The notes below the pieces were generated by a model. That model was not told the origin of the DNA. It saw nothing but the letters and a program-made list of their open reading frames with translations, and did not search any database. Positions 1-64,000 of a stretch of 64,000 bases of DNA are shown in pieces. Each line of letters begins with the position of its first letter. Position 1 is the stretch's first letter. The position numbers and the translations under genes are program-made. Location of the stretch: positions 1 through 64,000 of the forward strand of contig JAQGKD010000113.1 in assembly GCA_028290285.1 (NCBI GenBank), given 5' to 3'. This DNA comes from Hyphomicrobiales bacterium. GTDB lineage: Bacteria; Pseudomonadota; Alphaproteobacteria; Rhizobiales; Beijerinckiaceae.

Positions 1-348
1 AACTATGCCGCAACCAGCCGTGACGTCAAGACCGCCCAACTCTGGCCCCATGCGATCCCTAAGGTCGTGCGACGCAATCCCGAGACCGTAAAGAAGGCGC
101 TCTCTCTCTGCCGGCTGATGACCGATCACATCATCGACATGCCCGACGAGGAGAGCCAGGCGCTCATCACGGAACTCTGCGATCATATCGAAGATCCGGC
201 GCTGAGCTATCAGCACAAGTGGAAGGTGGGCGACATCGTAATCTGGGACAATCGCTGCACCAGCCACGCGCGGACCGACTTCAGCGACAAGGAACGTCGC
301 CTCATGAAGCGTGTGACGATCGGCGATACGGTTCCTCCGATGCAGTAG
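1..348 (+). CDS. TauD/TfdA-family dioxygenase, C-terminal part (5' end outside window)
   Basis: The frame is open from the first base and stops at 346-348, leaving 115 C-terminal residues of an Fe(II)/2-oxoglutarate-dependent dioxygenase. The end of the double-stranded beta-helix is visible: GDIVIWDNR followed by the distal iron-ligand His (about residue 89 of the fragment, in CTSHAR) and the ERRLMKR segment whose Arg normally binds the 2-oxoglutarate carboxylate. Family members oxidise taurine, alkylsulfonates, phenoxyacetates and other small acids, so the substrate cannot be named. A gap of about 200 bases separates it from the downstream operon on the same strand. Its position before sulfur-oxidation genes fits, but does not prove, sulfonate cleavage. 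Confidence 0.85.
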   Translation, partial: NYAATSRDVKTAQLWPHAIPKVVRRNPETVKKALSLCRLMTDHIIDMPDEESQALITELCDHIEDPALSYQHKWKVGDIVIWDNRCTSHARTDFSDKERRLMKRVTIGDTVPPMQ

Positions 349-551
349 CCCATTCAATGGCGGGCGCGTCCGCGCGCTCGCCATTGCTGCGCCGCGAGAA
401 GTTCCGACACGTTTTCGTGTTGTGAACCGAGGACCTTCAATCCCCGGATTGATCTACACAGTGTTCCGGACCTCGTATAATCTGCGGCGTCTTCGAAGAC
501 GAAAGCAAGCATGCTCCCATTGCAGGAGCGGCGGCGGGACGGGAGAGATCA

Positions 552-1013
552 ATGGCGCGCCTGAATATCAACGGTAAGGTCCACGACGTGGACGTCGAAC
601 CCGACACCCCGCTGCTCTGGGCGATTCGCGAACAGGTCGGTCTCACCGGCACGAAGTACGGTTGCGGTGTCGCGGCGTGCGGCGCCTGCACCGTGCATGT
701 CGATGGCGTCGTGATGCGCTCGTGCAGTCTTCCGGTCAGCTCCTTCAACGAGAATCAGAAGATCGTCACGATCGAGGGTCTTTCACCCGACGTGACCCAT
801 CCGATCCAGAAAGCCTGGCTTGAACTGGACGTGCCGCAGTGCGGATATTGCCAGTCGGGCCAGATCATGGCCGCCGCCGCCCTGATCGCGAGCAAGCCGC
901 ACCCGACCGATGCCGAAATCAACAGCGAGATGTCGAACATCTGCCGTTGCGGCACCTACAATCGCATTCGTGCCGCCATCAAGATGGCCTCCGAAAACAC
1001 GAAGCGCGGCTAA
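552..1013 (+). CDS. [2Fe-2S] subunit of an IorAB-type molybdenum hydroxylase
   Basis: This 153-residue protein is the small iron-sulfur subunit of a xanthine-oxidase-family enzyme, closest in build to isoquinoline 1-oxidoreductase alpha subunit. The N-terminal plant-ferredoxin-like domain has Cys38, Cys43, Cys46 and Cys58 ([12 protein letters not shown]). The C-terminal all-alpha domain has CGYC at 97-100 and CRC at 131-133. It passes electrons from the molybdenum subunit encoded 17 bases downstream to an external acceptor. No FAD subunit is encoded here, as in two-subunit IorAB enzymes that reduce cytochromes. It has no signal peptide of its own; in this family the small subunit can be carried through the Tat pore by its Tat-tagged partner. 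Confidence 0.93.
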
Positions 1014-1030
1014 TTCTCAGGGAGGTTCAC

Positions 1031-3202
1031 ATGACGATTGCGCAAAATGTTTCGCGCCGCAGCTTCCTTGCCGGATCTGCCGCTGCCACGGGCGGTCTTT
1101 CGCTCGGCTTCCATATCCCCTTCGCCAACGCGCAAGGTGCGACGCCGCCCGAGGTCAATGCCTGGGTGGTCATCAAGCCTGACGACACCGTGGTCATTCG
1201 CATCGCTCGCGTCGAGATGGGTCAGGGCACGCTGACGGGCCTCTCGCAGCTGGTTGCCGAAGAGCTCGAATGCGACTGGTCGAAGGTCACGACCGAATAT
1301 CCCTCGCCCGGCCAGAACGTCGCGCGCAACCGCGTCTGGGGCGAGTTCCAGACAGCCGGCAGCCGTGGCATCCGCACGTCGGAGGATTACGTGCGCAAGG
1401 GCGGAGCAGCCGCGCGCATGATGCTGGTGCAGGCCGCCGCCGATGGCTGGAAAGTGCCTGCCTCCGAGTGCAAGGTGTCGAAGGGCGTCATCACGCATGG
1501 CGCATCCAACCGCAGCACGACCTATGGCAAGGTGGCTGACGCCGCAGCCAAGATCGAGCCGCCCAAGGATGTGAAGCTCAAGGATCCGAAGGACTGGACC
1601 ATCGCCGGCAAGCCGCTGAAGCGGCTCGACACCGTCGATAAGCTCAATGGCAAGCAGATCTATTCAATCGATTTGAAACTGCCGGGCATGCTCAACGCAG
1701 CCATCAAGGAAACGCCCGTTCCCGGCGGCAAGGTGAAGAGCTTCGACGCCGCGAAGATCGAGAAGATGCCCGGTGTCAAGAAGGTCATCCTGATCGACGG
1801 CACCGGCGTCGCGGTTGTCGCCGACACCTGGTATCGCGCGAAGACGGCTCTCGATGCGCTGGAGATCGTCTGGGACGAAGGCGCGAACGCGAATGTGTCG
1901 AGCGAGTCCATCGCTGCAATGCTGAAGGAAGGCCTCGACGCGAAGGACGCATTCGTCGGCAACAAGGCGGGTGATGTCACGGCTGCGCTGGCGGGTGCTG
2001 CGAAGAAGATCGAGGCGGTCTATTCGTATCCCTACCAGAGTCACATGACGATGGAGCCGATGAACGCGACCGCCGTCTGGACGGCCGAAAAGTGCAATGT
2101 CTGGACAGCCACGCAGAATGCGGAGGCCGCGCTTGCCACCGCCGTTACGGCCGCAGGCCTGCCGATCGAGAAATGCGACGTCACGCGTCTCAACCTCGGT
2201 GGCGGTTTCGGGCGTCGCTCGTCGAGCCATGATTTCGTGCGTCAGGCGGTGCTCATCGCCAAGGAAATGCCGGGCACGCCCGTCAAGCTGATCTGGTCGC
2301 GCGAGCAGGACGTGACGCACGGCACCTACCATCCGATCACGCAATGCAAGATGGTCGGCGGCCTCGACGACAAGGGCAATCCTGTCGCCATGCACATGCG
2401 CATCTCCGGCCAGTCGATCCTGGCAGGATTGCGCCCCGAAGCACTGGTGGAAGGCCGCGATCCCGCGCAGTTCCAGGGGCTCAATGCCAAGGGGCCCGAA
2501 GGCCAACTCGGCTACGACATCCCGAACCTGCTCGTTGACCATGCCATGCGCAATCCGCCCTTCCGCCCGGGCTTCTGGCGCGGCGTGAACAACAACCAGA
2601 ACGCGATCTATCTGGAGAGCTTCGTCGACGAAATGGCGCATGCGGCGGGTCAGGACCCGCTCGAGTTCCGCCGCAAGATGATGAAGGATTTCCCGAAGCA
2701 TCTGGCCGTTCTGAACACGGTCGCCGAGAAGGCCGGCTGGGGCAAGCCGGCAGCGCCGGGCGTCTATCGCGGCCTCGCGCAGCACATGGGCTACGGCAGC
2801 TATGTCGCGGCCTGCGCGGAAGTCTCGGTGAGCGATGCGGGCAAGCTGAAGATCCATCGCATCGTCGCGGCCACCGATTGCGGCCATGTCGTCAATCCGC
2901 AGCAGGTCGCGGCGCAAATCGAAGGCTCCTTCGCCTACGGGCTGTCCGCGCTTCTGTTCGGCGAGATGACGGCCAAGAACGGCCGCATGGAGCAGGATAA
3001 TTTCGACAGCTATGAAGTGATGCGCATGGAGGACATGCCGGCGGTCGAATCCTATCCCGTTCCCTCCGGCGGGTTCTGGGGCGGTGTCGGCGAGCCGACG
3101 ATCTTCGTCGCAGCGCCTGCGGTGCTGAACGCGATCTTCGCGGCGACTGGAAAGCGCATCCGCACCTTCCCGCTGAAGCATGCAGACCTGCGCAAGGCCT
3201 GA
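1031..3202 (+). CDS. Tat-exported molybdopterin-binding subunit, IorB type
   Basis: The protein has 723 residues from the ATG at 1031, preceded by GGAGG at 1021-1025. It starts with a Tat signal (SRRSFLAG, Arg9-Arg10) and an AQG-type cleavage region near residue 35, so the enzyme should work in the periplasm. The body is the aldehyde oxidase/xanthine dehydrogenase molybdenum-binding fold: LGGGFGRR in the middle and GVGEPT near the C terminus, whose Glu is the usual catalytic base. Such enzymes hydroxylate N-heterocycles or oxidise aldehydes with water. The stop is 4 bases before a cytochrome c gene, which makes a cytochrome the likely electron acceptor. The substrate is unknown. The coupling to sulfur-oxidation genes is unusual. 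Confidence 0.92.
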   Translation: MTIAQNVSRRSFLAGSAAATGGLSLGFHIPFANAQGATPPEVNAWVVIKPDDTVVIRIARVEMGQGTLTGLSQLVAEELECDWSKVTTEYPSPGQNVARNRVWGEFQTAGSRGIRTSEDYVRKGGAAARMMLVQAAADGWKVPASECKVSKGVITHGASNRSTTYGKVADAAAKIEPPKDVKLKDPKDWTIAGKPLKRLDTVDKLNGKQIYSIDLKLPGMLNAAIKETPVPGGKVKSFDAAKIEKMPGVKKVILIDGTGVAVVADTWYRAKTALDALEIVWDEGANANVSSESIAAMLKEGLDAKDAFVGNKAGDVTAALAGAAKKIEAVYSYPYQSHMTMEPMNATAVWTAEKCNVWTATQNAEAALATAVTAAGLPIEKCDVTRLNLGGGFGRRSSSHDFVRQAVLIAKEMPGTPVKLIWSREQDVTHGTYHPITQCKMVGGLDDKGNPVAMHMRISGQSILAGLRPEALVEGRDPAQFQGLNAKGPEGQLGYDIPNLLVDHAMRNPPFRPGFWRGVNNNQNAIYLESFVDEMAHAAGQDPLEFRRKMMKDFPKHLAVLNTVAEKAGWGKPAAPGVYRGLAQHMGYGSYVAACAEVSVSDAGKLKIHRIVAATDCGHVVNPQQVAAQIEGSFAYGLSALLFGEMTAKNGRMEQDNFDSYEVMRMEDMPAVESYPVPSGGFWGGVGEPTIFVAAPAVLNAIFAATGKRIRTFPLKHADLRKA

Positions 3203-3206
3203 GCCG

Positions 3207-3536
3207 ATGCGTCGTGTGAACGCCGCAACCCGCGTGGGAGGAGCACTTATTGTGCTCCTCCTCGCAGCATCGGCGGCGCGGGCTCAGAGCGCCTCGCCCA
3301 ACTTCGTCGCCGCGCCTCCGGGCGCGACGGCGTGCCTCGGCTGTCATGGCGCCGGCATGACGGCCCTGCCCTCGCTCTCGCGGCTTTCGGCCGACGAGAT
3401 CGCGGCAGCCATGGCCGGTTTCCGGGACGGTACGCGCGAGGCAACGCTGATGAACCGCATCGCCAAGGGCTTCACGCCAGCCGAAAGCAAGGCCATTGCC
3501 GATTGGCTCAGCGCCCAGCCGGGGAACAAGCCATGA
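3207..3536 (+). CDS. fccA: Monohaem cytochrome c, FccA-like
   Basis: This 109-residue exported cytochrome has a Sec signal (positive start, then [15 protein letters not shown]) and a single haem c site CLGCH at residues 43-47. A Met in [11 protein letters not shown] is the probable sixth ligand. Size and layout match the small cytochrome subunit of flavocytochrome c sulfide dehydrogenase, and the flavoprotein subunit follows with an ATGA overlap (3533-3536). It should take electrons from FccB and pass them to the respiratory chain. It begins 4 bases after the molybdenum subunit stop, so it may also serve that enzyme. An ordinary class I cytochrome is the alternative, but the FccB neighbour makes FccA the better call. 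Confidence 0.85.
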
Positions 3537-4786
3537 GCCACCCCACACGCCGAGGCGTCATCGTCGGGCTCGCCGCAGGCGCATTGGCTGCGCCCGCACT
3601 TGCACAGGCATCCGCGCAGGTGGTCGTCATCGGCGGCGGGTTCGCGGGCGCTACCTGTGCCCGTTTCCTGCATCGCGCGGGCTTGAAGGTGACGCTGGTC
3701 GAGCCGCAGGCGACCTATATCTCCTGTCCGTTCAGCAATGCCGTTCTGGCGGGCCTGCGCGATCTGAAGGACCAGAGCTTTACCTACGATGCACTGGCTG
3801 CGGAGGGCGTCAGCATCGCTCGCCAGTCGGCGACAGCGATCGATCGCACAGCGCGTCGCGTGACCCTGGCGGACGGCGCGGTGCTGCCCTACGACCGGCT
3901 CGTGCTCGCACCGGGTATCGACATCCGCTTCGATGCGTTGGCCGGCTACGATGCCGCCGCCGCCGAGATCATGCCGCACGCCTGGAAGGCAGGGCCGCAA
4001 ACCGCTTTGCTCCGCCGCCAGCTTGAGGCGATGGACGATGGCGGCACGGTCATCATATCCGCGCCCGCGAATCCTTTCCGCTGCCCGCCCGGCCCCTACG
4101 AGCGCGCAAGCCTCATTGCATATTATCTCAAGACGAAGAAGCCGCGTTCGAAGGTGCTGATCCTCGACGCCAAGGATGCCTTCTCCAAACAGGGGCTTTT
4201 CACCGCGGGGTGGAAAGAGCTTTACGGCGACATGGTCGAATGGGTTGGCCAGTCCTCGGGCGGCACCGTCACCGAGATCAAGCCGGGCGAGAAGACCTTC
4301 GTCACCGAGTTTGGAACGCATAAGGCCGATGTTGGCAACGTCATCCCCCCGCAGCGCGCCGGGCGCATCGCAGTGGAGTCCGGCATCGCCGACCAGACGG
4401 GCTGGTGCCCGATCGATCCCGTCACGTTCGAGGCGCGCGCGCAGGCGGGCGTTCACGTCATCGGCGATGCGGCCATCGCAGGCGGCATGCCGAAGTCGGC
4501 CTTCGCAGCCAATGCCCAGGCGAAAGCCTGCGCTCAGGCCGTCGTGCTTATGCTGCGCGGGCAGGCCGCGCCGCAACCGAAACTCATCAACACCTGTTAC
4601 TCCCTGCTCGCGCCGGACTATGGAATTTCCGTCGCGGGCGTCTATGCGCCGGACAAGGGCCTGCTTGCCGATGTGCCGGGTGCTGGCGGCGTCAGTCCGG
4701 CGAAAGCGCCCTCCTCCGTTCGCGCCTCGGAAGCCACTTATGCGGATGCATGGTTCAAGACGATCACCAGCGAAGTCTTCGGTTGA
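3533..4786 (+). CDS. fccB: Flavocytochrome c sulfide dehydrogenase, flavoprotein subunit
   Basis: The 417-residue product oxidises sulfide (or a bound persulfide) in the periplasm and reduces the partner cytochrome. A leader ([15 protein letters not shown], Tat-like Arg pair) precedes the GGGFAGA dinucleotide fold at about 34-40. Cys65 in TYISCPFSN aligns with the Cys that binds FAD covalently in Allochromatium FccB. Cys184 in [11 protein letters not shown] and Cys355 in [13 protein letters not shown] align with the redox-active disulfide pair. The IPPQRAG and VIGDAAIA segments are typical of the family (also called SoxF). All key residues are present, so the enzyme should be functional. The gene overlaps fccA upstream and soxX downstream. 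Confidence 0.95.
4729..4733 (+). promoter_or_regulatory. Ribosome binding site that sets the soxX start inside fccB
   Basis: GGAAG lies 6 bases before the ATG at 4740, within the fccB coding sequence. It favours the 4740 start over the ATG at 4809, which would leave SoxX with no usable signal peptide. Confidence 0.5.
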
Positions 4787-5222
4787 GATCGCCTGCGCGC
4801 TGCTCATCATGACGGGCTCGGTCGGGGCGCAGGAGCTGCGGCCGTTCCGCATCGAGAACGGTGCCATCTCAGCCTCGCTCACGGGGCAGACAGGGGATCC
4901 GACGCGCGGACGCGCCATCGTTGCGGATCGCCAGAAGGGGCTCTGCCTGCTTTGCCACACCGGCCCGTTTCCGGAAGAGCGGTTCCAGGGCGATCTCGCG
5001 CCGAGCCTTTCGGGCGCGGGCATGCGGCTCAGCGAAGGGCAATTGCGGCTGCGCATCATCGATGGCACGAAAGTGAACCCCGCCACGATCATGCCGGCCT
5101 ATTATCGCATCGACGACCTGAACCGCGTGGCCCCGGCGTTTCGCGGCAAGCCGGTGCTCGATGCGAGCGAAATCGAGGATGTCGTGGCGTTTCTCCTGAC
5201 GCTTCGCGAGGAGCCTAAATGA
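4740..5222 (+). CDS. soxX: SoxX, monohaem c-type cytochrome of the SoxAX complex
   Basis: The chosen start gives 160 residues with a proper Sec signal: basic MRMHGSRR, a hydrophobic core to about residue 30, and an AQE cleavage site. A single haem site CLLCH is at 69-73, and Met118 in TIMPAYY is the likely axial ligand. A C-terminal helix ([11 protein letters not shown]) closes the cytochrome fold. SoxX pairs with SoxA to attach thiosulfate-type sulfur to the SoxY cysteine in the periplasm. The gene starts 47 bases inside fccB and overlaps soxY by ATGA. An ATG at 4746 is an alternative start with the same consequences. Confidence 0.88.
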
Positions 5223-5668
5223 GCGAAATCACGCGGCGGCAAGCCTTGGCGACGACAGCGGGCGCATTCGTCGTGCTGACGAGCGCACCTGCGCGCGCCA
5301 CGCCCGAGAGCATGCAGGCTGTCATCAACGAGTTCACGAAGGGCGCGAGGATCAACGAGGGCCGCGTGAAGCTGGACGTGACGCTGCTGGTCGAGAATGG
5401 CAATTCCGTGCCGCTGTCGGTCAGCGTCGAAAGCCCGATGACCCCTGAGGATTACGTCACGCGCATCGCAGTGTTCAACGAAAAGAACCCTCTGCCGCAG
5501 GTTGCGATGTTTCACCTGACACCGCGCTGCGGGCGCGCGAGCGCGTCGACGCGCATACGGCTCAACGACTCGCAGAACGTGATCGCCATCGCCGAAATGA
5601 AGGACGGCACCTTCTGGTCAGCGAGCCGCGAAGTCATCGTCACCCTGCCCGCCTGCGTGGAGAGCTGA
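5219..5668 (+). CDS. soxY: SoxY-like sulfur carrier with a divergent C terminus
   Basis: The 149-residue protein has a Tat signal (ITRRQALATTAGAFVVL) followed by the SoxY immunoglobulin-like domain; the PMTPEDYVTRIAVF region is typical. SoxY carries the sulfur substrate on a C-terminal Cys at the end of a flexible arm. That arm is normally GGCGG. Here the chain ends LPACVES, so the Cys (146) is kept but the glycines are lost and three residues follow it. It sits directly before soxZ, its obligate partner, and overlaps soxX by four bases. The altered arm may change which enzyme or substrate it docks with. Confidence 0.9.
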   Translation: MSEITRRQALATTAGAFVVLTSAPARATPESMQAVINEFTKGARINEGRVKLDVTLLVENGNSVPLSVSVESPMTPEDYVTRIAVFNEKNPLPQVAMFHLTPRCGRASASTRIRLNDSQNVIAIAEMKDGTFWSASREVIVTLPACVES

Positions 5669-5670
5669 CA

Positions 5671-5991
5671 ATGGCACGCGCCCTCCTCAACGTTCCCGCC
5701 AAAGCCAAGCGCGGCGAGATCATCGAGATCAAGACGCTGATGTCGCATCCGATGGAAACCGGCTTCCGCACGGGGGCCGACGGCAAGCTGGTGCCCCGCG
5801 ACATCATCAAGAGTTTCGTTTGCACCTACAACGGCGAGGTCGTCTTCAGCGCCGACTTGTTCCCGGCCATCTCGGCCAATCCCTTCATCGCCTTCACCAC
5901 CGTTGCGACCGAAAGCGGCACGCTGATTTTCAGCTGGACCGACGACAAGGGCCAGACGCAGGTGCAGACCGCGCCGATCAGCGTGGAATGA
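5671..5991 (+). CDS. soxZ: SoxZ, partner of the SoxY sulfur carrier
   Basis: This is a 106-residue beta-sandwich protein without a signal peptide; SoxZ is exported together with Tat-tagged SoxY. Family features include KRGEIIEIKTLMSHPMETGFR near the N terminus, FVCTYNGEVVF in the middle and a final strand ending PISVE. It starts 2 bases after soxY stops and overlaps soxA by ATGA (5988-5991), so SoxYZ and SoxA are made together. Length and motifs are ordinary for the family. Confidence 0.95.
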   Translation: MARALLNVPAKAKRGEIIEIKTLMSHPMETGFRTGADGKLVPRDIIKSFVCTYNGEVVFSADLFPAISANPFIAFTTVATESGTLIFSWTDDKGQTQVQTAPISVE

Positions 5992-6758
5992 AGATGCGCG
6001 CGCGCCTCGTCCTCGCATTGGCATGGCTCTGTGCGGTGCCCGGCGCGATGGCACAGGACGGGCGCAAATCGGGCTTCGAGTACATGAGCCGCGACAGCCA
6101 GGCCTTGCAGATGGACGACCTCTCCAACCCCGCCATGCTGAGCGTGCTCGACGGCGAAAGCCTCTGGAGCACGCCTGCGGGCAGCGCGCAAAAATCGTGT
6201 GCGTCCTGCCACGGCGATGCGAGCGTCAGCATGAAGGGCGTGGCCGCGCGCTATCCCGCCTTCAACGAGGGGAGCGGCACCCCGATCGATCTCGCGGGCC
6301 GCATAGATCAATGCAGGCGCGAGCGGCAAGCGGCCCCGGCGCTCGCTCGCGAAGGGCGCGACAGTCTCGCGCTGACCGCCTATATCGGCCTGCAATCGCG
6401 CGGGCTGCCGATTTCGCCACCTGACGACACCCGGCTCGCGCCGTTTCGCCGGGAGGGCGAGGCGCTCTATACGCGGCGCATGGGGCAGCTGAATTTTTCC
6501 TGCGCGCAGTGCCATGACGAACATGCGGGCGACCATGTCGGCGCGAGCCCCATTCCGCAGGCGCATCCGACGGCCTATCCGATCTACCGGCTGGAGTGGC
6601 AATCGGTCGGCTCGCTGCAAAGGCGCTTGCGCAATTGCATGGCGGGCACGCGATCCGAGCCCTTCGCCTATGGGTCGCCCGAATTCATCAATCTGGAACT
6701 GTTCCTGGCCGAGCGGGCGCGCGGAATGAAGGTCGAGACGCCTGGCGTGAGGCCCTGA
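5988..6758 (+). CDS. soxA: SoxA, dihaem L-cysteine S-thiosulfotransferase subunit
   Basis: The 256-residue protein has a Sec signal ending AMAQ at about residue 23. Two haem c motifs are present: CASCH at 71-75 and CAQCH at 172-176, so this is the dihaem form. Cys217 in LRNCMAG is the active-site Cys that carries persulfide or acts as haem ligand in SoxA. With SoxX it conjugates sulfane sulfur to SoxY. It is the last sox gene in the window. soxB and soxCD, which finish sulfate release in the complete pathway, are absent nearby. Confidence 0.95.
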   Translation: MKMRARLVLALAWLCAVPGAMAQDGRKSGFEYMSRDSQALQMDDLSNPAMLSVLDGESLWSTPAGSAQKSCASCHGDASVSMKGVAARYPAFNEGSGTPIDLAGRIDQCRRERQAAPALAREGRDSLALTAYIGLQSRGLPISPPDDTRLAPFRREGEALYTRRMGQLNFSCAQCHDEHAGDHVGASPIPQAHPTAYPIYRLEWQSVGSLQRRLRNCMAGTRSEPFAYGSPEFINLELFLAERARGMKVETPGVRP

Positions 6759-6829
6759 GGTTGACGGGGCGGCGCATTGCGCCAAAAGTCCAAAGTCACG
6801 CCTGACGCAGATGTAGTCCCGAGAGGGTG

Positions 6830-7732
6830 ATGGAAAACCTGGAAGATATGGCCGTTTTCGCCCGCGTCGTCGCGCGCGGGACGTTTACAGCCGCCGGACG
6901 CGAATTGCACAAGACGACTTCGGCCGTCAGCAAGCATGTCGCGCGGCTCGAGGCGGCCCTGTCGGCGAAGCTGCTCAACCGCTCGACGCATCACCTCGTG
7001 CTCACGGAGGCCGGCGCGCGCTTCCACGACCATTGTGTGCGCATCCTCGCCGAACTCGAGGAGGCTCGCGCGGATGTCAGCGCCGCCAGCGACGAGATGC
7101 GCGGCGTGCTGCGTGTGCATTCGAGCCCCGGCATTGGACAGAGCCTCGTCGCGCCAGCGGCTATCGCGATCGGCAAGCGCTTCCGCGATCTCAATGTGGA
7201 ACTGACCGTCGGCGATTTCACCACTACCATCCTGCGGCGCGGCATGGACGTGCTCATCGGCAGCAGGCCCTTCACCTCCGGGGAAGAATTCTATTCGAGC
7301 CTGATGGTGCAGGATCTCGGACCGGCGCCCTATGTGGTCTGCGCCTCTCCGGATTATCTGGCGCGCGAAGGCACGCCCGCCGAGCCGGAGGATCTCCTCG
7401 CCCACAATTGCCTCGTGCATGCAACGCAGAAGCACGATCCGCACGCATGGCAGTTTTCGCGCGGTGCCGCGCGTTTCGTCGTGCGCGTGAACGGGAATTT
7501 TCGCTCCAGCCTCGAACATGCCGTCCTGCTCGCCGCGACCGAGGGGCTCGGCATCACGCGGTTGCCGCTCTATTCGGTCACAGGAGAGCTGGCCCGCAGG
7601 GCGCTCGTTTCGCTGTTCTCGGGCTCCATCCTGTCGGACCGGACCATCAAGGCCTTCAGGCCCCGCAGCGAGAGACTTCCTGCCAAGGTCAAGGTGCTCC
7701 TCGCCGAGGTGGAGGCAAGGCTGCAGGCCTAA
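6830..7732 (+). CDS. LysR-family transcriptional regulator
   Basis: The 300-residue product has a winged helix-turn-helix at about residues 1-60 (FTAAGRELHKTTSAVSKHVARLE) and a two-lobed periplasmic-binding-like effector domain. The ATG at 6830 gives the usual LysR N terminus MENLEDM; a GTG one codon upstream is possible. It lies 71 bases after soxA on the same strand and 180 bases before a Bug receptor gene. It could regulate either neighbour; the effector is unknown. No divergent promoter partner is present, which is less usual for LysR genes. Confidence 0.92.
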   Translation: MENLEDMAVFARVVARGTFTAAGRELHKTTSAVSKHVARLEAALSAKLLNRSTHHLVLTEAGARFHDHCVRILAELEEARADVSAASDEMRGVLRVHSSPGIGQSLVAPAAIAIGKRFRDLNVELTVGDFTTTILRRGMDVLIGSRPFTSGEEFYSSLMVQDLGPAPYVVCASPDYLAREGTPAEPEDLLAHNCLVHATQKHDPHAWQFSRGAARFVVRVNGNFRSSLEHAVLLAATEGLGITRLPLYSVTGELARRALVSLFSGSILSDRTIKAFRPRSERLPAKVKVLLAEVEARLQA

Positions 7733-7912
7733 CCTTCAACTGCTCCGTGGCCCAGGGGTTAGTTGAATCCGGCACATCCATGTTTCCATTTCGCGCACTA
7801 CCCTTCGGGGCCGGTCTGTGTCAATCATGCCACATGGGCCGTGCGCCTGTCTGGACCCAGGTCCGGGTGGGGCGCGCCAAAAAAGCTCTTTCATGGAAAC
7901 GCAGGGTTACAG

Positions 7913-8947
7913 ATGACACTCCGTACAGCATACCTGGCCGGTATCGCCGCTCTGATTGGCGGCCTCTCGAGCCAGCCGGTGGCCGCGCAGCAATCGGTGG
8001 AAGCCTTCTACAAGGGCAAGCAGATCGACTTCATCATCGGCTACACGCCGGGCGGTGGTTACGACACCTATGCGCGGCTCGTCGCTCGCCATATCGGCCA
8101 GTTCATTCCGGGCAATCCGTCCATCGTGGCGCGCAACATGCCGGGCGGAGGCAGCCGCGTCGCGGCGGGCTACATGTTCCGTATCGCACCCAAGGACGGA
8201 ACCGTTCTCGCCACCGCCGACCAGTCGCTCGCCCTGCAGCAGGCGGTCGGCGACAAGACCATCCAGTTCGACACCACGAAGTTCAACTACATCGGCAATC
8301 CGAGCGCCGAGAACAACACGACCGTGGTCTGGGCGACTTCGGGCATCGCCTCGATCGAGGATGCGACCAAGAAGGACGTGCCGATGGGCGCGACCGGCGG
8401 TTCAACCTCGTCGCAATACCCGAAGGTGATGAACGCCCTGCTCGGCACCAAATTCAAGATCATCCTCGGCTATCCCGGCGGCAACGACATCAATCTCGCC
8501 ATGGAGAAGGGCGAGGTCGCAGGTCGGGGGTCCAACAGCTGGGCGTCCTGGAAAGCAACGCGGCCCGACTGGCTGACGAACAAGAAAATCAATATTCTCG
8601 TTCAAATCGGCCTGACGAAGGCGCATGATCTACCCGACGTGCCGTTGCTGATCGACCTCGCCAAGAACGATTCCGACCGCGCGGTGCTGCGCCTGCTCTC
8701 CGCACCCGCCACCATCGGACGCCCGATCTTCACAACACCGGACGTGCCGGCAGAGCGTGTGAAGGCTTTGCGCGAAGCTTTCGAGAAGACGATGAAGGAC
8801 CCGGCGTTCCTCGAAGACGCCGGCAAGGCGAAGCTGGATCTCGACCCGGTTTCCGGCGAGGAACTGCAGAAGATCGTCACCGAGATCATGGCGACGCCGA
8901 AGGAAACCGCCGACAGGCTTTCGTCGATTATCGGCGAACTGCAATAA
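7913..8947 (+). CDS. Bug-family (TctC-like) tripartite tricarboxylate transporter receptor
   Basis: This 344-residue periplasmic receptor has a signal peptide ending VAAQQ, then the usual start of the mature Bug protein (VEAFYKGKQIDFIIGYTPGGGYD). Bug proteins bind small carboxylates or amides and feed TctAB membrane subunits, which are not encoded here. Its central segment (MGATGGSTSSQYPK) is nearly the same as in the receptor at 50636-51679, pointing to a recent duplication or a shared ligand. A bicupin gene follows after 26 bases, so the two are probably co-transcribed. Confidence 0.93.
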   Translation: MTLRTAYLAGIAALIGGLSSQPVAAQQSVEAFYKGKQIDFIIGYTPGGGYDTYARLVARHIGQFIPGNPSIVARNMPGGGSRVAAGYMFRIAPKDGTVLATADQSLALQQAVGDKTIQFDTTKFNYIGNPSAENNTTVVWATSGIASIEDATKKDVPMGATGGSTSSQYPKVMNALLGTKFKIILGYPGGNDINLAMEKGEVAGRGSNSWASWKATRPDWLTNKKINILVQIGLTKAHDLPDVPLLIDLAKNDSDRAVLRLLSAPATIGRPIFTTPDVPAERVKALREAFEKTMKDPAFLEDAGKAKLDLDPVSGEELQKIVTEIMATPKETADRLSSIIGELQ

Positions 8948-8973
8948 GAATCGACCCCGAAGGAGTGTCATCC

Positions 8974-10203
8974 ATGCCTCACGATCCCGACGACAAGACA
9001 CAGCATTGGCACGAGCCAGCAGGCACGCGGAAAGCGGGCTTCGGCGAGTTCAAGAAGCAGCCCACCCCTTACGACGCCTGGATGGAAGCCGAGGGTATCC
9101 CGACTTTCCGCGGCATCGGCATCAGCAAGGTGCAGAACCTGCCGCTGTTCAATTGGAAGCGTCGTGGCGGCAAGGGCCACTTCATCCAGCTCTATGGCAC
9201 CGAAACCAAGTGGGGCTGCTACGTCGTCGAGGTTCCGCCCGGCGGCGCCCTGAACCCCGAGAAGCACATGTACGAGGAAATCTTCCTCGTCGTGGAGGGT
9301 CGCGGCACGACGGAAGTCTGGCAGGAAGGCGATACGAAGAAGCACGTCTTCGAATGGCAGGCCGGCTCGATGTTCTCGATCCCGATGAACGCCTGGTACC
9401 GCCTCGTCAATGCGACGTCCGGCGGCGCGCTGCTGCTCGGCGGCACGACCGCTCCGAACGTGCTCAACCAGCTGAACAACGTGGATGCGGTGTTCAACAA
9501 TCCCTTTGTCTTCCGCGATCGTTTCAACGGCGACGAAGACTTCTTCAAGCCCAAGGACGAAATCTCGCCCGATCCGGTGCGTGGCCTCGCGCAGCGCCGG
9601 ACGAACTTCATCCCCGACGTCATCAATTGTGAATTGCCGCTCGATAACCGCCGTTCGGTCGGCTATCGCCGCGTCGAGCCCTATATGACGAACAACGCCT
9701 TCTATTACTGGATCGGCCAGCACGAGAACGGCCGCTATTCCAAGGGACACGCGCATACGTCCGCGGCGATTTTGATCTGCCTCAAGGGCAAGGGCTACAC
9801 CTACAGCTGGCCCGAGCGCTGCGGCGAGACGCCGTGGAAGGATGGTTTTGGAGACCAGGTCAACCGCCTCGACTACGAGCCGGTCGGTCTCGTGACGGCG
9901 GCTCCGGGTGGCGCGCGCTGGTATCACCAGCACTTCAGCGTGTCGAAGGAAGACTTCCGCCTGACGGCGTGGTTCGGCCCGCACAATCCGGGTCGCGATC
10001 CCGGTGCGCCCGGCGAGAAGCACACCGACTACACGGCCATCGACGTGAACCAGGGCGGCACGGCCATCCCCTATTGGATGGAAGACCCGTATATCCGCCA
10101 GGAATACGAAGAGACGCTGCGCAAGAACGGCGTTCCCTGCCGCATGGACCCGAAGTGGTACGAGCGCCAGGCCGATGCCGACACGACGAAGGAAGTGGTC
10201 TGA
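8974..10203 (+). CDS. Bicupin protein, possible metal-dependent dioxygenase
   Basis: The 409-residue product starts at ATG 8974, 8 bases after AAGGAG (8960-8965). The first cupin barrel is at about 85-160 (GGALNPEKHMYEEIFLVVEG). The second is at about 245-335, with GHAHTS as the metal-binding HxH and WYHQHFS further on. This build resembles gentisate-type ring-cleavage dioxygenases, but the first barrel has a weaker metal site and no family is clear. It is paired with a Bug receptor, suggesting that it acts on the imported compound. There is no signal peptide. The reaction is not assigned. Confidence 0.8.
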   Translation: MPHDPDDKTQHWHEPAGTRKAGFGEFKKQPTPYDAWMEAEGIPTFRGIGISKVQNLPLFNWKRRGGKGHFIQLYGTETKWGCYVVEVPPGGALNPEKHMYEEIFLVVEGRGTTEVWQEGDTKKHVFEWQAGSMFSIPMNAWYRLVNATSGGALLLGGTTAPNVLNQLNNVDAVFNNPFVFRDRFNGDEDFFKPKDEISPDPVRGLAQRRTNFIPDVINCELPLDNRRSVGYRRVEPYMTNNAFYYWIGQHENGRYSKGHAHTSAAILICLKGKGYTYSWPERCGETPWKDGFGDQVNRLDYEPVGLVTAAPGGARWYHQHFSVSKEDFRLTAWFGPHNPGRDPGAPGEKHTDYTAIDVNQGGTAIPYWMEDPYIRQEYEETLRKNGVPCRMDPKWYERQADADTTKEVV

Positions 10204-10217
10204 GACTGCTGACGGGC

Positions 10218-10240
10218 ACCCTCTCCCGGTGGGAGAGGGT
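10218..10240. repeat. Isolated 10-bp palindrome, possible terminator of the cupin gene
   Basis: ACCCTCTCCC and GGGAGAGGGT form a perfect 10-bp stem around a 3-base loop, 14 bases after the cupin stop and followed by CTTT. The same stem opens both 127-base repeats downstream, so this is a solitary piece of that family. Its position would let it act as a transcription terminator. Confidence 0.75.
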
Positions 10241-10269
10241 CTTTCGCAGTATCAAAGCTCGCTGCGCAA

Positions 10270-10396
10270 ACCCTCTCCCATAGGGAGAGGGTGGTCGCGG
10301 AGCGGCCGGGTGAGGGGCTACCACTTTCAGAACCCAGCACCGTAACCCCTCATCAGTCTGCTCCGCAGACAGCTTCTCCCACCGGGAGAAGCGGGG
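10270..10396. repeat. Composite palindromic repeat, copy A
   Basis: This 127-base unit starts with the stem ACCCTCTCCC / GGGAGAGGGT (10270-10279, 10283-10292). It continues with GCGGAGCGGCCGGGTGAGGG and CAGAACCCAGCACC, and ends with a second stem GCTTCTCCC / GGGAGAAGC (10372-10380, 10384-10392). Copy B at 10843-10969 has the same order, orientation and length, with a few substitutions and two compensating one-base indels. Two hairpins joined by a conserved linker resemble BIME-type REP elements. Confidence 0.88.
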
Positions 10397-10410
10397 CCGC
10401 GTTGTTCACG

Positions 10411-10794
10411 TTACAGATCCAAACGCGGTCGTGCGTCGCGCATCGGGAGCCCGCGTGCGGTGTCGATAGCGCGGCGAATTTCCTGCACAACCCAATCCAT
10501 GCGCTCAGCAATTTCGACATTGGTGAACCGCAGCTCCACAAATCCGCGAGCTTCGATGAGCGCCCGCCGCGCCAGATCGGCTTCCATCTGAAGCGCGTGG
10601 TGACTCCCGTCGAGCTCGATAGTCAGGCCGAGGTCGAGACAGGCGAAATCAGCAAAGAACCCGCCAATCGGGACCTGCCGCCTGAACTTGCATCCTTCCA
10701 GCCTCCGCCCGCGAAGCTGCGTCCACAGCGCCCCTTCGGCCGAGGTCTGATCGGCGCGGAGACGGCGGGCAATGGGGATCGAGCGATGCGCCAT
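10411..10794 (-). CDS. DUF559 endonuclease-like protein (Vsr/PD-(D/E)XK fold)
   Basis: The 127-residue product starts at ATG 10794 (MAHRSIPIARRLR). It has the DUF559 signature: TSAEGALWTQLR, GCKFRRQVPIGGFFADFAC, then IELDGSHH, and finally GFVELRFTNVEI. The Glu, Asp and Glu-Asp positions match the acidic catalytic pattern of very-short-patch-repair-like nucleases. No cytosine methylase, which usually accompanies true Vsr, is nearby. It is the only gene between two direct repeats, in antisense orientation to the flanking genes, and its stop lies 14 bases from repeat copy A. An upstream in-frame start at 10854 would run into repeat B and is not favoured. The function is unproven. Confidence 0.85.
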   Translation of the reverse strand: MAHRSIPIARRLRADQTSAEGALWTQLRGRRLEGCKFRRQVPIGGFFADFACLDLGLTIELDGSHHALQMEADLARRALIEARGFVELRFTNVEIAERMDWVVQEIRRAIDTARGLPMRDARPRLDL

Positions 10795-10842
10795 AAGGCA
10801 AAGCTTGCGGTGGAATTTCACGAAATGCAAACGGCGGCCAAA

Positions 10843-10969
10843 ACCCTCTCCCAATGGGAGAGGGTGGCCGCGGAGCGGCCGGGTGAGGGGTTACCGCCTC
10901 TCAGAACCCAGCACCCTAACCCCTCATCAGTCTGCTGCGCAGCAGCTTCTCCCACCGGGAGAAGCGGGG
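10843..10969. repeat. Composite palindromic repeat, copy B
   Basis: This copy has the same orientation and length as copy A: stem ACCCTCTCCC / GGGAGAGGGT at 10843-10852 and 10856-10865, a conserved linker, and stem GCTTCTCCC / GGGAGAAGC at 10945-10953 and 10957-10965. It begins 49 bases upstream of the DUF559 start codon. The two copies together frame the nuclease gene. Confidence 0.88.
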
Positions 10970-11084
10970 GTCACGTTCTATTGCCCCTGTCAGCCCCGAT
11001 CTGAATGCCGGGTGGCGTTCGGGCCAAAAGAGGCGTATGAGACGGATTATCAGCGGCGTTTGAACCGGTCATGCCGCCCAGCAG

Positions 11085-12959
11085 GTGCGTGCGCACAGTG
11101 CGCGTGCCTCCGCCCCCGTTCCGAAGGTTTCCGAGACATTGGCTTTTCCCGCGACTAATCCGACCCTTGCTCGCGCACTCACCGAGCGCGACTATCTCGA
11201 GGCGACCCCCGTTCAGCTCGCCGTGCTGAAGCCCGAGTCGCAGGGGCGCGATCTCCTCGTCTCCGCCCAGACAGGCTCGGGCAAGACCGTGGCATACGGT
11301 CTGGCCATTGCCGAAGATCTTCTCGGCGATGCCGAAGTGATGGAGCGGGCAGCCGCCCCCCTCGCCCTCGTCGTCGCCCCCACGCGCGAACTCGCGCTTC
11401 AGGTTCATCGCGAACTGGCCTGGCTCTATGCCGGCGCCAAGGCGAAAGTCGTTTCCTGCGTCGGTGGCATGGACCCGCGCCGCGAGCGCCGCCTGCTGGC
11501 GGAAGGCGCGCATATCGTGGTCGGTACGCCCGGCCGCCTGCGCGATCATATCGAGCGCAAGGGCCTCGACGTTTCCCAACTGAAGGCCCTCGTCCTAGAC
11601 GAGGCCGATGAAATGCTCGATCTCGGCTTCCGCGAGGATCTCGAAGAAATCCTGAAGCTGACTCCGCGCGAACGCCGCACGCTTCTCTTCTCCGCGACGC
11701 TCCCCAAGGTCATCGTGAACCTCGCCCGCGAATATCAGCGCGATGCGTTCCGCATCGAGGTCGGGGCGGGCGTCCGCGCCCATGCCGACATCGAGTACCG
11801 CGCCATGCGCGTGCTTCCCAACGAGGTCGACCATGCCGTGGTCAACCTGCTTCGCTTCTACGAATCGCCCAGCGCGCTCGTGTTCTGCAACACGCGCGAA
11901 GCCGTTCGCCACATGCACGCCGCCCTCCTCGAGCGCGGCTTCACCGTCGTCGCGCTGTCGGGTGAACTGAGCCAGAACGAGCGCACCCACGCGCTGCAAT
12001 CGCTGCGCGATGGACGCGCGCGCATCTGCGTGGCGACCGACGTGGCTGCGCGCGGCATCGATCTGCCCAACCTCGGGCTCGTCGTTCACGCCGAGATCCC
12101 GAACGACGCAGAAACTCTCCAGCATCGCAGCGGCCGTACAGGCCGCGCGGGCAAGAAGGGCATCGCCGTCCTTGTCGTCACGCAGGCGCGCCGGCGTCGC
12201 GCCGAACGCCTGCTCGTCGATGCAGGCGTGCAGCCGACCTGGTGCGGCCCGCCGACTGTCGAAGAAATCCGGAAGCTGGATCAGGAGCGCCTGATGCGCG
12301 ACGAAGTATTCAGCGACGAATCGACGGACGAAGACGTCAGCCTCGCGCGCGCGCTCCTGGCCGAACGCTCGGCCGAGGAAGTCGCCGCCGCGCTGGTCCG
12401 CATGTACAGGCAGCGCCTGCCCTCCCCCGAGGACGTCGTCGATCCCGGCCATGGCCGCAGCGAGTCGCGCCCGGTGCGAGCCGAGCGGGCGGAGCGCCCG
12501 TCGTGGCAGGAGCGAAATGCCGCTGCTGCTCCCGCCCGGAGCGAAGGTTTTGAAAAGCCCCGCTCCCCCTCGCCTGCCCGTTCGGCTGGCGGCCCGCGCG
12601 GGGCTGGTGTCTGGTTCCATATCGACATTGGCCGCAAGAACAACGCCGACCCGAAGTGGCTGCTGCCGATGATCTGCAAGCGCGGCAAGGTCTCGCGCGA
12701 CCAGATCGGCGCCATCCGCATCTTCGACAAGGAAACGAAATTCGAGGTCACGGCCGATGCGGCGGAGGCTTTCGCCGTCGCCATGATGCATCCGGGCAAG
12801 GAAACCAAGGCCGGCCAGGCCGACCTGAATTTCACGAGGCTCGATCAGTCGGCACCCGTCGCCGCGCCTTCGAAGTTCAACAAGAAGAAGCGCGAGCCTT
12901 TCGGCGACCCGAAGCCGGGCGATGCAGAGCGCACGAAGTTCCGCAAGGAACAGGCCTGA
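11085..12959 (+). CDS. DEAD-box ATP-dependent RNA helicase with DbpA-type RNA-binding domain
   Basis: Up to 624 residues. The helicase core shows a Q motif (ATPVQLAVL), Walker A (AQTGSGKT), PTRELA, the DEAD box in DEADEMLDLGF, SAT, VFCNTR and HRSGRTGRAG. The C-terminal region (WFHIDIGRKN, near residue 505) is a DbpA-like RRM domain that in relatives targets helicases to structured RNA. A basic tail (FNKKKRE) follows. It is expected to remodel RNA in ribosome assembly or cold adaptation. The start is uncertain: GTG 11085 is the longest option and TTG 11139 (LAFPATNP) fits homologue N termini. It stands alone in its orientation. Confidence 0.92.
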   Translation: MRAHSARASAPVPKVSETLAFPATNPTLARALTERDYLEATPVQLAVLKPESQGRDLLVSAQTGSGKTVAYGLAIAEDLLGDAEVMERAAAPLALVVAPTRELALQVHRELAWLYAGAKAKVVSCVGGMDPRRERRLLAEGAHIVVGTPGRLRDHIERKGLDVSQLKALVLDEADEMLDLGFREDLEEILKLTPRERRTLLFSATLPKVIVNLAREYQRDAFRIEVGAGVRAHADIEYRAMRVLPNEVDHAVVNLLRFYESPSALVFCNTREAVRHMHAALLERGFTVVALSGELSQNERTHALQSLRDGRARICVATDVAARGIDLPNLGLVVHAEIPNDAETLQHRSGRTGRAGKKGIAVLVVTQARRRRAERLLVDAGVQPTWCGPPTVEEIRKLDQERLMRDEVFSDESTDEDVSLARALLAERSAEEVAAALVRMYRQRLPSPEDVVDPGHGRSESRPVRAERAERPSWQERNAAAAPARSEGFEKPRSPSPARSAGGPRGAGVWFHIDIGRKNNADPKWLLPMICKRGKVSRDQIGAIRIFDKETKFEVTADAAEAFAVAMMHPGKETKAGQADLNFTRLDQSAPVAAPSKFNKKKREPFGDPKPGDAERTKFRKEQA

Positions 12960-12960
12960 T

Positions 12961-13374
12961 TCAAAACTCCGTCGCGGGCGCCTTGGCGCGTCTCGCGACG
13001 GAATTCTGCCAGAAGCAGAGCGCGGGCGTCACGCACAGCTCCATCGCAAGGCCGAACATCATTGGCGTCGGCGGCGTGCCCGCTGCAAACAACCCCAGAA
13101 GTCGAGCCAGCCCGCCGCAGAAAACGATGGCCGTCAGCAGACGGAATGTCGACGCGTGCCGCTCGATGTCGGGGATCGTCAGCCCGAAGGCGATGCCGAT
13201 CCCCAGCAGCAAGCCCGAGAGATAGCGAAAGTGGCTGTCCTGCAGCAATGTCGCGGCATCCCCACCGGTGAAGCGCGCGCCCAGGAACACGCCCGCGCCG
13301 CCGGCGCCGATGGGAACGCAGATCGCCAGAAGGACCGCAACCTGAAGCGCGCGGCGGCTCCCCGCAGGCGTCAT
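12961..13374 (-). CDS. DUF4345-like integral membrane protein
   Basis: The 137-residue product has four predicted membrane segments (about 10-30, 46-66, 77-97 and 104-124). The sequence FRYLSGLLLGIGIAF followed by IPDIERH is typical of DUF4345 proteins. No biochemical function is established for the family. Its start codon overlaps the msrB stop by ATGA (13371-13374), so it is translated with the exported MsrB. The gene ends one base from the convergent helicase gene. Confidence 0.75.
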   Translation of the reverse strand: MTPAGSRRALQVAVLLAICVPIGAGGAGVFLGARFTGGDAATLLQDSHFRYLSGLLLGIGIAFGLTIPDIERHASTFRLLTAIVFCGGLARLLGLFAAGTPPTPMMFGLAMELCVTPALCFWQNSVARRAKAPATEF

Positions 13375-13874
13375 CCGCTGACTTGCTCAGCGCCGGGCAC
13401 GAACTTCAGCGCCACGCCGTTGAGGCAATGGCGCTTGCCCGTGGGCGGCGGACCGTCATCGAAAATATGCCCGAGGTGCCCGCCGCAACGGCGGCAATGC
13501 ACTTCCGTGCGCGACATGAGGAAGCTTCGGTCGCTCTTGGTGCGCACGGCATTGTCGAGCGAGGCCGTGAAGCTCGGCCAGCCCGTGCCGCTTTCGAACT
13601 TCGCCTTGGACGAATAGACCGGCAAGTCACAGCCTGCGCAATGAAAAAGCCCGGCGCGCTTCTCGTTGTTGAGCGGACTGGTATAGGCGCGTTCCGTGCC
13701 CTCCTTGCGCAGCACGTCGAACTGCTCGGGCGTCAGCAGCTTTTTCCACTCGGCTTCCGATTTGGTGGTTTCGAAGATTTCCTCCGCGCCCTGCGCGCCG
13801 GAGGACATCGCGCCGAGCGCAGCCAGACCCAGCAGGGCGCGGCCTCTTTCGAGCAAGCTTCTACGTGTGGTCAT
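13371..13874 (-). CDS. msrB: Exported peptide-methionine (R)-S-oxide reductase
   Basis: The 167-residue product starts at ATG 13874 with a Tat-like signal (MTTRRSLLERGRALLGL) and an AQGAE cleavage region. MsrB motifs follow: CAGCDLP and CRRCGGHLGH (the zinc-binding CxxC pairs), GTGWPSF, and HCLNGVALKFVP with the catalytic Cys. It reduces methionine-R-sulfoxide in proteins; the signal places it in the periplasm. Its electron donor there is not evident. An exported MsrA is encoded at 25821 and an MsrQ at 22328. The longer reading frame from 13916 would bury the Tat signal and is not used. Confidence 0.93.
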   Translation of the reverse strand: MTTRRSLLERGRALLGLAALGAMSSGAQGAEEIFETTKSEAEWKKLLTPEQFDVLRKEGTERAYTSPLNNEKRAGLFHCAGCDLPVYSSKAKFESGTGWPSFTASLDNAVRTKSDRSFLMSRTEVHCRRCGGHLGHIFDDGPPPTGKRHCLNGVALKFVPGAEQVSG

Positions 13875-14044
13875 GGCCCGTGTCCTCCCGGCGACTTTTC
13901 GCCTGGACAGGTACATGCGTGCAACCTACCGGGATGCAAGGCCCGCGTCACGAAAGGTTGACTTGGCCTTAGGCTAGCCTGACCGCTGGTCAAGCGCGGC
14001 GCTTTGCGCCAGCATGATGCCCGAGAAGCGGGACACGTTCAGGC

Positions 14045-15568
14045 ATGGCATTCGACATTCTGGTCGTCGGGGGCGGAATCAACGGCTGCGGCATTGCGCG
14101 TGATGCCGCCGGGCGCGGCCTCTCTGTGCTGCTCGTCGAGGCGGCAGACCTCGCGAGTGCCACCTCCTCCGCCTCGACCAAGCTGATCCACGGCGGGTTG
14201 CGCTATCTCGAACATTACGAGTTTCGCCTCGTGCGCGAAGCCCTGCAGGAGCGCGAGCTCTTGCTCTCACAGGCACCGCACATCATCTGGCCCATGCGTT
14301 TCGTGCTCCCGCACGATCCCGCGATCCGGCCTGCGTGGCTCGTGCGCATCGGGCTGTTTCTCTACGATCATCTGGCGAAACGTCAGCGCCTGCCCGCGTG
14401 CGGCCAGATCCGCCGCGCTGGCCATGCCTTCGGAGCGCCGCTTCAGGACTGGGTGGATCGCGCCTTCGTCTATTCCGATTGCTGGGTAGACGATGCACGC
14501 CTGGTCTCGCTCGTCGCGCTCGACGCGCGGGAAAGAGGCGCGTCGGTCGCCCTGCGCACCCGGCTCGTCACGGCCAGGCGCGAGGGTGCGAACTGGAGTG
14601 CGACGCTCATGCGGGCCGACGGCACCGACGAGCAAGTCGACGCACGCGCCATCGTCAACGCGGCCGGCCCATGGGTTGGCGACGTGCTGGGCGGCGCTCT
14701 CGGGGTGACTGCGCGCAGCCACGTTCGCCTCGTGAAAGGCAGCCACATTGTCGTGGATCGGCTCTATCAGGGCGAGCAGGCCTATATGTTCCAGAATCCG
14801 GATGGCCGGATCATCTTCGTCATTCCCTACGAGGGCGCGTTCACGCTGATCGGCACCACCGATGTTGCCTTCGAAGGCGACCCGCGGGACGCGGCGATCA
14901 CGCCTGACGAGATCGGCTACCTGATCGCCGGCGTTGAGCGTTTCATGCGGGCTCGCCTGCGCCCCAGCGATATCCGGCACAGCTTTTCCGGCGTGCGCCC
15001 GCTCTACGACGACGGCACCGCCGATGCCCCGAGTATCACGCGCGACTACGTGCTGGAGCTTGACCGGGCGGGCGGCGCACCGGTCCTTTCGGTGTACGGG
15101 GGCAAGATCACGACGTTCCGCCGCCTCGCCGAACACGCGCTGGCGGATCTCGCACCCTTCTTCCCTTCGATGGGTCCCGCCTGGACGGCAGAGGCGGTTC
15201 TGCCCGGCGGGGATGTTCCCGACGGCGACATTGCTGCCTTTGCTGGGGATTTGCGGTCGCGCCATCCGTTTCTGAGCCCGGAGGTGACGATGAGGCTTGC
15301 GCACGCCTATGGCACGCGGGCCTCGGATTTCCTGGGGACGGCCACGAAACCCGAGGATCTGGGCCAGGACTTCGGCCACGGGTTCACGATGGCCGAGCTG
15401 GATTATCTCCGCTCGGTGGAGCTTGCCGCGTCGGCTGAGGACGTGCTCTGGCGGCGGTCCAAGCTCGGCCTGCATCTGGACGCGGCGGCTCGCGCGCAGG
15501 TCGCGGCCCGGTTTGGCGCCACCGAACGTCTGGAAACAACCATCTCATCTTCTTCGTCTGCAAAATGA
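14045..15568 (+). CDS. glpD: Glycerol-3-phosphate dehydrogenase, FAD-dependent
   Basis: This 507-residue enzyme oxidises sn-glycerol 3-phosphate to dihydroxyacetone phosphate and reduces quinone at the inner membrane. An N-terminal FAD fold (VVGGGINGCGIARDAAGRG) and STKLIHGGLRYLE, the classic GlpD segment, lie in the first 60 residues. SVYGGKITTFRRLAEHAL is near the C-terminal third. The length is normal. No glpF, glpK or glpR lies beside it. Confidence 0.95.
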   Translation: MAFDILVVGGGINGCGIARDAAGRGLSVLLVEAADLASATSSASTKLIHGGLRYLEHYEFRLVREALQERELLLSQAPHIIWPMRFVLPHDPAIRPAWLVRIGLFLYDHLAKRQRLPACGQIRRAGHAFGAPLQDWVDRAFVYSDCWVDDARLVSLVALDARERGASVALRTRLVTARREGANWSATLMRADGTDEQVDARAIVNAAGPWVGDVLGGALGVTARSHVRLVKGSHIVVDRLYQGEQAYMFQNPDGRIIFVIPYEGAFTLIGTTDVAFEGDPRDAAITPDEIGYLIAGVERFMRARLRPSDIRHSFSGVRPLYDDGTADAPSITRDYVLELDRAGGAPVLSVYGGKITTFRRLAEHALADLAPFFPSMGPAWTAEAVLPGGDVPDGDIAAFAGDLRSRHPFLSPEVTMRLAHAYGTRASDFLGTATKPEDLGQDFGHGFTMAELDYLRSVELAASAEDVLWRRSKLGLHLDAAARAQVAARFGATERLETTISSSSSAK

Positions 15569-15637
15569 ACCCCAGCAAAGCTGGATCGTTCTGAGCCTAT
15601 CGGCGGCATTCAGCCACCGCGGATAGAGGGGGTAAGC

Positions 15638-15922
15638 ATGGGCTTGATTTGGACGATTCTCATCGGTCTGGTCGCAGGTTTGATCGCACGCATGATTTCC
15701 AGCGCGCCGAAAGAGCCGAGCGGCTTCATCATGACGGCTCTGCTGGGCGTCGTCGGCGCGGTGGTGGCGACCTATCTCGGACAAGCAATCGGCTGGTACG
15801 GACCGAACCAGGGCGCGGGCCTGATTGGCGCCGTCGTCGGCGCGCTCATCGTTCTCGCTCTATGGAACTGGCTTTTCGCTGGCCGTGGCACCAGCAACAC
15901 GCTCGACGACCGTCGCCTCTGA
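15638..15922 (+). CDS. GlsB/YeaQ/YmgE-family membrane protein
   Basis: The 94-residue product has three hydrophobic stretches rich in Gly and Ala (WTILIGLVAGLIARMI, then ALLGVVGAVVATYLG, then LIGAVVGALIVLALWNW). This pattern is shared by the transglycosylase-associated/GlsB family. These proteins are often induced by general stress, but their role is not known. A strong-looking GAGGGGG precedes the start. It stands alone. Confidence 0.85.
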   Translation: MGLIWTILIGLVAGLIARMISSAPKEPSGFIMTALLGVVGAVVATYLGQAIGWYGPNQGAGLIGAVVGALIVLALWNWLFAGRGTSNTLDDRRL

Positions 15923-16006
15923 CGCGAGAAGCTGCGGCGTGGCATGATTGCCTCCAGGGAATCACTCGGGCCTGCGCGCCCGGGTGTTGGAGGCTGGCGT
16001 CCGATC

Positions 16007-16768
16007 ATGTGCGAACTGCTGGGTATGACCGCGAATGTCCCGACCGACATTCGTTTCAGTTTCGCGGCGCTGGCACAGCGCGGCGGTGGCACCGGCCCGC
16101 ACCGTGACGGCTGGGGCATCGCCTTTTACGAGGGGCGCGGCACGCGCGCCTTTCACGATCCGCAACCAAGCGCGCATTCCGAGATCGCGCGGCTGCTGCG
16201 CGACTATCCGCTGAAGAGCGAGATCGTCATCGCCCATGTGCGCCGCGCCAACCGTGGCCGCGTGGGCCTGGAAAACACGCATCCTTTCACGCGCGAACTT
16301 TGGGGCCGCGCCTGGACCTTCGCCCATAACGGCCAGTTGAAGGGCATCAAGAAGCGGCGGCTCAAGCTCTTCCACCCCATCGGCACCACCGACAGCGAGC
16401 ACGCTTTCTGCTGGCTGCTCGACCAGTTGCGAGCGTCCTTCGCCACCCTGCCTTCACCCGCTGCGCTCGACCGGGCGCTGGGCCAGCTTTGCCGCGATCT
16501 CGGCACGCTCGGCATCTTCAATGTGCTGATGAGCGAAGGCCGCACGCTCTACGCATTCTGCAACAAGCAGCTCTACTACCTCGTCCGGCAAGCGCCGTTC
16601 GGCGTGGCGACCCTGGTCGACGAGGATCTGCGCGTCGATTTTTCGACCGTGACGAGCCCCGGGGATCGCGTTGTCGTCGTCGCGAGCAATCCACTTACTC
16701 GCGACGAGATCTGGTCCGAACTGCCACTCCAGACGCTGACCGCAATCAGGAATGGCACCGTCGTCTGA
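16007..16768 (+). CDS. Class II glutamine amidotransferase, YafJ-like
   Basis: The 253-residue product starts MCEL at ATG 16007, so Cys2 becomes the N-terminal nucleophile after Met removal. Also seen are RGGGTGPHRDGWGIAFYEG, VIAHVRRANRG and FAHNGQL, which form the glutaminase site. No synthetase domain is attached. Relatives hydrolyse gamma-glutamyl compounds, for example in ergothioneine synthesis (EgtC), but EgtB and EgtD are not nearby. An upstream GTG is possible, but the Cys at position 2 decides the start. Confidence 0.9.
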   Translation: MCELLGMTANVPTDIRFSFAALAQRGGGTGPHRDGWGIAFYEGRGTRAFHDPQPSAHSEIARLLRDYPLKSEIVIAHVRRANRGRVGLENTHPFTRELWGRAWTFAHNGQLKGIKKRRLKLFHPIGTTDSEHAFCWLLDQLRASFATLPSPAALDRALGQLCRDLGTLGIFNVLMSEGRTLYAFCNKQLYYLVRQAPFGVATLVDEDLRVDFSTVTSPGDRVVVVASNPLTRDEIWSELPLQTLTAIRNGTVV

Positions 16769-16939
16769 GCTTTCGTGCGCATCGCTCACGTGAACGTGCG
16801 GGCCTTGCGAGGCTACGTGCCGCATCGCAGCAACGGCGCGAGGAACCCATGCGGAAAAGGATCGTTCGGTTCACTCATCGTGCCGCGAGCCTTGTCGCGG
16901 CTGTGTGCGAACGGCCTTTCGACAGTCGCAGGGATCGCA

Positions 16940-17458
16940 ATGAACCATACAAACGGCGGCGGCCCGCAGCGCAATCCACGCGACAGTCTCAATGTCGAGT
17001 TCGCGATCAACGGCCAGCGGCAACGTCTTTCGCTCGACCCGCGCACCACCCTCCTCGATGCCATGCGCGAGCATGTCGGGCTCACCGGCTCCAAGAAGGG
17101 CTGCGATCAGGGACAATGCGGAGCTTGCACGGTCCTCGTCGACGGCAAGCGCGTGCTGTCGTGCCTGACGCTCGCAGCGAGCATGCAGGGCCGCGCGGTC
17201 ACCACCATCGAGGGGCTCGCAACGCCGGACGGTACGCTGCATCCGATGCAGCAGGCGTTTATCGATCATGACGCGTTCCAGTGCGGTTATTGCACGCCGG
17301 GGCAAATCATGTCCGCCATCGGTTGCGTCACCGAAGGGCACGCGTCCGATGATGCGCAGATCCGCGAATACATGAGCGGCAACCTCTGTCGTTGCGCCGC
17401 CTATCCCAACATCGTCGCCGCCGTGAAGCAGGCCAAGACCAGCATGGAAAGGGCTTGA
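16940..17458 (+). CDS. [2Fe-2S] subunit, PaoA-type aldehyde oxidoreductase
   Basis: The 172-residue product starts at ATG 16940 behind AGGGA. It holds two [2Fe-2S] sites: CDQGQCGACT in the N-terminal domain and CGYCTPGQI and LCRCAAYPN in the C-terminal domain. It is the first gene of a three-gene operon (16940-20743) like Escherichia coli paoABC. E. coli PaoA has a Tat signal; none is visible here, even in the longer frame from 16775, so this enzyme may be cytoplasmic. Confidence 0.92.
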   Translation: MNHTNGGGPQRNPRDSLNVEFAINGQRQRLSLDPRTTLLDAMREHVGLTGSKKGCDQGQCGACTVLVDGKRVLSCLTLAASMQGRAVTTIEGLATPDGTLHPMQQAFIDHDAFQCGYCTPGQIMSAIGCVTEGHASDDAQIREYMSGNLCRCAAYPNIVAAVKQAKTSMERA

Positions 17459-17459
17459 A

Positions 17460-18461
17460 ATGAGGCCTTTCGTCTACGAGCGCCCGCAGACCGAAGCCGC
17501 TGCGGCGGATCTGGCGCGCAAGGGCGGAGCCGCCTTTCTCGCCGGAGGCACGACGCTTCTCGACCTGATGAAGCTCGACGTGCTGCGTCCCGACACACTC
17601 ATCGATCTCTCTTGCGTGCGCGACGACAAGCTTTCAGCCATCACCGCCGATGCGGGGGGTCTGCGCTTCGGCGCTCTCGTGCATATGGCGGAGGCAGAAG
17701 AGCATGAGGACGTAAAGCGCGATTATCCCGTCATCGCGCAATCGCTCATGCTGGCTGCGAGCCAGCAGTTGCGCAACATGGCGACGCTCGGCGGCAATCT
17801 TCTTCAACGCACGCGTTGCAACTATTTCCGTGACACGAGCTGGACCGCCTGCAACAAGCGCAATCCCGGCTCCGGCTGCGCTGCGAAGGAAGGCGTCAAC
17901 CGCATGCACGCGGTGCTCGGCACCAGCAGCGCATGCATTGCTACCTACCCCGGCGATTTCGCGCAGGCGCTGATTGCATTGGGCGCGGAGGTCGACACGA
18001 TCGGGCCGAGGGGGCCGCGCAGCATCGCGCTGGCGGACCTGCACAAGCTGCCGGAAGATCGGCCCGACATCGAGACGGCACTCTTGCCGGGCGAGATGAT
18101 CGTGTCGATCTTCGTACCCGCAGCCGCCTATACACGACGCTCGCTGTACCTGAAGATCCGCGACCGCGAGTCCTATGAATTCGCCGTCGCATCCGCTGCT
18201 GTCGCGCTCGACATGGACGGAGATACGGTCCGCGTCGCACGCGTCGCGCTCGGTGGCGTCGCAACCGTTCCCTGGCGGTCCCAGGCGGCGGAACAGGAGC
18301 TCGCAGGCCAGCGCCTTGACGAGAGCAGCGCGATGGCGGCCGCCGAGATCGCATTCGCCGATGCCTCGGCGCTTCGCGACAACGCCTACAAGATTCCACT
18401 GGGCAAGCAGACGCTCGTTCGTGCCCTGCTCGAGGCCGGCAAGATGGAGATGCGCGGATGA
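17460..18461 (+). CDS. FAD-binding subunit with extra Cys cluster, PaoB-like
   Basis: The 333-residue product has the FAD-binding signature AGGTTLLDLMK near residue 31 and LGGNLLQRTRC about 110 residues in. It carries a Cys-rich insertion (RCNYFRDTSWTACNKRNPGSGC) of the type that binds an additional [4Fe-4S] cluster in PaoB. It relays electrons from the iron-sulfur subunit to an acceptor. The start is one base after the previous stop, and the end overlaps the molybdenum subunit by ATGA. Confidence 0.92.
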   Translation: MRPFVYERPQTEAAAADLARKGGAAFLAGGTTLLDLMKLDVLRPDTLIDLSCVRDDKLSAITADAGGLRFGALVHMAEAEEHEDVKRDYPVIAQSLMLAASQQLRNMATLGGNLLQRTRCNYFRDTSWTACNKRNPGSGCAAKEGVNRMHAVLGTSSACIATYPGDFAQALIALGAEVDTIGPRGPRSIALADLHKLPEDRPDIETALLPGEMIVSIFVPAAAYTRRSLYLKIRDRESYEFAVASAAVALDMDGDTVRVARVALGGVATVPWRSQAAEQELAGQRLDESSAMAAAEIAFADASALRDNAYKIPLGKQTLVRALLEAGKMEMRG

Positions 18462-20743
18462 GCATTGCCGCACCCGAACCCGGGGAAAACATGGGCCGCC
18501 CAGAGCCTCGCATTGACGGGCGCCTGAAAGTCACCGGCGAAGCGCGCTACCCGTCCGACGTGGCGGTGCCGAACCCCGCATTCGCATTCCTGGTCACGAG
18601 CGCCATCGCCAAGGGGCGCATCACCAGCATCGATCTGGAATCCGCGCGAGTGGTGCCCGGCGTGCTCGAGATCCTGACCTATCAGAACATCGGCAACGAG
18701 ATTCACGACGCCCCGCTCTTCAGCGCCGGCGGGCCGATGGGCACCACGATCCGACCGCTGAAATCCCGGGACATCTCCCATGACGGCGAGATCCTCGCGA
18801 TGGTGCTCGCCGACACTTACGAGGCTGCGCGCGAAGCGGCCTACAAGGTCGGCATTCACGCCTCGGTCGAGCCGCCGAGCGCGGGTTTCGACTCGGCGGG
18901 CACGACCACGGAAGCAGCGTCCGAGGCCTCGAAGAAACACGAAGATCCGAGAGTCGGCGACGCGGAAGGCGCATTGGCGTCGGCTCAGGTCGTCGTCGAC
19001 GTCGAGTACAACACCTCGACCATGCACCACAATCCTATCGAGCTGTTCACCACGACGTGTCTGTGGGCGGACGACCACCTCGTCGTTCATGAGCCAAGCC
19101 AGTTTGTCTACGGCATGAAGAACGGCATCGCCAAGCAGCTGAACATGGACCCGGCGAAAGTGCAGGTGCACAGCGCCTTCGTGGGCGGCGCGTTCGGCTC
19201 CAAGGGTTCGCTCACGCAGCGCACCGCGCTCGTTGCGGTCGCTTCGCGCAGGTTGAACAGGCCCGTCAAGCTGGTTGCGACGCGAGACCAGGGTTATACC
19301 ATCGCGACCTATCGCGCGGAGACGCGCCACCACGTCCGTCTTGGCGCGTCAGCGGACGGAAAGCTCGTCGCCTATGCGCACGAGGGCTGGGAAATTACCT
19401 CGCGGCCAGATGCCTATCTGGTGGGCGGCACGGAAGACACCTGCCGCATGTATGACTTCGGCAATGTCGTCACGCATGTGAATATCGTGCATGCCGACCG
19501 CAACACGCCGGGCTTCATGCGCTCGCCGCCCGAGACGCCCTACATGTATGCGCTGGAAGCGGCGATGGACGAGATGTCAGCGAAACTCGGGCTCGATCCG
19601 ATCGAGTTTCGCCGCATGAACGACACGCAGAAAGACCCGATCACCGGCAAGCCCTATTCCAGCCGCTCGCTCATGACGTGTTACGACGAGGCAGCAAAAT
19701 CCTTCGGATGGTCGAAGCGCAACCATGCGCCCGGCTCCATGCGCGATGGTGACTGGCTGATCGGCTGGGGCTGCGCCACTGCCGTCTATCCCACCAACAT
19801 CGGCCCGGCGACCGCGCGCATCCGCCTGACGAGCGCGGGGAAGGTGCGCGTGGAAACGGCGGCGCATGATGTCGGCACGGGGGCCTATACGGTCATCGCG
19901 CAGATGACGGCCCAGCGGCTCGGCGTCAAGCTCGAAAATGTCGAGGTCGTGCTGGGCGATTCATCGCTGCCGCCCGCGCCTGTCGCCGGTGGCTCCAACA
20001 CGACAGCGAGCGTCGGCGGCGTTGTCTTCAAGGCCTGCGACGCCATCCGCGAGAAGCTCTTTCGCGCAGCGGGGTCTTCGAACGAGGGGCCGCTGGCGGG
20101 GCGCAGTGCCGCCGAACTCGATCTCGTCGATGGCGCGATACGCGGACCTTCGGGCGAGACCGAAGAACTGGAAGAAACATTCAAGCGTCTCGGCGCAGGC
20201 GTGATCGAGGAATATGCCGAGTTCACACCAAAGGGCCAGAGCGAGGGCGGCGTGGGCAAGCTCTACAAGGGTACGCCCGTTCTCAGCGGCGGTTCCAGCG
20301 GAGACAAGCTGCGCTTCGCCTTCGGTGCGGAACTGGTGGAAGTGCGCATCCATGCGCGCACGCGCGAAATACGCGTGCCGCGCATCGTCGGCGCTTTCGC
20401 GGCAGGGCATATCGTCAATCCACGCACTGCCCGCAGCCAGTTGATGGGCGGCATGATCTGGGGCATCGGACATGCCTTGCACGAGAAGACGGAAATCGAC
20501 GAGCGCGCCGCGCGCTACACCAACGACAACCTCGCGGAATATCTGATCCCCGTGAATGCCGACATCCAGCAGCTCGAAGTCATCCTCGTGCCGGAGCGGG
20601 ACGACGACCTGAACCCCGCGGGCGTGAAGGGTCTCGGCGAACTCGGCAACATCGGCACAGCCGCCGCGATTGCGAGCGCCGTGTATCACGCGACGGGTGT
20701 GCGCGTGCGTCATGTGCCGATCAGGATCGAGGATCTTCTTTAG
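18458..20743 (+). CDS. Molybdopterin-binding subunit, PaoC-like aldehyde oxidoreductase
   Basis: The 761-residue product begins with the a/b hammerhead domain (RIDGRLKVTGEARYPSD). It has FVGGAFGSKG and NTTASVGGV in the cofactor-binding domains and GLGELGNIGTAAAIASA at the C terminus, where the Glu is the catalytic base. The family oxidises aldehydes to acids or hydroxylates heterocycles. It overlaps the FAD subunit gene by four bases. No XdhC/PaoD-type maturation factor follows. The substrate is unassigned. Confidence 0.93.
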   Translation: MSIAAPEPGENMGRPEPRIDGRLKVTGEARYPSDVAVPNPAFAFLVTSAIAKGRITSIDLESARVVPGVLEILTYQNIGNEIHDAPLFSAGGPMGTTIRPLKSRDISHDGEILAMVLADTYEAAREAAYKVGIHASVEPPSAGFDSAGTTTEAASEASKKHEDPRVGDAEGALASAQVVVDVEYNTSTMHHNPIELFTTTCLWADDHLVVHEPSQFVYGMKNGIAKQLNMDPAKVQVHSAFVGGAFGSKGSLTQRTALVAVASRRLNRPVKLVATRDQGYTIATYRAETRHHVRLGASADGKLVAYAHEGWEITSRPDAYLVGGTEDTCRMYDFGNVVTHVNIVHADRNTPGFMRSPPETPYMYALEAAMDEMSAKLGLDPIEFRRMNDTQKDPITGKPYSSRSLMTCYDEAAKSFGWSKRNHAPGSMRDGDWLIGWGCATAVYPTNIGPATARIRLTSAGKVRVETAAHDVGTGAYTVIAQMTAQRLGVKLENVEVVLGDSSLPPAPVAGGSNTTASVGGVVFKACDAIREKLFRAAGSSNEGPLAGRSAAELDLVDGAIRGPSGETEELEETFKRLGAGVIEEYAEFTPKGQSEGGVGKLYKGTPVLSGGSSGDKLRFAFGAELVEVRIHARTREIRVPRIVGAFAAGHIVNPRTARSQLMGGMIWGIGHALHEKTEIDERAARYTNDNLAEYLIPVNADIQQLEVILVPERDDDLNPAGVKGLGELGNIGTAAAIASAVYHATGVRVRHVPIRIEDLL

Positions 20744-20767
20744 GGCTCGAGCGCGAGCGAAGCCGAG

Positions 20768-20830
20768 CAATCCAGGGCGGTCTCGCGACTCCTGGATTGA
20801 TTCGTACCTTCGCTTCTCGCAATGACGGCG
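20768..20830. repeat. Interspersed repeat with 9-bp inverted arms between convergent genes
   Basis: CAATCCAGG (20768-20776) and CCTGGATTG (20791-20799) form a stem, followed by TCGCTTCTCGCAATGACGGCG (split over 20811-20830). The CCTGGATTG...CGCAATGAC pattern is a common intergenic element in Bradyrhizobium-like genomes (from memory, not searched). It fills most of the 94-base gap between convergent genes and may act as a bidirectional terminator. Confidence 0.6.
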
Positions 20831-20837
20831 CGGAAGC

Positions 20838-21752
20838 TCAACCCGTCTTGCGCACGAAGTCGAGCAAGGCTGCGCCCAGAACGTCGTCGGCGGTGTTGAT
20901 ATGCGCGATGCCTGACGTGTGGTTGTGGCCGGGCATATAGACCAGCGGCGGCCCCTTCCGCTTCGCGGTGGCCAGACGATAGACCAGCTCGGCGCAATAG
21001 AGATCGATCAACGGATTTTCGTACTCGGCCCAGGCGACGAAAGTCGGGGGGCTTTCGGGGCCGACGTGGGTGACCGGCGAGCGGTCCTCGAACTTGGACT
21101 CATCTGTTCCGAAATAGGCTTCGACCTTCCGGGCGTTCGGGTTCTCGGGGAGATTGTCGGCGCGCATGCGGCCGCTGATGATGATGACCCCGGCGAGTCC
21201 GTGGCCGCCCTCGGGCTGCAGGCGCTTGTCGTAGGCGTAGCAGCCGACGTGACAGCCTCCGGCTGAGTGCCCCATGAGGAAGAGGCGCTTGGGATCGACG
21301 CCGAGTTCGGCCGCGTGCTCCTGCGCCCATTTCACGACGCTGGCGATGTCCGTTGCGGCTTCGGGATAGACTGCGTCGGGCGCGAGCCGATAGCCCATGT
21401 TGATAGCGACGATCCCGTGCCGCGCGAAGTAAACGCAGACATTCGAATAGACCTCGTCCGAGCGGTTGCGGTCGCCCTCCACGAAGGCGCCGCCGTGCAC
21501 GAAGATCACGACCGGCCTGTCGGTCGCCTCGCCTGATGGCTTGAACAGTTCGAAGCACTGACGCGGATGCGGGCCATAGGGAATCTCGGAGGTCACTTCC
21601 ACGCCTTCGCGTGGCGCGAGTTTCAGCACGGCGGAGAAATGCTCGACGATCATACGCACATTGCTGGCAACGTTCTCCCGCCATTTCGGGCCCACCTCGG
21701 CCATGAGGGCGCGAAGCTCGGGGGGAATGGGCGGCATGGGGAGCTGGGACAT
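20838..21752 (-). CDS. Alpha/beta hydrolase, HSL/arylformamidase-like esterase
   Basis: The 304-residue product starts at ATG 21752 (MSQLPMPPIP). HGGAFVEGDR is the oxyanion-hole motif of the hormone-sensitive-lipase group and GHSAGG carries the nucleophile Ser. A C-terminal PGHNHTSG supplies the catalytic His. The segment SDEVYSNVCVYFARHG is typical of esterases of this group. There is no signal peptide. It converges on the PaoC-like gene and has no same-strand partners, so its substrate is open. Confidence 0.88.
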   Translation of the reverse strand: MSQLPMPPIPPELRALMAEVGPKWRENVASNVRMIVEHFSAVLKLAPREGVEVTSEIPYGPHPRQCFELFKPSGEATDRPVVIFVHGGAFVEGDRNRSDEVYSNVCVYFARHGIVAINMGYRLAPDAVYPEAATDIASVVKWAQEHAAELGVDPKRLFLMGHSAGGCHVGCYAYDKRLQPEGGHGLAGVIIISGRMRADNLPENPNARKVEAYFGTDESKFEDRSPVTHVGPESPPTFVAWAEYENPLIDLYCAELVYRLATAKRKGPPLVYMPGHNHTSGIAHINTADDVLGAALLDFVRKTG

Positions 21753-21969
21753 GGACAACCTGAGCTTAGCGTTGAGAGGATCTGCGCCTTCCGGGCATTT
21801 TGCTCGCCATCGGGGCTCAAGGAAACTCGGTTTCTTCAAGAAGCACGTCAAAAGCGAACGCATCGCCGCAGTGCACATCTATTTCGCCCGTTCATTCAAA
21901 TGGGAACGACCCGGCAAAGCATTCAGCAACCCCAAACTGGTTGAACGGACGGAGATTGAGAGGCTGCCG

Positions 21970-22326
21970 ATGGCTCGAACATTGACCACGCAGATCAAGC
22001 AGCGAATTGCCCGGGCCGTCGATGACTGGAACCGGGGCGACCGCCGGGCGGTGCGGAGCAACTACGCGGAAGACGTGCAAATCGCCTCGGTCGTCGCCGG
22101 GCAATGGATCGAAGCCGGCGGGGCGCTCGAATCGTCCTGCGCCGAGTTCCGGCACCCGCGGCGCCGCCTCACGCTCATCGACATCCTTGATGGGCTCCAC
22201 CACGTCACGGTCCTCCTGCACGACGGGCGGCGATATTTCACCCTGACCATCGAGCCCGACGAGGAAGCGCGTGCCCGGCGTATCATCATATGCAGGGGCC
22301 ACCAGGAGCCGCGCCGCGCGGCGTAA
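21970..22326 (+). CDS. Small protein of unknown function, perhaps SnoaL/NTF2-like
   Basis: The 118-residue product starts at ATG 21970. The N-terminal helix with AVDDWNRGDRRAVRSNYAEDVQI resembles the first helix and strand of SnoaL/NTF2-like domains, in which a small acid or steroid may bind. The resemblance is weak. It is rich in Arg and soluble. It converges on msrQ, with 1 base between the stops. The frame runs further upstream, but those codons overlap the antisense esterase promoter. Confidence 0.5.
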   Translation: MARTLTTQIKQRIARAVDDWNRGDRRAVRSNYAEDVQIASVVAGQWIEAGGALESSCAEFRHPRRRLTLIDILDGLHHVTVLLHDGRRYFTLTIEPDEEARARRIIICRGHQEPRRAA

Positions 22327-22327
22327 C

Positions 22328-23218
22328 CTATGCCCGACTAGGGCGTGCGACGGGCTGAGCGACGCGCGTCGGCGACCGCCGCTCACCCAGAAATCTGAGT
22401 GGCACGAGCGCGAGGGCGGCGAGCAGAACCCACATGGAGGGCCGCATCGAGATGTCGATGGTCAGATTCGCCGCCAGCACCCGCCCGGCGTCGACACCGG
22501 TCTTGGCCGCATACCAGCCAGCCTCGATGAGCGCGGTCAGGACAGCGCAGGCGATGGCAAGGCCAGCCAGCGAGGCCATGCCCCGGAACCCGCGCTTGTG
22601 CAGGGCACGATGGCCCATCAGCACGAGGAAAAGGCCGGTCATCAGCACGGGTTCGGTCACGTCCACCTTGGATTGGAGGAAGCTGTGGGCGAGGCTAAGG
22701 ACCGTGAGCAGGTAGATAGTCCGATGCAGCTTGTTCCATCTGACCGCCCCGAGCCTGCGCACCATGCCGTCCGTCGATGTCGCGCCGAGAGCGACGAGCC
22801 CCAGCAGGGCCACAAAGCCGATCGTCAGATAGATGCGCAGCACGATTTCGGAGGCAACCCGCCAGAGGTCGCCGCCCTGATCGAGGATGTAGAGAGCGAA
22901 ATGCAGCAGCGCATAGGCCATCGCGCCAACGCCCAGCATGCGGCGCACGTCGACCAGCCTCGGCCAATGGACGATGGAGCGGAGCGGCGTCACAGCCAGC
23001 GAGATCAGCAGCAGCCGGACGGTCCAGGAGCCGATCTGGTGGATCGCCTCATTCACAGGCTTTGGCGCGAGGTCGCCCTGCCACCCCTGCCAGGCCACCC
23101 AAAGCACCGGGCCGAACAGCGCCAAAAAGACGATGAGCTTGAGGGGCGAAATCTGGCCCTTCCGATCTGTCCAGGGTAGCAAGCCTGTCTCCGGTGTTGT
23201 CTGGTGGTGCGTCGCCAC
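22328..23218 (-). CDS. msrQ: MsrQ-like haem-binding membrane subunit
   Basis: This 296-residue membrane protein has the ferric-reductase-like core of MsrQ/YedZ: WPRLVDVRRMLGVGAMAYALLHFALY, then RWNKLHRTIYL, with the His residues that ligate b haem. MsrQ feeds quinone electrons to the periplasmic molybdoenzyme MsrP. No msrP is next to it. The C terminus is longer than in E. coli, with two more hydrophobic segments (about 225-275). It is divergent from phnD. Confidence 0.85.
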   Translation of the reverse strand: MATHHQTTPETGLLPWTDRKGQISPLKLIVFLALFGPVLWVAWQGWQGDLAPKPVNEAIHQIGSWTVRLLLISLAVTPLRSIVHWPRLVDVRRMLGVGAMAYALLHFALYILDQGGDLWRVASEIVLRIYLTIGFVALLGLVALGATSTDGMVRRLGAVRWNKLHRTIYLLTVLSLAHSFLQSKVDVTEPVLMTGLFLVLMGHRALHKRGFRGMASLAGLAIACAVLTALIEAGWYAAKTGVDAGRVLAANLTIDISMRPSMWVLLAALALVPLRFLGERRSPTRVAQPVARPSRA

Positions 23219-23343
23219 TTCCCTGTCACGTCCCGGTTCACGAGAAAATGCACAGGTCGGTGATTGAATGCGGCGGAGGTTCGGGTCTCATAGCGCCGCC
23301 TCGGCGGAGTTCGCCTGTAGCCCAGTGAATTGGAAATCGTCGC

Positions 23344-24216
23344 ATGTTTCACGGCCCTGCCCGCAAGCGCCTCGCAGCCCTCGGGTTTCTGCTCGCAGCC
23401 GCGTGCCTGGCTTCGCACGACGCGAATGCGGCTGAAAAGATGCGTTTCGCAGTAGGGCCGTTCCAGGCCACGCCGGGAGATACCCGAAAGGCCTACGAAC
23501 CTTTTTTCCGCCATCTCGCGCAGACCCTGGGCGTCGAATACGAACTCGTCGTCACGACCGACTGGGCCGGCATCGCGACCGCGCTGGCCAATGGACAGGC
23601 CGATGTCGCGTGGATGGGACCCTGGGGCTATGTGCTCGCCCACCAGGAAGGCGGAGCGCAGGCCGTCGCCACCGTGAAATATGATGGAAAACCCTTCTAC
23701 TACGCCATCATCGTCGGGCGCCCCGACCTCGACCTTAAGAACTGGCCCGAGGCCGCGAAGGGCATGAGCATTTCCTTCGCAGATCGCGGCTCGACATCGG
23801 GATGGCTGGTGCCGACCTTCTGGTTCAAGTCGCAATCCATCGATCCGAAAAGCTTCTTCAAATACCGCGAAGGCGCGGCACATCCGGCCAACGAAATCGC
23901 GGTGGCCAACGGACAGGTGGATCTGGCGACCGATTACGACCGCAATCTGCGCAGCATGATCGAGCGCGGGCTGATCGGCCCCGATGCCGTAAAGATCGTG
24001 TGGACGTCCGACCCGTTGCCCAACGATGCGCTCGTCGTCCGCGCGGGACTCGATCCTGCCATCACCGCCAAGGTCCGCGCGGCTGCATTGGGCATCGACG
24101 ACACCAGCGCCACGACGCTCATGCCCGCGCATTATACAGGCTGGGTGGCCGCCTCGCATGCGTCCTACTCGATGATCGAGGATGCGGGCGTGGCGCTCGG
24201 CATCATCAAACGCTAG
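23344..24216 (+). CDS. phnD: PhnD-like phosphonate/phosphite ABC transporter binding protein
   Basis: The 290-residue protein has a Sec signal (about 1-30, ending NANA) and the PhnD fold: GPFQATPGDTRKAYEPFFRHL, then DWAGIATALANGQADVAWMGPWGY. SFADRGSTSGWLVP follows, whose Ser and Thr residues in relatives contact the phosphonate group. It captures phosphonate, phosphite or a related oxyanion for PhnE and PhnC encoded next. No C-P lyase, phosphonatase or ptxD gene is present, so the ligand cannot be fixed. Confidence 0.9.
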   Translation: MFHGPARKRLAALGFLLAAACLASHDANAAEKMRFAVGPFQATPGDTRKAYEPFFRHLAQTLGVEYELVVTTDWAGIATALANGQADVAWMGPWGYVLAHQEGGAQAVATVKYDGKPFYYAIIVGRPDLDLKNWPEAAKGMSISFADRGSTSGWLVPTFWFKSQSIDPKSFFKYREGAAHPANEIAVANGQVDLATDYDRNLRSMIERGLIGPDAVKIVWTSDPLPNDALVVRAGLDPAITAKVRAAALGIDDTSATTLMPAHYTGWVAASHASYSMIEDAGVALGIIKR

Positions 24217-24219
24217 GAA
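24215..24219 (+). promoter_or_regulatory. Ribosome binding site for a non-standard phnE start
   Basis: AGGAA overlaps the phnD stop and lies 8 bases before ATC 24228. No ATG, GTG or TTG in the phnE frame exists within about 200 bases upstream or before the first membrane helix, so this site is the best guide to the start. Confidence 0.35.
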
Positions 24220-24227
24220 CCGGCGCT

Positions 24228-25022
24228 ATCTTCGACAAGCATCCCCTGCCCGTTCCCCCCCGGCGGCCGAGCGCGCTGCGTTTCACCGCGATCCTCATCG
24301 CGGTCTGTGTTTTCTACGCGTTCTGCATCGCCTTCGCGGATGTCGATTTCTGGCGATTGTGGAAAGGGCTGCCGAGGCTAGCGGCGTGGACGGCGCGCGC
24401 ATGGCCGCCGAACTTCGAAGATTTCACCACGCTTCTGCATCGCGCGGCGGAGACCATCGCCATGGCGAGCCTCGGCACGACTGTCGGCGCAATTATCGCT
24501 GTGCCACTGTGCCTTTGTGCCGCCACCAATACCGCTCCCGTGGGCGGGCTTTACATTGCGGCCCGCTCGCTTCTGAACGTGCTTCGCGGCATCGACAGTT
24601 TCGTCTTCGCGCTTCTGTTCGTTGCCGCGGTCGGGCTCGGGCCCTTCGCGGGCGTGCTCGGCATCGCGCTTCATTCGGCCGGGTCCATCGCCAAACTCTG
24701 GTCGGAGACCATCGAAACGGTCGAGCGCGGACCGGTGGACGCGGCGACCATGAGCGGCGCGGGGCGGCTGAAGATCATCGTGCATGCGCTGCTGCCCGAC
24801 GTGCTGCCCGCGCTCGCATCGAGCGTTCTCTACATCTGGGAATTCAATCTGCGCGCCTCGACGGTGCTCGGCATCGTCGGTGCGGGCGGAATCGGGCAGG
24901 AGTTGAAGAGCAGTATCGACCTGCTCGATTTTCCGCGCGTCCTTGCGATACTGCTGATCGTGCTGGCCATGGTGACATTCGTCGATCAGGTCAGCGCCAT
25001 GGTTCGGAGGCGCTTGTCATGA
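24228..25022 (+). CDS. phnE: PhnE-like phosphonate ABC transporter permease, start codon unclear
   Basis: The frame encodes a permease with several membrane segments. It carries the binding-protein-dependent transport signature around HSAGSIAKLWSETIETVERGP and SGAGRLKIIVHALLPDV (EAA loop that contacts the ATPase), and IVGAGGIGQELKSSI typical of PhnE. With a start at 24228 it has 264 residues, normal for PhnE. The oddity is the missing canonical start: from the phnD stop to the first membrane helix there is none in frame. ATC 24228 has the best-spaced ribosome site and CTG 24246 is another option. The stop overlaps phnC by ATGA. Confidence 0.8.
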   Translation: MFDKHPLPVPPRRPSALRFTAILIAVCVFYAFCIAFADVDFWRLWKGLPRLAAWTARAWPPNFEDFTTLLHRAAETIAMASLGTTVGAIIAVPLCLCAATNTAPVGGLYIAARSLLNVLRGIDSFVFALLFVAAVGLGPFAGVLGIALHSAGSIAKLWSETIETVERGPVDAATMSGAGRLKIIVHALLPDVLPALASSVLYIWEFNLRASTVLGIVGAGGIGQELKSSIDLLDFPRVLAILLIVLAMVTFVDQVSAMVRRRLS

Positions 25023-25732
25023 CGAGACAAGGCTTGCACGTGCGGGATCTCTGCAAGAGCCACGACGGTATTGTGGCACTCGACCGCTTTTCGATCGACG
25101 TCGAGCCCGGCGAATTCGTGGCGCTGCTGGGGCCGAGCGGCGCAGGCAAGACGACGCTGCTGCGTTGTCTGGCGCGCCTTGCCGATCCCGATTTCGGCGA
25201 GATCTTCGTCGGCGATCAGCCCATGCATTTGCTGCGGGGACGTGCGCTGCGCCGGGCGCGGCACGAGATCGGCTTCGTGTTCCAGCAGTTCAATCTCGTG
25301 CGGCGACGCAGCGCGCTCGAAAATGTACTCACCGGGCGGTTGTCCGACGTGGCCCTCTGGCGTGTGGTCGCCGGGCGCTTTCCTGAGGCCGACCGGCGCG
25401 CAGCCTTTACCGCTCTGGACCGCGTGGGCCTGCTCGATCAGGCCTTTCAGCGCGCCGACCAATTGTCCGGCGGCCAGCAGCAACGCGTGGCCATCGCGCG
25501 CGCCATCGTCCAGCACAGCAGCCTCATGCTGGCGGACGAGCCGGTGGCGAGCCTCGATCCCGCCGCGGCCGAGAGCGTCCTGGCTTTGCTCCGCGAAATC
25601 GCGCGGGAGAACCGCATGAGCGTCTTGTGCAGCCTGCACCAGCCGGCGCTGGCGGCCCGTTTCGCGGATCGCATCTGCGAGATGAAGGCGGGTGCAAACG
25701 TGCGGGGCGACGGTGCTCCTGTCACGAAATGA
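25019..25732 (+). CDS. phnC: PhnC-like phosphonate ABC transporter ATP-binding protein
   Basis: The 237-residue ATPase shows Walker A GPSGAGKTT, Q-loop FVFQQFNLV, signature LSGGQQQRVAIARA and Walker B LMLADEP followed by SLD. RRRSALENVLTGRL after the Q-loop is typical of PhnC. It energises uptake with PhnE and PhnD. The gene order D-E-C differs from the more common C-D-E. Only one permease gene is present, so PhnE would form a homodimer. Confidence 0.93.
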   Translation: MTRQGLHVRDLCKSHDGIVALDRFSIDVEPGEFVALLGPSGAGKTTLLRCLARLADPDFGEIFVGDQPMHLLRGRALRRARHEIGFVFQQFNLVRRRSALENVLTGRLSDVALWRVVAGRFPEADRRAAFTALDRVGLLDQAFQRADQLSGGQQQRVAIARAIVQHSSLMLADEPVASLDPAAAESVLALLREIARENRMSVLCSLHQPALAARFADRICEMKAGANVRGDGAPVTK

Positions 25733-25820
25733 TGAGCGAACTGAACGCACCCAGGCGGCGCCCCGGGTCGTAACTCCAGAGAGATTCGCTTATTCTCGAC
25801 GCATCAAGGAGGGCTTTTCG

Positions 25821-26444
25821 ATGAAACGCATTCTCATGGGCATTTTCAGCCTCGCGCTCATCATGGCCATGCCATTGATGCCAGCGCCAGCGGCGGCGCA
25901 GGCCGGGCAAGCCACAGCGATCTTCGCGGGCGGCTGCTTCTGGTGCCTCGAATCGGACATGGACAAGGTGAAGGGCGTTCTCTCGACGACCTCGGGCTAT
26001 ACCGGCGGTGGCGCCGCCAACCCGACCTACGAGCAGGTTTCGGCGGGCAAGACGGGACACGCGGAGGCGGTGAAGGTCGTCTACGACCCCGGCGTCGTGT
26101 CCTACAAGGAGCTGCTGTATGTCTTCTGGCGCAATATCGACCCGCTGACTGCGAACGCCCAATTCTGCGACCACGGCACGCAGTATCGCGCAGCCATCTT
26201 CTACGGGAACGACGAGGAAAAGCGGGCTGCCGAAGCCTCCAAAGCGGAACTCGCAGGGCGGTTCCCGCAGCCGATCGTGACGCAGATTGTCCCCGCCAGC
26301 ACCTTCTATCCGGCCGAGGACTATCATCAGGATTATTACAAGAAGAACCCGGTGAAATATAAGTTTTATCGCACGACCTGCGGCCGCGACCGGCGCCTTC
26401 AGGAGGTCTGGGGCAAGGAAGCAGGCGCGCACGGCTCGTCGTGA
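25821..26444 (+). CDS. msrA: Exported peptide-methionine (S)-S-oxide reductase
   Basis: The 207-residue product starts at ATG 25821 behind AAGGAGGG (25807-25814). A Sec signal (MKRILMGIFSLALIMAM to AAAQ) is followed by FAGGCFWC with the catalytic Cys, TSGYTGG, and FYPAEDYHQDYY. It repairs methionine-S-sulfoxide. The signal peptide places it in the periplasm, which is uncommon for single-domain MsrA. The C-terminal segment TTCGRDRRLQEVWG may supply a resolving Cys. The phosphopantetheinyl transferase gene overlaps its stop. Confidence 0.94.
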   Translation: MKRILMGIFSLALIMAMPLMPAPAAAQAGQATAIFAGGCFWCLESDMDKVKGVLSTTSGYTGGGAANPTYEQVSAGKTGHAEAVKVVYDPGVVSYKELLYVFWRNIDPLTANAQFCDHGTQYRAAIFYGNDEEKRAAEASKAELAGRFPQPIVTQIVPASTFYPAEDYHQDYYKKNPVKYKFYRTTCGRDRRLQEVWGKEAGAHGSS

Positions 26445-27211
26445 TGCGTCTTACGGAAATGACGACGGTGCCCCCGCAGCTCGCTTTCGAACCTGTCGGG
26501 CTGGATGCGGTGGCTCCGGGCCTTACGTCCGGCGAGGTGCAGGTGTGGCTACTGCCGCTCAATGGGCCGCCCGTCGCGCTTGCGCGCCTCATGGAGACCC
26601 TCGACCCGGAGGAGCAGGCGCGCGCCGAGCGGCTTGGCAGGAGAGTTGACCAGCAGGCCTTTGTCGCCGCGCACGGGCTGACGCGCCTGCTGCTCGCGCG
26701 TGCGCTTGGCGCGGAACCCGCAGAACTGCGATTCCAGACCGGACCGCACGGCAAGCCCCGCCTTTCGGGCCGAACCATGCCGTGGTTCAATCTTGCGCAT
26801 TCGGGGGAGTGGGCCCTGCTGGCGATCAGTCCCGATGCGGAAGTCGGCGTCGACCTCGAAGAGATGCGGGATCTGCCGGATCTCGAAAATGTCGCCACGG
26901 CGCATTTCGCGCCCGGGGAGCTGGCGGCTCTGGCGCGCCTCGACCCTGCGCTGCGCCGCGACGCCTTCTACGCGTGCTGGACGCGCAAGGAAGCCCATGT
27001 GAAGGCGCTCGGCCTCGGGCTTCTCGCCGAGCTCGACCGATTCGAGGTATCGCTCGATCCAGGGGCGGCGCCCGCCGTGCTCTCGATCGACGGCTCCGCC
27101 AAGGCTGCGGAGGGTTGGCAGCTGTGCGCGTTCCAGCCGGTTGCCGGATTTTGGGCTTGTGTGGCCATAGAGTGGCCACACGTCGCGTTTCGGGGCTTCA
27201 GGCTCGCCTAG
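26441..27211 (+). CDS. 4'-phosphopantetheinyl transferase, Sfp type
   Basis: The protein has up to 256 residues. It transfers 4'-phosphopantetheine from CoA to carrier-protein domains. The two-lobed Sfp build is visible: GPHGKPRL and FNLAHSGEWALLAI in the middle, GVDLEEMR with the metal-binding Asp and Glu, and WTRKEAHVKALGLGL. No polyketide or nonribosomal synthase lies in the window, so its carrier protein is elsewhere. The start may be GTG 26441, ATG 26444 or ATG 26459; the first overlaps the msrA stop. Confidence 0.9.
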   Translation: MMRLTEMTTVPPQLAFEPVGLDAVAPGLTSGEVQVWLLPLNGPPVALARLMETLDPEEQARAERLGRRVDQQAFVAAHGLTRLLLARALGAEPAELRFQTGPHGKPRLSGRTMPWFNLAHSGEWALLAISPDAEVGVDLEEMRDLPDLENVATAHFAPGELAALARLDPALRRDAFYACWTRKEAHVKALGLGLLAELDRFEVSLDPGAAPAVLSIDGSAKAAEGWQLCAFQPVAGFWACVAIEWPHVAFRGFRLA

Positions 27212-27214
27212 CCC

Positions 27215-27231
27215 AGGGGCAGCACGCCCCT
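27215..27231 (+). terminator. Small hairpin after the phosphopantetheinyl transferase gene
   Basis: AGGGGC and GCCCCT pair around a 5-base loop, beginning 4 bases after the stop. There is no T-run, so termination is uncertain. Confidence 0.3.
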
Positions 27232-27402
27232 CCGGACACGCATTGACAGATTCAACCAGCTGGCCGCTTGTCCGGCGGGTTGACTGTTGCAATCGGCAAT
27301 AGCCAAGCTAAAGACAGAGGGGGTCCACAGCTGATCCGCGTGCTCTTTTCGGATCCAGCCGCACATTTTCAAAGATTGGCCTTGAGCCCTCCGGGATGAA
27401 TT

Positions 27403-28992
27403 TTGACAGACAATAGAAAGAGCCTGCGCAGCTCGTGTTTTTCGCTTCACGACAAAGCCGCGCTGCTGATCATCGGCACCACCACCTTGCTCCGGCTCGC
27501 TGTCTCCGCCTTCAGCGGGTTCGGCAACGACGAGGCTTACACACTCGCCATTTCCCGCCGGCTCGATCTCTCCTATTTCGATCATCCGCCACTGCATCAG
27601 TGGATCGCTTATCTCTCCATGCAGCTCTTCGGAGACGGCGCGGCGGTCCGCCTGCCCTTCATTGCCATGGCTGCCGCTACCTCATGGTTCGTTTACCGCA
27701 CGACGCGCCAACTGTTCGGGGCGCAGGCCGGTGTCTGGGGACTCGTCGGCCTGAATGCGGCCGGCTTCTTCTTCCTGTCCGCTGGAAGCTGGGTGGTGCC
27801 CGACGGCCCCCTGCTCCTTTGCCTCGCCGGCGCAGCCGACGTGCTGACGCGATTGTTTTTTCCGGCGCCAGGACGCCTCGCGTCTCCGTGGCGTTCATGG
27901 CTGGCAGCCGGTGTCTGGATCGGGTTGGCAGGCCTGTCGAAATACACGGCCGTATTCTTCCCCATCGGCGTGTTCTTTTTCCTGTGCCTGTCACGCGAGC
28001 ACCGGGCGTGGCTGCGGCATCCCGCCCCCTACGTCGCCAGCATCGTCGCGCTCGCCTTGGTCACGCCCGTTCTCATATGGAACGCCGACAATCAATGGGT
28101 GTCCTTCGCATTCCAAACGGGCCGTGGCGCCCCCCTTCCCAAGCTGCATCCAGCCCACGTTCTCGCGATGGTGGCTGGACAGGCGCTTTTCCTCTGCCCG
28201 TGGGTGTTCGCACCTCTGTTCGCAGCTCTCGTCTGGGCTGTCAGGACATCGAAGGCGAACGACCCCCTGAGGTTCCTGCTCTGGCTGGCCTTACCTGCCA
28301 TCGTTCTTTTCACCGTCGTACCCCTCTGGGGCCAGCGGGGATTGCCGCATTGGACGATGCCGGGCTGGTTCTTCGTCTTCCCGCTGCTTGGTGTATGGGT
28401 CGCGCAGGAGCGTCCACGTTGGTTCTCGAAGCGCACCTGGGCGCGCTGGTCGGTGAGCCTGACGCTTGCGACCGCTGTTCTCTTTGTCACCCAGGCGCGG
28501 ACAGGCTGGGTCGAGACGCTCGCACCGGGCCTGCAAGGCAAGGGCGATCCGACGCTTGAGAGCTTCAACTGGACCGCACTGCAAGGCGCTGCCGCGCTTC
28601 AGAAGACCGCTGACTGGACGCCGGGCTTCGTGGTGACCACCAAATGGATCACAGGCGGGAAAATCGACCAGGCCCTCAACGGAGATCCGCCGGTTGTGGT
28701 TTTTTCGCCCGACCCGCGCGGCTTCGCATTCGCGCACGATCCCGCCAAGTTCGTCGGGCAGGACGCCCTTATCGTCCTGAACACCAAGAACGCCCGCGAA
28801 GAAATGGCCGATCTCGCACAGTATTTCGAGCATCTCGATACGCCCGAAACATTCTCGATCGGCCGTTCGGGCATGGTTGAAACCACCCTGATAACAGTGA
28901 AAGCGCATCGGCTGACGCGCCCCTATCCGCTGCCTTATTCCCGCAATCGCCAGCTCGGCCCGAAGCTGCTGACCAGCCTGGATCCGCGATGA
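27403..28992 (+). CDS. ArnT/PMT-like membrane glycosyltransferase (GT39/GT83 superfamily)
   Basis: The 529-residue product starts with TTG 27403 behind CGGGA. It has about ten membrane helices. The first periplasmic loop begins GFGNDEAYTLAISRRLDLSYFDHPPLHQWIAY, with the Asp-Glu pair typical of polyprenyl-phosphate-sugar transferases of the GT-C fold. A soluble tail starts near residue 400. The enzyme likely moves a sugar from a lipid carrier to lipid A or another envelope acceptor. A dolichol-phosphate-mannose-synthase-like GT2 gene overlaps it by ATGA and would make that lipid-linked sugar. Confidence 0.87.
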   Translation: MTDNRKSLRSSCFSLHDKAALLIIGTTTLLRLAVSAFSGFGNDEAYTLAISRRLDLSYFDHPPLHQWIAYLSMQLFGDGAAVRLPFIAMAAATSWFVYRTTRQLFGAQAGVWGLVGLNAAGFFFLSAGSWVVPDGPLLLCLAGAADVLTRLFFPAPGRLASPWRSWLAAGVWIGLAGLSKYTAVFFPIGVFFFLCLSREHRAWLRHPAPYVASIVALALVTPVLIWNADNQWVSFAFQTGRGAPLPKLHPAHVLAMVAGQALFLCPWVFAPLFAALVWAVRTSKANDPLRFLLWLALPAIVLFTVVPLWGQRGLPHWTMPGWFFVFPLLGVWVAQERPRWFSKRTWARWSVSLTLATAVLFVTQARTGWVETLAPGLQGKGDPTLESFNWTALQGAAALQKTADWTPGFVVTTKWITGGKIDQALNGDPPVVVFSPDPRGFAFAHDPAKFVGQDALIVLNTKNAREEMADLAQYFEHLDTPETFSIGRSGMVETTLITVKAHRLTRPYPLPYSRNRQLGPKLLTSLDPR

Positions 28993-30143
28993 TGAACCAA
29001 GCCCTGCTGACGGCCGTCACCCCGCCGCCGATCACCGGCCCCAACGGTCCCTTTCTCGAACTCTCCGTCATCGTGCCGACCTATAACGAGGCGGCGAACA
29101 TCCAGAACCTGTTCGACCGCCTCGAACGCGTGCTGGAGGGCGTGGCCTGGGAAATGGTAGTCGTGGACGACGATTCGCCTGATGGCACGAGCCGGGTGGC
29201 CAAGGAACTCGCGGCCCACGACCCGCGCGTGCGCTGCATCCGCCGGGTCAACCGCCGTGGGCTCGCAGGTGCCGTCGTCGAGGGTGTTCTGGCATCGAGC
29301 GCTCCGTATTTCGCCGTGATCGACGGCGACCTTCAGCATGACGAATCCATCCTGCCGCAGATGCTTCAACAGATGCGCGGCGGGACGGTCGACATCGTCG
29401 TCGGCTCACGGCTCGAGGCCGCCAGCTTCAGCCAGGGTTTGTCGCCGATCCGAAAGGTCCTGAGCGACACGGGCAGCGGGCTGGTGCGGATGCTGACGCA
29501 TGTCGGCATCACCGATCCAATGAGCGGGTTCTTCATGACCCGGCGGGACATCGTCGAGAATGTCGCGCCGAAACTGTCGGACTACGGCTTCAAGATCCTC
29601 GTCGACATCCTGATCTGCTCGCCCGCCACCATCCGGGTGGCAGAAGTGCACTATGTCTTCCGCAAGCGGGAGGCCGGAGAAAGCAAGCTCAGCGTGCTGG
29701 TCGCCTTCGATTTCCTCGATCTCATCATACACCACCTTTTCCGGGGCATCCTGCCGCCGCGTTTCGTGGCCTTCGCGATGGTCGGCTCGATCGGCGTGGT
29801 GGTCCATCTGGCGGTGCTGCGGACCCTTATGACTGCCGTGCCTGCGCTCGATTTCAGCTCGCAGCAGGTGTTTGCGACGCTTGTCGCGATGTGCGGCAAC
29901 TTCGTGCTCAACAATCAGTTCACCTATCGCGACCGCCGCTACAAGGGCTGGCGCGTGGTGCCGGCCTTCGCGCTCTTCTCCGTCGCCTGCGGCATCGGCA
30001 TCGTCGCCAATGCGGGCATCGCCTCGTGGATCTACGCCGGCCAGCATCTCTGGTGGGTGGCGGGACTAGCGGGCGTGCTGGTCGGCGTTGTCTGGAACTA
30101 CGCGATCAGCAGCTCGTTCGTCTGGGCGCGAAGCCGCCGCTGA
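28989..30143 (+). CDS. GT2 polyprenyl-phosphate glycosyltransferase fused to GtrA domain
   Basis: The 384-residue fusion has an N-terminal DPM1-like glycosyltransferase: VIVPTYNEAANI, then VVDDDSPDGT and DGDLQHDE, the nucleotide-sugar and metal site, in residues 25-245. A GtrA-like domain of four membrane helices covers about 255-380 (FVAFAMVGSIGVVVHL, then NFVLNNQFTYRDRRY). The first half should load a sugar onto a polyprenyl phosphate and the second may flip it. Both halves in one chain are common in this family. It is coupled to the GT-C transferase gene upstream. Confidence 0.9.
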   Translation: MMNQALLTAVTPPPITGPNGPFLELSVIVPTYNEAANIQNLFDRLERVLEGVAWEMVVVDDDSPDGTSRVAKELAAHDPRVRCIRRVNRRGLAGAVVEGVLASSAPYFAVIDGDLQHDESILPQMLQQMRGGTVDIVVGSRLEAASFSQGLSPIRKVLSDTGSGLVRMLTHVGITDPMSGFFMTRRDIVENVAPKLSDYGFKILVDILICSPATIRVAEVHYVFRKREAGESKLSVLVAFDFLDLIIHHLFRGILPPRFVAFAMVGSIGVVVHLAVLRTLMTAVPALDFSSQQVFATLVAMCGNFVLNNQFTYRDRRYKGWRVVPAFALFSVACGIGIVANAGIASWIYAGQHLWWVAGLAGVLVGVVWNYAISSSFVWARSRR

Positions 30144-30220
30144 GGCGGTCTCGCCTGGTGCCCACGTTTTCCGAATGCCGCACGGCGCGCGTATCATCAT
30201 GCCGGAAGGGATGAGTTTGC

Positions 30221-31147
30221 GTGTTCAGAACCCGGTTCAGCTTGTTCGCAGCACTCTTGGTGCTCACCGCCACCTCTTCCGCGGAGGCGTCGAGCGTCCG
30301 CGAGCAGGAGACGCAATCGCGCTCCCCCGAGTGCCACAACCCAAATGCGCTGGGTACCTCACGCATAATGGACGTCGGCACATCGGGCGGGCTCGATGTG
30401 GGCCTGAAGACCTACCCGCAAACGCTCCCCTTGGCGGGCAAGGAAGTGGTCCTGACGTTCGACGATGGACCCATGCCTGGCTCGACCGAAAAGGTTCTCG
30501 ATGCCCTGAGCGCGGAATGCGTCCGGGCGACCTTCTTCGTGGTAGGCCGGAATGCCTCGGAACATCCCAGTCTCGTCCGTCGGGAAATCGCGGAGGGCCA
30601 TACGGTCGGCCACCATTCCTGGTCGCATCCGGCAAAGACGCTGCGGGGAATCAGCGAGGTGGCGGCCCAGGCCGAAATCGTGCGCGGCATCTCCGCTGTC
30701 CAGGAAGCCGCGGGGGGGAAGCCCTATTCGGATGGCAGGCCGATCGTGCCGTTCTTCCGGTTTCCAGGCTTCGCCGATACTGCCCCTCTTAACTCCTGGC
30801 TTCAGGCACGGGACATCGCAGTCTTCGGCACAGACCTTTGGGCGTCGGACTGGAATCCCATGTCGGCTGCGGTCGAATTGCGCCTGGTCATGCAGCGTCT
30901 GGACCACGCGCGTCGGGGCATCATCCTGTTCCACGACACGCGCCCCCAGACGGCCGAAATGCTGCCCGCCTTCTTGAGGGAACTGAAAGCCCGTGGCTAC
31001 CGCGTGGTCCACATGGTTCCGGGAAGCGGCAAGAGCGCCGTGGGTGCTGCGCCGCCGGGGTGGACGTCTGAAACCGAGGCCATTCTCACGCATGTCATGC
31101 CGCGCCTGCTCAAGGCGAGCGGTCCAGCTGCCAAGCACGGGATGTGA
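30221..31147 (+). CDS. Polysaccharide deacetylase (NodB/CE4 family), exported
   Basis: The 308-residue product starts at GTG 30221, 11 bases after GGAAGGG. A Sec signal ends near SSAEAS (about 24). The NodB domain shows TFDDGP with the catalytic and metal-binding Asp pair, HHSWSHP with the metal His residues, RFPGF with the Arg, and ILFHDT. It probably removes N- or O-acetyl groups from an envelope polysaccharide. It follows the two glycosyltransferase genes on the same strand after 77 bases, so a joint role in surface glycan assembly is likely. Confidence 0.9.
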   Translation: MFRTRFSLFAALLVLTATSSAEASSVREQETQSRSPECHNPNALGTSRIMDVGTSGGLDVGLKTYPQTLPLAGKEVVLTFDDGPMPGSTEKVLDALSAECVRATFFVVGRNASEHPSLVRREIAEGHTVGHHSWSHPAKTLRGISEVAAQAEIVRGISAVQEAAGGKPYSDGRPIVPFFRFPGFADTAPLNSWLQARDIAVFGTDLWASDWNPMSAAVELRLVMQRLDHARRGIILFHDTRPQTAEMLPAFLRELKARGYRVVHMVPGSGKSAVGAAPPGWTSETEAILTHVMPRLLKASGPAAKHGM

Positions 31148-31149
31148 AA

Positions 31150-31611
31150 TCAGCGAGGCGGCTCGGGTTCCCAGTTCATCGAGATCGTCTTCAGCCCCGA
31201 GTTTGGATTTGTCCCATCGCCTGTCTCGACAAAGCCCTCGCGTCGATAAAACGCGATCGCGCGATGGTTGTCGGTGTTGACGTCGAGATGGACACCCTTC
31301 GGGCAGGCAGCCTTCACGGCCTGAAGGAGGCGGTGAGCGATTCCTGTTCCGAATGACACGCTGGCAACAGCGATCTGATCGAGACAGCCCGAGGCTGGAT
31401 CGAAGGTCACGAACCCGAGCAGCGCGCCTTTGTTCTTCAGGAAAACCGTAGCTGGCCAGGCGGCGAGGCGAGCCAGCAGCCAGTCGCGACGGGCCACGAA
31501 GTCGATATGCGGCATGACCTCGGTCCAACTCGCGACCCAGAGGTCTGCGATGGCTTCGAGATCGGCGCGCGAGGGATCGGAGGCCAAGTCTGCGTCTTGA
31601 TCGATTGGCAT
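31150..31611 (-). CDS. GNAT-family N-acetyltransferase
   Basis: The 153-residue product starts at ATG 31611 (MPIDQDADL); TTG 31620 is an alternative. The acetyl-CoA site is visible as IAVASVSFGTGIAHRLLQAVK, and the C-terminal NTDNHRAIAFYRREGF is the usual GNAT motif B. The substrate cannot be told. It converges on the deacetylase gene with 2 bases between the stops. Confidence 0.88.
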   Translation of the reverse strand: MPIDQDADLASDPSRADLEAIADLWVASWTEVMPHIDFVARRDWLLARLAAWPATVFLKNKGALLGFVTFDPASGCLDQIAVASVSFGTGIAHRLLQAVKAACPKGVHLDVNTDNHRAIAFYRREGFVETGDGTNPNSGLKTISMNWEPEPPR

Positions 31612-31781
31612 TGGTGTCAACCAGCGAGCGAAATCGCAGCATCCACGATACTGGCCTGGCGATCAACGAGCCAGGCGCGCAACGAAGGGCTGATGAAGAG
31701 CCTGCTCGGCGCCTACGAGCAGGCTGAAGCGTTCAGCCTCCCTTTCGACCGGTTCTCCATCCGCCGTTGAGCATTCGGCTT

Positions 31782-33134
31782 CTACGAAACCGCGTCCGCC
31801 TTCTTATGGGCATAGCGGCTCGCAGGCACCTTCAGCCCGAGATTGTCGCGCAGCGTGTGGCCCTCGTATTTCGTCCTGTAAATGCCCCTGCGTTGCAGTT
31901 CGGGCACCACGAGATCCACGAAATCGTCGAGACCGCCGGGGAGATAAGGCGCGATGAAATTAAAGCCGTCGGCCCCGCCCTTTACAAACCATTCCTCCAT
32001 CTTGTCGACGATCTGCGAGGGCGTGCCGACCAGCGAGAAGTGGCCCCGCGTCGAGCAGAATTTTTGATAGAGCTGGCGGATGCTCAGGTTGTCGCGCTGC
32101 GCGGCGGAGACCAGCGTGTCCACGCGGCTGCTCAGAACATTGCTTTGGGGAATTTCCGGCACAGGGCCATCGATCGGATAGGGCGAAAAGTCAAAACCCA
32201 TCTTGCGAGAGAGCACGGCGACACCGATTTCCGGATGGATGAGATCCTGCAGCGCCTGGAACTTGTCCTGCGCCTCCTGCTCGGTTCGGCCAACGATGAC
32301 GGACAGGCCGGGCATGATCTTCAGATCGTCCGGCTCGCGGCCATACTTGGCCATGCGCCCTTTCACGTCGGTATAGAAGGCCTTCGCGGCATCGAGTTCC
32401 TCATGCGCCGTGAACACCACTTCCGCCGTTTCGGCCGCGAGCTCCCGGCCGTCGTCGGAGGCTCCGGCCTGCACGATGACAGGCTGTCCCTGCGGGGATC
32501 TCGCGACATTCAGCGGACCCTTCACATCGTAATATTTTCCATGATGATTGAGGATGTGCATCTTCTCAGTGTCAAAGAACACGCCCGATTCCCGGTCTCG
32601 GATGAACGCGTCGCCATCCCAGCTGTCCCAAAGGGCGCGCACGATCTCGGTGAATTCCTGCGCCTTTTTGTAACGTTCGGCCTTGGGCAGATGAGGCTCG
32701 CTGCCAAAATTCTCGGCGACCGCGGGGTTGCCCGTCGTCACGATGTTCCAGCCGCCGCGACCGCCGCTGACGAGATCGAGCGAGGCGAATCTGCGGGCGA
32801 GCGCATAGGGCTCCTCGAAGCTGGTGCTCGCCGTGCAGACAAGGCCGATGTTCTTTGTGAAGCCGGCCAGCGCGACGAGAAGAGTGAAGGGCTCGATCCA
32901 TGCAACGTAATGGGTGCGATGTAGCCCTTCGGGCTCCGCCGTGAAGGACGTCGCGCTGTCGGCCGAGAAGATCATGTCGAAGAGGCCACGCTCTGCGGTC
33001 TGGGCCAGTTGCACGAAATGCGGAAAGTTTTCGCCCGCATCCGCCTGCGCCTCAGGGTGACGCCAGGACCCGATGTGATGACCGCAGGGACGAATGAACA
33101 TCCCGAGCTTCATCTTGCTTTTGACGTCCGCCAT
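31782..33134 (-). CDS. LLM-class flavin monooxygenase, NtaA/SnaA/DszA family
   Basis: The 450-residue product starts at ATG 33134, 8 bases after GGAGG. The TIM-barrel of bacterial luciferase type is recognisable: MKLGMFIRPCGHHIGSWRHP at the start, SGGRGGWNIVTTGN in the middle, and GPLNVARSPQGQPVIVQAGAS. Members use reduced FMN from a separate reductase to oxidise nitrilotriacetate, sulfones or other compounds. A flavin reductase at 47301 is the only candidate partner here, 13 kb away. The substrate is unknown. It stands upstream of the catabolic island and may or may not belong to it. Confidence 0.9.
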   Translation of the reverse strand: MADVKSKMKLGMFIRPCGHHIGSWRHPEAQADAGENFPHFVQLAQTAERGLFDMIFSADSATSFTAEPEGLHRTHYVAWIEPFTLLVALAGFTKNIGLVCTASTSFEEPYALARRFASLDLVSGGRGGWNIVTTGNPAVAENFGSEPHLPKAERYKKAQEFTEIVRALWDSWDGDAFIRDRESGVFFDTEKMHILNHHGKYYDVKGPLNVARSPQGQPVIVQAGASDDGRELAAETAEVVFTAHEELDAAKAFYTDVKGRMAKYGREPDDLKIMPGLSVIVGRTEQEAQDKFQALQDLIHPEIGVAVLSRKMGFDFSPYPIDGPVPEIPQSNVLSSRVDTLVSAAQRDNLSIRQLYQKFCSTRGHFSLVGTPSQIVDKMEEWFVKGGADGFNFIAPYLPGGLDDFVDLVVPELQRRGIYRTKYEGHTLRDNLGLKVPASRYAHKKADAVS

Positions 33135-33239
33135 CCCTCGAGCCTCCGCTTTTTGTCTTCTGAATTGTTCTTGAGTTGATTCATAACCGCCGAAGGGCCT
33201 CGACGCCATTCAATCTTCCCTGGGGCAAATTCCCGGGCA

Positions 33240-34325
33240 TCATGCAGCGGCGGGAGCAACCGGGGAGGCGAATGTAATCGTCACGCTCATTCCTGTATCG
33301 CGAACGGAGGATACCTCGATTTCGGCCTTCGCATTCTGCCTAAGAGATCGCACGATCAACGCACTCAGTTTGCCCGGCTTCGGCCATGTCACGTTTTCGG
33401 GGAGGCCCAGCCCGTCGTCGGCGACGGTAATGCGGCAGCCGCCATTTTCAACAAAGCTGTGAAGTGAAATCGTTCCACCCTCACGGCCCCGAAACGCATG
33501 CTTGAGTGAGTTGGTGAGGAGTTCGTTGACCACGAGGCCCGTCGGCATGGCGACGTTGATCGACACCGGCCATGTATCCACCTGCAGATCGAGGCGAATC
33601 CCCTGCGGGGCATGCGCGCGAATGACGGCGGATGCGATCTGGCTGAGATAGACGCCCAGATCGACGACGTCTTCGTGAGTTTCCTCCGAAAGTGAAGCGT
33701 AGAGCAGCGCCAGAGCTTCCACTCTGCCCGCCAGCCGATGAAAACGTTCATCCGCCGGTCCCTCATGCTGATTCCGGGTCTCCATGCGAATGAGGCCGGT
33801 TATCATCTGCAGATTGTTTTTCACCCGATGCTGCAGTTCACGCAGCAACGTGTCCTTTTCCCGAATGAGATCGATCAGAGCGCCTTGCGCCGCCTCTTCG
33901 GCGGTTGCTTTCTGCACCAGAGCAACGAGCCTGAAGACGGGTTGTCCTTGTTCGTCCTCAATGACGTTCGACCAGGCGTCTACTGTGCGCGTGCCACCCT
34001 CGTTCTCGATCGAGAAAGCCCCCAGGTAATCCTGGTCAGCGACAATCTCTGTTCCGAGCGTCCTCTCGTCCCCCAGAGCCGAAGCGACGCCGGGGATCTT
34101 GTCCCAGAAGTTACCGACCAGATCCGTGGCTGAGCGCGCCGTCAACCGCTCGAACTCGACATTCACGTAGACGATCCGTTCGGAGGGCAAAAGCTCAGCC
34201 ACCGCGATCGACACGGGAACATGGTCGAGGAACTCCTTGAACTGATCGCTTTCAAGGGCATCCGCGAGCGAGGGCGTTGCGAGCAAGTTCGAGACCTGCT
34301 CCGGCTCATTCCCGTCCGTTGTCAT
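33240..34325 (-). CDS. Sensor histidine kinase with PAS and HisKA_2 domains
   Basis: This 361-residue soluble kinase has an N-terminal PAS domain (about 25-140, IVYVNVEFERLTARSATDLVG). A HisKA_2 dimerisation domain has its phospho-His in ELQHRVKNNLQM, near residue 165. The ATPase domain shows VVNELLTNSLKHAF (N box) and VADDGLGLPE (G1 box). HisKA_2 kinases are common in alphaproteobacteria and often serve the general stress response or light sensing. The FMN-binding Cys motif of LOV domains is absent. There is no membrane segment and no response regulator beside it. Confidence 0.92.
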   Translation of the reverse strand: MTTDGNEPEQVSNLLATPSLADALESDQFKEFLDHVPVSIAVAELLPSERIVYVNVEFERLTARSATDLVGNFWDKIPGVASALGDERTLGTEIVADQDYLGAFSIENEGGTRTVDAWSNVIEDEQGQPVFRLVALVQKATAEEAAQGALIDLIREKDTLLRELQHRVKNNLQMITGLIRMETRNQHEGPADERFHRLAGRVEALALLYASLSEETHEDVVDLGVYLSQIASAVIRAHAPQGIRLDLQVDTWPVSINVAMPTGLVVNELLTNSLKHAFRGREGGTISLHSFVENGGCRITVADDGLGLPENVTWPKPGKLSALIVRSLRQNAKAEIEVSSVRDTGMSVTITFASPVAPAAA

Positions 34326-34554
34326 TGTAATGGGCGGCTCTCATTTAATGGGGCACGGATACCCGCGCAACCGTTCGTAGCAATCAAAGAGGGAAGAGTC
34401 ACGGCGGGCGTCAAAGATCACCAAGTGAATGGCTCAGGCGCAGGTGAAGGTTATCCAGGATAGGTGGCGCGTTCAGCCTTGCGTTTGGCCCAGGCAGGAA
34501 GATAAGCATTCGCCGGAAAACGTGAGAACCGACATCCGCAGGGACAGCACCGAC

Positions 34555-34737
34555 ATGGCAGGTTTAAAGGGCAAGCGCGGCTTTATCGACAAGGATCGTC
34601 TCGACCTGTCGGAAAGACAAGCCGTCGAATACTGGATGAAGAAGTGGGGCGTTACGCGCGATCAGCTCACGGCTGCCCATCGAAAGGTAGGTTTGCATGT
34701 GAAGGATATTGCCGCAGAACTCGGCAAGAAGCGCTGA
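34555..34737 (+). CDS. DUF3606 small protein
   Basis: The 60-residue basic protein starts at ATG 34555 behind CAGGGA. The sequence DLSERQAVEYWMKKWGVTRDQL followed by LHVKDIAAELGKKR is the DUF3606 signature: two short helices seen in many Rhizobiales small proteins. No function is known. It lies alone between the kinase gene and the catabolic island. Confidence 0.8.
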   Translation: MAGLKGKRGFIDKDRLDLSERQAVEYWMKKWGVTRDQLTAAHRKVGLHVKDIAAELGKKR

Positions 34738-34822
34738 CCTGGAGCTGCTGTTGGTCCCCAAGCGACCATAAGCTTGGCAGCCAAGCGAGCGATGGCCACG
34801 GCCTCCTGGCCGGCAAACAGCT

Positions 34823-35902
34823 TCAAGGCTGCGCGATGTTGAGCATCTTGCGGACGCGGGCCTTCACCGGCTCGGGCGCGGCATTCATCTGAGCCAGGAC
34901 TTCCGTCATGCGCGCGGGGCCAAACCAGCGTGTGTCGATCTTCATCTTCTCCGCATCGGCAAGGAATTCGGGATCCTTCATCGTCTCGGCAAAGGCATCC
35001 GACAGCATGTCCGCACGCTCTTTTGGCAGGCCGGGCGGCGCCATGATGGGACGCCCCAGAGCGAGCTGCGCGAACATCAATGCCAGCGAGGCCTTGCTGC
35101 TTTCATCCGGTGCGAGTTCCAGCGCGTTCGGGACATCCTTGTATTTCGGGCTGCGCGAAAGGCCCATTTGCAGGACCACGCGCAATGTGCCGTCGCCCAG
35201 TTGCCTTTCAAACAGCGAACTGAGGGTGGAAACGAAGATTCCACATGCGCCTTGCAGCTCTCCCCGCTCCATGGCCGTCGCGCGCGCCTGCGTGCCGCCA
35301 TAGCCCGGAATGATCTTGAGCTTGGCCCCGAGTTCCTCGTTCATTCCCATCGGGAACGTCTGCGAGTTAGACCCGATTCCTTCGCTGCCGATGATCACTT
35401 CCTTCGTCAAGAAATCCCGCGCATCTCGAATGCCGGAGGTGTGCCACACGGAACAGGTATCGAATTCCTCGCTCATGTTTCCGATGGGCGTGAATTTCAG
35501 ATTGTCGAATTTTGCGAGGCGTTCCCCAAGCGCTGCGACAAGGAAGGAGCTGGACGCGAGCATCGCTATAGCCGTGCCGTCCTTTGGCGCCACATTGAAC
35601 AAGTTGTTCGCAGCAACCATCCCGCCCCCGCCGGGAACGTTCTGGACCACGATCTGGGGATGCCCGGGGATGTGCCTGGGGAGATGACGGCCGAGCGTCC
35701 GAGCGTAGGTGTCGTAACCGCCTCCTGCGCCCGAAGGCACCACGAGGGTGATCGTCTTGCCTGCAAAGAAGCTTTCCGCGTCTTGCGCCCGAACGGCTGA
35801 ACCGATCGCGGCAGACAGTGAGAAGACGAGTGCCGTCAGGCAAGCGGTCTTCTTGACAGAGGAGCCACGGCCATCGCGCTTTCCAGTCCCAGACATGTCC
35901 AT
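34823..35902 (-). CDS. Bug-family (TctC-like) solute receptor
   Basis: The 359-residue product starts at ATG 35902; an ATG at 35896 is an alternative. The mature protein begins AESFFAGKTITLVVPSGAGGGYDTYAR, with GGGGMVAANNLFNVAPKDGT further on, which is the TctC/Bug build. It diverges from the other receptors here (CSVWHTSGIRDARDFL instead of the shared TVVWHTS pattern), so a different ligand is likely. It is the last gene of the minus-strand operon that begins at 44842. Confidence 0.9.
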   Translation of the reverse strand: MDMSGTGKRDGRGSSVKKTACLTALVFSLSAAIGSAVRAQDAESFFAGKTITLVVPSGAGGGYDTYARTLGRHLPRHIPGHPQIVVQNVPGGGGMVAANNLFNVAPKDGTAIAMLASSSFLVAALGERLAKFDNLKFTPIGNMSEEFDTCSVWHTSGIRDARDFLTKEVIIGSEGIGSNSQTFPMGMNEELGAKLKIIPGYGGTQARATAMERGELQGACGIFVSTLSSLFERQLGDGTLRVVLQMGLSRSPKYKDVPNALELAPDESSKASLALMFAQLALGRPIMAPPGLPKERADMLSDAFAETMKDPEFLADAEKMKIDTRWFGPARMTEVLAQMNAAPEPVKARVRKMLNIAQP

Positions 35903-36014
35903 CCCCAGAGTCTGCTTGTTATAGTGATTTCCCGAGCGTGGCTTTTTCTCATTCAGGACGCAATGGCGTTCAGCCTCAAGGGCGAGCGGAACCTTACCGA
36001 AAGCTGTGCAGCGT

Positions 36015-37040
36015 TTAGGTCTTTCCATAGACAGCCTTGATTTTCTCGAGGACGGAAGGCGAGATATTTCCCACTTCCGCGACGAGCTTTTCCAGCTCCG
36101 CACCACTCATCGGCGTGAGCTCGACGCGCATTTTTTCTAGCTCGCTGATGAATTCGGGGTCGACGGTCATCTCCATGAATGCCGTGCGCAGCGCCTCTCT
36201 TCTGTCGGCTGGCACTCCTGGCGTCGACAGGATCGCCTTGCCGATTTCAGTGGCGTTGACGACTGCCTTTAAAATCCCGGCTTCCTCGGGGGACCGCGCG
36301 AGCTCCACACAGGTCGGCACGTCCGGCAGGTCGGGATGGCGCTTCAGTGCATATTGCACCAAGACATTCACCTTCTTGTCGCGCAGCCACTCCGGGTGAG
36401 CAGACTTGTAGGCTTCGAGACTCGTCGAGTGTCCATCGACCTCGCCGCGCTCCATGGCAAGCATTGCCTCGCTCGAGCCGCCATACCCCATGACCATCTT
36501 GAACTTTGTGCCAACGACGCGGTTCAGGACGTTTGGATAAACGTAGACGGTCGAGCCTGACCCAGTTGCGCCGAGCGTGGACTCGGTCATCATCGCATCC
36601 GCGATAGTCATGATTTTCGACGTGTGCCACATGGCCGTTATGTTGACCGACGAGGCCACGCGGCCGATCCACGTAAACTTCGTCGTCTCGAATTTGACTC
36701 CCACCGCGCCGAGCTTTTCGTCGATCGTGTTTGTCGCCGCGAGCAGGCCCAGGACCGTGCCGTCCTTGGGTGCGACATTGTAGATGTGGTTGGCCGCCAG
36801 AATACTGCCGGCGCCGGGCATGTTCCGAAAGATGATGTTCGGGGAGCCGGGAATGTGCCGGCCAAGATGGCGCGCCACCGCGCGTCCATAGACGTCGTTG
36901 CTACCGCCGGGAGGATAGCCGACGATCAACTCCATGGTTTTGCCGGCGTAGAATTGCTCGACCGATTGTGCGCGAACCGGCCCTGCGATCACGGTGCAAG
37001 TTGCAACAGCAAGCATGTAACTGGTCCAGTGAATGGCCAT
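36015..37040 (-). CDS. Bug-family (TctC-like) solute receptor
   Basis: The 341-residue product starts at ATG 37040 with a GGGGGG tract just upstream. A signal peptide ending PVRAQ precedes VEQFYAGKTMELIVGYPPGGSNDVYGR. The NMPGAGS and LGATGSGSTVYVYPNVLN segments are close to those of the receptor at 46258-47292, which lies in the divergent unit of the same island. The two receptors may bind related compounds. It follows the SDR gene by 55 bases. No TctA or TctB gene is present. Confidence 0.92.
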   Translation of the reverse strand: MAIHWTSYMLAVATCTVIAGPVRAQSVEQFYAGKTMELIVGYPPGGSNDVYGRAVARHLGRHIPGSPNIIFRNMPGAGSILAANHIYNVAPKDGTVLGLLAATNTIDEKLGAVGVKFETTKFTWIGRVASSVNITAMWHTSKIMTIADAMMTESTLGATGSGSTVYVYPNVLNRVVGTKFKMVMGYGGSSEAMLAMERGEVDGHSTSLEAYKSAHPEWLRDKKVNVLVQYALKRHPDLPDVPTCVELARSPEEAGILKAVVNATEIGKAILSTPGVPADRREALRTAFMEMTVDPEFISELEKMRVELTPMSGAELEKLVAEVGNISPSVLEKIKAVYGKT

Positions 37041-37095
37041 GCGATCCCCCCGGGTGCTTCTTCTTTTTATACTTGTTGGCGATATGTCGGAGACC

Positions 37096-37875
37096 TCATA
37101 CCAGCGCAGGATATGAGCCCCCGTCCAGATGGATGTTCTGTCCAGACATGAAGCCCGCATGAACGCTGCAAACGAATGCGCAGGTCGCTCCGAACTCGCT
37201 CGGCAGCCCCAGCCGACGCGCTGCGATGCTCTCGACCTGCCTGCGGCGCGCCTCGTCATAGGTAATACCGAAACGCTTCATCATGTCGTTCGCCATCTGG
37301 TGCTGGCGCGCGGTGTCTATGCGTTCGGGCAAAAGATTGTTGATGGTGACGTTGTGCCTCGCGACATCAAGTGAGAGGCCTTTCATCGACGCTGTGAGCC
37401 CAGCGCGTGCGCCTGACGAAAGCGTCATGTGCGGACGCGGTGTCGTCACCATGGCAGAGGTAATGTTCACGATGCGGCCGAAACGCCGGGCAATCATGGC
37501 CGGCAAGACTGCCCGCACCATCATGATCGGCGCGATCATGTTCGCCTGTATCGCCTGCCCCCACGTCTCGTCCTCGATCGCCAGGAAATCCTGCGGATCG
37601 GGGCCGGCATTGTTGTTCACGAGAATATCGGGCTCGGGGCAGGCCGACAGCAGCGCCGCCCGGCCTTCCTTTGTCGCAACGTCGCCGCACACGGCCCTAA
37701 TCGTTACGCGTAGCGTGGAGCGCAGCGCTGCAGCGGCTTCATCAAGGCAACCCCGATCTCGTCCATTGATGACGATGTTGACACCCTCACGTGCGAGCGC
37801 CTCGGCACAGGCGAATCCCAGTCCTCGACTCGACGCGCAGACGAGGGCCGTCTTTCCTTCCAGCCCAAGATCCAT
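37096..37875 (-). CDS. SDR-family protein lacking the catalytic Tyr-Lys motif
   Basis: The 259-residue product starts at ATG 37875. The Rossmann fold binds NAD(P) through CASSRGLGFA at about 14-23, and NNNAGPDP replaces the usual NNAG. After ITSAM, the position of YxxxK reads LSSGARAG, so both the Tyr and the Lys are missing. Such atypical SDRs exist among 3-oxoacyl-reductase-like proteins; they may be inactive, act as scaffolds or use other residues. It lies between the UbiD and Bug genes in the operon. Confidence 0.85.
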   Translation of the reverse strand: MDLGLEGKTALVCASSRGLGFACAEALAREGVNIVINGRDRGCLDEAAAALRSTLRVTIRAVCGDVATKEGRAALLSACPEPDILVNNNAGPDPQDFLAIEDETWGQAIQANMIAPIMMVRAVLPAMIARRFGRIVNITSAMVTTPRPHMTLSSGARAGLTASMKGLSLDVARHNVTINNLLPERIDTARQHQMANDMMKRFGITYDEARRRQVESIAARRLGLPSEFGATCAFVCSVHAGFMSGQNIHLDGGSYPALV

Positions 37876-37900
37876 GTCCGCCTCCCTCGCCTGCTGCCGA

Positions 37901-39559
37901 TTATGGCTTGTCGTTTTTCTCGACCGACCGGACTGTCGTCTCTGCATCCAGACCGGGACGCTGGCGCGCAAGCGTTTCGAGGCCATTGATCTCCCAGTCA
38001 CCGCGCACCGCGTTTTCGGCGAAGCGAGTCCAGTCGTCGCCCCAGTTTCCGAGCTCGTAACCGTGCCATGGCGAGGGAACCTTGACGCGCGGCATTCCGA
38101 GTTCGTTCCAGATTGCCAGTGCGTCTTCCATGAACTCCTTGCGCGGCAGCGCGAGAGGAGCCATCAGCCGCTTGCGCGTAGCGTCGATCAGGAGCGCGGA
38201 GTCGCTCTTGCGTTCGCCATATTGCGAGCCCTGCCCGCCGCCCCGATACGGGAAGATGATGACATCCTCCTTGGGGTTCGAGCGATAGGCGATGGACCAC
38301 AGAACGGCATCCACGGATGAGGGATCGATGTCGTCGCTGACCGCGATCACCACCTTTCCAAAGGCAGTGATGAGCGTGCTGGCGCTCTGCAACGCGCGCC
38401 AGACCTCCGTCTGCGGCGCTCCGTACTCGAACTGCAGGAAGATGACCGGCCGCAGGTTGGTCAAGGGCTCGTGCAGAACCACTCGCTTGATGCCCTTGAT
38501 GTTGAGCGTGTGCTTGAGATGCGAAAGGAACAGCGGCTCGTAGGCAACCTTCTTGATGACGCTCGATTCGCTCGGCGTGACCTGACTGATGATCGCGCTG
38601 AAGACCGCTTTTCGGCGCATCGTAATGGCGGTCACCTGCATCGGCATGTTGAAGGCTTCGAGCGCGACATAGCCGTTGCTCTCACCAAAGGGAGCTTCCG
38701 GTTCGAGCACGCTGGTATCGATATAGCCCTCGATGACGATCTCTGAGTTCGCAGGTACAAGTAGATCGTTCGTCTTGCACTTGACCATCTCGATGGGCGC
38801 ACCGGCGAGGGCGCCCGCCACGGCATATTCGTCGAGGTCCGTCGCGAGTTTCTGCGGCGACGTGAACACGACGACGGGAGCACCGCCCAATGCGATGGAG
38901 ATCGGCATGCGCTCCTTTCGGTCGCGATATTTCTGCCAATGCACCCAGCCGCCCGCGCCGCCCGGGCGCGCCACCATGCGCACGACGAGGCGATCGGTGG
39001 CCTTCAACGCAGCCCTGTACATGCCGGTATTTTGCACCCCGGTGTCGGGATCCACCGTCACGCAAAGCGTCGCTGTGAGATAGGGCGCCGCATCATAGCC
39101 GGGCGTTGAAATTGGCACGGGCAGAGCCGCGAGCCCGCCACCGGGCTGTCGCAACTCATCGCCCGTGATGACGATCTCCTGGCACGGACCCTCCGCGACG
39201 ACGACGGGCGGAATGGGATGCGCCACAGCGTTCAACCATGCCGGCCCGATACCCTCGACGGTCTGTCCCATGCCCATCGCGTAAATGCGCGGCGACGAGG
39301 CAAGCGCGCCGAGCACGACCGGCATGCCGTAGCGCTTGCCTTTTGAATCGACGACGTTGGTGAACATGAAGGCGCGGCGATCGTCTTCCGGGATGCCGCC
39401 AATGAACTGCCACCGCACCAGCGGCTGCAATTGCGTGTCCTTGTTAATCGGCCTGTCGATCTTCACGAGCAGGCCAGCAGCATCGAGCGCGGCGAGATGT
39501 TCATGAAAATCGCGCGGCGGCCGCAGGACCGCTTTTTCGGCAGGACGTTTGTCATCCAT
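37901..39559 (-). CDS. UbiD-family prenylated-FMN decarboxylase
   Basis: This 552-residue protein matches the UbiD family. It has PGYDAAPYLTATLCVTVDPDTGVQN and RMVARPGG in the cofactor domain, and EPEAPFGESNGY with the catalytic Glu pair region. UbiD enzymes decarboxylate or carboxylate unsaturated and aromatic acids with prenylated FMN, which is made by UbiX; no ubiX gene is in the window. In this operon it would remove a ring carboxylate, as HmfF does for furandicarboxylate. The substrate is inferred only as an aromatic or heteroaromatic acid. Confidence 0.92.
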   Translation of the reverse strand: MDDKRPAEKAVLRPPRDFHEHLAALDAAGLLVKIDRPINKDTQLQPLVRWQFIGGIPEDDRRAFMFTNVVDSKGKRYGMPVVLGALASSPRIYAMGMGQTVEGIGPAWLNAVAHPIPPVVVAEGPCQEIVITGDELRQPGGGLAALPVPISTPGYDAAPYLTATLCVTVDPDTGVQNTGMYRAALKATDRLVVRMVARPGGAGGWVHWQKYRDRKERMPISIALGGAPVVVFTSPQKLATDLDEYAVAGALAGAPIEMVKCKTNDLLVPANSEIVIEGYIDTSVLEPEAPFGESNGYVALEAFNMPMQVTAITMRRKAVFSAIISQVTPSESSVIKKVAYEPLFLSHLKHTLNIKGIKRVVLHEPLTNLRPVIFLQFEYGAPQTEVWRALQSASTLITAFGKVVIAVSDDIDPSSVDAVLWSIAYRSNPKEDVIIFPYRGGGQGSQYGERKSDSALLIDATRKRLMAPLALPRKEFMEDALAIWNELGMPRVKVPSPWHGYELGNWGDDWTRFAENAVRGDWEINGLETLARQRPGLDAETTVRSVEKNDKP

Positions 39560-39583
39560 GGTTTTCGATCCTCGATCGCGGGC

Positions 39584-40375
39584 TCAGGCCGACGCGTCTA
39601 TCTTGTTGACGAAGTCGCGCAGATGCGACGCAAATGCTTTCGGCTGCTCCAGCGGGGAGAGGTGGCCCGTGTCCATTTCGACGTAGCCACAATCTGGCAA
39701 AGCGCCGGCCATCTCCTTCATCGAAGCAACGGGCGTTGATTGATCGTGCAGGCCCGCGATGGCGAGAGCCGGAAGCTTCAAACCTGCGAGCTGGTCGGCG
39801 TAGTCGAGCCCGCGTATGGCGCGCCACGACCAGGCGTGGACAATGGGATCGTTGGCGAGCAGCCAGTCACGCGCGAGAACCACGAGCTCAGGGCGAGTCA
39901 GCTGGATGTCAGCATCGAACCAGCGAGACAGGGTCGTGCTCAGCACGCCGGGCATGCCCTTCTCCGCATCGCGCGCGCGCTGCTCCATCGTTGCGCGCCC
40001 CTGATCGTTGCGGCGATGTCCGGTATTGGCAATGACGACTCCCGACAGGAGTTCGGGATGCCGGACGGCAAGCGCCTGTGCGACCATGCCACCCATCGAG
40101 CAACCGACGACGACGGCCGGTGCCTGCCCCACTGATCGGACGAGATCGGCCACGTCGTCGGCGAAATCGTCCAGATCGAAGGGCTCCAGCGATGCATCGC
40201 TGGCGCCATGTCCGCGCAGGTCGGGCGCGATCAGTCGGAACTCGCTTTGCAGTTCGTCCATCACAGGCGACCAGAACGCCCCACGCAGCCCGACGGGATG
40301 CAGAAGAATGATGGAGCGTCCCCCACCTTGCGTGGCATAGGCCATTGATAGCCCAGACGACGTTCTGATGCGCAT
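39584..40375 (-). CDS. Alpha/beta hydrolase, enol-lactonase/NicD-like
   Basis: The 263-residue product starts at ATG 40375. HPVGLRGAFW forms the oxyanion region, DLRGHGASD is typical of the 3-oxoadipate enol-lactonase group, and GCSMGG holds Ser93, the nucleophile. His238 in MDTGHLSPLE completes the triad. Relatives include 3-oxoadipate enol-lactonase, N-formylmaleamate deformylase (NicD) and C-C hydrolases. It lies 24 bases upstream of UbiD in the operon and probably hydrolyses a ring-cleavage product. Confidence 0.9.
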   Translation of the reverse strand: MRIRTSSGLSMAYATQGGGRSIILLHPVGLRGAFWSPVMDELQSEFRLIAPDLRGHGASDASLEPFDLDDFADDVADLVRSVGQAPAVVVGCSMGGMVAQALAVRHPELLSGVVIANTGHRRNDQGRATMEQRARDAEKGMPGVLSTTLSRWFDADIQLTRPELVVLARDWLLANDPIVHAWSWRAIRGLDYADQLAGLKLPALAIAGLHDQSTPVASMKEMAGALPDCGYVEMDTGHLSPLEQPKAFASHLRDFVNKIDASA

Positions 40376-40385
40376 TTGATACCCT

Positions 40386-41105
40386 CTATGACCGAACGAG
40401 AGCGAGCAACGTGCCGGCATATTCGGACTGCATCGCCGCCGACATGTCCTGCGCGCCGAGCAGAAACTTCTTGATGGTTTCCAGAACGAGGCGCGGGCGC
40501 GACGCCAGCTCCTGAAGGAACATATCGGTCTCCCGCTCGAAGTCTGCGGCGGCGAAGACCTTGCTGACGAGACCGTAGGTCACGCCTTCCTGCGGCGTGA
40601 CGTCGCCACCGGAGAAGATCAGCCAGGCAAGCGCCTTCTGGTTCACCTTCTTCATCACGGCAGCCATCGCCAGGGTCGGTGGTATGCCGTGCTTGATCTC
40701 GCTGAACGAGAACTTCGATGCATCCGACGCAATCGTGATATCGCACCCGCCGCCAAGCGCTGCGCCAAAGCCTATCGCCGGTGCGTGCACGCGCGCAACA
40801 ACGGGGATAGGCGACGCATTGATGGCTTCATACACGCCAAGCACCGCACCCATCATCTGCACGCGAACTTCATGCGGCTTCAGTCCGTCCGTCGTTTCGC
40901 CTTTCCCATCGCGCCCCCGGCAGAAGTGTGCGCCGCGCGCGGTCAGGACAAGCACGCGTGCCTCGGGCTTGCCCGCCTCGTCGCGGATGGTTTCTGCCAA
41001 AGCCCGCATCATGCCGCGCGTCTGCGCATTGCCCTCGTCGGGGCGTCCCAGATCTATGCGCGTGATGCCGCCGTCTCTGGTGATGGGAAACTCGAACTCC
41101 GCCAT
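40386..41105 (-). CDS. Enoyl-CoA hydratase/isomerase family (crotonase) protein
   Basis: The 239-residue crotonase-fold protein has HFCRGRDGK at the first oxyanion segment and AIGFGAALGGGCDITIASD at the second, where GGGCD is the usual CoA-site motif. The C-terminal helices are short but complete. Members act on acyl-CoA thioesters as hydratases, isomerases or hydrolases; in furoate catabolism HmfE is a family member. No acyl-CoA ligase gene is present, so the CoA thioester must come from elsewhere. Spacing to its neighbours is 10 and 23 bases. Confidence 0.9.
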   Translation of the reverse strand: MAEFEFPITRDGGITRIDLGRPDEGNAQTRGMMRALAETIRDEAGKPEARVLVLTARGAHFCRGRDGKGETTDGLKPHEVRVQMMGAVLGVYEAINASPIPVVARVHAPAIGFGAALGGGCDITIASDASKFSFSEIKHGIPPTLAMAAVMKKVNQKALAWLIFSGGDVTPQEGVTYGLVSKVFAAADFERETDMFLQELASRPRLVLETIKKFLLGAQDMSAAMQSEYAGTLLALVRS

Positions 41106-41128
41106 GACATCGTTCCTCTGGTTTCTTG

Positions 41129-43474
41129 TTAAGTCGAAGCCATCGCAGCCCGCGCGCGATTGACGATGCGTACGATCTTTTCGGGGGAGATCGGCATTTC
41201 AGCCAGCCTTGCATCGAACGGCTTCAGTGCATTCTCGATGGCGCTGATGATGGCGGCAATGACGGCTATCGTTCCGCCCTCCCCCGCCCCCTTGACCCCG
41301 ATCGGATTCAACGGCGACGGAGACACGGTGTGGATCACCTCGACATTTGGAACATCAGGCGCCATCGGTAGCAGATATTCGGCGAAGCTCGTGGTGAGCG
41401 GCTGTCCGTTTTCGTCGAAGAGCAATTGCTCGAAAAGCGCGTTGCCGATGCCATGCGCGACGCCGCCGACAATCTGTCCCTCGACAATCATCGGATTGAT
41501 GACGCGACCGCAATCGTGATTGACGACGACGCGCGTCACTTTCACGTGGCCGGTGTCGATATCGACCTCGACTTCCGCGACATGACTCGAATTCGCATAT
41601 GTCGACTGCTCGGGTTTGAAATAGCTCGTAGCCTCGAGACCGGGATCGCGGTCGCCCTTCATTGAAAAACCGTAGAGCCCGACCGAATTATTGGCGAGTT
41701 CGCGAAAGGTCTTGCGCATGCCGGGAATGCCGCGGACCTCGACGCCGCCGTCCTTAAGTTCCAGATCGTCGGGCGACACTTCGAGCATGTCGGCCGCGAC
41801 TTTCTTGATCTTCTCCACGATCTCGAGACCCGCGAGATGGACTGAGGACCCCGCGTTGACGGCCGTGCGCGAGGCGAACGTCCCCATGCCGAAGGGGATC
41901 GTGCCGGTATCGCCGGTCACGACATTGATGTCGTCGATGCCGATCCCGAGATGATCCGACGCGATCTGCGCGAGCGTCGTCTTGTGCGACTGGCCCTGTG
42001 GTGTGGCACCCGTATAAACGACAACCTTTCCGCTCGTCGAAATGCGGATCGTCGCGCCCTCATAGGGGCCGAGGCCTGTTCCCTCGACGGCATTGCTGAT
42101 ACCCAGCCCGATGTAACGGCCCTGTTCCAGCGCCGCCAGCCGGCGCGTTTCGAAGCTTTCGTAATCGACATGGTCGAGCGCCATCTGCTGGCTGCGTGGA
42201 TAGTCTCCGCTGTCGTAGATCGCAGGCTTGCCGTCGCGAAAGGTCAGGCCGACCTTGTAGGGCATCTGCTCCGGCTTGATGAAGTTGCGTCGACGCACCT
42301 CTGCGCGGTCGAGATCCAGCTCCCGCGAAATGCGATCCATCATGCGCTCCATGACGAAGCAGCCTTGAGGCCGTCCCGCTCCACGCACAGGACTGCAGGT
42401 GATCTTGTTCGTCATCGCGACGATGAGTTCGAGCCTGTAGTTGGGCAGGACATAGGGCCCGATCACCGATGTTGCGGCGATCCATGGCAGCACCAGCCCC
42501 CAGGTGACGTAGGCGCCGCCGTCATGGACAAGCCGTCCGCGCAGACCGAGCAGCTTTGCGTTCGCATCGACCGCGACTTCCATGTCCCAGTATTGATCGC
42601 GCTCCTGCTGTGTTGCGACGAAGTTTTCGCGCCGGTCCTCGATCCATTTCACCGGCCGCCCGACAATCATCGCGGCCGCCGCCGTGGCTGCATATTCGAC
42701 GTAGAACGATCCCTTCGGCCCGAACCCGCCGCCGACGTCATTGGTGATGACGCGGACCTGGTTCTCGTCGAAGTCGAGCAGATCGACGAAGGTGCGCTTG
42801 AAGCGATGCGAACCCTGCGACGATGCGTACATCGTCAGCTGCTCGGAATTTACGTCCCAGCTCGCAACAACGCCACGGCACTCCAGAAAGAAAGGGCCGC
42901 CGCGATGCATGAAGAAGCTTTCCTGGAACACATGCGCCGCGCCCGCGAAGGCGGCGTCCGTGTCTCCGAACGTGATCGGCACCTGCGTCACGATGTTTGA
43001 TTTCGCCGTGCGCTGCGCGAGAGGTGCGCCCTCTGCAATAGCGCTCAGCGGATCTATGGAAGCCGGCAAGACGTCGTAAACGATCTCGACGAGGATAGCC
43101 GCGTCTTCCGCGATATAACGAGACTCCGCGACGACGATAGCGACTGCCTCGCCGACAAAGCAGACTTCGTCGTCTACGAGAACCGTCGGCATATAAACCT
43201 GCTTCATGGCCGGGTTCGGCACATAGAGCGGCAGGCGTCGCGAGCGCATGGGCTCCGGCAGGTCGGCATGGGTGATGACATCGATCACGCCAGGCAAGGC
43301 TTTCGCGGCGCTCACATCGATCCGGCTGATCGTGGCATGCGCGTGCGGGCTGCGCACGAAGGCCGCGAATGTCATGCCGGGAAGCTTCACGTCGTCAACG
43401 AAGCGGCCCTTTCCGACGAGGAGCGCGGCGTCTTCCTTGCGAAGGGCGCTGGCGCCGAATTGCTTCTCGCGCAT
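41129..43474 (-). CDS. Molybdenum hydroxylase large subunit (CoxL/HmfA-like)
   Basis: The 781-residue protein starts FGASALRKEDAALLVGKGRFVDDV, the typical hammerhead domain. It has NDVGGGFGPKG at the cofactor site and GVKGAGEGGT near the C terminus with the catalytic Glu. The loop that in CO dehydrogenase carries the active Cys reads PVRGAGRPQG here, so this is not form I CO dehydrogenase. It should hydroxylate a heteroaromatic ring or oxidise an aldehyde. It overlaps the [2Fe-2S] subunit gene by one base. Confidence 0.93.
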   Translation of the reverse strand: MREKQFGASALRKEDAALLVGKGRFVDDVKLPGMTFAAFVRSPHAHATISRIDVSAAKALPGVIDVITHADLPEPMRSRRLPLYVPNPAMKQVYMPTVLVDDEVCFVGEAVAIVVAESRYIAEDAAILVEIVYDVLPASIDPLSAIAEGAPLAQRTAKSNIVTQVPITFGDTDAAFAGAAHVFQESFFMHRGGPFFLECRGVVASWDVNSEQLTMYASSQGSHRFKRTFVDLLDFDENQVRVITNDVGGGFGPKGSFYVEYAATAAAAMIVGRPVKWIEDRRENFVATQQERDQYWDMEVAVDANAKLLGLRGRLVHDGGAYVTWGLVLPWIAATSVIGPYVLPNYRLELIVAMTNKITCSPVRGAGRPQGCFVMERMMDRISRELDLDRAEVRRRNFIKPEQMPYKVGLTFRDGKPAIYDSGDYPRSQQMALDHVDYESFETRRLAALEQGRYIGLGISNAVEGTGLGPYEGATIRISTSGKVVVYTGATPQGQSHKTTLAQIASDHLGIGIDDINVVTGDTGTIPFGMGTFASRTAVNAGSSVHLAGLEIVEKIKKVAADMLEVSPDDLELKDGGVEVRGIPGMRKTFRELANNSVGLYGFSMKGDRDPGLEATSYFKPEQSTYANSSHVAEVEVDIDTGHVKVTRVVVNHDCGRVINPMIVEGQIVGGVAHGIGNALFEQLLFDENGQPLTTSFAEYLLPMAPDVPNVEVIHTVSPSPLNPIGVKGAGEGGTIAVIAAIISAIENALKPFDARLAEMPISPEKIVRIVNRARAAMAST

Positions 43475-43971
43475 CAGACTCCCTCAGCTTGTGCGACGCG
43501 CATTTTTTGCGCTGCGTCGAGGCCGGCTTCGACGATGGCCTGATAACCGGTGCAGCGGCAGATATTGCCCGTGAGCAAGGTCCGAAGTTCCTCTTCCGTA
43601 GGGTCCGGGTTCTCACGCAGATGTTCCGTCAGCGTGATGAGCATGCCCGGCGTGCAGAAGCCGCACTGGAGGCCGTGTTTCTCATGGAATGCCTGCTGCA
43701 GGATGGACAGGGTTCCGTCTGCATTGGCGAGACCTTCTATAGTTGTGAGTTCGCGTCCCTTGGCCTGGACCGCAAACATCAGGCAGGAGCGTGCGCTCTG
43801 ACCGTCGATGAGAATGGTGCAGGCGCCGCAGACGCCATGTTCGCACCCCACATGCGTGCCCGTGAGATCGAGCGTCTGGCGCAGGAAATCCACCAGCAGC
43901 ATGCGGGGCTCGATCGCCTTCTCGTATTTATGTCCGTTCACGCTGAGCGAGATCGTGCGTGTCTCAGGCAT
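43474..43971 (-). CDS. Molybdenum hydroxylase [2Fe-2S] subunit (CoxS-like)
   Basis: The 165-residue subunit has CEHGVCGACT for the first cluster and CGFCTPGML and ICRCTGYQ for the second. No signal peptide is present, so the holoenzyme is cytoplasmic. The start overlaps the FAD subunit gene by 8 bases. With the FAD and molybdenum subunits it forms a three-part enzyme in gene order M-S-L. Confidence 0.95.
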   Translation of the reverse strand: MPETRTISLSVNGHKYEKAIEPRMLLVDFLRQTLDLTGTHVGCEHGVCGACTILIDGQSARSCLMFAVQAKGRELTTIEGLANADGTLSILQQAFHEKHGLQCGFCTPGMLITLTEHLRENPDPTEEELRTLLTGNICRCTGYQAIVEAGLDAAQKMRVAQAEGV

Positions 43972-44842
43972 GAAGCGCCTCTTGCAGGTGAGGAGTCTTA
44001 GCTGCGCGTCGTAGGGCCCGTGCCACGAGGACAGTGGCGAGATGGCGGCGATACTCGGCGCTCACATGGGCGTCGTCCGTACCATCCAGCTTGCCGGCGG
44101 AATCGGCGACGGCGGCAATCAGATCTTGCGAAAGAGGATGGCCGATTGCGGAGTTTTCGACATCACGCAGGCGAGCCGGCACAGCCTCGACGCCGCCTAC
44201 GACGACGGCGAGACGCTGAACCATGCCACGCTCGTCGAACTTCACAAGAACGCCCGCTGAGGCAATCGCGAAGTCGCCGTGACGGCGCGCATATTCCTCG
44301 AACGCGAAACCATGACCCTCCGGCCAGGCGTCGAATTCGATGCGTGTCAGGAGTTCGTTTGGTTCGAGCGCTGTCGTCATAAAGCCGAGCGCGAAGTCTG
44401 CGAATGGAATGTGCCTCTCGCCCGCAACAGTGCGGGCCGTGAGCGTCGCATCGTGCAGCATCATCATCGCCGACATTTCAGCAGAGGGATCGAGATGACA
44501 GAGCGAGCCGCCGATGGTGCCGCGATTGCGCGTCTGGCGATGCCCAACATTCAACAGTGCTTCGCGAAATATCGGGCAGCGGCGCGCTATCTCATCCGAG
44601 AACTCGAGGTCGCGCTGGCGCGTCATCGCACCCATGGAGACACGCGAACCGAAGCTGACGCCGGAGAGTTCTGCGACGCCATTGAGATCGATGAGGTGAT
44701 CGGGGACCGCGTAGCGGAAGTTCATCATCGGCACGAGCGACTGACCACCGGCGAGCGGACGGGCATTCTCCAGCCGGTCGTAAAGCGCGACGGCTTCCTC
44801 GACCGTCGTCGGATCGTGATAACCGAAAGGTGCCGGCTTCAA
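43964..44842 (-). CDS. Molybdenum hydroxylase FAD subunit (CoxM-like)
   Basis: The 292-residue product begins at TTG 44842, 5 bases after GGGAGG (44848-44853), which gives the family's usual N terminus (KPAPFGYHDP). The FAD motif is AGGQSLVPMMNFR at about 32-44, and RNRGTIGGSLCHLDPSAE near residue 103 is the second FAD segment. It passes electrons from the iron-sulfur subunit to an acceptor. The open frame continues upstream to 45154 without family similarity. It is the first gene of the ten-gene minus-strand run. Confidence 0.92.
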   Translation of the reverse strand: MKPAPFGYHDPTTVEEAVALYDRLENARPLAGGQSLVPMMNFRYAVPDHLIDLNGVAELSGVSFGSRVSMGAMTRQRDLEFSDEIARRCPIFREALLNVGHRQTRNRGTIGGSLCHLDPSAEMSAMMMLHDATLTARTVAGERHIPFADFALGFMTTALEPNELLTRIEFDAWPEGHGFAFEEYARRHGDFAIASAGVLVKFDERGMVQRLAVVVGGVEAVPARLRDVENSAIGHPLSQDLIAAVADSAGKLDGTDDAHVSAEYRRHLATVLVARALRRAAKTPHLQEALHA

Positions 44843-45125
44843 GCTTTCCTCCCTGCACCAGCCCTGATGGAAAAGCTGGCGTTCATGCGTCCCATTCGGG
44901 ATCTCAGGGGAGATAAACACAGGCGGGTTCGTGCGACAAGGCATATCGGTGAGTTGCCAGAAGCGTTTTCCCGGTCGATAATCTTTGCCGAGGCTAGTGG
45001 CCGCGGATCTTGAACGCGTGATAGATCTCGTACGCAAGCATTGAGAATATATAGCCTGCGAAGGGAAGGGAACGAGTGGAGAACAACTCCTCCGTTTCGG
45101 GATGACATCGGGGAGGAGAGCGAGG
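44843..45125. promoter_or_regulatory. Divergent promoter region of the catabolic island
   Basis: This non-coding stretch of 283 bases separates the molybdenum-hydroxylase operon (leftward) from the NicX-like unit (rightward). It carries strong ribosome binding sites at both edges (GGGAGG at 44848-44853 on the minus strand and GGGAGGAG at 45111-45118 on the plus strand). I could not identify a clear sigma-70 box or operator. No regulator gene lies within the island itself. Confidence 0.55.
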
Positions 45126-46172
45126 ATGCGCAGCGGGAGCATGATCACGGGCACGCTCGACTATATTCGGCGTCCGCTCATCACGAATGTCACCAAGGGC
45201 ATGAAGGTCCTGGTGATCACCGACACCGACCATGATCCCCGCGTCTGGCAGGTCGTGATGGCCACGTTGTCGGAACTCGGCGCGGATGCCGTCCTCGCCA
45301 TGTTCGACCCGAGGCCGGCGGACTATTATGATCCGCCGGCCGCTGTCTGCGAAGCCATGACGAAGGTTGATCTCAACATTCTGCTCGCCTCCACCGGCAT
45401 GCTTCATTGCCACGCCAATCATCATGCGATGGTCGCCGGGGTGCCCACCATCTGCATGGACGGCGGGATGACGCTGGAAATGTTCCAGTCCGGCGCGGTG
45501 ACCGAAGACCAGCGTGAAATGGCCATCCGCAATCATTGGGTGGCGACCAATATTTTCGGGACGGATGCGCGCCAGTGCCGAGTCACGTCCAAATATGGAA
45601 CTGATTTCAATTACGACGTGACGGATCGCATCTTCATCCCGAAGCTGCCAGACGAATCTTTCGTCCCCTACAAGATCAATGTTCTCGGGCGCAGCAAGGC
45701 AATCCCCTTTCATCGCTTCCTGTATCCGAACGGCGAGTTCAACGTGCCTCCGCTCGAGGGCACGGCGCATGGGAAGCTGGTCATCGACCTCTGCATGCAC
45801 CAGCTCGGGCGGCTGAGCAGCCCGATTGAATTGACTGTCGAGAAAGGGCGCATCATTTCCATCGACGGCGGCGCCGACGCTTATACACTGCGCAATTATC
45901 TTGCGACCTATGGCGACGAGAACGCCTATGTGTGTCCGGCGGAAGCGTCCGTCGGCATCAATTCCAAGGCGCTCATTCGCGGCGTGCAGCGTGAGGACAA
46001 GAACATCCTTGGCTCCATGCATTTCGGGCTCGGCACCAATGTCGATGTGGGCGGGACCATCCTCTCGAATATCCACATGGACGGCGTCATTCTCGAACCG
46101 ACGCTCTATGTCGATGGCGACAAGCGCATCGAACACGGCCGCTTCCTTCGTAGGATCGATGGACCCATGTAG
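45126..46172 (+). CDS. NicX/M29-superfamily metalloenzyme, possible ring-cleavage dioxygenase
   Basis: The 348-residue product starts at ATG 45126, 7 bases after GGGAGGAG. The overall build is that of the M29 aminopeptidase superfamily, which includes NicX (2,5-dihydroxypyridine 5,6-dioxygenase). The metal ligands known in NicX have counterparts: the His of SMHFGLG, and the His and Asp of NIHMDGV. EASVGINSKAL precedes them. The gene context (molybdenum hydroxylase, hydrolases, amidase) favours ring cleavage over peptidase activity, but that is inference. A true M29 peptidase is the main alternative. Confidence 0.78.
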   Translation: MRSGSMITGTLDYIRRPLITNVTKGMKVLVITDTDHDPRVWQVVMATLSELGADAVLAMFDPRPADYYDPPAAVCEAMTKVDLNILLASTGMLHCHANHHAMVAGVPTICMDGGMTLEMFQSGAVTEDQREMAIRNHWVATNIFGTDARQCRVTSKYGTDFNYDVTDRIFIPKLPDESFVPYKINVLGRSKAIPFHRFLYPNGEFNVPPLEGTAHGKLVIDLCMHQLGRLSSPIELTVEKGRIISIDGGADAYTLRNYLATYGDENAYVCPAEASVGINSKALIRGVQREDKNILGSMHFGLGTNVDVGGTILSNIHMDGVILEPTLYVDGDKRIEHGRFLRRIDGPM

Positions 46173-46257
46173 CTTCAGCGGCGCCTGCGTTGACGCCCGA
46201 AGAGCATCGGCGCAACATGAATGACACGCGACAAAGATCGCGATTGGGGAGGACGAG

Positions 46258-47292
46258 ATGGCCGCCTTGCGCATACACCTCCGGTTTGTCCTTGGAATGC
46301 TCGTTGCCCTGTGCTGCGCTGCGGGCATCGCGCGGGCGGAGGATGTCTCGGCCTTCTACACGGGCCGCACCATGGAGATGGTCGTCGGCTATCCGCCGGG
46401 CGGCAGCAACGATCTTTACGCGCGTCTTGTGGCCGCCCATATCGGCAAACACATTCCGGGTCATCCCAGAATTATCGTGCAGAACATGCCAGGCGCTGGC
46501 AGCCTCGTCGCCGCCAATCATCTCTACAATAATTCAGCCAAGGACGGCTCGATCCTGGGTGCCGTTTCACAGGGCATTCCGCTTCAGGCGCGCCTCGGCC
46601 ATCCGCAGGCGCGGTACGATCCCTCGAAGTTCAACTGGATCGGGCGCATTGCGCCATCGTCCAACGGCACGATGGTCTGGCACACGTCGAAAGCGAAAAG
46701 CATTGAGGATGCATTCCAGAACGAGATTACGCTGGGCGGAACGGGCGCAGGCTCGACGGTTGCGCTCTATCCGTCCGTCATGAATGAAATCCTGAAGACC
46801 AAATTCAAGATCATCATGGGCTACAAGGGTTCGCCGGAAGCCATGCTCGCGATGCAGCGCGGCGAAGTGGAAGGACATTCGACGACGTGGGAAGTGGTGA
46901 AGGCGGTCAATCCGACGTGGTTGAAGGAGGGCAAGATCCGCATCCTCGTGCAACATGGCCTGACGCGTAACCCTGAACTTCCAGATGTGCCGACGTCCGT
47001 GGAACTGACCAAGAACAAGGAAGACGCAGCGCTGATGCGCACGATCATGAGCGCGGCTGAAATCGGCAAATCCTATTTTACGACGCCCGGCGTCCCGGCT
47101 GAGCGGGTCGTAGCGCTACGGCGCGCGTTCGACGAGATGATCAGGGATCCGCAATTTATTGAGTCTGTCGCGAAGGTGAACGGCGAGATCGCAGCACTGA
47201 CCGGCGAGGACGTCCAGAAGCTCATAGGCGAACTCGACACGCTGCCACCCGAACTGATCGAACGCATCAAGTCGGTCTACAAGGAACAATAG
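46258..47292 (+). CDS. Bug-family (TctC-like) solute receptor
   Basis: This 344-residue receptor has a signal peptide ending IARAED and mature start VSAFYTGRTMEMVVGYPPGGSND. NMPGAGSLVAANHLYN and TLGGTGAGSTVALYPSVMN match the receptor at 36015-37040. GAGGACGAG stands just before the start codon. It lies between the NicX-like gene and the flavin reductase gene, so it may import the substrate of this unit. Confidence 0.93.
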   Translation: MAALRIHLRFVLGMLVALCCAAGIARAEDVSAFYTGRTMEMVVGYPPGGSNDLYARLVAAHIGKHIPGHPRIIVQNMPGAGSLVAANHLYNNSAKDGSILGAVSQGIPLQARLGHPQARYDPSKFNWIGRIAPSSNGTMVWHTSKAKSIEDAFQNEITLGGTGAGSTVALYPSVMNEILKTKFKIIMGYKGSPEAMLAMQRGEVEGHSTTWEVVKAVNPTWLKEGKIRILVQHGLTRNPELPDVPTSVELTKNKEDAALMRTIMSAAEIGKSYFTTPGVPAERVVALRRAFDEMIRDPQFIESVAKVNGEIAALTGEDVQKLIGELDTLPPELIERIKSVYKEQ

Positions 47293-47300
47293 GCTCACTC

Positions 47301-47909
47301 ATGTTCTACGACGCGCTCGAGAACCGCCATGGCCTGCGGCACGATCCGTTCAAGGCACTCGTGTCGCCGCGACCGATCGGCTGGGTGTCGACGCTTGGCC
47401 GCAACGGCGTCGCCAATCTCGCCCCCTACAGCTTCTTCGCAGCTGTTTCCGAAAAGCCCGCTTATGTCATGTTCGCGGCGAGCGGCACCAAGGACAGCCG
47501 GCGCAACGCCGAAGAGACAGGCGAATTCGTCTGCAGCGTGGCGACGTATGATCTGCGCTGGAAGATGAACCTGACGGCTGCGCGACTGAGGCCTGACCAG
47601 AGCGAGTTCGACCACGCGGGCCTGACGCGCGCGCCCTCGCATTTCGTGGCCCCGCCACGCGTGGGCGAAAGCCCGGCGTCGCTGGAGTGCCGATACTGGA
47701 AGACGCTGGAGTTTCCGGCGGTCGGCCCCGACTCCAAGCCACATGCGGCGATCTTCGGGCTTGTCGTCGGCATTCACATCGACGACAGCGTGATCCGCGA
47801 CGGTCTCGTCATCACGGATCTCATGCGCCCGATTGCGCGCCTCGGTTATCGCGAATACGCCGAGATCTCCGCCGCCAACATGTTTTCCATGGCATCGCCT
47901 GCGCGCTGA
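47301..47909 (+). CDS. Flavin reductase-like (FMN-binding split barrel) protein
   Basis: The 202-residue protein has the split-barrel FMN-binding pattern: FKALVSPRPIGWVSTLG at the start, LAPYSFFAAVSEKPAYVMF and RRNAEETGEFVCSVAT. Members reduce flavin for two-component monooxygenases or bind FMN directly. The C-terminal region (PIARLGYREYAEI) is typical of the DIM6/NTAB group. It may supply reduced flavin to the LLM monooxygenase at 31782, though that gene is far away. It starts 8 bases after the receptor gene. Confidence 0.9.
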   Translation: MFYDALENRHGLRHDPFKALVSPRPIGWVSTLGRNGVANLAPYSFFAAVSEKPAYVMFAASGTKDSRRNAEETGEFVCSVATYDLRWKMNLTAARLRPDQSEFDHAGLTRAPSHFVAPPRVGESPASLECRYWKTLEFPAVGPDSKPHAAIFGLVVGIHIDDSVIRDGLVITDLMRPIARLGYREYAEISAANMFSMASPAR

Positions 47910-47944
47910 TTACCAACCTGAGCCGTCATTCTGGAGATCGAGAT

Positions 47945-48982
47945 ATGTTCATGCGCCGTCTCTATGCCGTCGCCGGCCTCTGCCTCGCAGCACTTTCCAC
48001 GCCCGTGCAGGCGGCGGACGTCGTGCATGTCGGCATCCTCAACACGATCGGCGACATCGCCGTGCATATCGCCGATGCGCGGGGCTATTTCGCGCAGGAG
48101 GGTATCCAGGCGGATCTCATTCCATTCGATGCTTCGGCGAAAATGATCCCGTCGCTCGGCACCGGCGACCTCGACGTGGGAGGCGGCGCGACGGCTGCGA
48201 GCTTCTTCAACGCAATCGATCGAAAGATCGGCGTGCGCATCGTCGCAGACAAGGGGCGCACCGAACCGGGCTATATCTATCAGAGCGTGATGATCCGAAC
48301 AGATCTCATCAAGAGCGGCCGCTTCAAATCCTTCGCCGATCTGAAGGGCCTTAAGTTCGCGCAGGGGGCCGCTGGCGTCGGGCCGTGGTCGGTCCTCAAC
48401 GAGGCTGCGAAAAAAGGCGGCGTGAAATATTCGGAGATCGAGAAGGTCTATCTCCCCTTCCCGCAACAGGTCGCAGCCCTGCAAAGCGGAGCCATCGACG
48501 GCTCGATCATGAACGAGCCCTTCAAGACGATTGTCGCGGCGCAGGGCCTGGCTATGGACTTTTCGCCCACGGAAGATTTCTTTTCGACCTACGAATTGTC
48601 CCTTCTGTTCTTCGGTGAAAAGTTCATGACCGAGCGCAGGGACGTCGCGCAACGTTTCATGAAAGCCTTCCTGCGCGGCTCCCGCGATTACAACGACGCC
48701 CTGTCGAACGGACGATGGCGGACGGACGGCGGCGCGGATGACGTGATCCGCATCTTTTCGAGCCGCACCAAGACGCCCGAAGATCTCTTGCGCAAGATCA
48801 CGCCGCAGGCGGCCGACCCCGATGGGAAGGTCGCGCTGGACAGCGTGCGCCGCGATCTCGCGTTCTTTCAGGAACAGGGCGACGTCACCAACAAGACTCT
48901 CAAGGTCGAGGACTGCATTGACCTGAGCTTTGCCGAAGCTGCCGCCAAAGCGCTCGGGCCGTATGTGCGAAAGACGCCTTAA
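47945..48982 (+). CDS. NMT1/SsuA-like ABC transporter substrate-binding protein
   Basis: The 345-residue exported protein has a signal ending PVQAAD, then VVHVGILNTIGDIAVHIADARGYFAQEGI. GDLDVGGGATAASFFNAI is typical of NMT1/THI5 and SsuA-type binding proteins for sulfonates, nitrate, pyrimidines or aromatic acids. GFKSFADLKGLKFA-type helices follow. No permease or ATPase is encoded next to it, so its transporter partners are elsewhere. It lies in the plus-strand unit of the island. Confidence 0.9.
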   Translation: MFMRRLYAVAGLCLAALSTPVQAADVVHVGILNTIGDIAVHIADARGYFAQEGIQADLIPFDASAKMIPSLGTGDLDVGGGATAASFFNAIDRKIGVRIVADKGRTEPGYIYQSVMIRTDLIKSGRFKSFADLKGLKFAQGAAGVGPWSVLNEAAKKGGVKYSEIEKVYLPFPQQVAALQSGAIDGSIMNEPFKTIVAAQGLAMDFSPTEDFFSTYELSLLFFGEKFMTERRDVAQRFMKAFLRGSRDYNDALSNGRWRTDGGADDVIRIFSSRTKTPEDLLRKITPQAADPDGKVALDSVRRDLAFFQEQGDVTNKTLKVEDCIDLSFAEAAAKALGPYVRKTP

Positions 48983-49082
48983 GGTCGCGGCTCATCGCGC
49001 GACAAAGCCCACCTGACGTGCTGGCAGGCTTCACCCCGCCCGCCGCACTCGTTAAGGTGCGAGGAGCAAGGGAGCGCACATC

Positions 49083-49826
49083 ATGCAGTTTCGGCCCGAG
49101 ATAGGCGAGATGGACCAGGAGACGAGAAAACTGCTGGCTCCCTCCGGCGTGCTGCGCGCAGGGATCAACATGTCGAACTTCCTGCTCGTTTCGGAACGGA
49201 GCAAGGACGGCGGCCCCGCCGGCGTCTCTCCGGACATGGCTGCGGCCATTGCCAACAGTCTCGGCCTTGCGATCGAATACGTGCCCTATCCAAATCCCGG
49301 CGTTCTCGCGGATGCGGCCGGCAAGAACGAATGGGACATTGCGCTGATTGGGGCCGAGCCGCAGCGTGCGGAGGTCATCGCGTTCACGCCAGCCTATTCC
49401 GAAATTGAGGCAACCTATCTCGTTCCGGCGGGGTCGCCGTTGCGAGCTCTCGATGATGTCGATGTCAAGGGCGTAAGAATTGCCGTCGCCGAGCGCACCG
49501 CCTACGGACTCTGGCTGGAGCGAAACATCCGCAATGCCGAACTTGTGCCCGCGAGCGGCCTCGACGGAAGCCTCAACGCGTTTCGCGACGGCAAGCTCGA
49601 TGCGCTCGCGGGGCTTCGTCCCCGCCTGATCACCGATGTTCAATCTATGCCCGGTGCGCGCCTTCTCGAGGGACGGTTCATGGCGGTGCAACAGGCGGTC
49701 GGGGTGCCGCGAACAAAGGCCGCCGCCGTCGACTGGCTCAACGATTTTGTCGAAGCGGCACGGACGCAGGGCTTCGTCGCGCAACTGATCGGGAAGTTCG
49801 GCGTGAGCGGGTTGAGTGTCGCATGA
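49083..49826 (+). CDS. Family 3 solute-binding-like protein without signal peptide
   Basis: The 247-residue protein has the family 3 periplasmic-binding fold: LRAGINMSNFLL, SPDMAAAIANSLGL, WDIALIGAEPQRAEVIAFTPAY and SLNAFRDGKLDALAG. It starts at ATG 49083 with MQFRPEIGEMDQETRK, which has no hydrophobic core, and no upstream in-frame start adds one. It may be cytoplasmic, for example a sensor or chaperone of the compound, or exported by another route. It is the last gene of the plus-strand unit. Confidence 0.85.
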   Translation: MQFRPEIGEMDQETRKLLAPSGVLRAGINMSNFLLVSERSKDGGPAGVSPDMAAAIANSLGLAIEYVPYPNPGVLADAAGKNEWDIALIGAEPQRAEVIAFTPAYSEIEATYLVPAGSPLRALDDVDVKGVRIAVAERTAYGLWLERNIRNAELVPASGLDGSLNAFRDGKLDALAGLRPRLITDVQSMPGARLLEGRFMAVQQAVGVPRTKAAAVDWLNDFVEAARTQGFVAQLIGKFGVSGLSVA

Positions 49827-49880
49827 CATATCGAGGGTGGAGGACGCAGCCGGTCTAAACCGCCGGCCCCGATCGCGCTT

Positions 49881-50621
49881 TCAAGGCTGGATCCAATCGG
49901 CCGGAATTACCTCGTCGCTTACTGCTTTCTTGAAGTAGTAATTCCAAAGTTTTCCGATGTGAAACTCTCGCATCTCGTGCTTGTTGATCTGCACGAGTTC
50001 GTCTTCGGTAAGCGCCTCGGGCTCGGCGCCGGCTTGCAGCACCTGCATCATGGCGAGAGCGTTTTCCTGGAAGTGAACCGCGTCCACGAGAAGCGCAGGC
50101 ACGGATTCCGCGACCAGTGTCAGACCGTGCCCACGCATCAGCACCGCGTGATGCGGACCGAGCGTGCGCGCCAGAGCCTGCGCCTGTTCGGTGAGCTTGA
50201 TGTGGCTGGGGTCTGGATGAGTCGGGATGCCGCTTTCCCAGCGCACGGCGCGCGCACGCATGAGCTGCAGTTTCACGCCCTTCATCATTGTGAAGGCAAT
50301 GGCCAGATCCATGTGGCAGTGCAGGACGGATTCAATGTCGCGCCGCGCCTTCAGGATTTCCAGATGGAGCGCGAGTTCGGCCGGCGGGTTGCCCTCCCCT
50401 TCGAGCACCTTGCCATTGTAGTCGACAGCAAGCAGGCGCTCGGGGCGAAGCTCCGCACGCGAGTCGAGTCCGGTCTGGATGAGAAATCCCGCGCCTCCGG
50501 GAAGCCGCGTCGAAACATGGCCGCTGTAGTCGAGGATCTTCTCGTCGACGAGGATGCGCGTGGCCGCGGCTACTTCCCGGGCTAGCCGCGCCTTCGTATC
50601 GTTACCGTGCAAGTTTGTCAT
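49881..50621 (-). CDS. Class II aldolase/adducin-family protein
   Basis: The 246-residue product starts at ATG 50621. The zinc-binding site typical of fuculose-phosphate aldolases is visible as SVLHCHMDLA (His-x-His) and MRGHGLTLV. DYSGHVSTRLPG is the phosphate/carboxylate-side loop. Members are aldolases, epimerases or metal-dependent aromatic decarboxylases (as in phthalate pathways). With a Bug receptor gene 14 bases upstream and a ThDP decarboxylase, it fits degradation of an organic acid. Confidence 0.9.
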   Translation of the reverse strand: MTNLHGNDTKARLAREVAAATRILVDEKILDYSGHVSTRLPGGAGFLIQTGLDSRAELRPERLLAVDYNGKVLEGEGNPPAELALHLEILKARRDIESVLHCHMDLAIAFTMMKGVKLQLMRARAVRWESGIPTHPDPSHIKLTEQAQALARTLGPHHAVLMRGHGLTLVAESVPALLVDAVHFQENALAMMQVLQAGAEPEALTEDELVQINKHEMREFHIGKLWNYYFKKAVSDEVIPADWIQP

Positions 50622-50635
50622 TTCGTGTCCAGGTT

Positions 50636-51679
50636 TTAGCGGTTCTGTTCGATGCCGCCGATGATCTCCTGCAGGCGATCGGCGATCGGCTTGGGTGTCG
50701 CGACGATATCCGCGACGATCTTCTGCAGCTCTTCGCCCGAGACCGGCTCGATTTCGAGATTTTCCTTTTTGGCCTGCTCTAGAAAGACGGGGTCGGCGAC
50801 CATGCGATCGAAGGCGTCGCGCAGTGCCTTCACGCGCTCGGCGGGAACGCCGGGCGTTGTGAAAATGGGCCTGCCGATCGTGGTGGAGGCGGACAGCAAC
50901 TTCAGAACGGCGCGGTCCTCGTCGTTCTTGGCGAGATCGATGAGCAGCGGCACGTCCGGCAGGTCGTGCGCTTTTCTCAGCCCGATCTGAACGAGGATGT
51001 TGATCTTCTTGTCGCGTATCCAATCGGCGCGCGTTGCCTTCCAGGCTCCCCAGGCATTGGAACCGCGTCCGGCAACCTCGCCCCGCTCCATCGCGAGGCT
51101 GATGTCGTTACCGCCGGGATAGCCGACGATGACCCGGAATTTCGTGCCGAGCAGCGCGTTCATCGCCTTGGGATATTGCGACGAAGTGGACCCGCCCGTC
51201 GCCCCCATCGGGGCCTCGATACGTTTGGCATCCTCGATCGTCTTGATGGGGCTCGTGTGCCAGGTGACGGTCGTGTTGTTGTCTGCGCTCGGGTTGCCTA
51301 TGTAGATCAGCTCACGGGTATCCAGACGCAATTGCTTGTCGCCCATAGCCTGTTCGACGGAGAGCGATTGATCGGCGGTGGAGAGCACAGTGCCGTCACG
51401 GGGCGCTCCCGTATAGACCCACGTCACGGCCGAGCGGCTCCCGCCTCCCGGCATGTTGCGTGGCACGATGAGCGGATTGCCGGGGAGGTAATTCGAAAGA
51501 TGCCGCGCGACGAGCCGGGCATAAAGATCGTAGGTGCCGCCGGCCGAATAGCCGATGATCATGTCGATCTTCTTGCCGCGGTAAAACTCTTCCACGCTCT
51601 TTTGCGCGAGGGCCGGCGTAGCAGCCGAAATCAGCATGCCCGCCAAAGGCGCAACGAACACCGCGTTCGCTCTCTTCAT
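50636..51679 (-). CDS. Bug-family (TctC-like) solute receptor
   Basis: The 347-residue receptor starts at ATG 51679 behind GGGAGGACAGG. A signal ending PALAQ precedes VEEFYRGKKIDMIIGYSAGGTYD. It is a close paralogue of the receptor at 7913-8947: MGATGGSTSSQYPK, MNALLGTKF and KAHDLPDVPLLIDLAKND are shared. It likely imports the substrate of the amidase/decarboxylase unit. No membrane subunits are present. Confidence 0.93.
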   Translation of the reverse strand: MKRANAVFVAPLAGMLISAATPALAQKSVEEFYRGKKIDMIIGYSAGGTYDLYARLVARHLSNYLPGNPLIVPRNMPGGGSRSAVTWVYTGAPRDGTVLSTADQSLSVEQAMGDKQLRLDTRELIYIGNPSADNNTTVTWHTSPIKTIEDAKRIEAPMGATGGSTSSQYPKAMNALLGTKFRVIVGYPGGNDISLAMERGEVAGRGSNAWGAWKATRADWIRDKKINILVQIGLRKAHDLPDVPLLIDLAKNDEDRAVLKLLSASTTIGRPIFTTPGVPAERVKALRDAFDRMVADPVFLEQAKKENLEIEPVSGEELQKIVADIVATPKPIADRLQEIIGGIEQNR

Positions 51680-51802
51680 CCTGTCCTCCCGCGCCGGATG
51701 ACGCCGGCTCCATTTGTGTTGACTTGCCGGGCTGTTTTCAGCTTCCGGTTCGTGCTCGAGACTTTGATTCAAATCGCCAGGTCAGCGTGAGCGTTGCGAC
51801 GA

Positions 51803-52363
51803 TCACTCCGCCAATGCGCTCCGTAACGCTTCGCGCCGTTCGGAACGATACATTTCCTTGTAGCTGCGTGGTCCGAGCGGCCCCTGCTCGATTTTCACGC
51901 AGCCGAAGACAAGGCCATCGGAGGACAGGATGGAGTCTATCTTGGCAGCGAAATCCTCGAGGGTTGAGACGGTGAATGTCTGCTCGATTCCGGCAGCGCG
52001 CGCATGCCCTTCGAAGTCCACCTTCTGGTTCGGGATCGGGTGTCCGCCGTTTGCCTCGTAGGTCCCGTTCTGGAAGACCAGGTGCGTCAGATTGCGCGGC
52101 GCCACCTGCCCTAGCGTCACGAGGGTCCCGAGGTTCATCAGCAGAGACCCGTCGCCGTCGAGCACGATGACGCGACGCTCCGGCCGCGCGAGTGCGAGGC
52201 CAAGTCCGTGCGAAGACGCGAGGCCCATGGCGCCGGACGAGAAGTAGTTGAGCGGCCGATCGAAGATATCGATCCAATCCGTCGCCGAGCTGTATGTCGC
52301 GACGACGATTTCATTCGTGATGCTTTTGGCCAGCAATTGCAGCGCTTTTCTTCTGTCGATCAT
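51803..52363 (-). CDS. ThDP-dependent decarboxylase, beta (ThDP-binding) subunit
   Basis: The 186-residue protein is the C-terminal half of a ThDP decarboxylase, like ComE of sulfopyruvate decarboxylase. The cofactor motif is VLDGDGSLLMNLG with the Asp of GDGS and the Asn ahead of the metal, and FQNGTYEANGG follows. It needs the alpha subunit encoded upstream, whose stop overlaps its start by ATGA. Relatives decarboxylate sulfopyruvate or phosphonopyruvate; the substrate here is not known. Confidence 0.9.
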   Translation of the reverse strand: MIDRRKALQLLAKSITNEIVVATYSSATDWIDIFDRPLNYFSSGAMGLASSHGLGLALARPERRVIVLDGDGSLLMNLGTLVTLGQVAPRNLTHLVFQNGTYEANGGHPIPNQKVDFEGHARAAGIEQTFTVSTLEDFAAKIDSILSSDGLVFGCVKIEQGPLGPRSYKEMYRSERREALRSALAE

Positions 52364-52893
52364 TTTGCCTCCGGGCGTCCGCCGATCAGAATTGCCACAG
52401 GCCGCGACGCACGCCAGGCGTCGTCGACGAGCGAAGAGATCTGCGCCGCATCTTCATCCGTCTCGATGCAGGCGTGCCTGATGCCGAGCGTGTCGAGCAT
52501 GGGCTCGACGATGCGCAGGCCGAATTTCCGGGATTCGGTCGGGCGGACGCCGGGTTCCTTCCCGAGCATGCCGATCATGAAACAGATCGGCAACTGCTGC
52601 TCGCAGGCTATGCCGCGAATGGCGTTGATCGCATAAAGGAAGCCCGTGAACTGGACCAGAATCATCGACCGGATATTTCCATAGGTCAGGCCGGCCGCGA
52701 TCCCGAAGCACTCGTCTTCCTTGCACACCCTGATGAGGTTCAGATCGGGGTCCTGCGAGATGGGGCGCAGCAGGCCTGCGGACGTATGCAGGTCGGGGAC
52801 CGACAGGACGTGGCGTATCCCAGCCTTCTTGATCTGCCCGATGACGCTCGAGCCGCGCAGCGGCGACGAGCTTTCCGCACCCGGTGCGCTCAT
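52360..52893 (-). CDS. ThDP-dependent decarboxylase, alpha (pyrimidine-binding) subunit
   Basis: This 177-residue protein is the N-terminal half of a split ThDP enzyme, like ComD. CKEDECFGIAAGLTYG carries the conserved Glu that activates ThDP, and FMIGMLGKEPGVRP is typical of the sulfopyruvate/phosphonopyruvate decarboxylase group. It overlaps the beta gene by four bases. Both halves are near normal length, so the split is the family's usual two-gene form and not a broken gene. Confidence 0.88.
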   Translation of the reverse strand: MSAPGAESSSPLRGSSVIGQIKKAGIRHVLSVPDLHTSAGLLRPISQDPDLNLIRVCKEDECFGIAAGLTYGNIRSMILVQFTGFLYAINAIRGIACEQQLPICFMIGMLGKEPGVRPTESRKFGLRIVEPMLDTLGIRHACIETDEDAAQISSLVDDAWRASRPVAILIGGRPEAK

Positions 52894-53059
52894 GTGTTTC
52901 TCCTCCCGGTCGATTCAGGGTTCTGGCGAACCTCTCGCAGGCATGATGCGCGCGCCTCTAAAGCCGCACCAGTTATTTTACGGCGTTACCGCCTCGTCCC
53001 AGGCAAAGCCGACGGGACGAGGCGATAGACGTTCGAGAGACGGATAGGCCCGGACCCTC

Positions 53060-53782
53060 TCAGCTCCGGTCGGAGAGCCGGCTCAGATGCCGGGCCGCTT
53101 CATCGACCGAAATAACATCCGCATATTTCTGGTGCAGGTCGAAAAGGTTGAGCGCGTGCGTGGCCTCATGACGGTCGAAGACCCCTTCTTCCACGACCTG
53201 GACACGATAGCGGTGCGACGCCGCGTCGACGACGGATGCGCGCACGCAACCGCTCGTCGCCTCGCCGCAGACGATCAGCGTGTCGATCCCGTGCAGCGTC
53301 AGATGGCCGGCAAGGGGCGTACCCCAGAAGGCGCTGGGTGCGGTCTTCTTCAGCACGACCTCGCCCGACAAGGGTTTGACCTCGTCTATAATCTCCGGCG
53401 AACGCCGCTTGCGATCCAGAGCTGCCTCGTCCGTGGCGCCTGCGCCTCGCCCGCCACTTGCGCGATGCGCCGCATCGAACCAGCCGAGCATGCCCGAGTC
53501 GGCGAGAATGGTGATGTGGACGATCGGAATCCGGGCTTTGCGCGAGGCTTCCAGGATGCGCTGAATGTGCGGCAGCGCATTCCACCCCGCCATGCCGCAA
53601 CTCGAAGGCCAGGTCTCGATCGCGTCGAGCAAGGGCTCGGGCTTGTCGCCGAAGACAGCACGATAGAGATCCACGAGCAGCAGCGCCGGCCTGCTCCCGA
53701 AGCCTACCCTCTTGTCCGGCGAGCGCGCCAGATGGTCCTTGTCCGATTGCGTGAGGTAGGAATCCCAAATCCGAGCGCTCAT
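53060..53782 (-). CDS. Cysteine hydrolase of the isochorismatase superfamily (amidase)
   Basis: The 240-residue product starts at ATG 53782. The Asp-Lys-Cys triad is present: Asp38 in LLLVDLYRAVFG, Lys145/146 in VVLKKTAPSAF and Cys179 in CGEATSGCVRAS. This last motif is characteristic of N-carbamoylsarcosine amidase and maleamate amidohydrolase (NicF) relatives. It probably hydrolyses an amide to an acid and ammonia. It is the first gene of the leftward unit (53782 to 49881). The NicF comparison is inference from motif and context. Confidence 0.9.
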   Translation of the reverse strand: MSARIWDSYLTQSDKDHLARSPDKRVGFGSRPALLLVDLYRAVFGDKPEPLLDAIETWPSSCGMAGWNALPHIQRILEASRKARIPIVHITILADSGMLGWFDAAHRASGGRGAGATDEAALDRKRRSPEIIDEVKPLSGEVVLKKTAPSAFWGTPLAGHLTLHGIDTLIVCGEATSGCVRASVVDAASHRYRVQVVEEGVFDRHEATHALNLFDLHQKYADVISVDEAARHLSRLSDRS

Positions 53783-53942
53783 GCAAATTTGCCTTTTCCC
53801 GTCCGTGCCGCAGTGCACGCATCATCACGGATCCGGCCTTGAGTTGAAAGGATCGATTGACGTGTCAGACGCGGAGAAAAAAGGCACTCTTGAAAGATGG
53901 GTATCGCATGAGCTCGAAAGCGGTCAGGACCGCGAAGCCGTG

Positions 53943-55778
53943 TCAAAAGCGCCAGATCAAGGGGACGAAGAACACCGACACGACGAAGAACCAGATCAGC
54001 AGCGGCAAGCCGAGCTTCCAGTAGTCGCCAAAAACATAGCCTCCCGGCCCCATCACCATCAGGTTGGTCGGGGTTGCGATCGGCGTCAGGAAGGCGCCGG
54101 CCGCGGCCACCGCGGTGCTCATCAACACAGGACGCGGCGAAATGCCCATGCTGGCCGCGGCTGCTACCCCGATCGGGATGACGATAAGCGCCGTCGCCGT
54201 ATTGCTGATGAGCTGCCCCATGATGGAAGTCAGTACGAACAGACCTGCGAGCAGAGCGAGCGGACCGGCTTCCCCAACCGTTTGGACGAGACGCTCGGCC
54301 AGCATTTGTGCCGCTCCCGTCTCCACCATGGCCGTCGACAGCGGCATCATGGCACCGACCAGGAGCACCGTGGTCCAGCCGATGGCGCGATAGGATTGTT
54401 CGACGGTCATGATGCCCGACAGGATCATGGCCCCGGCTGCAAGCAGGCCTGCGACCGCCGGGGGAACAATTCCTGTCGCAAGCAGCAGAACCATCGCGAC
54501 GAGAATGAGGACCGCCTGGCGCGCGCCGGGCCCCATGGGCACGGCCTGGCGCCGCACCAGTTCGGGCGAGCTGACAACGAGGACGTCCGGATCGTCGAGG
54601 TGAAGGTCGAGGGCTTTCCACGTTCCCTGCAGCAACATGCTGTCGCCCGCCTGCAGCACGATGCCACCCGCATCCTTCCCAGGGTTCCGGGCCGTGATCT
54701 CCGCCCCCGCCCGCTGTACGGCCAGGACGATCAGGTCGCCGCTATCGGTGACCATGCCCTGGAAAACGGATTGCCCGATCAGGCCGGAGCGCGGCGGGAT
54801 GACCACTTCGGCAAGGCCGGAACGCCGGTTGAACAAGGTATCCTCGCCCTTGCCCGCGGCAGCGTCCTCGCGGAAGGCCAGATGCTTCTCAGCGGCGAAG
54901 GTCGCCGCCGTTTCGGCATCGCCGCGCAACAGGAAATGGTCGCCTTCGGCCACGGATGTCCGGCGCAGCGGCCCGGCGGTTTCGCCTTCCTGGATGGCGA
55001 CGAGTTGCAGCCCGGGATATTTGGAAAGATCGACCGAGTCCGCGAGTGCCCCGACATAGGGCGAATTCGCACGGACGCGGAGCTGGTAGATTCCGGCGGC
55101 AAGGCCGTATTGCTCGACGAGCGTCTTGGCATGGCGGCTGAAATCGGCTGGCATGGTCGCGCCGTTTCGTTGCGGCAGGAGACGCTGTCCGAAGAGCACG
55201 ATGATCGCCATCGAGCCTGCCAGTAGCGGAACGCCGACAAGCGCGAACTCGAAGAAGCCGAAGCCGCCTGCGCCCGCATCGTCTCCGGCCTCCGAAACCA
55301 GCACGTTCACCGGCGTCCCGGTCAACGCGAGCATGGAGCCCGCATGCGCAGCAAAGACCAGCGGCATCAGCAACTGGGATGAATTCCGCTTGAGTCTCAC
55401 CGCGATGACGACCACGACCGGCAGCAGGGCTGCAACCGCGCCACTGATGCTGATCAGGGCGGTCAGCACCGCGACCAGGCTCATCGTCAACACCAGCAGC
55501 CGCGTACGGCTTTCCTCGCCCGCCCCACGGATCAGCAGCTGGCCGGCCCAGGCGGTCACGCCCGTGACTTCAAGCCCCGCGCTGACCACGAACAGCGCCG
55601 CGATGAACACGACCGCGGGATCGCCGAGCCCGGCGAGAGACTGCGGCAGGGTCAGCACGCCGGTCGCCCAGAGCGCCAGGGCTGTCGCCATCGCAACGAC
55701 GACGACCGGCACCTTGTTGGTGACGAACAGGATGACCGCAACGGCGATGATGGCGGCTGTGTAAGCTATCGGGCTCAA
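53943..55778 (-). CDS. SLC13/DASS-type permease with central RCK_C domains
   Basis: The 611-residue protein starts at TTG 55778, 8 bases after AGGAG (55787-55791); GTG 55799 is an alternative. N-terminal membrane helices include GTPVNVLVSEAG and the C-terminal half has ISNTATALIVIPIG and LTPIATPTNLMVMGPGGY, the paired hairpin motifs of SLC13 carriers. Two RCK_C/TrkA_C domains (about 205-400) separate the halves. Such proteins import di- or tricarboxylates, sulfate or similar anions with sodium. It is divergent from araC and carries a candidate AraC site in its promoter. Confidence 0.9.
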   Translation of the reverse strand: MSPIAYTAAIIAVAVILFVTNKVPVVVVAMATALALWATGVLTLPQSLAGLGDPAVVFIAALFVVSAGLEVTGVTAWAGQLLIRGAGEESRTRLLVLTMSLVAVLTALISISGAVAALLPVVVVIAVRLKRNSSQLLMPLVFAAHAGSMLALTGTPVNVLVSEAGDDAGAGGFGFFEFALVGVPLLAGSMAIIVLFGQRLLPQRNGATMPADFSRHAKTLVEQYGLAAGIYQLRVRANSPYVGALADSVDLSKYPGLQLVAIQEGETAGPLRRTSVAEGDHFLLRGDAETAATFAAEKHLAFREDAAAGKGEDTLFNRRSGLAEVVIPPRSGLIGQSVFQGMVTDSGDLIVLAVQRAGAEITARNPGKDAGGIVLQAGDSMLLQGTWKALDLHLDDPDVLVVSSPELVRRQAVPMGPGARQAVLILVAMVLLLATGIVPPAVAGLLAAGAMILSGIMTVEQSYRAIGWTTVLLVGAMMPLSTAMVETGAAQMLAERLVQTVGEAGPLALLAGLFVLTSIMGQLISNTATALIVIPIGVAAAASMGISPRPVLMSTAVAAAGAFLTPIATPTNLMVMGPGGYVFGDYWKLGLPLLIWFFVVSVFFVPLIWRF

Positions 55779-55850
55779 TGGCTCGGCTCCTGGGCCCACG
55801 CCGGGATGGCCGGGGAAGCTTAGTTACCCAGGTGGGGAGAGCATCGGCAC

Positions 55851-55881
55851 AGAATCCCAAAACATGAGCCGCCCGTCCCAA
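55851..55881 (-). promoter_or_regulatory. Candidate AraC operator upstream of the SLC13 gene
   Basis: Read on the minus strand, the site is TTGGGACGGGCGGCTCA, then 5 bases, then TGGGATTCT. It ends 72 bases before the SLC13 start. The same pattern occurs at 56929-56958 before the efflux operon. The two TGGGA half-sites are 21 bases apart, about two helical turns, as expected for tandem AraC-type contacts. Confidence 0.7.
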
Positions 55882-56010
55882 ATCGCCGGAAAGCGCGGGG
55901 TCAGTAAAATTTGAACCGAGCTCGCCGGTGGGTTTGTACAGACCCTAAAAATCTGCAACAGTTTTATAGTCCACAATGTACCTCGCTGACTTCAGAGCAA
56001 GGGGGTTGGT

Positions 56011-56922
56011 ATGTCGGCTCGCTCGAATACTGATCCGGAAGCATTGACAGGAATGCTTCCTTTGCTCGCAGAGACTATCGACACACTTCCGGCAGAGATT
56101 TTCTCGTGGCAGTTCGGCGATAATGTTCTCACGCGGGCGGCCGGCTCCCGCTCCGCGGTGCGACGATGGCGGTGCTGTCCAGGATCTCGCCCGGGCTATT
56201 GGTGCGTGCTGCTCGCGTGCAGCCGATCGGACCGCGGTATTTCCTCGGTTCTCGTGGTCTCGCCAAGCGAAGCCTTGAACATCAGCTCGCTCCTGACGCC
56301 TTTCGACGATCAGGCGGCGGCCTTGGAGATCCTGATGCTGTTTCTTCCGAAAGAGTTCGGCAGAAAGCAACGCGAATTCGAATGGGTGCGCCGCCTCGAC
56401 ACGACAGAGGGGCGTGGGGCCCTGCTCGCGGGCTACATGAAACAGCTCGCACGGCAGCTTCCTCATATCCCGCAAGAACAAGCGCAAAGCCTCGCGGTCG
56501 CCACGCGCACCCTTGTCGATGCATGTCTCAGTCCCGTTGCCGATCAGGCCGGGGCAGCTGAACCTCCATCCGTCTCCGCTCTGGTCGAGAGGGCGCGTCT
56601 CATCGTTCGTGAGAACATGGCGTCGCCGGAGTTCTGCCCGAAACAGCTGGTCCGGCTTCTCGGCATCTCCCGGTCCAAGCTCTACAGGCTTCTGGACAGC
56701 GCTGGCGGCGTCGCCAGTTTCATCAATCGCGAGCGATTGGCAGAAGCCCATCGCCGCCTCGCGACCAGCAGCGATGCCGTGTCCATTCATGTGATCGGCA
56801 GCGGCGTAGGTTTCCCGGACCATTCGAGCTTCAGCCGTGCGTTCCGGCGGGAATTCGGCTCCAGCCCGACGGAGGCGCGGGAGAAAGCCCTCACCAGTTG
56901 CAAGAGCTGTCCCAGCCATTGA
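56011..56922 (+). CDS. AraC-family transcriptional regulator
   Basis: The 303-residue regulator has a C-terminal double helix-turn-helix (about 195-290): SPEFCPKQLVRLLGISRSKLYRLL, then RLAEAHRRLATSS and IGSGVGFPDHSSFSRAFRREFG, with SPTEAREK at the end. The N-terminal domain is of the type found beside catabolic and efflux genes and is rich in unusual residues at 45-75 (RRWRCCPGSRPGYWCVLL). It sits between a divergent SLC13 gene and the RND operon, and a matched operator-like site stands before each. Confidence 0.92.
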   Translation: MSARSNTDPEALTGMLPLLAETIDTLPAEIFSWQFGDNVLTRAAGSRSAVRRWRCCPGSRPGYWCVLLACSRSDRGISSVLVVSPSEALNISSLLTPFDDQAAALEILMLFLPKEFGRKQREFEWVRRLDTTEGRGALLAGYMKQLARQLPHIPQEQAQSLAVATRTLVDACLSPVADQAGAAEPPSVSALVERARLIVRENMASPEFCPKQLVRLLGISRSKLYRLLDSAGGVASFINRERLAEAHRRLATSSDAVSIHVIGSGVGFPDHSSFSRAFRREFGSSPTEAREKALTSCKSCPSH

Positions 56923-56928
56923 TGCAAA

Positions 56929-56958
56929 TTGGGACGAGCGGCCCAAACATGGGATTCT
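56929..56958 (+). promoter_or_regulatory. Candidate AraC operator upstream of the RND operon
   Basis: The site reads TTGGGACGAGCGGCCCA, then 4 bases, then TGGGATTCT, and lies 6 bases after the araC stop and 97 bases before the adaptor start at 57056. It matches the inverted copy at 55851-55881 at nearly every position outside the spacer. TGGGA half-sites are 20 bases apart. Confidence 0.7.
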
Positions 56959-57055
56959 GAGCTCATCCGAATGTCTCGAACTGTTGCTAGCGTTCAGTCG
57001 TGGCCACCCGAAAGATCGGCGAGACGACCCTCGCCGCGTGCACGAGGTTACCCTC

Positions 57056-58165
57056 ATGATGCGTCGGATCGGCAAGGTGATCCCACAATGCGCGATGTCC
57101 ACCGCGACGCTCGCCGTCATCATGCTTGCTTGCGCGGCGTGTAATCGCCAGGCCGACAAAGCGCCACCGATCCCCCGCGTGGTTCGCACGTTCACCGTCG
57201 AACCGCCTCAACGGGCGGAAGACACCAGCTTTACCGGGCATATCGAGGCGCCGGATCAGGTTTCCCTGTCCTTTCGCATCGGCGGCCGGCTGTCGCAGCG
57301 AAGCGTCGGCGTCGGCGCCGTGGTTGGCGACGGCGACATTGTCGCCCGGCTCGATCCGGAGAATGAGCTCAACAATCTGCGCTCCGCACGGGCCGCGCTG
57401 ATCTCCGCGCAAGGGGTGCTGCGGAAGATGCAGAACCAGCACCAGCGGCAGAGCCACTTGTTCGAACGCGGCGTCACGACCCGAGCCGATTTCGAGGCTG
57501 CCGAACAGGCCCATACCGCTGCGCAGGCACAGGTTGAGGCTGCGCAGGCGCGCGTCAGGACAGCCGAAGAAATAGTCAGCTTCACCACGCTCAAGGCGGA
57601 CGCACCGGGCGTTGTCATCCGCATCGGCGCCGAACCAGCGGAGGTCGTGGCTGCCGGCAGCATGATCGTGCAACTGGCCCGGCGCGAGGGCCGCGACGCC
57701 GTGTTCGAGGTGCCAGCGGACGCCCTCCGTGTGGTTCCTGCGGACGCGACGGTTCATGTCGCCCTTGCCGGGGACCCCGCCGTGATTGTTCGCGGCCGTG
57801 TCCGCGAAGTCGCTCCGCAGCCCGATCCGATCACGCGGACCTTTCGTGTCAGGGTCGGTCTTTCCGATCCACCCGCATCGTTCCGGCTTGGCGCCACTGT
57901 TTCCGGCACCATCAAAGGCCGCGAAATCTCAGGGGTGAGAGTTCCCGCCGCTGCGCTGACCCGGCAGGGGCCGGACACCGGCGTCTGGATCGTCGATCCG
58001 GCGACGCAAACCGTGTCCCTGCGCAAGCTCGACGTGCTCTCGAGCGATCCCGCAACGGCGCTGGTCGGACACGGGCTCGCGCTTGGCGACATCGTCGCGG
58101 CGGCGGGCGCAAACCTCCTGAAGGAAGGGCAGATCGTGCGACTGGCCGGGGTTGAAACGCGATGA
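57056..58165 (+). CDS. RND periplasmic adaptor (HlyD/MFP), first of two
   Basis: The 369-residue lipoprotein starts at ATG 57056 (or 57059). The lipobox region LACAACN at about 23-29 predicts lipid anchoring to the inner membrane. Barrel and lipoyl domains are at FTGHIEAPDQVSLSFRIGGRL and GDIVARLDP; the alpha-hairpin (about 95-160) is rich in Ala and Gln. It bridges the RND pump to an outer-membrane channel, which is not encoded here. It overlaps the pump gene by ATGA. Confidence 0.93.
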   Translation: MMRRIGKVIPQCAMSTATLAVIMLACAACNRQADKAPPIPRVVRTFTVEPPQRAEDTSFTGHIEAPDQVSLSFRIGGRLSQRSVGVGAVVGDGDIVARLDPENELNNLRSARAALISAQGVLRKMQNQHQRQSHLFERGVTTRADFEAAEQAHTAAQAQVEAAQARVRTAEEIVSFTTLKADAPGVVIRIGAEPAEVVAAGSMIVQLARREGRDAVFEVPADALRVVPADATVHVALAGDPAVIVRGRVREVAPQPDPITRTFRVRVGLSDPPASFRLGATVSGTIKGREISGVRVPAAALTRQGPDTGVWIVDPATQTVSLRKLDVLSSDPATALVGHGLALGDIVAAAGANLLKEGQIVRLAGVETR

Positions 58166-61100
58166 GGTTGAACCTTTCGGAATGGTCGCTGAAGAACCGC
58201 TCGGTCGTGATCTATCTCATGATCGTGTCGGTCGCAGCCGGACTCCTCGCCTATTACCGGCTCGGCCGGAACGAGGATCCGGCCTTCGTGATCAAGACCA
58301 TGGTCGTCTCCGCCGCATGGCCCGGCGCGACAATGGAAGACACGTTGAAGCAGGTGACCGAGCGGCTCGAACGCCAGCTCGAGGAAACGCCCGGCCTCGA
58401 CCATGTGCGCAGCTATACGACACCCGGCGTGACGACGATCTTCGTCGCTCTGAAGCAATCGGTCCCCGGGCGCGTGGTGCAGGATACCTGGTACAGGGTC
58501 CGCAATCTCGTCGCCGACATGCGCCACACGCTGCCCGCCGGTGCCGTCGGCCCCCTCTTCAACGACCGGTTCGGCGACACGTTCGGGATCATCTATGGAT
58601 TCACCAAGGACGGTTTCACCGGGCGGGAGCTGCGCGACCATGTCGAGGCGGCGCGCTCGAGGCTGCTGCTCGTCCCTGACGTCTCGAAGATCGAGATTCT
58701 GGGGGCGCAGGACGAGCGGATCTTCATCGAGTTCTCCATTCGGGAACTCGCAAACCTGGGCATCGACCGTAGCGCCCTGCTGGCAGCGCTCCAGAACCAG
58801 AACGTGGTGCAGCCGGCGGGTATCATCCAGACGCAGGACGAGACATTCTCCCTGCGCATCTCCGGCGCCTTCGCATCGGAAGCCGACATCCGGAATGTGA
58901 ACTTTCCGGTGGGCGACCGGATGGTCCGCCTCGCCGACATCGCCAACGTGCGGCGCGGCCCGGCAGATCCGCCGCAGCCGATGTTCCGCGTCAACGGCCA
59001 GGAGGCCATAGGTCTCGGCATCGCGATGCGCGAGGGCGGCGACATCCTGGCGCTTGGCAGGAATATCGACAAGGCGATGACCGAGGTCACCGCGAATCTT
59101 CCGCTTGGCATCGAGCCGCATCTGGTCGCCGACCAGGCGGTGACGGTCCATGAAGCCATTGACGATTTCATGGGCTCGCTGTGGCAGTCTATTGCGATCA
59201 TTCTCGCGGTGAGCTTCATCAGTCTGGGCGTGCGTCCGGGGCTGGTCGTCGCGCTTTCGATTCCGCTGACACTCGCCATCGTCTTCGCGTGCATGGATAT
59301 CGCTCGCATCGACATGCAGCGCATTTCGCTCGGCGCCCTGATCATCGCACTCGCACTGCTCGTCGACGATGCGATGACGACGACTGACGCCATGGTCACG
59401 CGTCTGGCGGCAGGCGAGGAGAAGACAAAGGCGGCCACGTTTGCGTTCGAGAGATACGCCGGAGCGATGCTCGCCGGGACTTTCGTGACGATCGCAGGCT
59501 TCGTGCCGATCGGCTTCGCCGCGAGTTCTGCGGGCGAATACACCTTCTCGCTTTTCGCAGTCGTCAGCATCGCACTCGTCGTCTCGTGGTTCGTGGCCCT
59601 GGTCTTCGCGCCGGTGCTCGGGGTAGCGATGCTGCGTCCGCCACAGCGGACGGCAGGGAATGCCCCGGGGCGCATAGAGCGCACGTTCAGACAGCTCCTC
59701 ACCGGCGCGATCCGAAGGCGCTGGCTGACGATCGGGCTTACGCTCGGCCTGTTCGCAGCCTCCATCCTCGCGCTGCCGCTGGTGCCTCGGCAATTCTTCC
59801 CGGCCTCCGACCGCCCGGAGTTGCTGGTCGACCTGACGCTGCCGCAGAACGCGTCGATCTATGCGAGCGAGTCGCTGGCGACGCGTTTCGATGCGGCCTT
59901 GAAAGGCGACAGCGATATCGAGCGCTGGAGCACCTATGTGGGGCGCGGCGCCATTCGATTCTACTTGCCCCTGAATGCGCAGCTTCCGAACGACTTCTTC
60001 AGCCAGGCGGTGATCGTCGCCAAGGACGTGGCTGCGCGCGAGCGGCTGCAGAAGAAGTTGGAAACGCTTCTGGCAGAGGAGTTTCCCAACGTCGTCGGGC
60101 GCGTCTACCCGCTCGAACTCGGCCCGCCGGTCGGCTGGCCGGTCCAATATCGCGTCAGCGGGCCTGATATCGCGGAGGTCCGCTCTATCGCCATGAAGCT
60201 GGCTCAGGTCGTCTCCGCCAATCCGAGGACCGAGCAGGTCAACTTCGACTGGGTAGAGCCTGCGCGCGAGTTGCGGCTTCACGTCGATCAGGATGAGGCA
60301 CGCCGCCTCGGACTGAGCTCGCAGGCGCTCGCGGGCATTCTCGCAGCCGTCGTGTCGGGAACAGTCGTGACGCAGGTGCGCGACGACATATATCTCGTCA
60401 ACGTCGTTGTCCGCGCGCAGGGTGCCGACCGTGTTTCGCTCGACACATTGCGCACGATGCAGGTTGCACTGCCCGGCGGCCGTTCGGTGCCGCTGTCGCA
60501 ATTCGTGAGCTTCAGCTACGATCTCGACGCGCCCTTGATCTGGCGCAGGGACCGCGTGCCCACTCTCACGGTCGCTGCCGACGTGAAGCCGGGCACCCTG
60601 CCCGAGACTGTCGTTTCCGCCTTGGCCACCGGCATCGAGGCGCTGAGGAAAACCCTTCCGCCGCCCTATGCGATCGCGGTCGGCGGCACGGTCGAGGAGA
60701 GCGCGAAATCGCAGGCTTCCGTCATGGCCGTCGTGCCGGTCATGCTGCTGATCATGTTCACGGTCCTGATGGCGCAGTTGCGCAGCTTCAAGCTGTTCGC
60801 CCTCGTGATCAGCATCGCGCCGCTGGGAATGATCGGCGTCGTCGGCGCGCTACTTCTCTCCGGCAAGCCGCTGGGGTTCGTGGCGTTGCTCGGCATACTC
60901 GCCCTGATCGGCATCATCACGAAAAATGCTGTGATCCTGATTGGCCAGATCGAGGCGGAGCGGGAGGTGGGCAAGAGCATCGCGGCAGCCGCTCTCGATG
61001 CCAGCTCGACCCGCTTCCGGCCGATCATGCTGACGGCGATTTCTACGGTGCTGGGCATGATACCCATCGCCCCGACCGTGTTCTGGGGCCCCATGGCCTT

Positions 61101-61245
61101 CGCCATCATGGGCGGTCTCATGGTGGCGACCGTTCTCACGCTGATCCTGCTGCCCGTGCTCTACGTTGCCGTGTTCGACGGCAAGACGCCAGCGATGGAA
61201 CGGATCGAGGGTCGGACAGCCGAAACCGAGGGAGTGGCCGCATGA
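58162..61245 (+). CDS. RND efflux pump, AcrB/TriC-type inner-membrane subunit
   Basis: This 1027-residue proton-driven exporter of the hydrophobe/amphiphile family has twelve membrane helices in two repeats. ALALLVDDAMTTTDAM carries the paired Asp of the proton relay in TM4, and GIITKNAVILIGQIEAE has the partner Lys in TM10. The porter domain contains RNEDPAFVIKTMVVSAAWPGA near the N terminus. It is flanked on both sides by adaptor genes with ATGA overlaps. Drug, solvent or lipid export cannot be told apart from sequence alone. Confidence 0.95.
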   Translation: MRLNLSEWSLKNRSVVIYLMIVSVAAGLLAYYRLGRNEDPAFVIKTMVVSAAWPGATMEDTLKQVTERLERQLEETPGLDHVRSYTTPGVTTIFVALKQSVPGRVVQDTWYRVRNLVADMRHTLPAGAVGPLFNDRFGDTFGIIYGFTKDGFTGRELRDHVEAARSRLLLVPDVSKIEILGAQDERIFIEFSIRELANLGIDRSALLAALQNQNVVQPAGIIQTQDETFSLRISGAFASEADIRNVNFPVGDRMVRLADIANVRRGPADPPQPMFRVNGQEAIGLGIAMREGGDILALGRNIDKAMTEVTANLPLGIEPHLVADQAVTVHEAIDDFMGSLWQSIAIILAVSFISLGVRPGLVVALSIPLTLAIVFACMDIARIDMQRISLGALIIALALLVDDAMTTTDAMVTRLAAGEEKTKAATFAFERYAGAMLAGTFVTIAGFVPIGFAASSAGEYTFSLFAVVSIALVVSWFVALVFAPVLGVAMLRPPQRTAGNAPGRIERTFRQLLTGAIRRRWLTIGLTLGLFAASILALPLVPRQFFPASDRPELLVDLTLPQNASIYASESLATRFDAALKGDSDIERWSTYVGRGAIRFYLPLNAQLPNDFFSQAVIVAKDVAARERLQKKLETLLAEEFPNVVGRVYPLELGPPVGWPVQYRVSGPDIAEVRSIAMKLAQVVSANPRTEQVNFDWVEPARELRLHVDQDEARRLGLSSQALAGILAAVVSGTVVTQVRDDIYLVNVVVRAQGADRVSLDTLRTMQVALPGGRSVPLSQFVSFSYDLDAPLIWRRDRVPTLTVAADVKPGTLPETVVSALATGIEALRKTLPPPYAIAVGGTVEESAKSQASVMAVVPVMLLIMFTVLMAQLRSFKLFALVISIAPLGMIGVVGALLLSGKPLGFVALLGILALIGIITKNAVILIGQIEAEREVGKSIAAAALDASSTRFRPIMLTAISTVLGMIPIAPTVFWGPMAFAIMGGLMVATVLTLILLPVLYVAVFDGKTPAMERIEGRTAETEGVAA

Positions 61246-62381
61246 CGGCTTCCTTCCCAGCTCTGGCACTGGCGGTGGCGCTGCTCCTGGCAGGGTGCGA
61301 CCGCAACGACTCCGAGACGGCCACTGCCGGTCGCCCCGTCCATGTGGTCAGGGTCGAGGCCAGCAAACTGGCGAACGACATCCAGCTCAGTGGCGAAATC
61401 CAGGCCGAGAAGACTGTCGCACTCGGGTTCCGCATCGGCGGCCGCGTTGTCGAGCGTCCCGTCAATGTCGGGGACCGGGTGTCGGCAGGTCAGGCCGTCG
61501 CCCTGCTGGACCCCGCGATCGAACAGAACGCCCTCATGGCTGCAAAAGCGGCGCTGGCGGCGGCCCGGGGTCAGGTCACCACCGCGCGCAGCACGTTCCA
61601 GCGGCAGGACCGGTTGATGGCGCAGGGCTTCACGACGCGACCGCAATTCGATCGCGCGCTGAAGGAGCAGGAAACGGCCGAGGGGCAGCTCGAAAACGCG
61701 GAGGCGCAGGTCGATCTGGCGCGGGACCGTCTGGGTTTCACCGAACTGCGCGCCGATACCGCAGGCGTGGTGACGGCCCGCAATGTCGAGCCCGGCGAAG
61801 TCGTTCAGCCGGGCCAGGTCGTTGTTCAGCTCGCGCGGGATGACGGACGCGACGCCGTTTTCAAGGTCCCAGCCAGATTGCTGGAATCGCTGACCGCGGA
61901 CAGTGTGATCCGCGTCGCGCTTGCCGATGCGCCCGCCGTCACAGCCCTCGGCCGCGTGCGGGAAATTGCGCCGCAGGCCGATCCGGTAACGCGGACTTTT
62001 CAGGTCAGGGCGGGCTTGCAGGATCCGCCGGAGGCCATGCGGCTGGGATCGACGATCACCGGCACCATCGAGGCGTCCTCGGCCGAGATCGTGGCCATCC
62101 CCGCCAGCGCCTTGACGCAGTCCGGCGTGTCTCCGGCCGTTTGGATCGTGGACCCCGCCAGTTCGACGGTCGCGCTGCGCAGCATCGATATCCTGCGGTT
62201 CGATCCGGGACTCGTCATCGTCTCGCAAGGACTGGGGCCGGGCGACGTCATCGTCACGGCCGGCATCCAGGCACTGCATCCCGGCCAGCGCGTGGCGCCG
62301 CTCGCCGCAGAGCCGAGGAAGGCTCGCGAGGGAAATAAAAGCGTTTGGAATCAACTCACACAAAAAGGATCAGACACATGA
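61242..62381 (+). CDS. RND periplasmic adaptor (HlyD/MFP), second of two
   Basis: The 379-residue lipoprotein has the lipobox LLLAGCD at about 14-20. SGEIQAEKTVALGFRIGGRV, GDRVSAGQAVALLDP and a helical hairpin (about 90-150) match adaptor proteins, and DTAGVVTARNVEPGEVV is the second lipoyl half. It resembles the first adaptor in overall build but differs in sequence, so it is not a simple recent duplicate. Two adaptors per pump is the TriAB-TriC arrangement. The C terminus has a polar extension (KAREGNKSVWNQ). Confidence 0.93.
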   Translation: MTASFPALALAVALLLAGCDRNDSETATAGRPVHVVRVEASKLANDIQLSGEIQAEKTVALGFRIGGRVVERPVNVGDRVSAGQAVALLDPAIEQNALMAAKAALAAARGQVTTARSTFQRQDRLMAQGFTTRPQFDRALKEQETAEGQLENAEAQVDLARDRLGFTELRADTAGVVTARNVEPGEVVQPGQVVVQLARDDGRDAVFKVPARLLESLTADSVIRVALADAPAVTALGRVREIAPQADPVTRTFQVRAGLQDPPEAMRLGSTITGTIEASSAEIVAIPASALTQSGVSPAVWIVDPASSTVALRSIDILRFDPGLVIVSQGLGPGDVIVTAGIQALHPGQRVAPLAAEPRKAREGNKSVWNQLTQKGSDT

Positions 62382-62899
62382 GCGATCTCGTCTTCATCGC
62401 CTTCCCGACGGAAGAAAAGGCCGAGGAAGTTCGCCAGAAGGTCCTCTCGCTGCAGCGCGAGTACCTGATCGAGCTGGCGGATGCCGTCGTCGTGGTCAAG
62501 AACGAAGTGGGCCAGGTCAAGCTCAACCAGCTGATCAATCTGACGGCCGCAGGAGCAGCCACGGGCGCCATGTGGGGCACGCTTGTGGGCTTCATCTTTC
62601 TTGCGCCGCTGCTTGGAACCGCACTCGGCGCTGCGTCGGGAGCGCTGAGCGGAAAGCTGAGCGACATCGGCATCAACGATCAGTTCATGAAGGACGCCGC
62701 CGGCGCCTTGCAGCCCAACACCGCCGGCCTCTTCCTGCTGATCCGCAAGATGACGACCGACAAGGTGCTCGCCGATCTACGCGGCATCGGTGGCGTGCTG
62801 ATGCGCACTTCGTTCGACGAAACGAAGGAAGCCGCCCTGCGCGAAGCTCTGGCGGCTTCCGCGACGGCCGGCGCGGCGGCGGCTCCGCCTGCGGCCTGA
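62378..62899 (+). CDS. DUF1269 membrane-associated protein
   Basis: The 173-residue product starts at ATG 62378, overlapping the adaptor stop. DLVFIAFPTEEKAEEVRQKVLSL followed by a hydrophobic hairpin (about 62-95, with GTLVGFIFLAPLLGTALGAA) and DIGINDQFMKDAAGAL is the DUF1269 pattern. The tail is Ala-rich. The family has no proven role. Translational coupling to the pump operon suggests a linked envelope function. Confidence 0.87.
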   Translation: MSDLVFIAFPTEEKAEEVRQKVLSLQREYLIELADAVVVVKNEVGQVKLNQLINLTAAGAATGAMWGTLVGFIFLAPLLGTALGAASGALSGKLSDIGINDQFMKDAAGALQPNTAGLFLLIRKMTTDKVLADLRGIGGVLMRTSFDETKEAALREALAASATAGAAAAPPAA

Positions 62900-62948
62900 C
62901 ATTCCTGATGATCGGGCCGGCATATCGAGACAGCGGAGAAACAGCCAC

Positions 62949-64000
62949 GTGACCAAAGCAGCCGTATCGAAAGAAGTCGCCTCGGTCTCCAGGCAGGCCG
63001 GAAGCCGGAAGCCGCTGATCATCGATCTGGCCCTTCAGGGTGGAGGCGCGCACGGCGCCTTCACCTGGGGCGTTCTGGACCGGATCCTTGAAGAGGACTG
63101 GCTGGTCATCGACGCAATCTCCGGCACGTCAGCCGGTGCGATGAACGCTGCCGTGATGGCCTCGGGCTATGCGAGGGACGGTCGTGGCGGCGCGCGACAG
63201 GCGCTCGAACGGTTCTGGCGCAAGGTATCGGAGGCGGCTCGTTTCAGCCCGTTCCAGCGCAGCCCGCTCGATGTCCTGCTCGGGCGCTGGACACTCGACA
63301 ACTCACCGTTGTTCGTAGCGATGGACATGATGTCACGAGTCGTCTCGCCCTACAGCCTGAATGTGGGCGGCGCGAACCCGCTGGAAGACATCCTGTCGGA
63401 GGTCATCGATTTCGAGGCGATCGCGACGGGACCGATCAAGCTCTTCGTCACGGCGACCAATGTGCGCACCGGCAGGGGCCGCGTCTTCCGCAAAGACGAG
63501 ATCACACCGAAGGTGCTGCTGGCCTCGGCCTGCCTGCCAACCCTGTTTCAGGCCATCGAGATCGACGGGGACTGCTACTGGGACGGCGGCTATTCCGGAA
63601 ACCCCACGATGACGCCGCTGATCCGCGAGAGCGACGCGCTCGATACCATCCTGGTGCAGATCAATCCGGTCGAGCGCCCCGGCAAGCCGAGCACGGCGCG
63701 CGACATCCTCAACCGTCTCAATGAAATCTCGTTCAACGCGGTGCTCCTGAAGGAACTCCGCATGATGGCCATGCTGCGGCAAAGGGCAGATCCTGGCAGC
63801 GGCGACGGTGCGCGCTGGGCCGGCATGCGCATTCACAGGGTCACCAGCGATAAGATGGCGGAGCTCGGTTATTCCTCCAAGCTCAATGCCGAATGGGATT
63901 TCCTGACAATGCTTCATTCTGAAGGCCGGAGTTCGGCTGAAGACTTCCACCGCGCCCACAAAGACCAGATCGGCAAGACGTCGACGCTGGATCTCGACGA
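62949..64000 (+). CDS. Patatin-like phospholipase, 3' end outside window
   Basis: The frame opens with GTG 62949, 9 bases after GGAGA, and stays open to the window end (350 codons seen). LQGGGAHGAF (31-36) is the oxyanion hole, GTSAG with Ser61 is the nucleophile elbow, and WDGGYSGNP with Asp212 completes the Ser-Asp dyad. There is no signal peptide. Members hydrolyse acyl esters in phospholipids or polyhydroxybutyrate. It follows the DUF1269 gene by 49 bases and may be part of the efflux operon. Confidence 0.9.
   Translation, partial: MTKAAVSKEVASVSRQAGSRKPLIIDLALQGGGAHGAFTWGVLDRILEEDWLVIDAISGTSAGAMNAAVMASGYARDGRGGARQALERFWRKVSEAARFSPFQRSPLDVLLGRWTLDNSPLFVAMDMMSRVVSPYSLNVGGANPLEDILSEVIDFEAIATGPIKLFVTATNVRTGRGRVFRKDEITPKVLLASACLPTLFQAIEIDGDCYWDGGYSGNPTMTPLIRESDALDTILVQINPVERPGKPSTARDILNRLNEISFNAVLLKELRMMAMLRQRADPGSGDGARWAGMRIHRVTSDKMAELGYSSKLNAEWDFLTMLHSEGRSSAEDFHRAHKDQIGKTSTLDLD

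Follow-up and report, generated by a model that had tools for sequence, protein, structure and literature searches.

Organization of the molybdenum hydroxylase and sox genes

Near the start of the window, by which the whole analysed stretch of 64,000 nucleotides is meant, eight genes from iorA to soxA lie on the + strand at positions 552-6758 with gaps of at most 17 bases (Table 1). Coordinates and profile scores bear out the original prediction of a tight run in the order iorA-iorB-cytochrome-fccB-soxX-soxY-soxZ-soxA, in which successive genes are spaced by a gap of 17, a gap of 4, an overlap of 4, an overlap of 41, an overlap of 4, a gap of 2 and an overlap of 4 bases, the 41-base overlap between fccB and soxX depending on the start chosen for soxX. 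Homologs of the adjoining LysR-type regulator (79-91%) were detected beside soxA in the loci L045, L063 and L087, and it is an operon neighbour in close relatives only.

Table 1. Genes of the predicted operon and the adjoining regulator, with positions in the window.
Feature	Position	Strand	Supporting match or motif
iorA-like small subunit, two [2Fe-2S] motifs	552-1013	+	Fer2_2 97.6 bits, Fer2 38.1 bits (Pfam)
iorB-like Mo-cofactor large subunit, twin-arginine signal, xanthine-oxidase family	1031-3202	+	MoCoBD_2 121, MoCoBD_1 109 bits
Monohaem c-type cytochrome, FccA-like by position only	3207-3536	+	one CXXCH
fccB, flavoprotein of flavocytochrome c sulfide dehydrogenase	3533-4786	+	FCSD_central 164, FCSD-flav_bind 91 bits
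soxX, monohaem cytochrome, start codon uncertain	4746-5222	+	TIGR04485 73.1 bits, cut-off 61
soxY, AACIE-arm type, C-terminus PACVES, arm cysteine Cys146	5219-5668	+	TIGR04487 201 bits, cut-off 172
soxZ	5671-5991	+	TIGR04490 100.9 bits, cut-off 76
soxA, dihaem type, active-site cysteine present, Glu at Cys-14	5988-6758	+	TIGR04484 220.6 bits, cut-off 110
LysR-type regulator adjoining operon	6830-7732	+	HTH_1, LysR_substrate (Pfam)

Regarding the hydroxylase, the Mo-cofactor domains, the GGGFG and GEP motifs and the two [2Fe-2S] sites place it in the xanthine-oxidase family, while the name IorAB (isoquinoline 1-oxidoreductase) denotes similarity only. Both cluster motifs of IorA are kept in 128/129 homologs and the GEP motif of IorB in 124/126, and Tat export of IorB is predicted (TAT_signal_seq score 17.3, NCBIfam cut-off 16.7). 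The predicted model of IorB is of middling confidence (pLDDT 75), and its best solved relative is 8gy3_C, the large subunit of a membrane-bound aldehyde dehydrogenase. The Gluconobacter membrane-bound aldehyde dehydrogenase (8gy3) has a large multihaem cytochrome subunit; IorB shares fold and sequence with this enzyme and with IorAB-type molybdenum hydroxylases, whereas the operon in the window has no such subunit and has sox partners instead. The Mo-linked IorB sequences form one clade (SH-aLRT 97) in a quickly built tree in which the branches from the own genome are long.

The small cytochrome scored below the Pfam cut-off for Cytochrome_CBB3 (20 bits, cut-off 27) and its role as FccA partner is suggested by position only; its CXXCH motif was present in all 57 homologs scored. 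FccB, which matched 5n1t_A (E 1.5e-138) and also 1fcd, has the two redox cysteines expected of the flavoprotein of flavocytochrome c sulfide dehydrogenase, with cysteine motifs kept in 84/84 and 82/84 homologs. Its Pfam domains, like the Mo-cofactor domains of IorB, scored above their cut-offs.

Conservation of the gene set and sox genes elsewhere

Among the 80 best IorB loci from named genomes, 71 adjoin soxY, six are cut by contig ends and three are unlinked, and these counts are of loci and not of independent events, IorB being identical in three pairs (L044/L095, L063/L108 and L140/L181). Three genomes with an unlinked IorB of the same clade had no AACIE SoxY over the cut-off. In the phylum sample all 20 SoxY matches of at least 158 bits have iorAB, and 26 of the 41 same-genus loci are linked, while contig ends interrupt 12 and three are split, each of the split genomes having an IorB of 64-82% identity elsewhere. 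In the control, iorB was found in none of 22 loci with GGCGG-type SoxY matches, and soxB is seen in 18 of these. The same genes occur in the same order in both alpha- and betaproteobacteria, and the linkage is maintained across families and classes; named carriers include Bradyrhizobium sp. BTAi1, Ancylobacter aquaticus DSM 101, Roseateles saccharophilus DSM 654, Methylobacterium sp. J-068 and Duganella. Single loci were incomplete, L123 having soxY and soxZ but matches to neither soxX nor soxA, and L164 lacking a soxA match. Thus the junction is not unique to this strain, iorAB and soxXYZA form one conserved unit as the original prediction had it, and chance co-location is ruled out by these counts.

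Other elements of that prediction fared less well. FccAB had been put in place of SoxCD, but fccB was detected in only 43 of the 80 loci and, among the 73 loci in which the gene directly after iorB was scored, that gene is soxX in 34. The TauD-like dioxygenase upstream, taken as part of an organosulfur theme, adjoins iorA only in close relatives and was rejected as a member of the module; as the copy in the window is cut at the contig start, its score was taken from the full-length homolog in L063, which reached 159 against a taurine dioxygenase cut-off of 313 (NF007104). When a conserved neighbour that might name the substrate was sought, the frequent non-core clusters occurred in at most 17/80 loci, and the ten frequent neighbour clusters scanned, which comprise MFS, ABC, two-component, amidohydrolase, solute-binding and similar genes, held no pointer to an organic substrate, no ring-cleavage gene and no metallohydrolase. 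These observations bear on the idea that the molybdenum enzyme oxidises a free S- or N-heterocycle, the freed sulfur being put on SoxYZ and FccAB replacing SoxCD, which agrees with the enzyme family and with the intact cysteine motifs of FccB where this protein is present, but is made unlikely by the patchy occurrence of fccB, the lack of a ring-cleavage gene in the scanned clusters and the local distribution of TauD.

The description of the operon as one without soxB or soxCD holds for the operon itself, and neither soxB nor soxC was detected in any of the 80 IorB loci, but it does not hold for the genome, which has two soxB genes (843 and 818 bits, cut-off 550) and one soxC (633, cut-off 420) elsewhere. 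Judged by eye from the gene list, one sox set with a GGCGG SoxY, soxB, soxC and an fccB homolog lies at about 72.6-82.3 kb of the same contig, and another with soxB lies on contig 84. A full soxBCD set nearby, named beforehand as an observation that would speak against a special role for the hydroxylase, was therefore largely found (soxB and soxC on the own contig, SoxD not confirmed), but it does not remove the case, since soxB is absent from 20 of the 56 module genomes searched and present somewhere in 36; the search was set up for 57 genomes, 39 of them from the 80 named loci (mainly isolates, chosen by the author) and 18 others, and covered all but L129. That the operon is an ordinary side branch, its SoxXYZA feeding sulfur to a canonical Sox set elsewhere with iorAB merely co-transcribed, would suit the own genome and those 36, but it is improbable given the 20 genomes lacking soxB, the 31 of 42 genomes of the genus with no soxB over the cut-off (a hand count that includes many drafts) and the linkage maintained across families and classes.

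SoxC holds molybdenum, and we know of no member of the xanthine-oxidase family with sulfur dehydrogenase activity on carrier-bound sulfur. A hydroxylase that oxidises SoxY-bound inorganic sulfur and so replaces SoxCD, which oxidises carrier-bound sulfur in the canonical path according to the available parts of PMC7608252 and PMC5371076, would accord with the lack of soxC matches in the 80 loci, but the scheme would still lack the release step of SoxB, and this role is considered very improbable.

Altered sites in the carrier and in SoxA

The SoxY of the window belongs by score to TIGR04487, 'SoxY-related AACIE arm protein', a named sequence group only, for which no publication on 'AACIE' together with SoxY or on the accession was found in the open-access literature. 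It fell below the cut-offs of the GGCGG-type family TIGR04488 (108 bits, cut-off 125) and of the quinoprotein-associated SoxYZ-like carrier TIGR04557 (63.7, cut-off 140). Its best solved match is 2oxg_Y and its predicted model has a pLDDT of 84.8, falling to low values in the signal and the final block. An AACxE-like arm was found in all 117 scorable Mo-linked SoxY, a count that omits 5/122 rows (four SoxZ frames by length, and L144 at a contig end), versus GGCGG in 23/23 SoxB-linked ones, where counts omit 7/30 rows labelled fusion matches (SoxZ-length frames or a fragment). Fusion of SoxYZ in many loci was itself rejected, as the label reflects one alignment spanning two adjacent genes, and separate soxY and soxZ frames were present in the loci checked (L103, L104, L118, L163, L165, L172, L173, L185, L187, L189 and L191). 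No diagnostic SoxZ cysteine was found among the homologs, one L/R column being the only difference.

In SoxA, position Cys-14 is E or D in 109/111 Mo-linked sequences versus K or S in 22/23 SoxB-linked ones, the former count omitting 3/114 in which the pattern missed the site (L046, L073 and L133); the exception is the SoxB-linked SoxA on contig 84 of the own genome (L041), which also has E. SoxA from 17 pieces without iorB or soxB was tabled apart, and all 15 scored have E. Arg109 of TsdA is a thiosulfate ligand and is replaced by Lys or Ser in SoxA according to the available part of PMC4423706, and Cys-14, which corresponds to it by spacing, is presumed to be a position of the thiosulfate pocket. 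The active-site cysteine is kept in 111/111 Mo-linked sequences, and so are the Arg residues at Cys-16 and Cys-4, which form part of the lining of this pocket, so that loss of an invariant thiosulfate Arg was rejected. Window SoxA was aligned to 1h31_A, and Arg232 of R. sulfidophilum is taken as the YRL Arg at Cys-16 because the 2c1d alignment has Gly at Cys-11. Since one SoxB-linked SoxA shares the E and both Arg are kept, thiosulfate is still compatible with the SoxA site.

Compared with the Kelly-Friedrich Sox system (SoxXA, SoxYZ, SoxB, SoxCD), the operon thus has SoxX, SoxA and SoxZ over their family cut-offs, the SoxY fold with its arm cysteine and the SoxA active-site cysteine, but differs in the SoxY arm, in the mostly acidic residue at Cys-14, in lacking SoxB and SoxC and in having a molybdenum hydroxylase. 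The truncated Sox with sHdr of Hyphomicrobium denitrificans, as described in the available part of PMC11582611, likewise has periplasmic SoxYZ loading with sulfane sulfur handled outside the Sox set, but uses SoxB.

Alternatively, the carrier might offer a thiol in the periplasm on which aldehydes are captured as hemithioacetals and presented to the molybdenum enzyme, SoxXA only maintaining this thiol in the right state. This would be in line with the nearest solved relative of IorB and with a second Mo-hydroxylase clade that comes after a fused SoxYZ in 9 loci, but to our knowledge molybdenum aldehyde oxidoreductases require no thiol adduct, the ten scanned clusters lack a metallohydrolase and SoxA retains its active-site cysteine throughout. 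Such an aldehyde trap would have its counterpart in the SoxYZ-like carriers associated with quinoprotein alcohol dehydrogenases (TIGR04557), which in the available part of PMC12997753 accompany PQQ alcohol dehydrogenases and are likewise tied to a periplasmic dehydrogenase, but those systems have a PQQ enzyme, a fused carrier, a SoxH-like hydrolase and rhodanese, and on balance we doubt that trapping is the function here.

A proposed periplasmic pathway and its implications

Sequence comparison shows that the arm cysteine of SoxY, the active-site cysteine of SoxA, both Fe-S motifs of IorA, the GEP motif of IorB and the cysteines of FccB are conserved, that relative to SoxB-linked Sox the SoxY arm is altered, as is one residue of the SoxA pocket, and that the module also occurs in genomes without SoxB. 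We tentatively regard iorAB and soxXYZA, with FccAB optional, as a self-contained periplasmic module ('Mo-Sox'), possibly a Mo-coupled Sox variant that would load a non-thiosulfate, probably organic, thiol as its predicted cargo. SoxXA would oxidatively join this thiol (R-SH) to Cys146 of SoxY, and the Tat-exported hydroxylase, as kin of periplasmic aldehyde oxidoreductases, could hydroxylate the organothiol while it is bound to the carrier, at an aldehyde or heteroaryl carbon. From the [2Fe-2S] clusters, electrons may pass to c-type cytochromes, namely the small cytochrome or, in operons that encode no further cytochrome, SoxX/SoxA, and FccAB, where present, might take off leftover sulfide or sulfane sulfur; of all these steps, product release in the absence of SoxB is the one of which we are least sure.

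The sulfur chemistry might also serve the enzyme rather than a substrate. XdhC-type maturation of molybdenum hydroxylases takes place in the cytoplasm. A supply of sulfane sulfur by SoxXA-SoxYZ (and FccAB) that restores the Mo=S ligand of the exported enzyme would fit the company of sox genes with one main IorB clade and the equatorial sulfur ligand at Mo given for this family in the available part of PMC2997495, but the same source has such enzymes matured by XdhC-type chaperones and the genome has 40 MoCoBD_1 matches in total while only one of its three SoxY sites adjoins a MoCoBD_1 gene, which leaves such maintenance rather improbable.

No published link of a molybdenum hydroxylase operon with SoxXYZA was found among the matches listed in the open-access literature, in agreement with the original view that no pathway with this combination had been described. 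The conserved molybdenum enzyme and altered Sox carrier point to an undescribed pathway, probably for something other than thiosulfate. More specifically, and with greater doubt than attaches to the Mo-Sox module, this may be an undescribed Sox branch of alpha- and betaproteobacteria in which organic thiols and not thiosulfate are covalently loaded on the modified SoxYZ arm and a dedicated molybdenum hydroxylase oxidises the tethered carbon, the Sox carrier serving organosulfur catabolism.

In surveys, soxA, soxX, soxY and soxZ tend to be read as signs of thiosulfate oxidation; the module carries all four, yet adjoining soxB is absent, the carrier arm is different and the SoxA site is mostly altered. 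The named strains carrying the module make the question of its cargo testable now. Should an organic thiol prove to be the cargo, the principle of the Sox carrier would extend to organosulfur compounds, a molybdenum hydroxylase would act on a substrate attached to a protein, and some assignments as 'thiosulfate oxidiser' would need revision.

Gene content of the operon and its genome

All eight genes of the row described in the original prediction (iorA, iorB, a cytochrome gene, fccB, soxX, soxY, soxZ and soxA) are present; three junctions have gaps of 17, 4 and 2 bases, and at the others neighbouring genes overlap. Domain scans detected iron-sulfur domains in IorA, molybdenum (Mo)-cofactor domains in IorB and flavocytochrome c domains in FccB, and SoxX, SoxZ and SoxA score over the NCBIfam cut-offs. 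SoxY reached 108 bits against the model of true GGCGG SoxY, below its cut-off of 125, and 201 bits against the 'SoxY-related AACIE arm protein' (TIGR04487), over the cut-off of 172. The genome is a 5.0 Mb draft of 145 contigs, and because the window begins at base 1 of contig C52, the TauD gene upstream of the operon is cut.

Regarding soxB and soxCD, their predicted absence holds for the operon but not for the genome, where soxB and soxC are encoded outside the window. Two further sox sets were located, and only one of the three SoxY sites of the genome adjoins a Mo hydroxylase. Matches to the domain MoCoBD_1 number 40 genome-wide, a large Mo hydroxylase set for 5 Mb (counted in this genome alone).

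Coordinates and loci of the operon, further sox sets and other features (C, contig; L, fetched locus; G000, genome of the window)
Feature	Location	Strand	Remarks
iorAB-cytochrome-fccB-soxXYZA operon	window 552-6758	+	
Palindromic repeat units (ACCCTCTCCC..GGGAGAGGGT)	window 10218-10969		duplicated blocks, 573 bases apart
Small reading frame	window 10411-10854		enclosed by the repeat blocks
Two short adjacent genes resembling beta and alpha parts of sulfopyruvate/phosphonopyruvate decarboxylase	window 51803-52893	-	both below cut-offs
DASS-like transporter	window 53943-55799		below cut-off; near the decarboxylase-like pair
Canonical sox set (L039)	G000:C52, about 72.6-82.3 kb		soxX, soxA, soxY (GGCGG), soxZ, soxB, soxC, cytochrome, fccB homologue; also ccdA-, thioredoxin- and ArsR-like genes; listed by eye, soxB and soxC scored
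Further sox set (L041)	G000:C84, about 24-30.6 kb		soxCD-like genes, then soxX, soxY, soxZ, soxA, soxB; listed by eye, soxB scored
Tandem iorAB pairs (two), then cytochrome-fccB-soxXYZA	L170:9534-18701		Xanthobacteraceae draft genome
soxX-soxY-soxZ-soxA set	L223:6554-8562		genome of unlinked IorB locus L160; SoxY 76 bits, ending SACVDGTT
One fused SoxYZ gene beside two second-clade iorAB pairs	L228:5217-12918	iorAB pairs on opposite strands	
Fused SoxYZ with second-clade iorAB	L054, L055, L056, L057, L091, L228, L229, L230, L231		

Linkage of iorAB and soxXYZA across genomes

The proposed search for this gene order across genomes confirmed the linkage. Named genomes were scanned with an alignment of 14 IorB sequences, and of at least 582 confirmed relatives the best 80 were taken, with hosts including Bradyrhizobium, Microvirga, Skermanella, Azospirillum, Methylobacterium, Ancylobacter, Filomicrobium, Duganella, Roseateles and Noviherbaspirillum. 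In 71 of these best 80 loci soxY lies downstream of iorB on the same strand; six of the remaining nine are at or near a contig edge and three are unlinked (L126, L146 and L160). Two linked loci gave an incomplete set, with no match to soxX or soxA in L123 and none to soxA in L164. The gene following iorB, scored in 73 of the best 80 loci, was soxX in 34, the cytochrome gene in 21, fccB in 16, and soxY and a second iorA in one each. With soxB and soxC of the window's own genome as probes, neither gene was found in any of the 80; fccB was detected in 43.

In a quick tree of 43 IorB rows, a branch with SH-aLRT 97 separates the 25 sox-linked rows from all nine IorB paralogues tested from the window's own genome. 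The three unlinked rows lie on the sox-linked side, each at a different place. Their three genomes yielded no AACIE SoxY match above the cut-off, and no iorAB match was found upstream of the sox set of L223 in the fetched piece.

Seen from SoxY, TIGR04487 was over its cut-off in 35 of 101 genomes searched among relatives of the window's genome. Among 41 same-genus loci fetched, iorB was upstream in 26, 12 were cut by contig ends and three were split; each split genome encodes an IorB elsewhere (64-82% identity), followed in two of the three by the cytochrome gene and fccB. A phylum sample of 398 genomes gave 15 over the cut-off and 20 matches of at least 158 bits, two of which are the window and genome G095 (L053); in all 18 others, newly fetched, iorA and iorB precede soxX, soxY, soxZ and soxA, with fccB between them in 13. 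As a control, 22 loci around GGCGG-type SoxY matches were fetched: iorB was detected in none of them, and soxB in 18.

Regarding the rest of the genome, soxB was present in 36 of 56 module genomes searched and not found in 20. Carriers in which it was not found include Ancylobacter aquaticus DSM 101 and Duganella; Bradyrhizobium sp. BTAi1 is another named carrier of the module. In the genus, 42 genomes, counting the window's own, encode AACIE SoxY (34 over the TIGR04487 cut-off and eight just below it or partial). By a hand count that includes many incomplete drafts, soxB exceeds its cut-off in 10 of these 42, one contains an edge fragment, and neither was seen in the other 31. Four genomes of one genus (G244, G296, G385 and G473; loci L183-L186), 1.7-2.1 Mb in size, have the module without adjacent fccB and soxB elsewhere.

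Carrier arm and SoxA site

Unlike SoxB-linked Sox, with its GGCGG arm and mostly K or S in SoxA, the module has an AACxE-like SoxY arm and mostly E or D at the SoxA position 14 residues before the active-site cysteine (Cys-14). The C-terminus of SoxY encoded beside iorB (Mo-linked) reads AAC, PAC, SAC, GAC or ASC in 117/117 scorable rows, with E or D (113) or I (4) two residues past the arm cysteine, and SoxB-linked SoxY has GGCGG in 23/23. The predicted model of the window SoxY retains the SoxY fold (match 2oxg), the arm with its cysteine, Cys146, lying in the last nine residues, where mean pLDDT is 65. Mo-linked SoxA retains the active cysteine and Arg at Cys-16 and Cys-4 in 111/111. Its Cys-14 residue is E (106), D (3) or Q (2), compared with K (12), S (10) or E (1) in SoxB-linked SoxA. 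That single Glu belongs to the contig C84 set, whose SoxA resembles Mo-linked SoxA at this position despite an adjacent soxB. According to PMC4423706, Arg109 of TsdA is a thiosulfate ligand replaced by Lys or Ser in SoxA; Cys-14 probably corresponds to this position, judging from the Cys123/Arg109 spacing and the K/S pattern. At the level of sequence, gene content, linkage, retained catalytic motifs and the changed SoxY arm and SoxA site are established.

A second carrier system and putative function

Nine same-genus loci encode a fused SoxYZ whose arm position reads GAC; after it come iorA and an iorB gene whose product belongs to a different clade, and SoxYZ-type carriers are thus tied, as judged from gene neighbourhoods, to two Mo hydroxylase clades. 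This second IorB shares 36-37% identity with the window IorB where scored, and its five rows in the quick tree have a support of 100. A tenth candidate locus (L092) is cut on the iorAB side, and a distant fused-like SoxYZ match (L232, 29%) has fccB and no iorAB match. In L056 a cytochrome gene, fccB, soxX and soxA lie divergently beside the fused system, and the fusion is over no NCBIfam cut-off (TIGR04557, 109 versus 140).

As the original prediction supposed, no description of a Mo hydroxylase-SoxXYZA module was found in the open-access literature, and the AACIE SoxY group is, as far as searched there, named in NCBIfam without an assigned function. A parallel is the PQQ system, in which a periplasmic dehydrogenase is accompanied by a SoxYZ-like carrier whose role is likewise open (PMC12997753). 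Recombinant Sox enzymes showed potential for lowering methanethiol from an oral bacterium, but the authors regard CH3SH as not established as a Sox substrate (PMC5371076). In the module, SoxXA would load a non-thiosulfate thiol on SoxY, the Mo enzyme would oxidize the cargo bound to the carrier, electrons would pass to cytochrome c, and FccAB, where present, would take off sulfur. Since the closest solved relative of IorB by sequence and fold is the large subunit of the Gluconobacter aldehyde dehydrogenase (E 1e-104; TM 0.84), an aldehyde or heteroaryl carbon is favoured as the probable target of the Mo enzyme.
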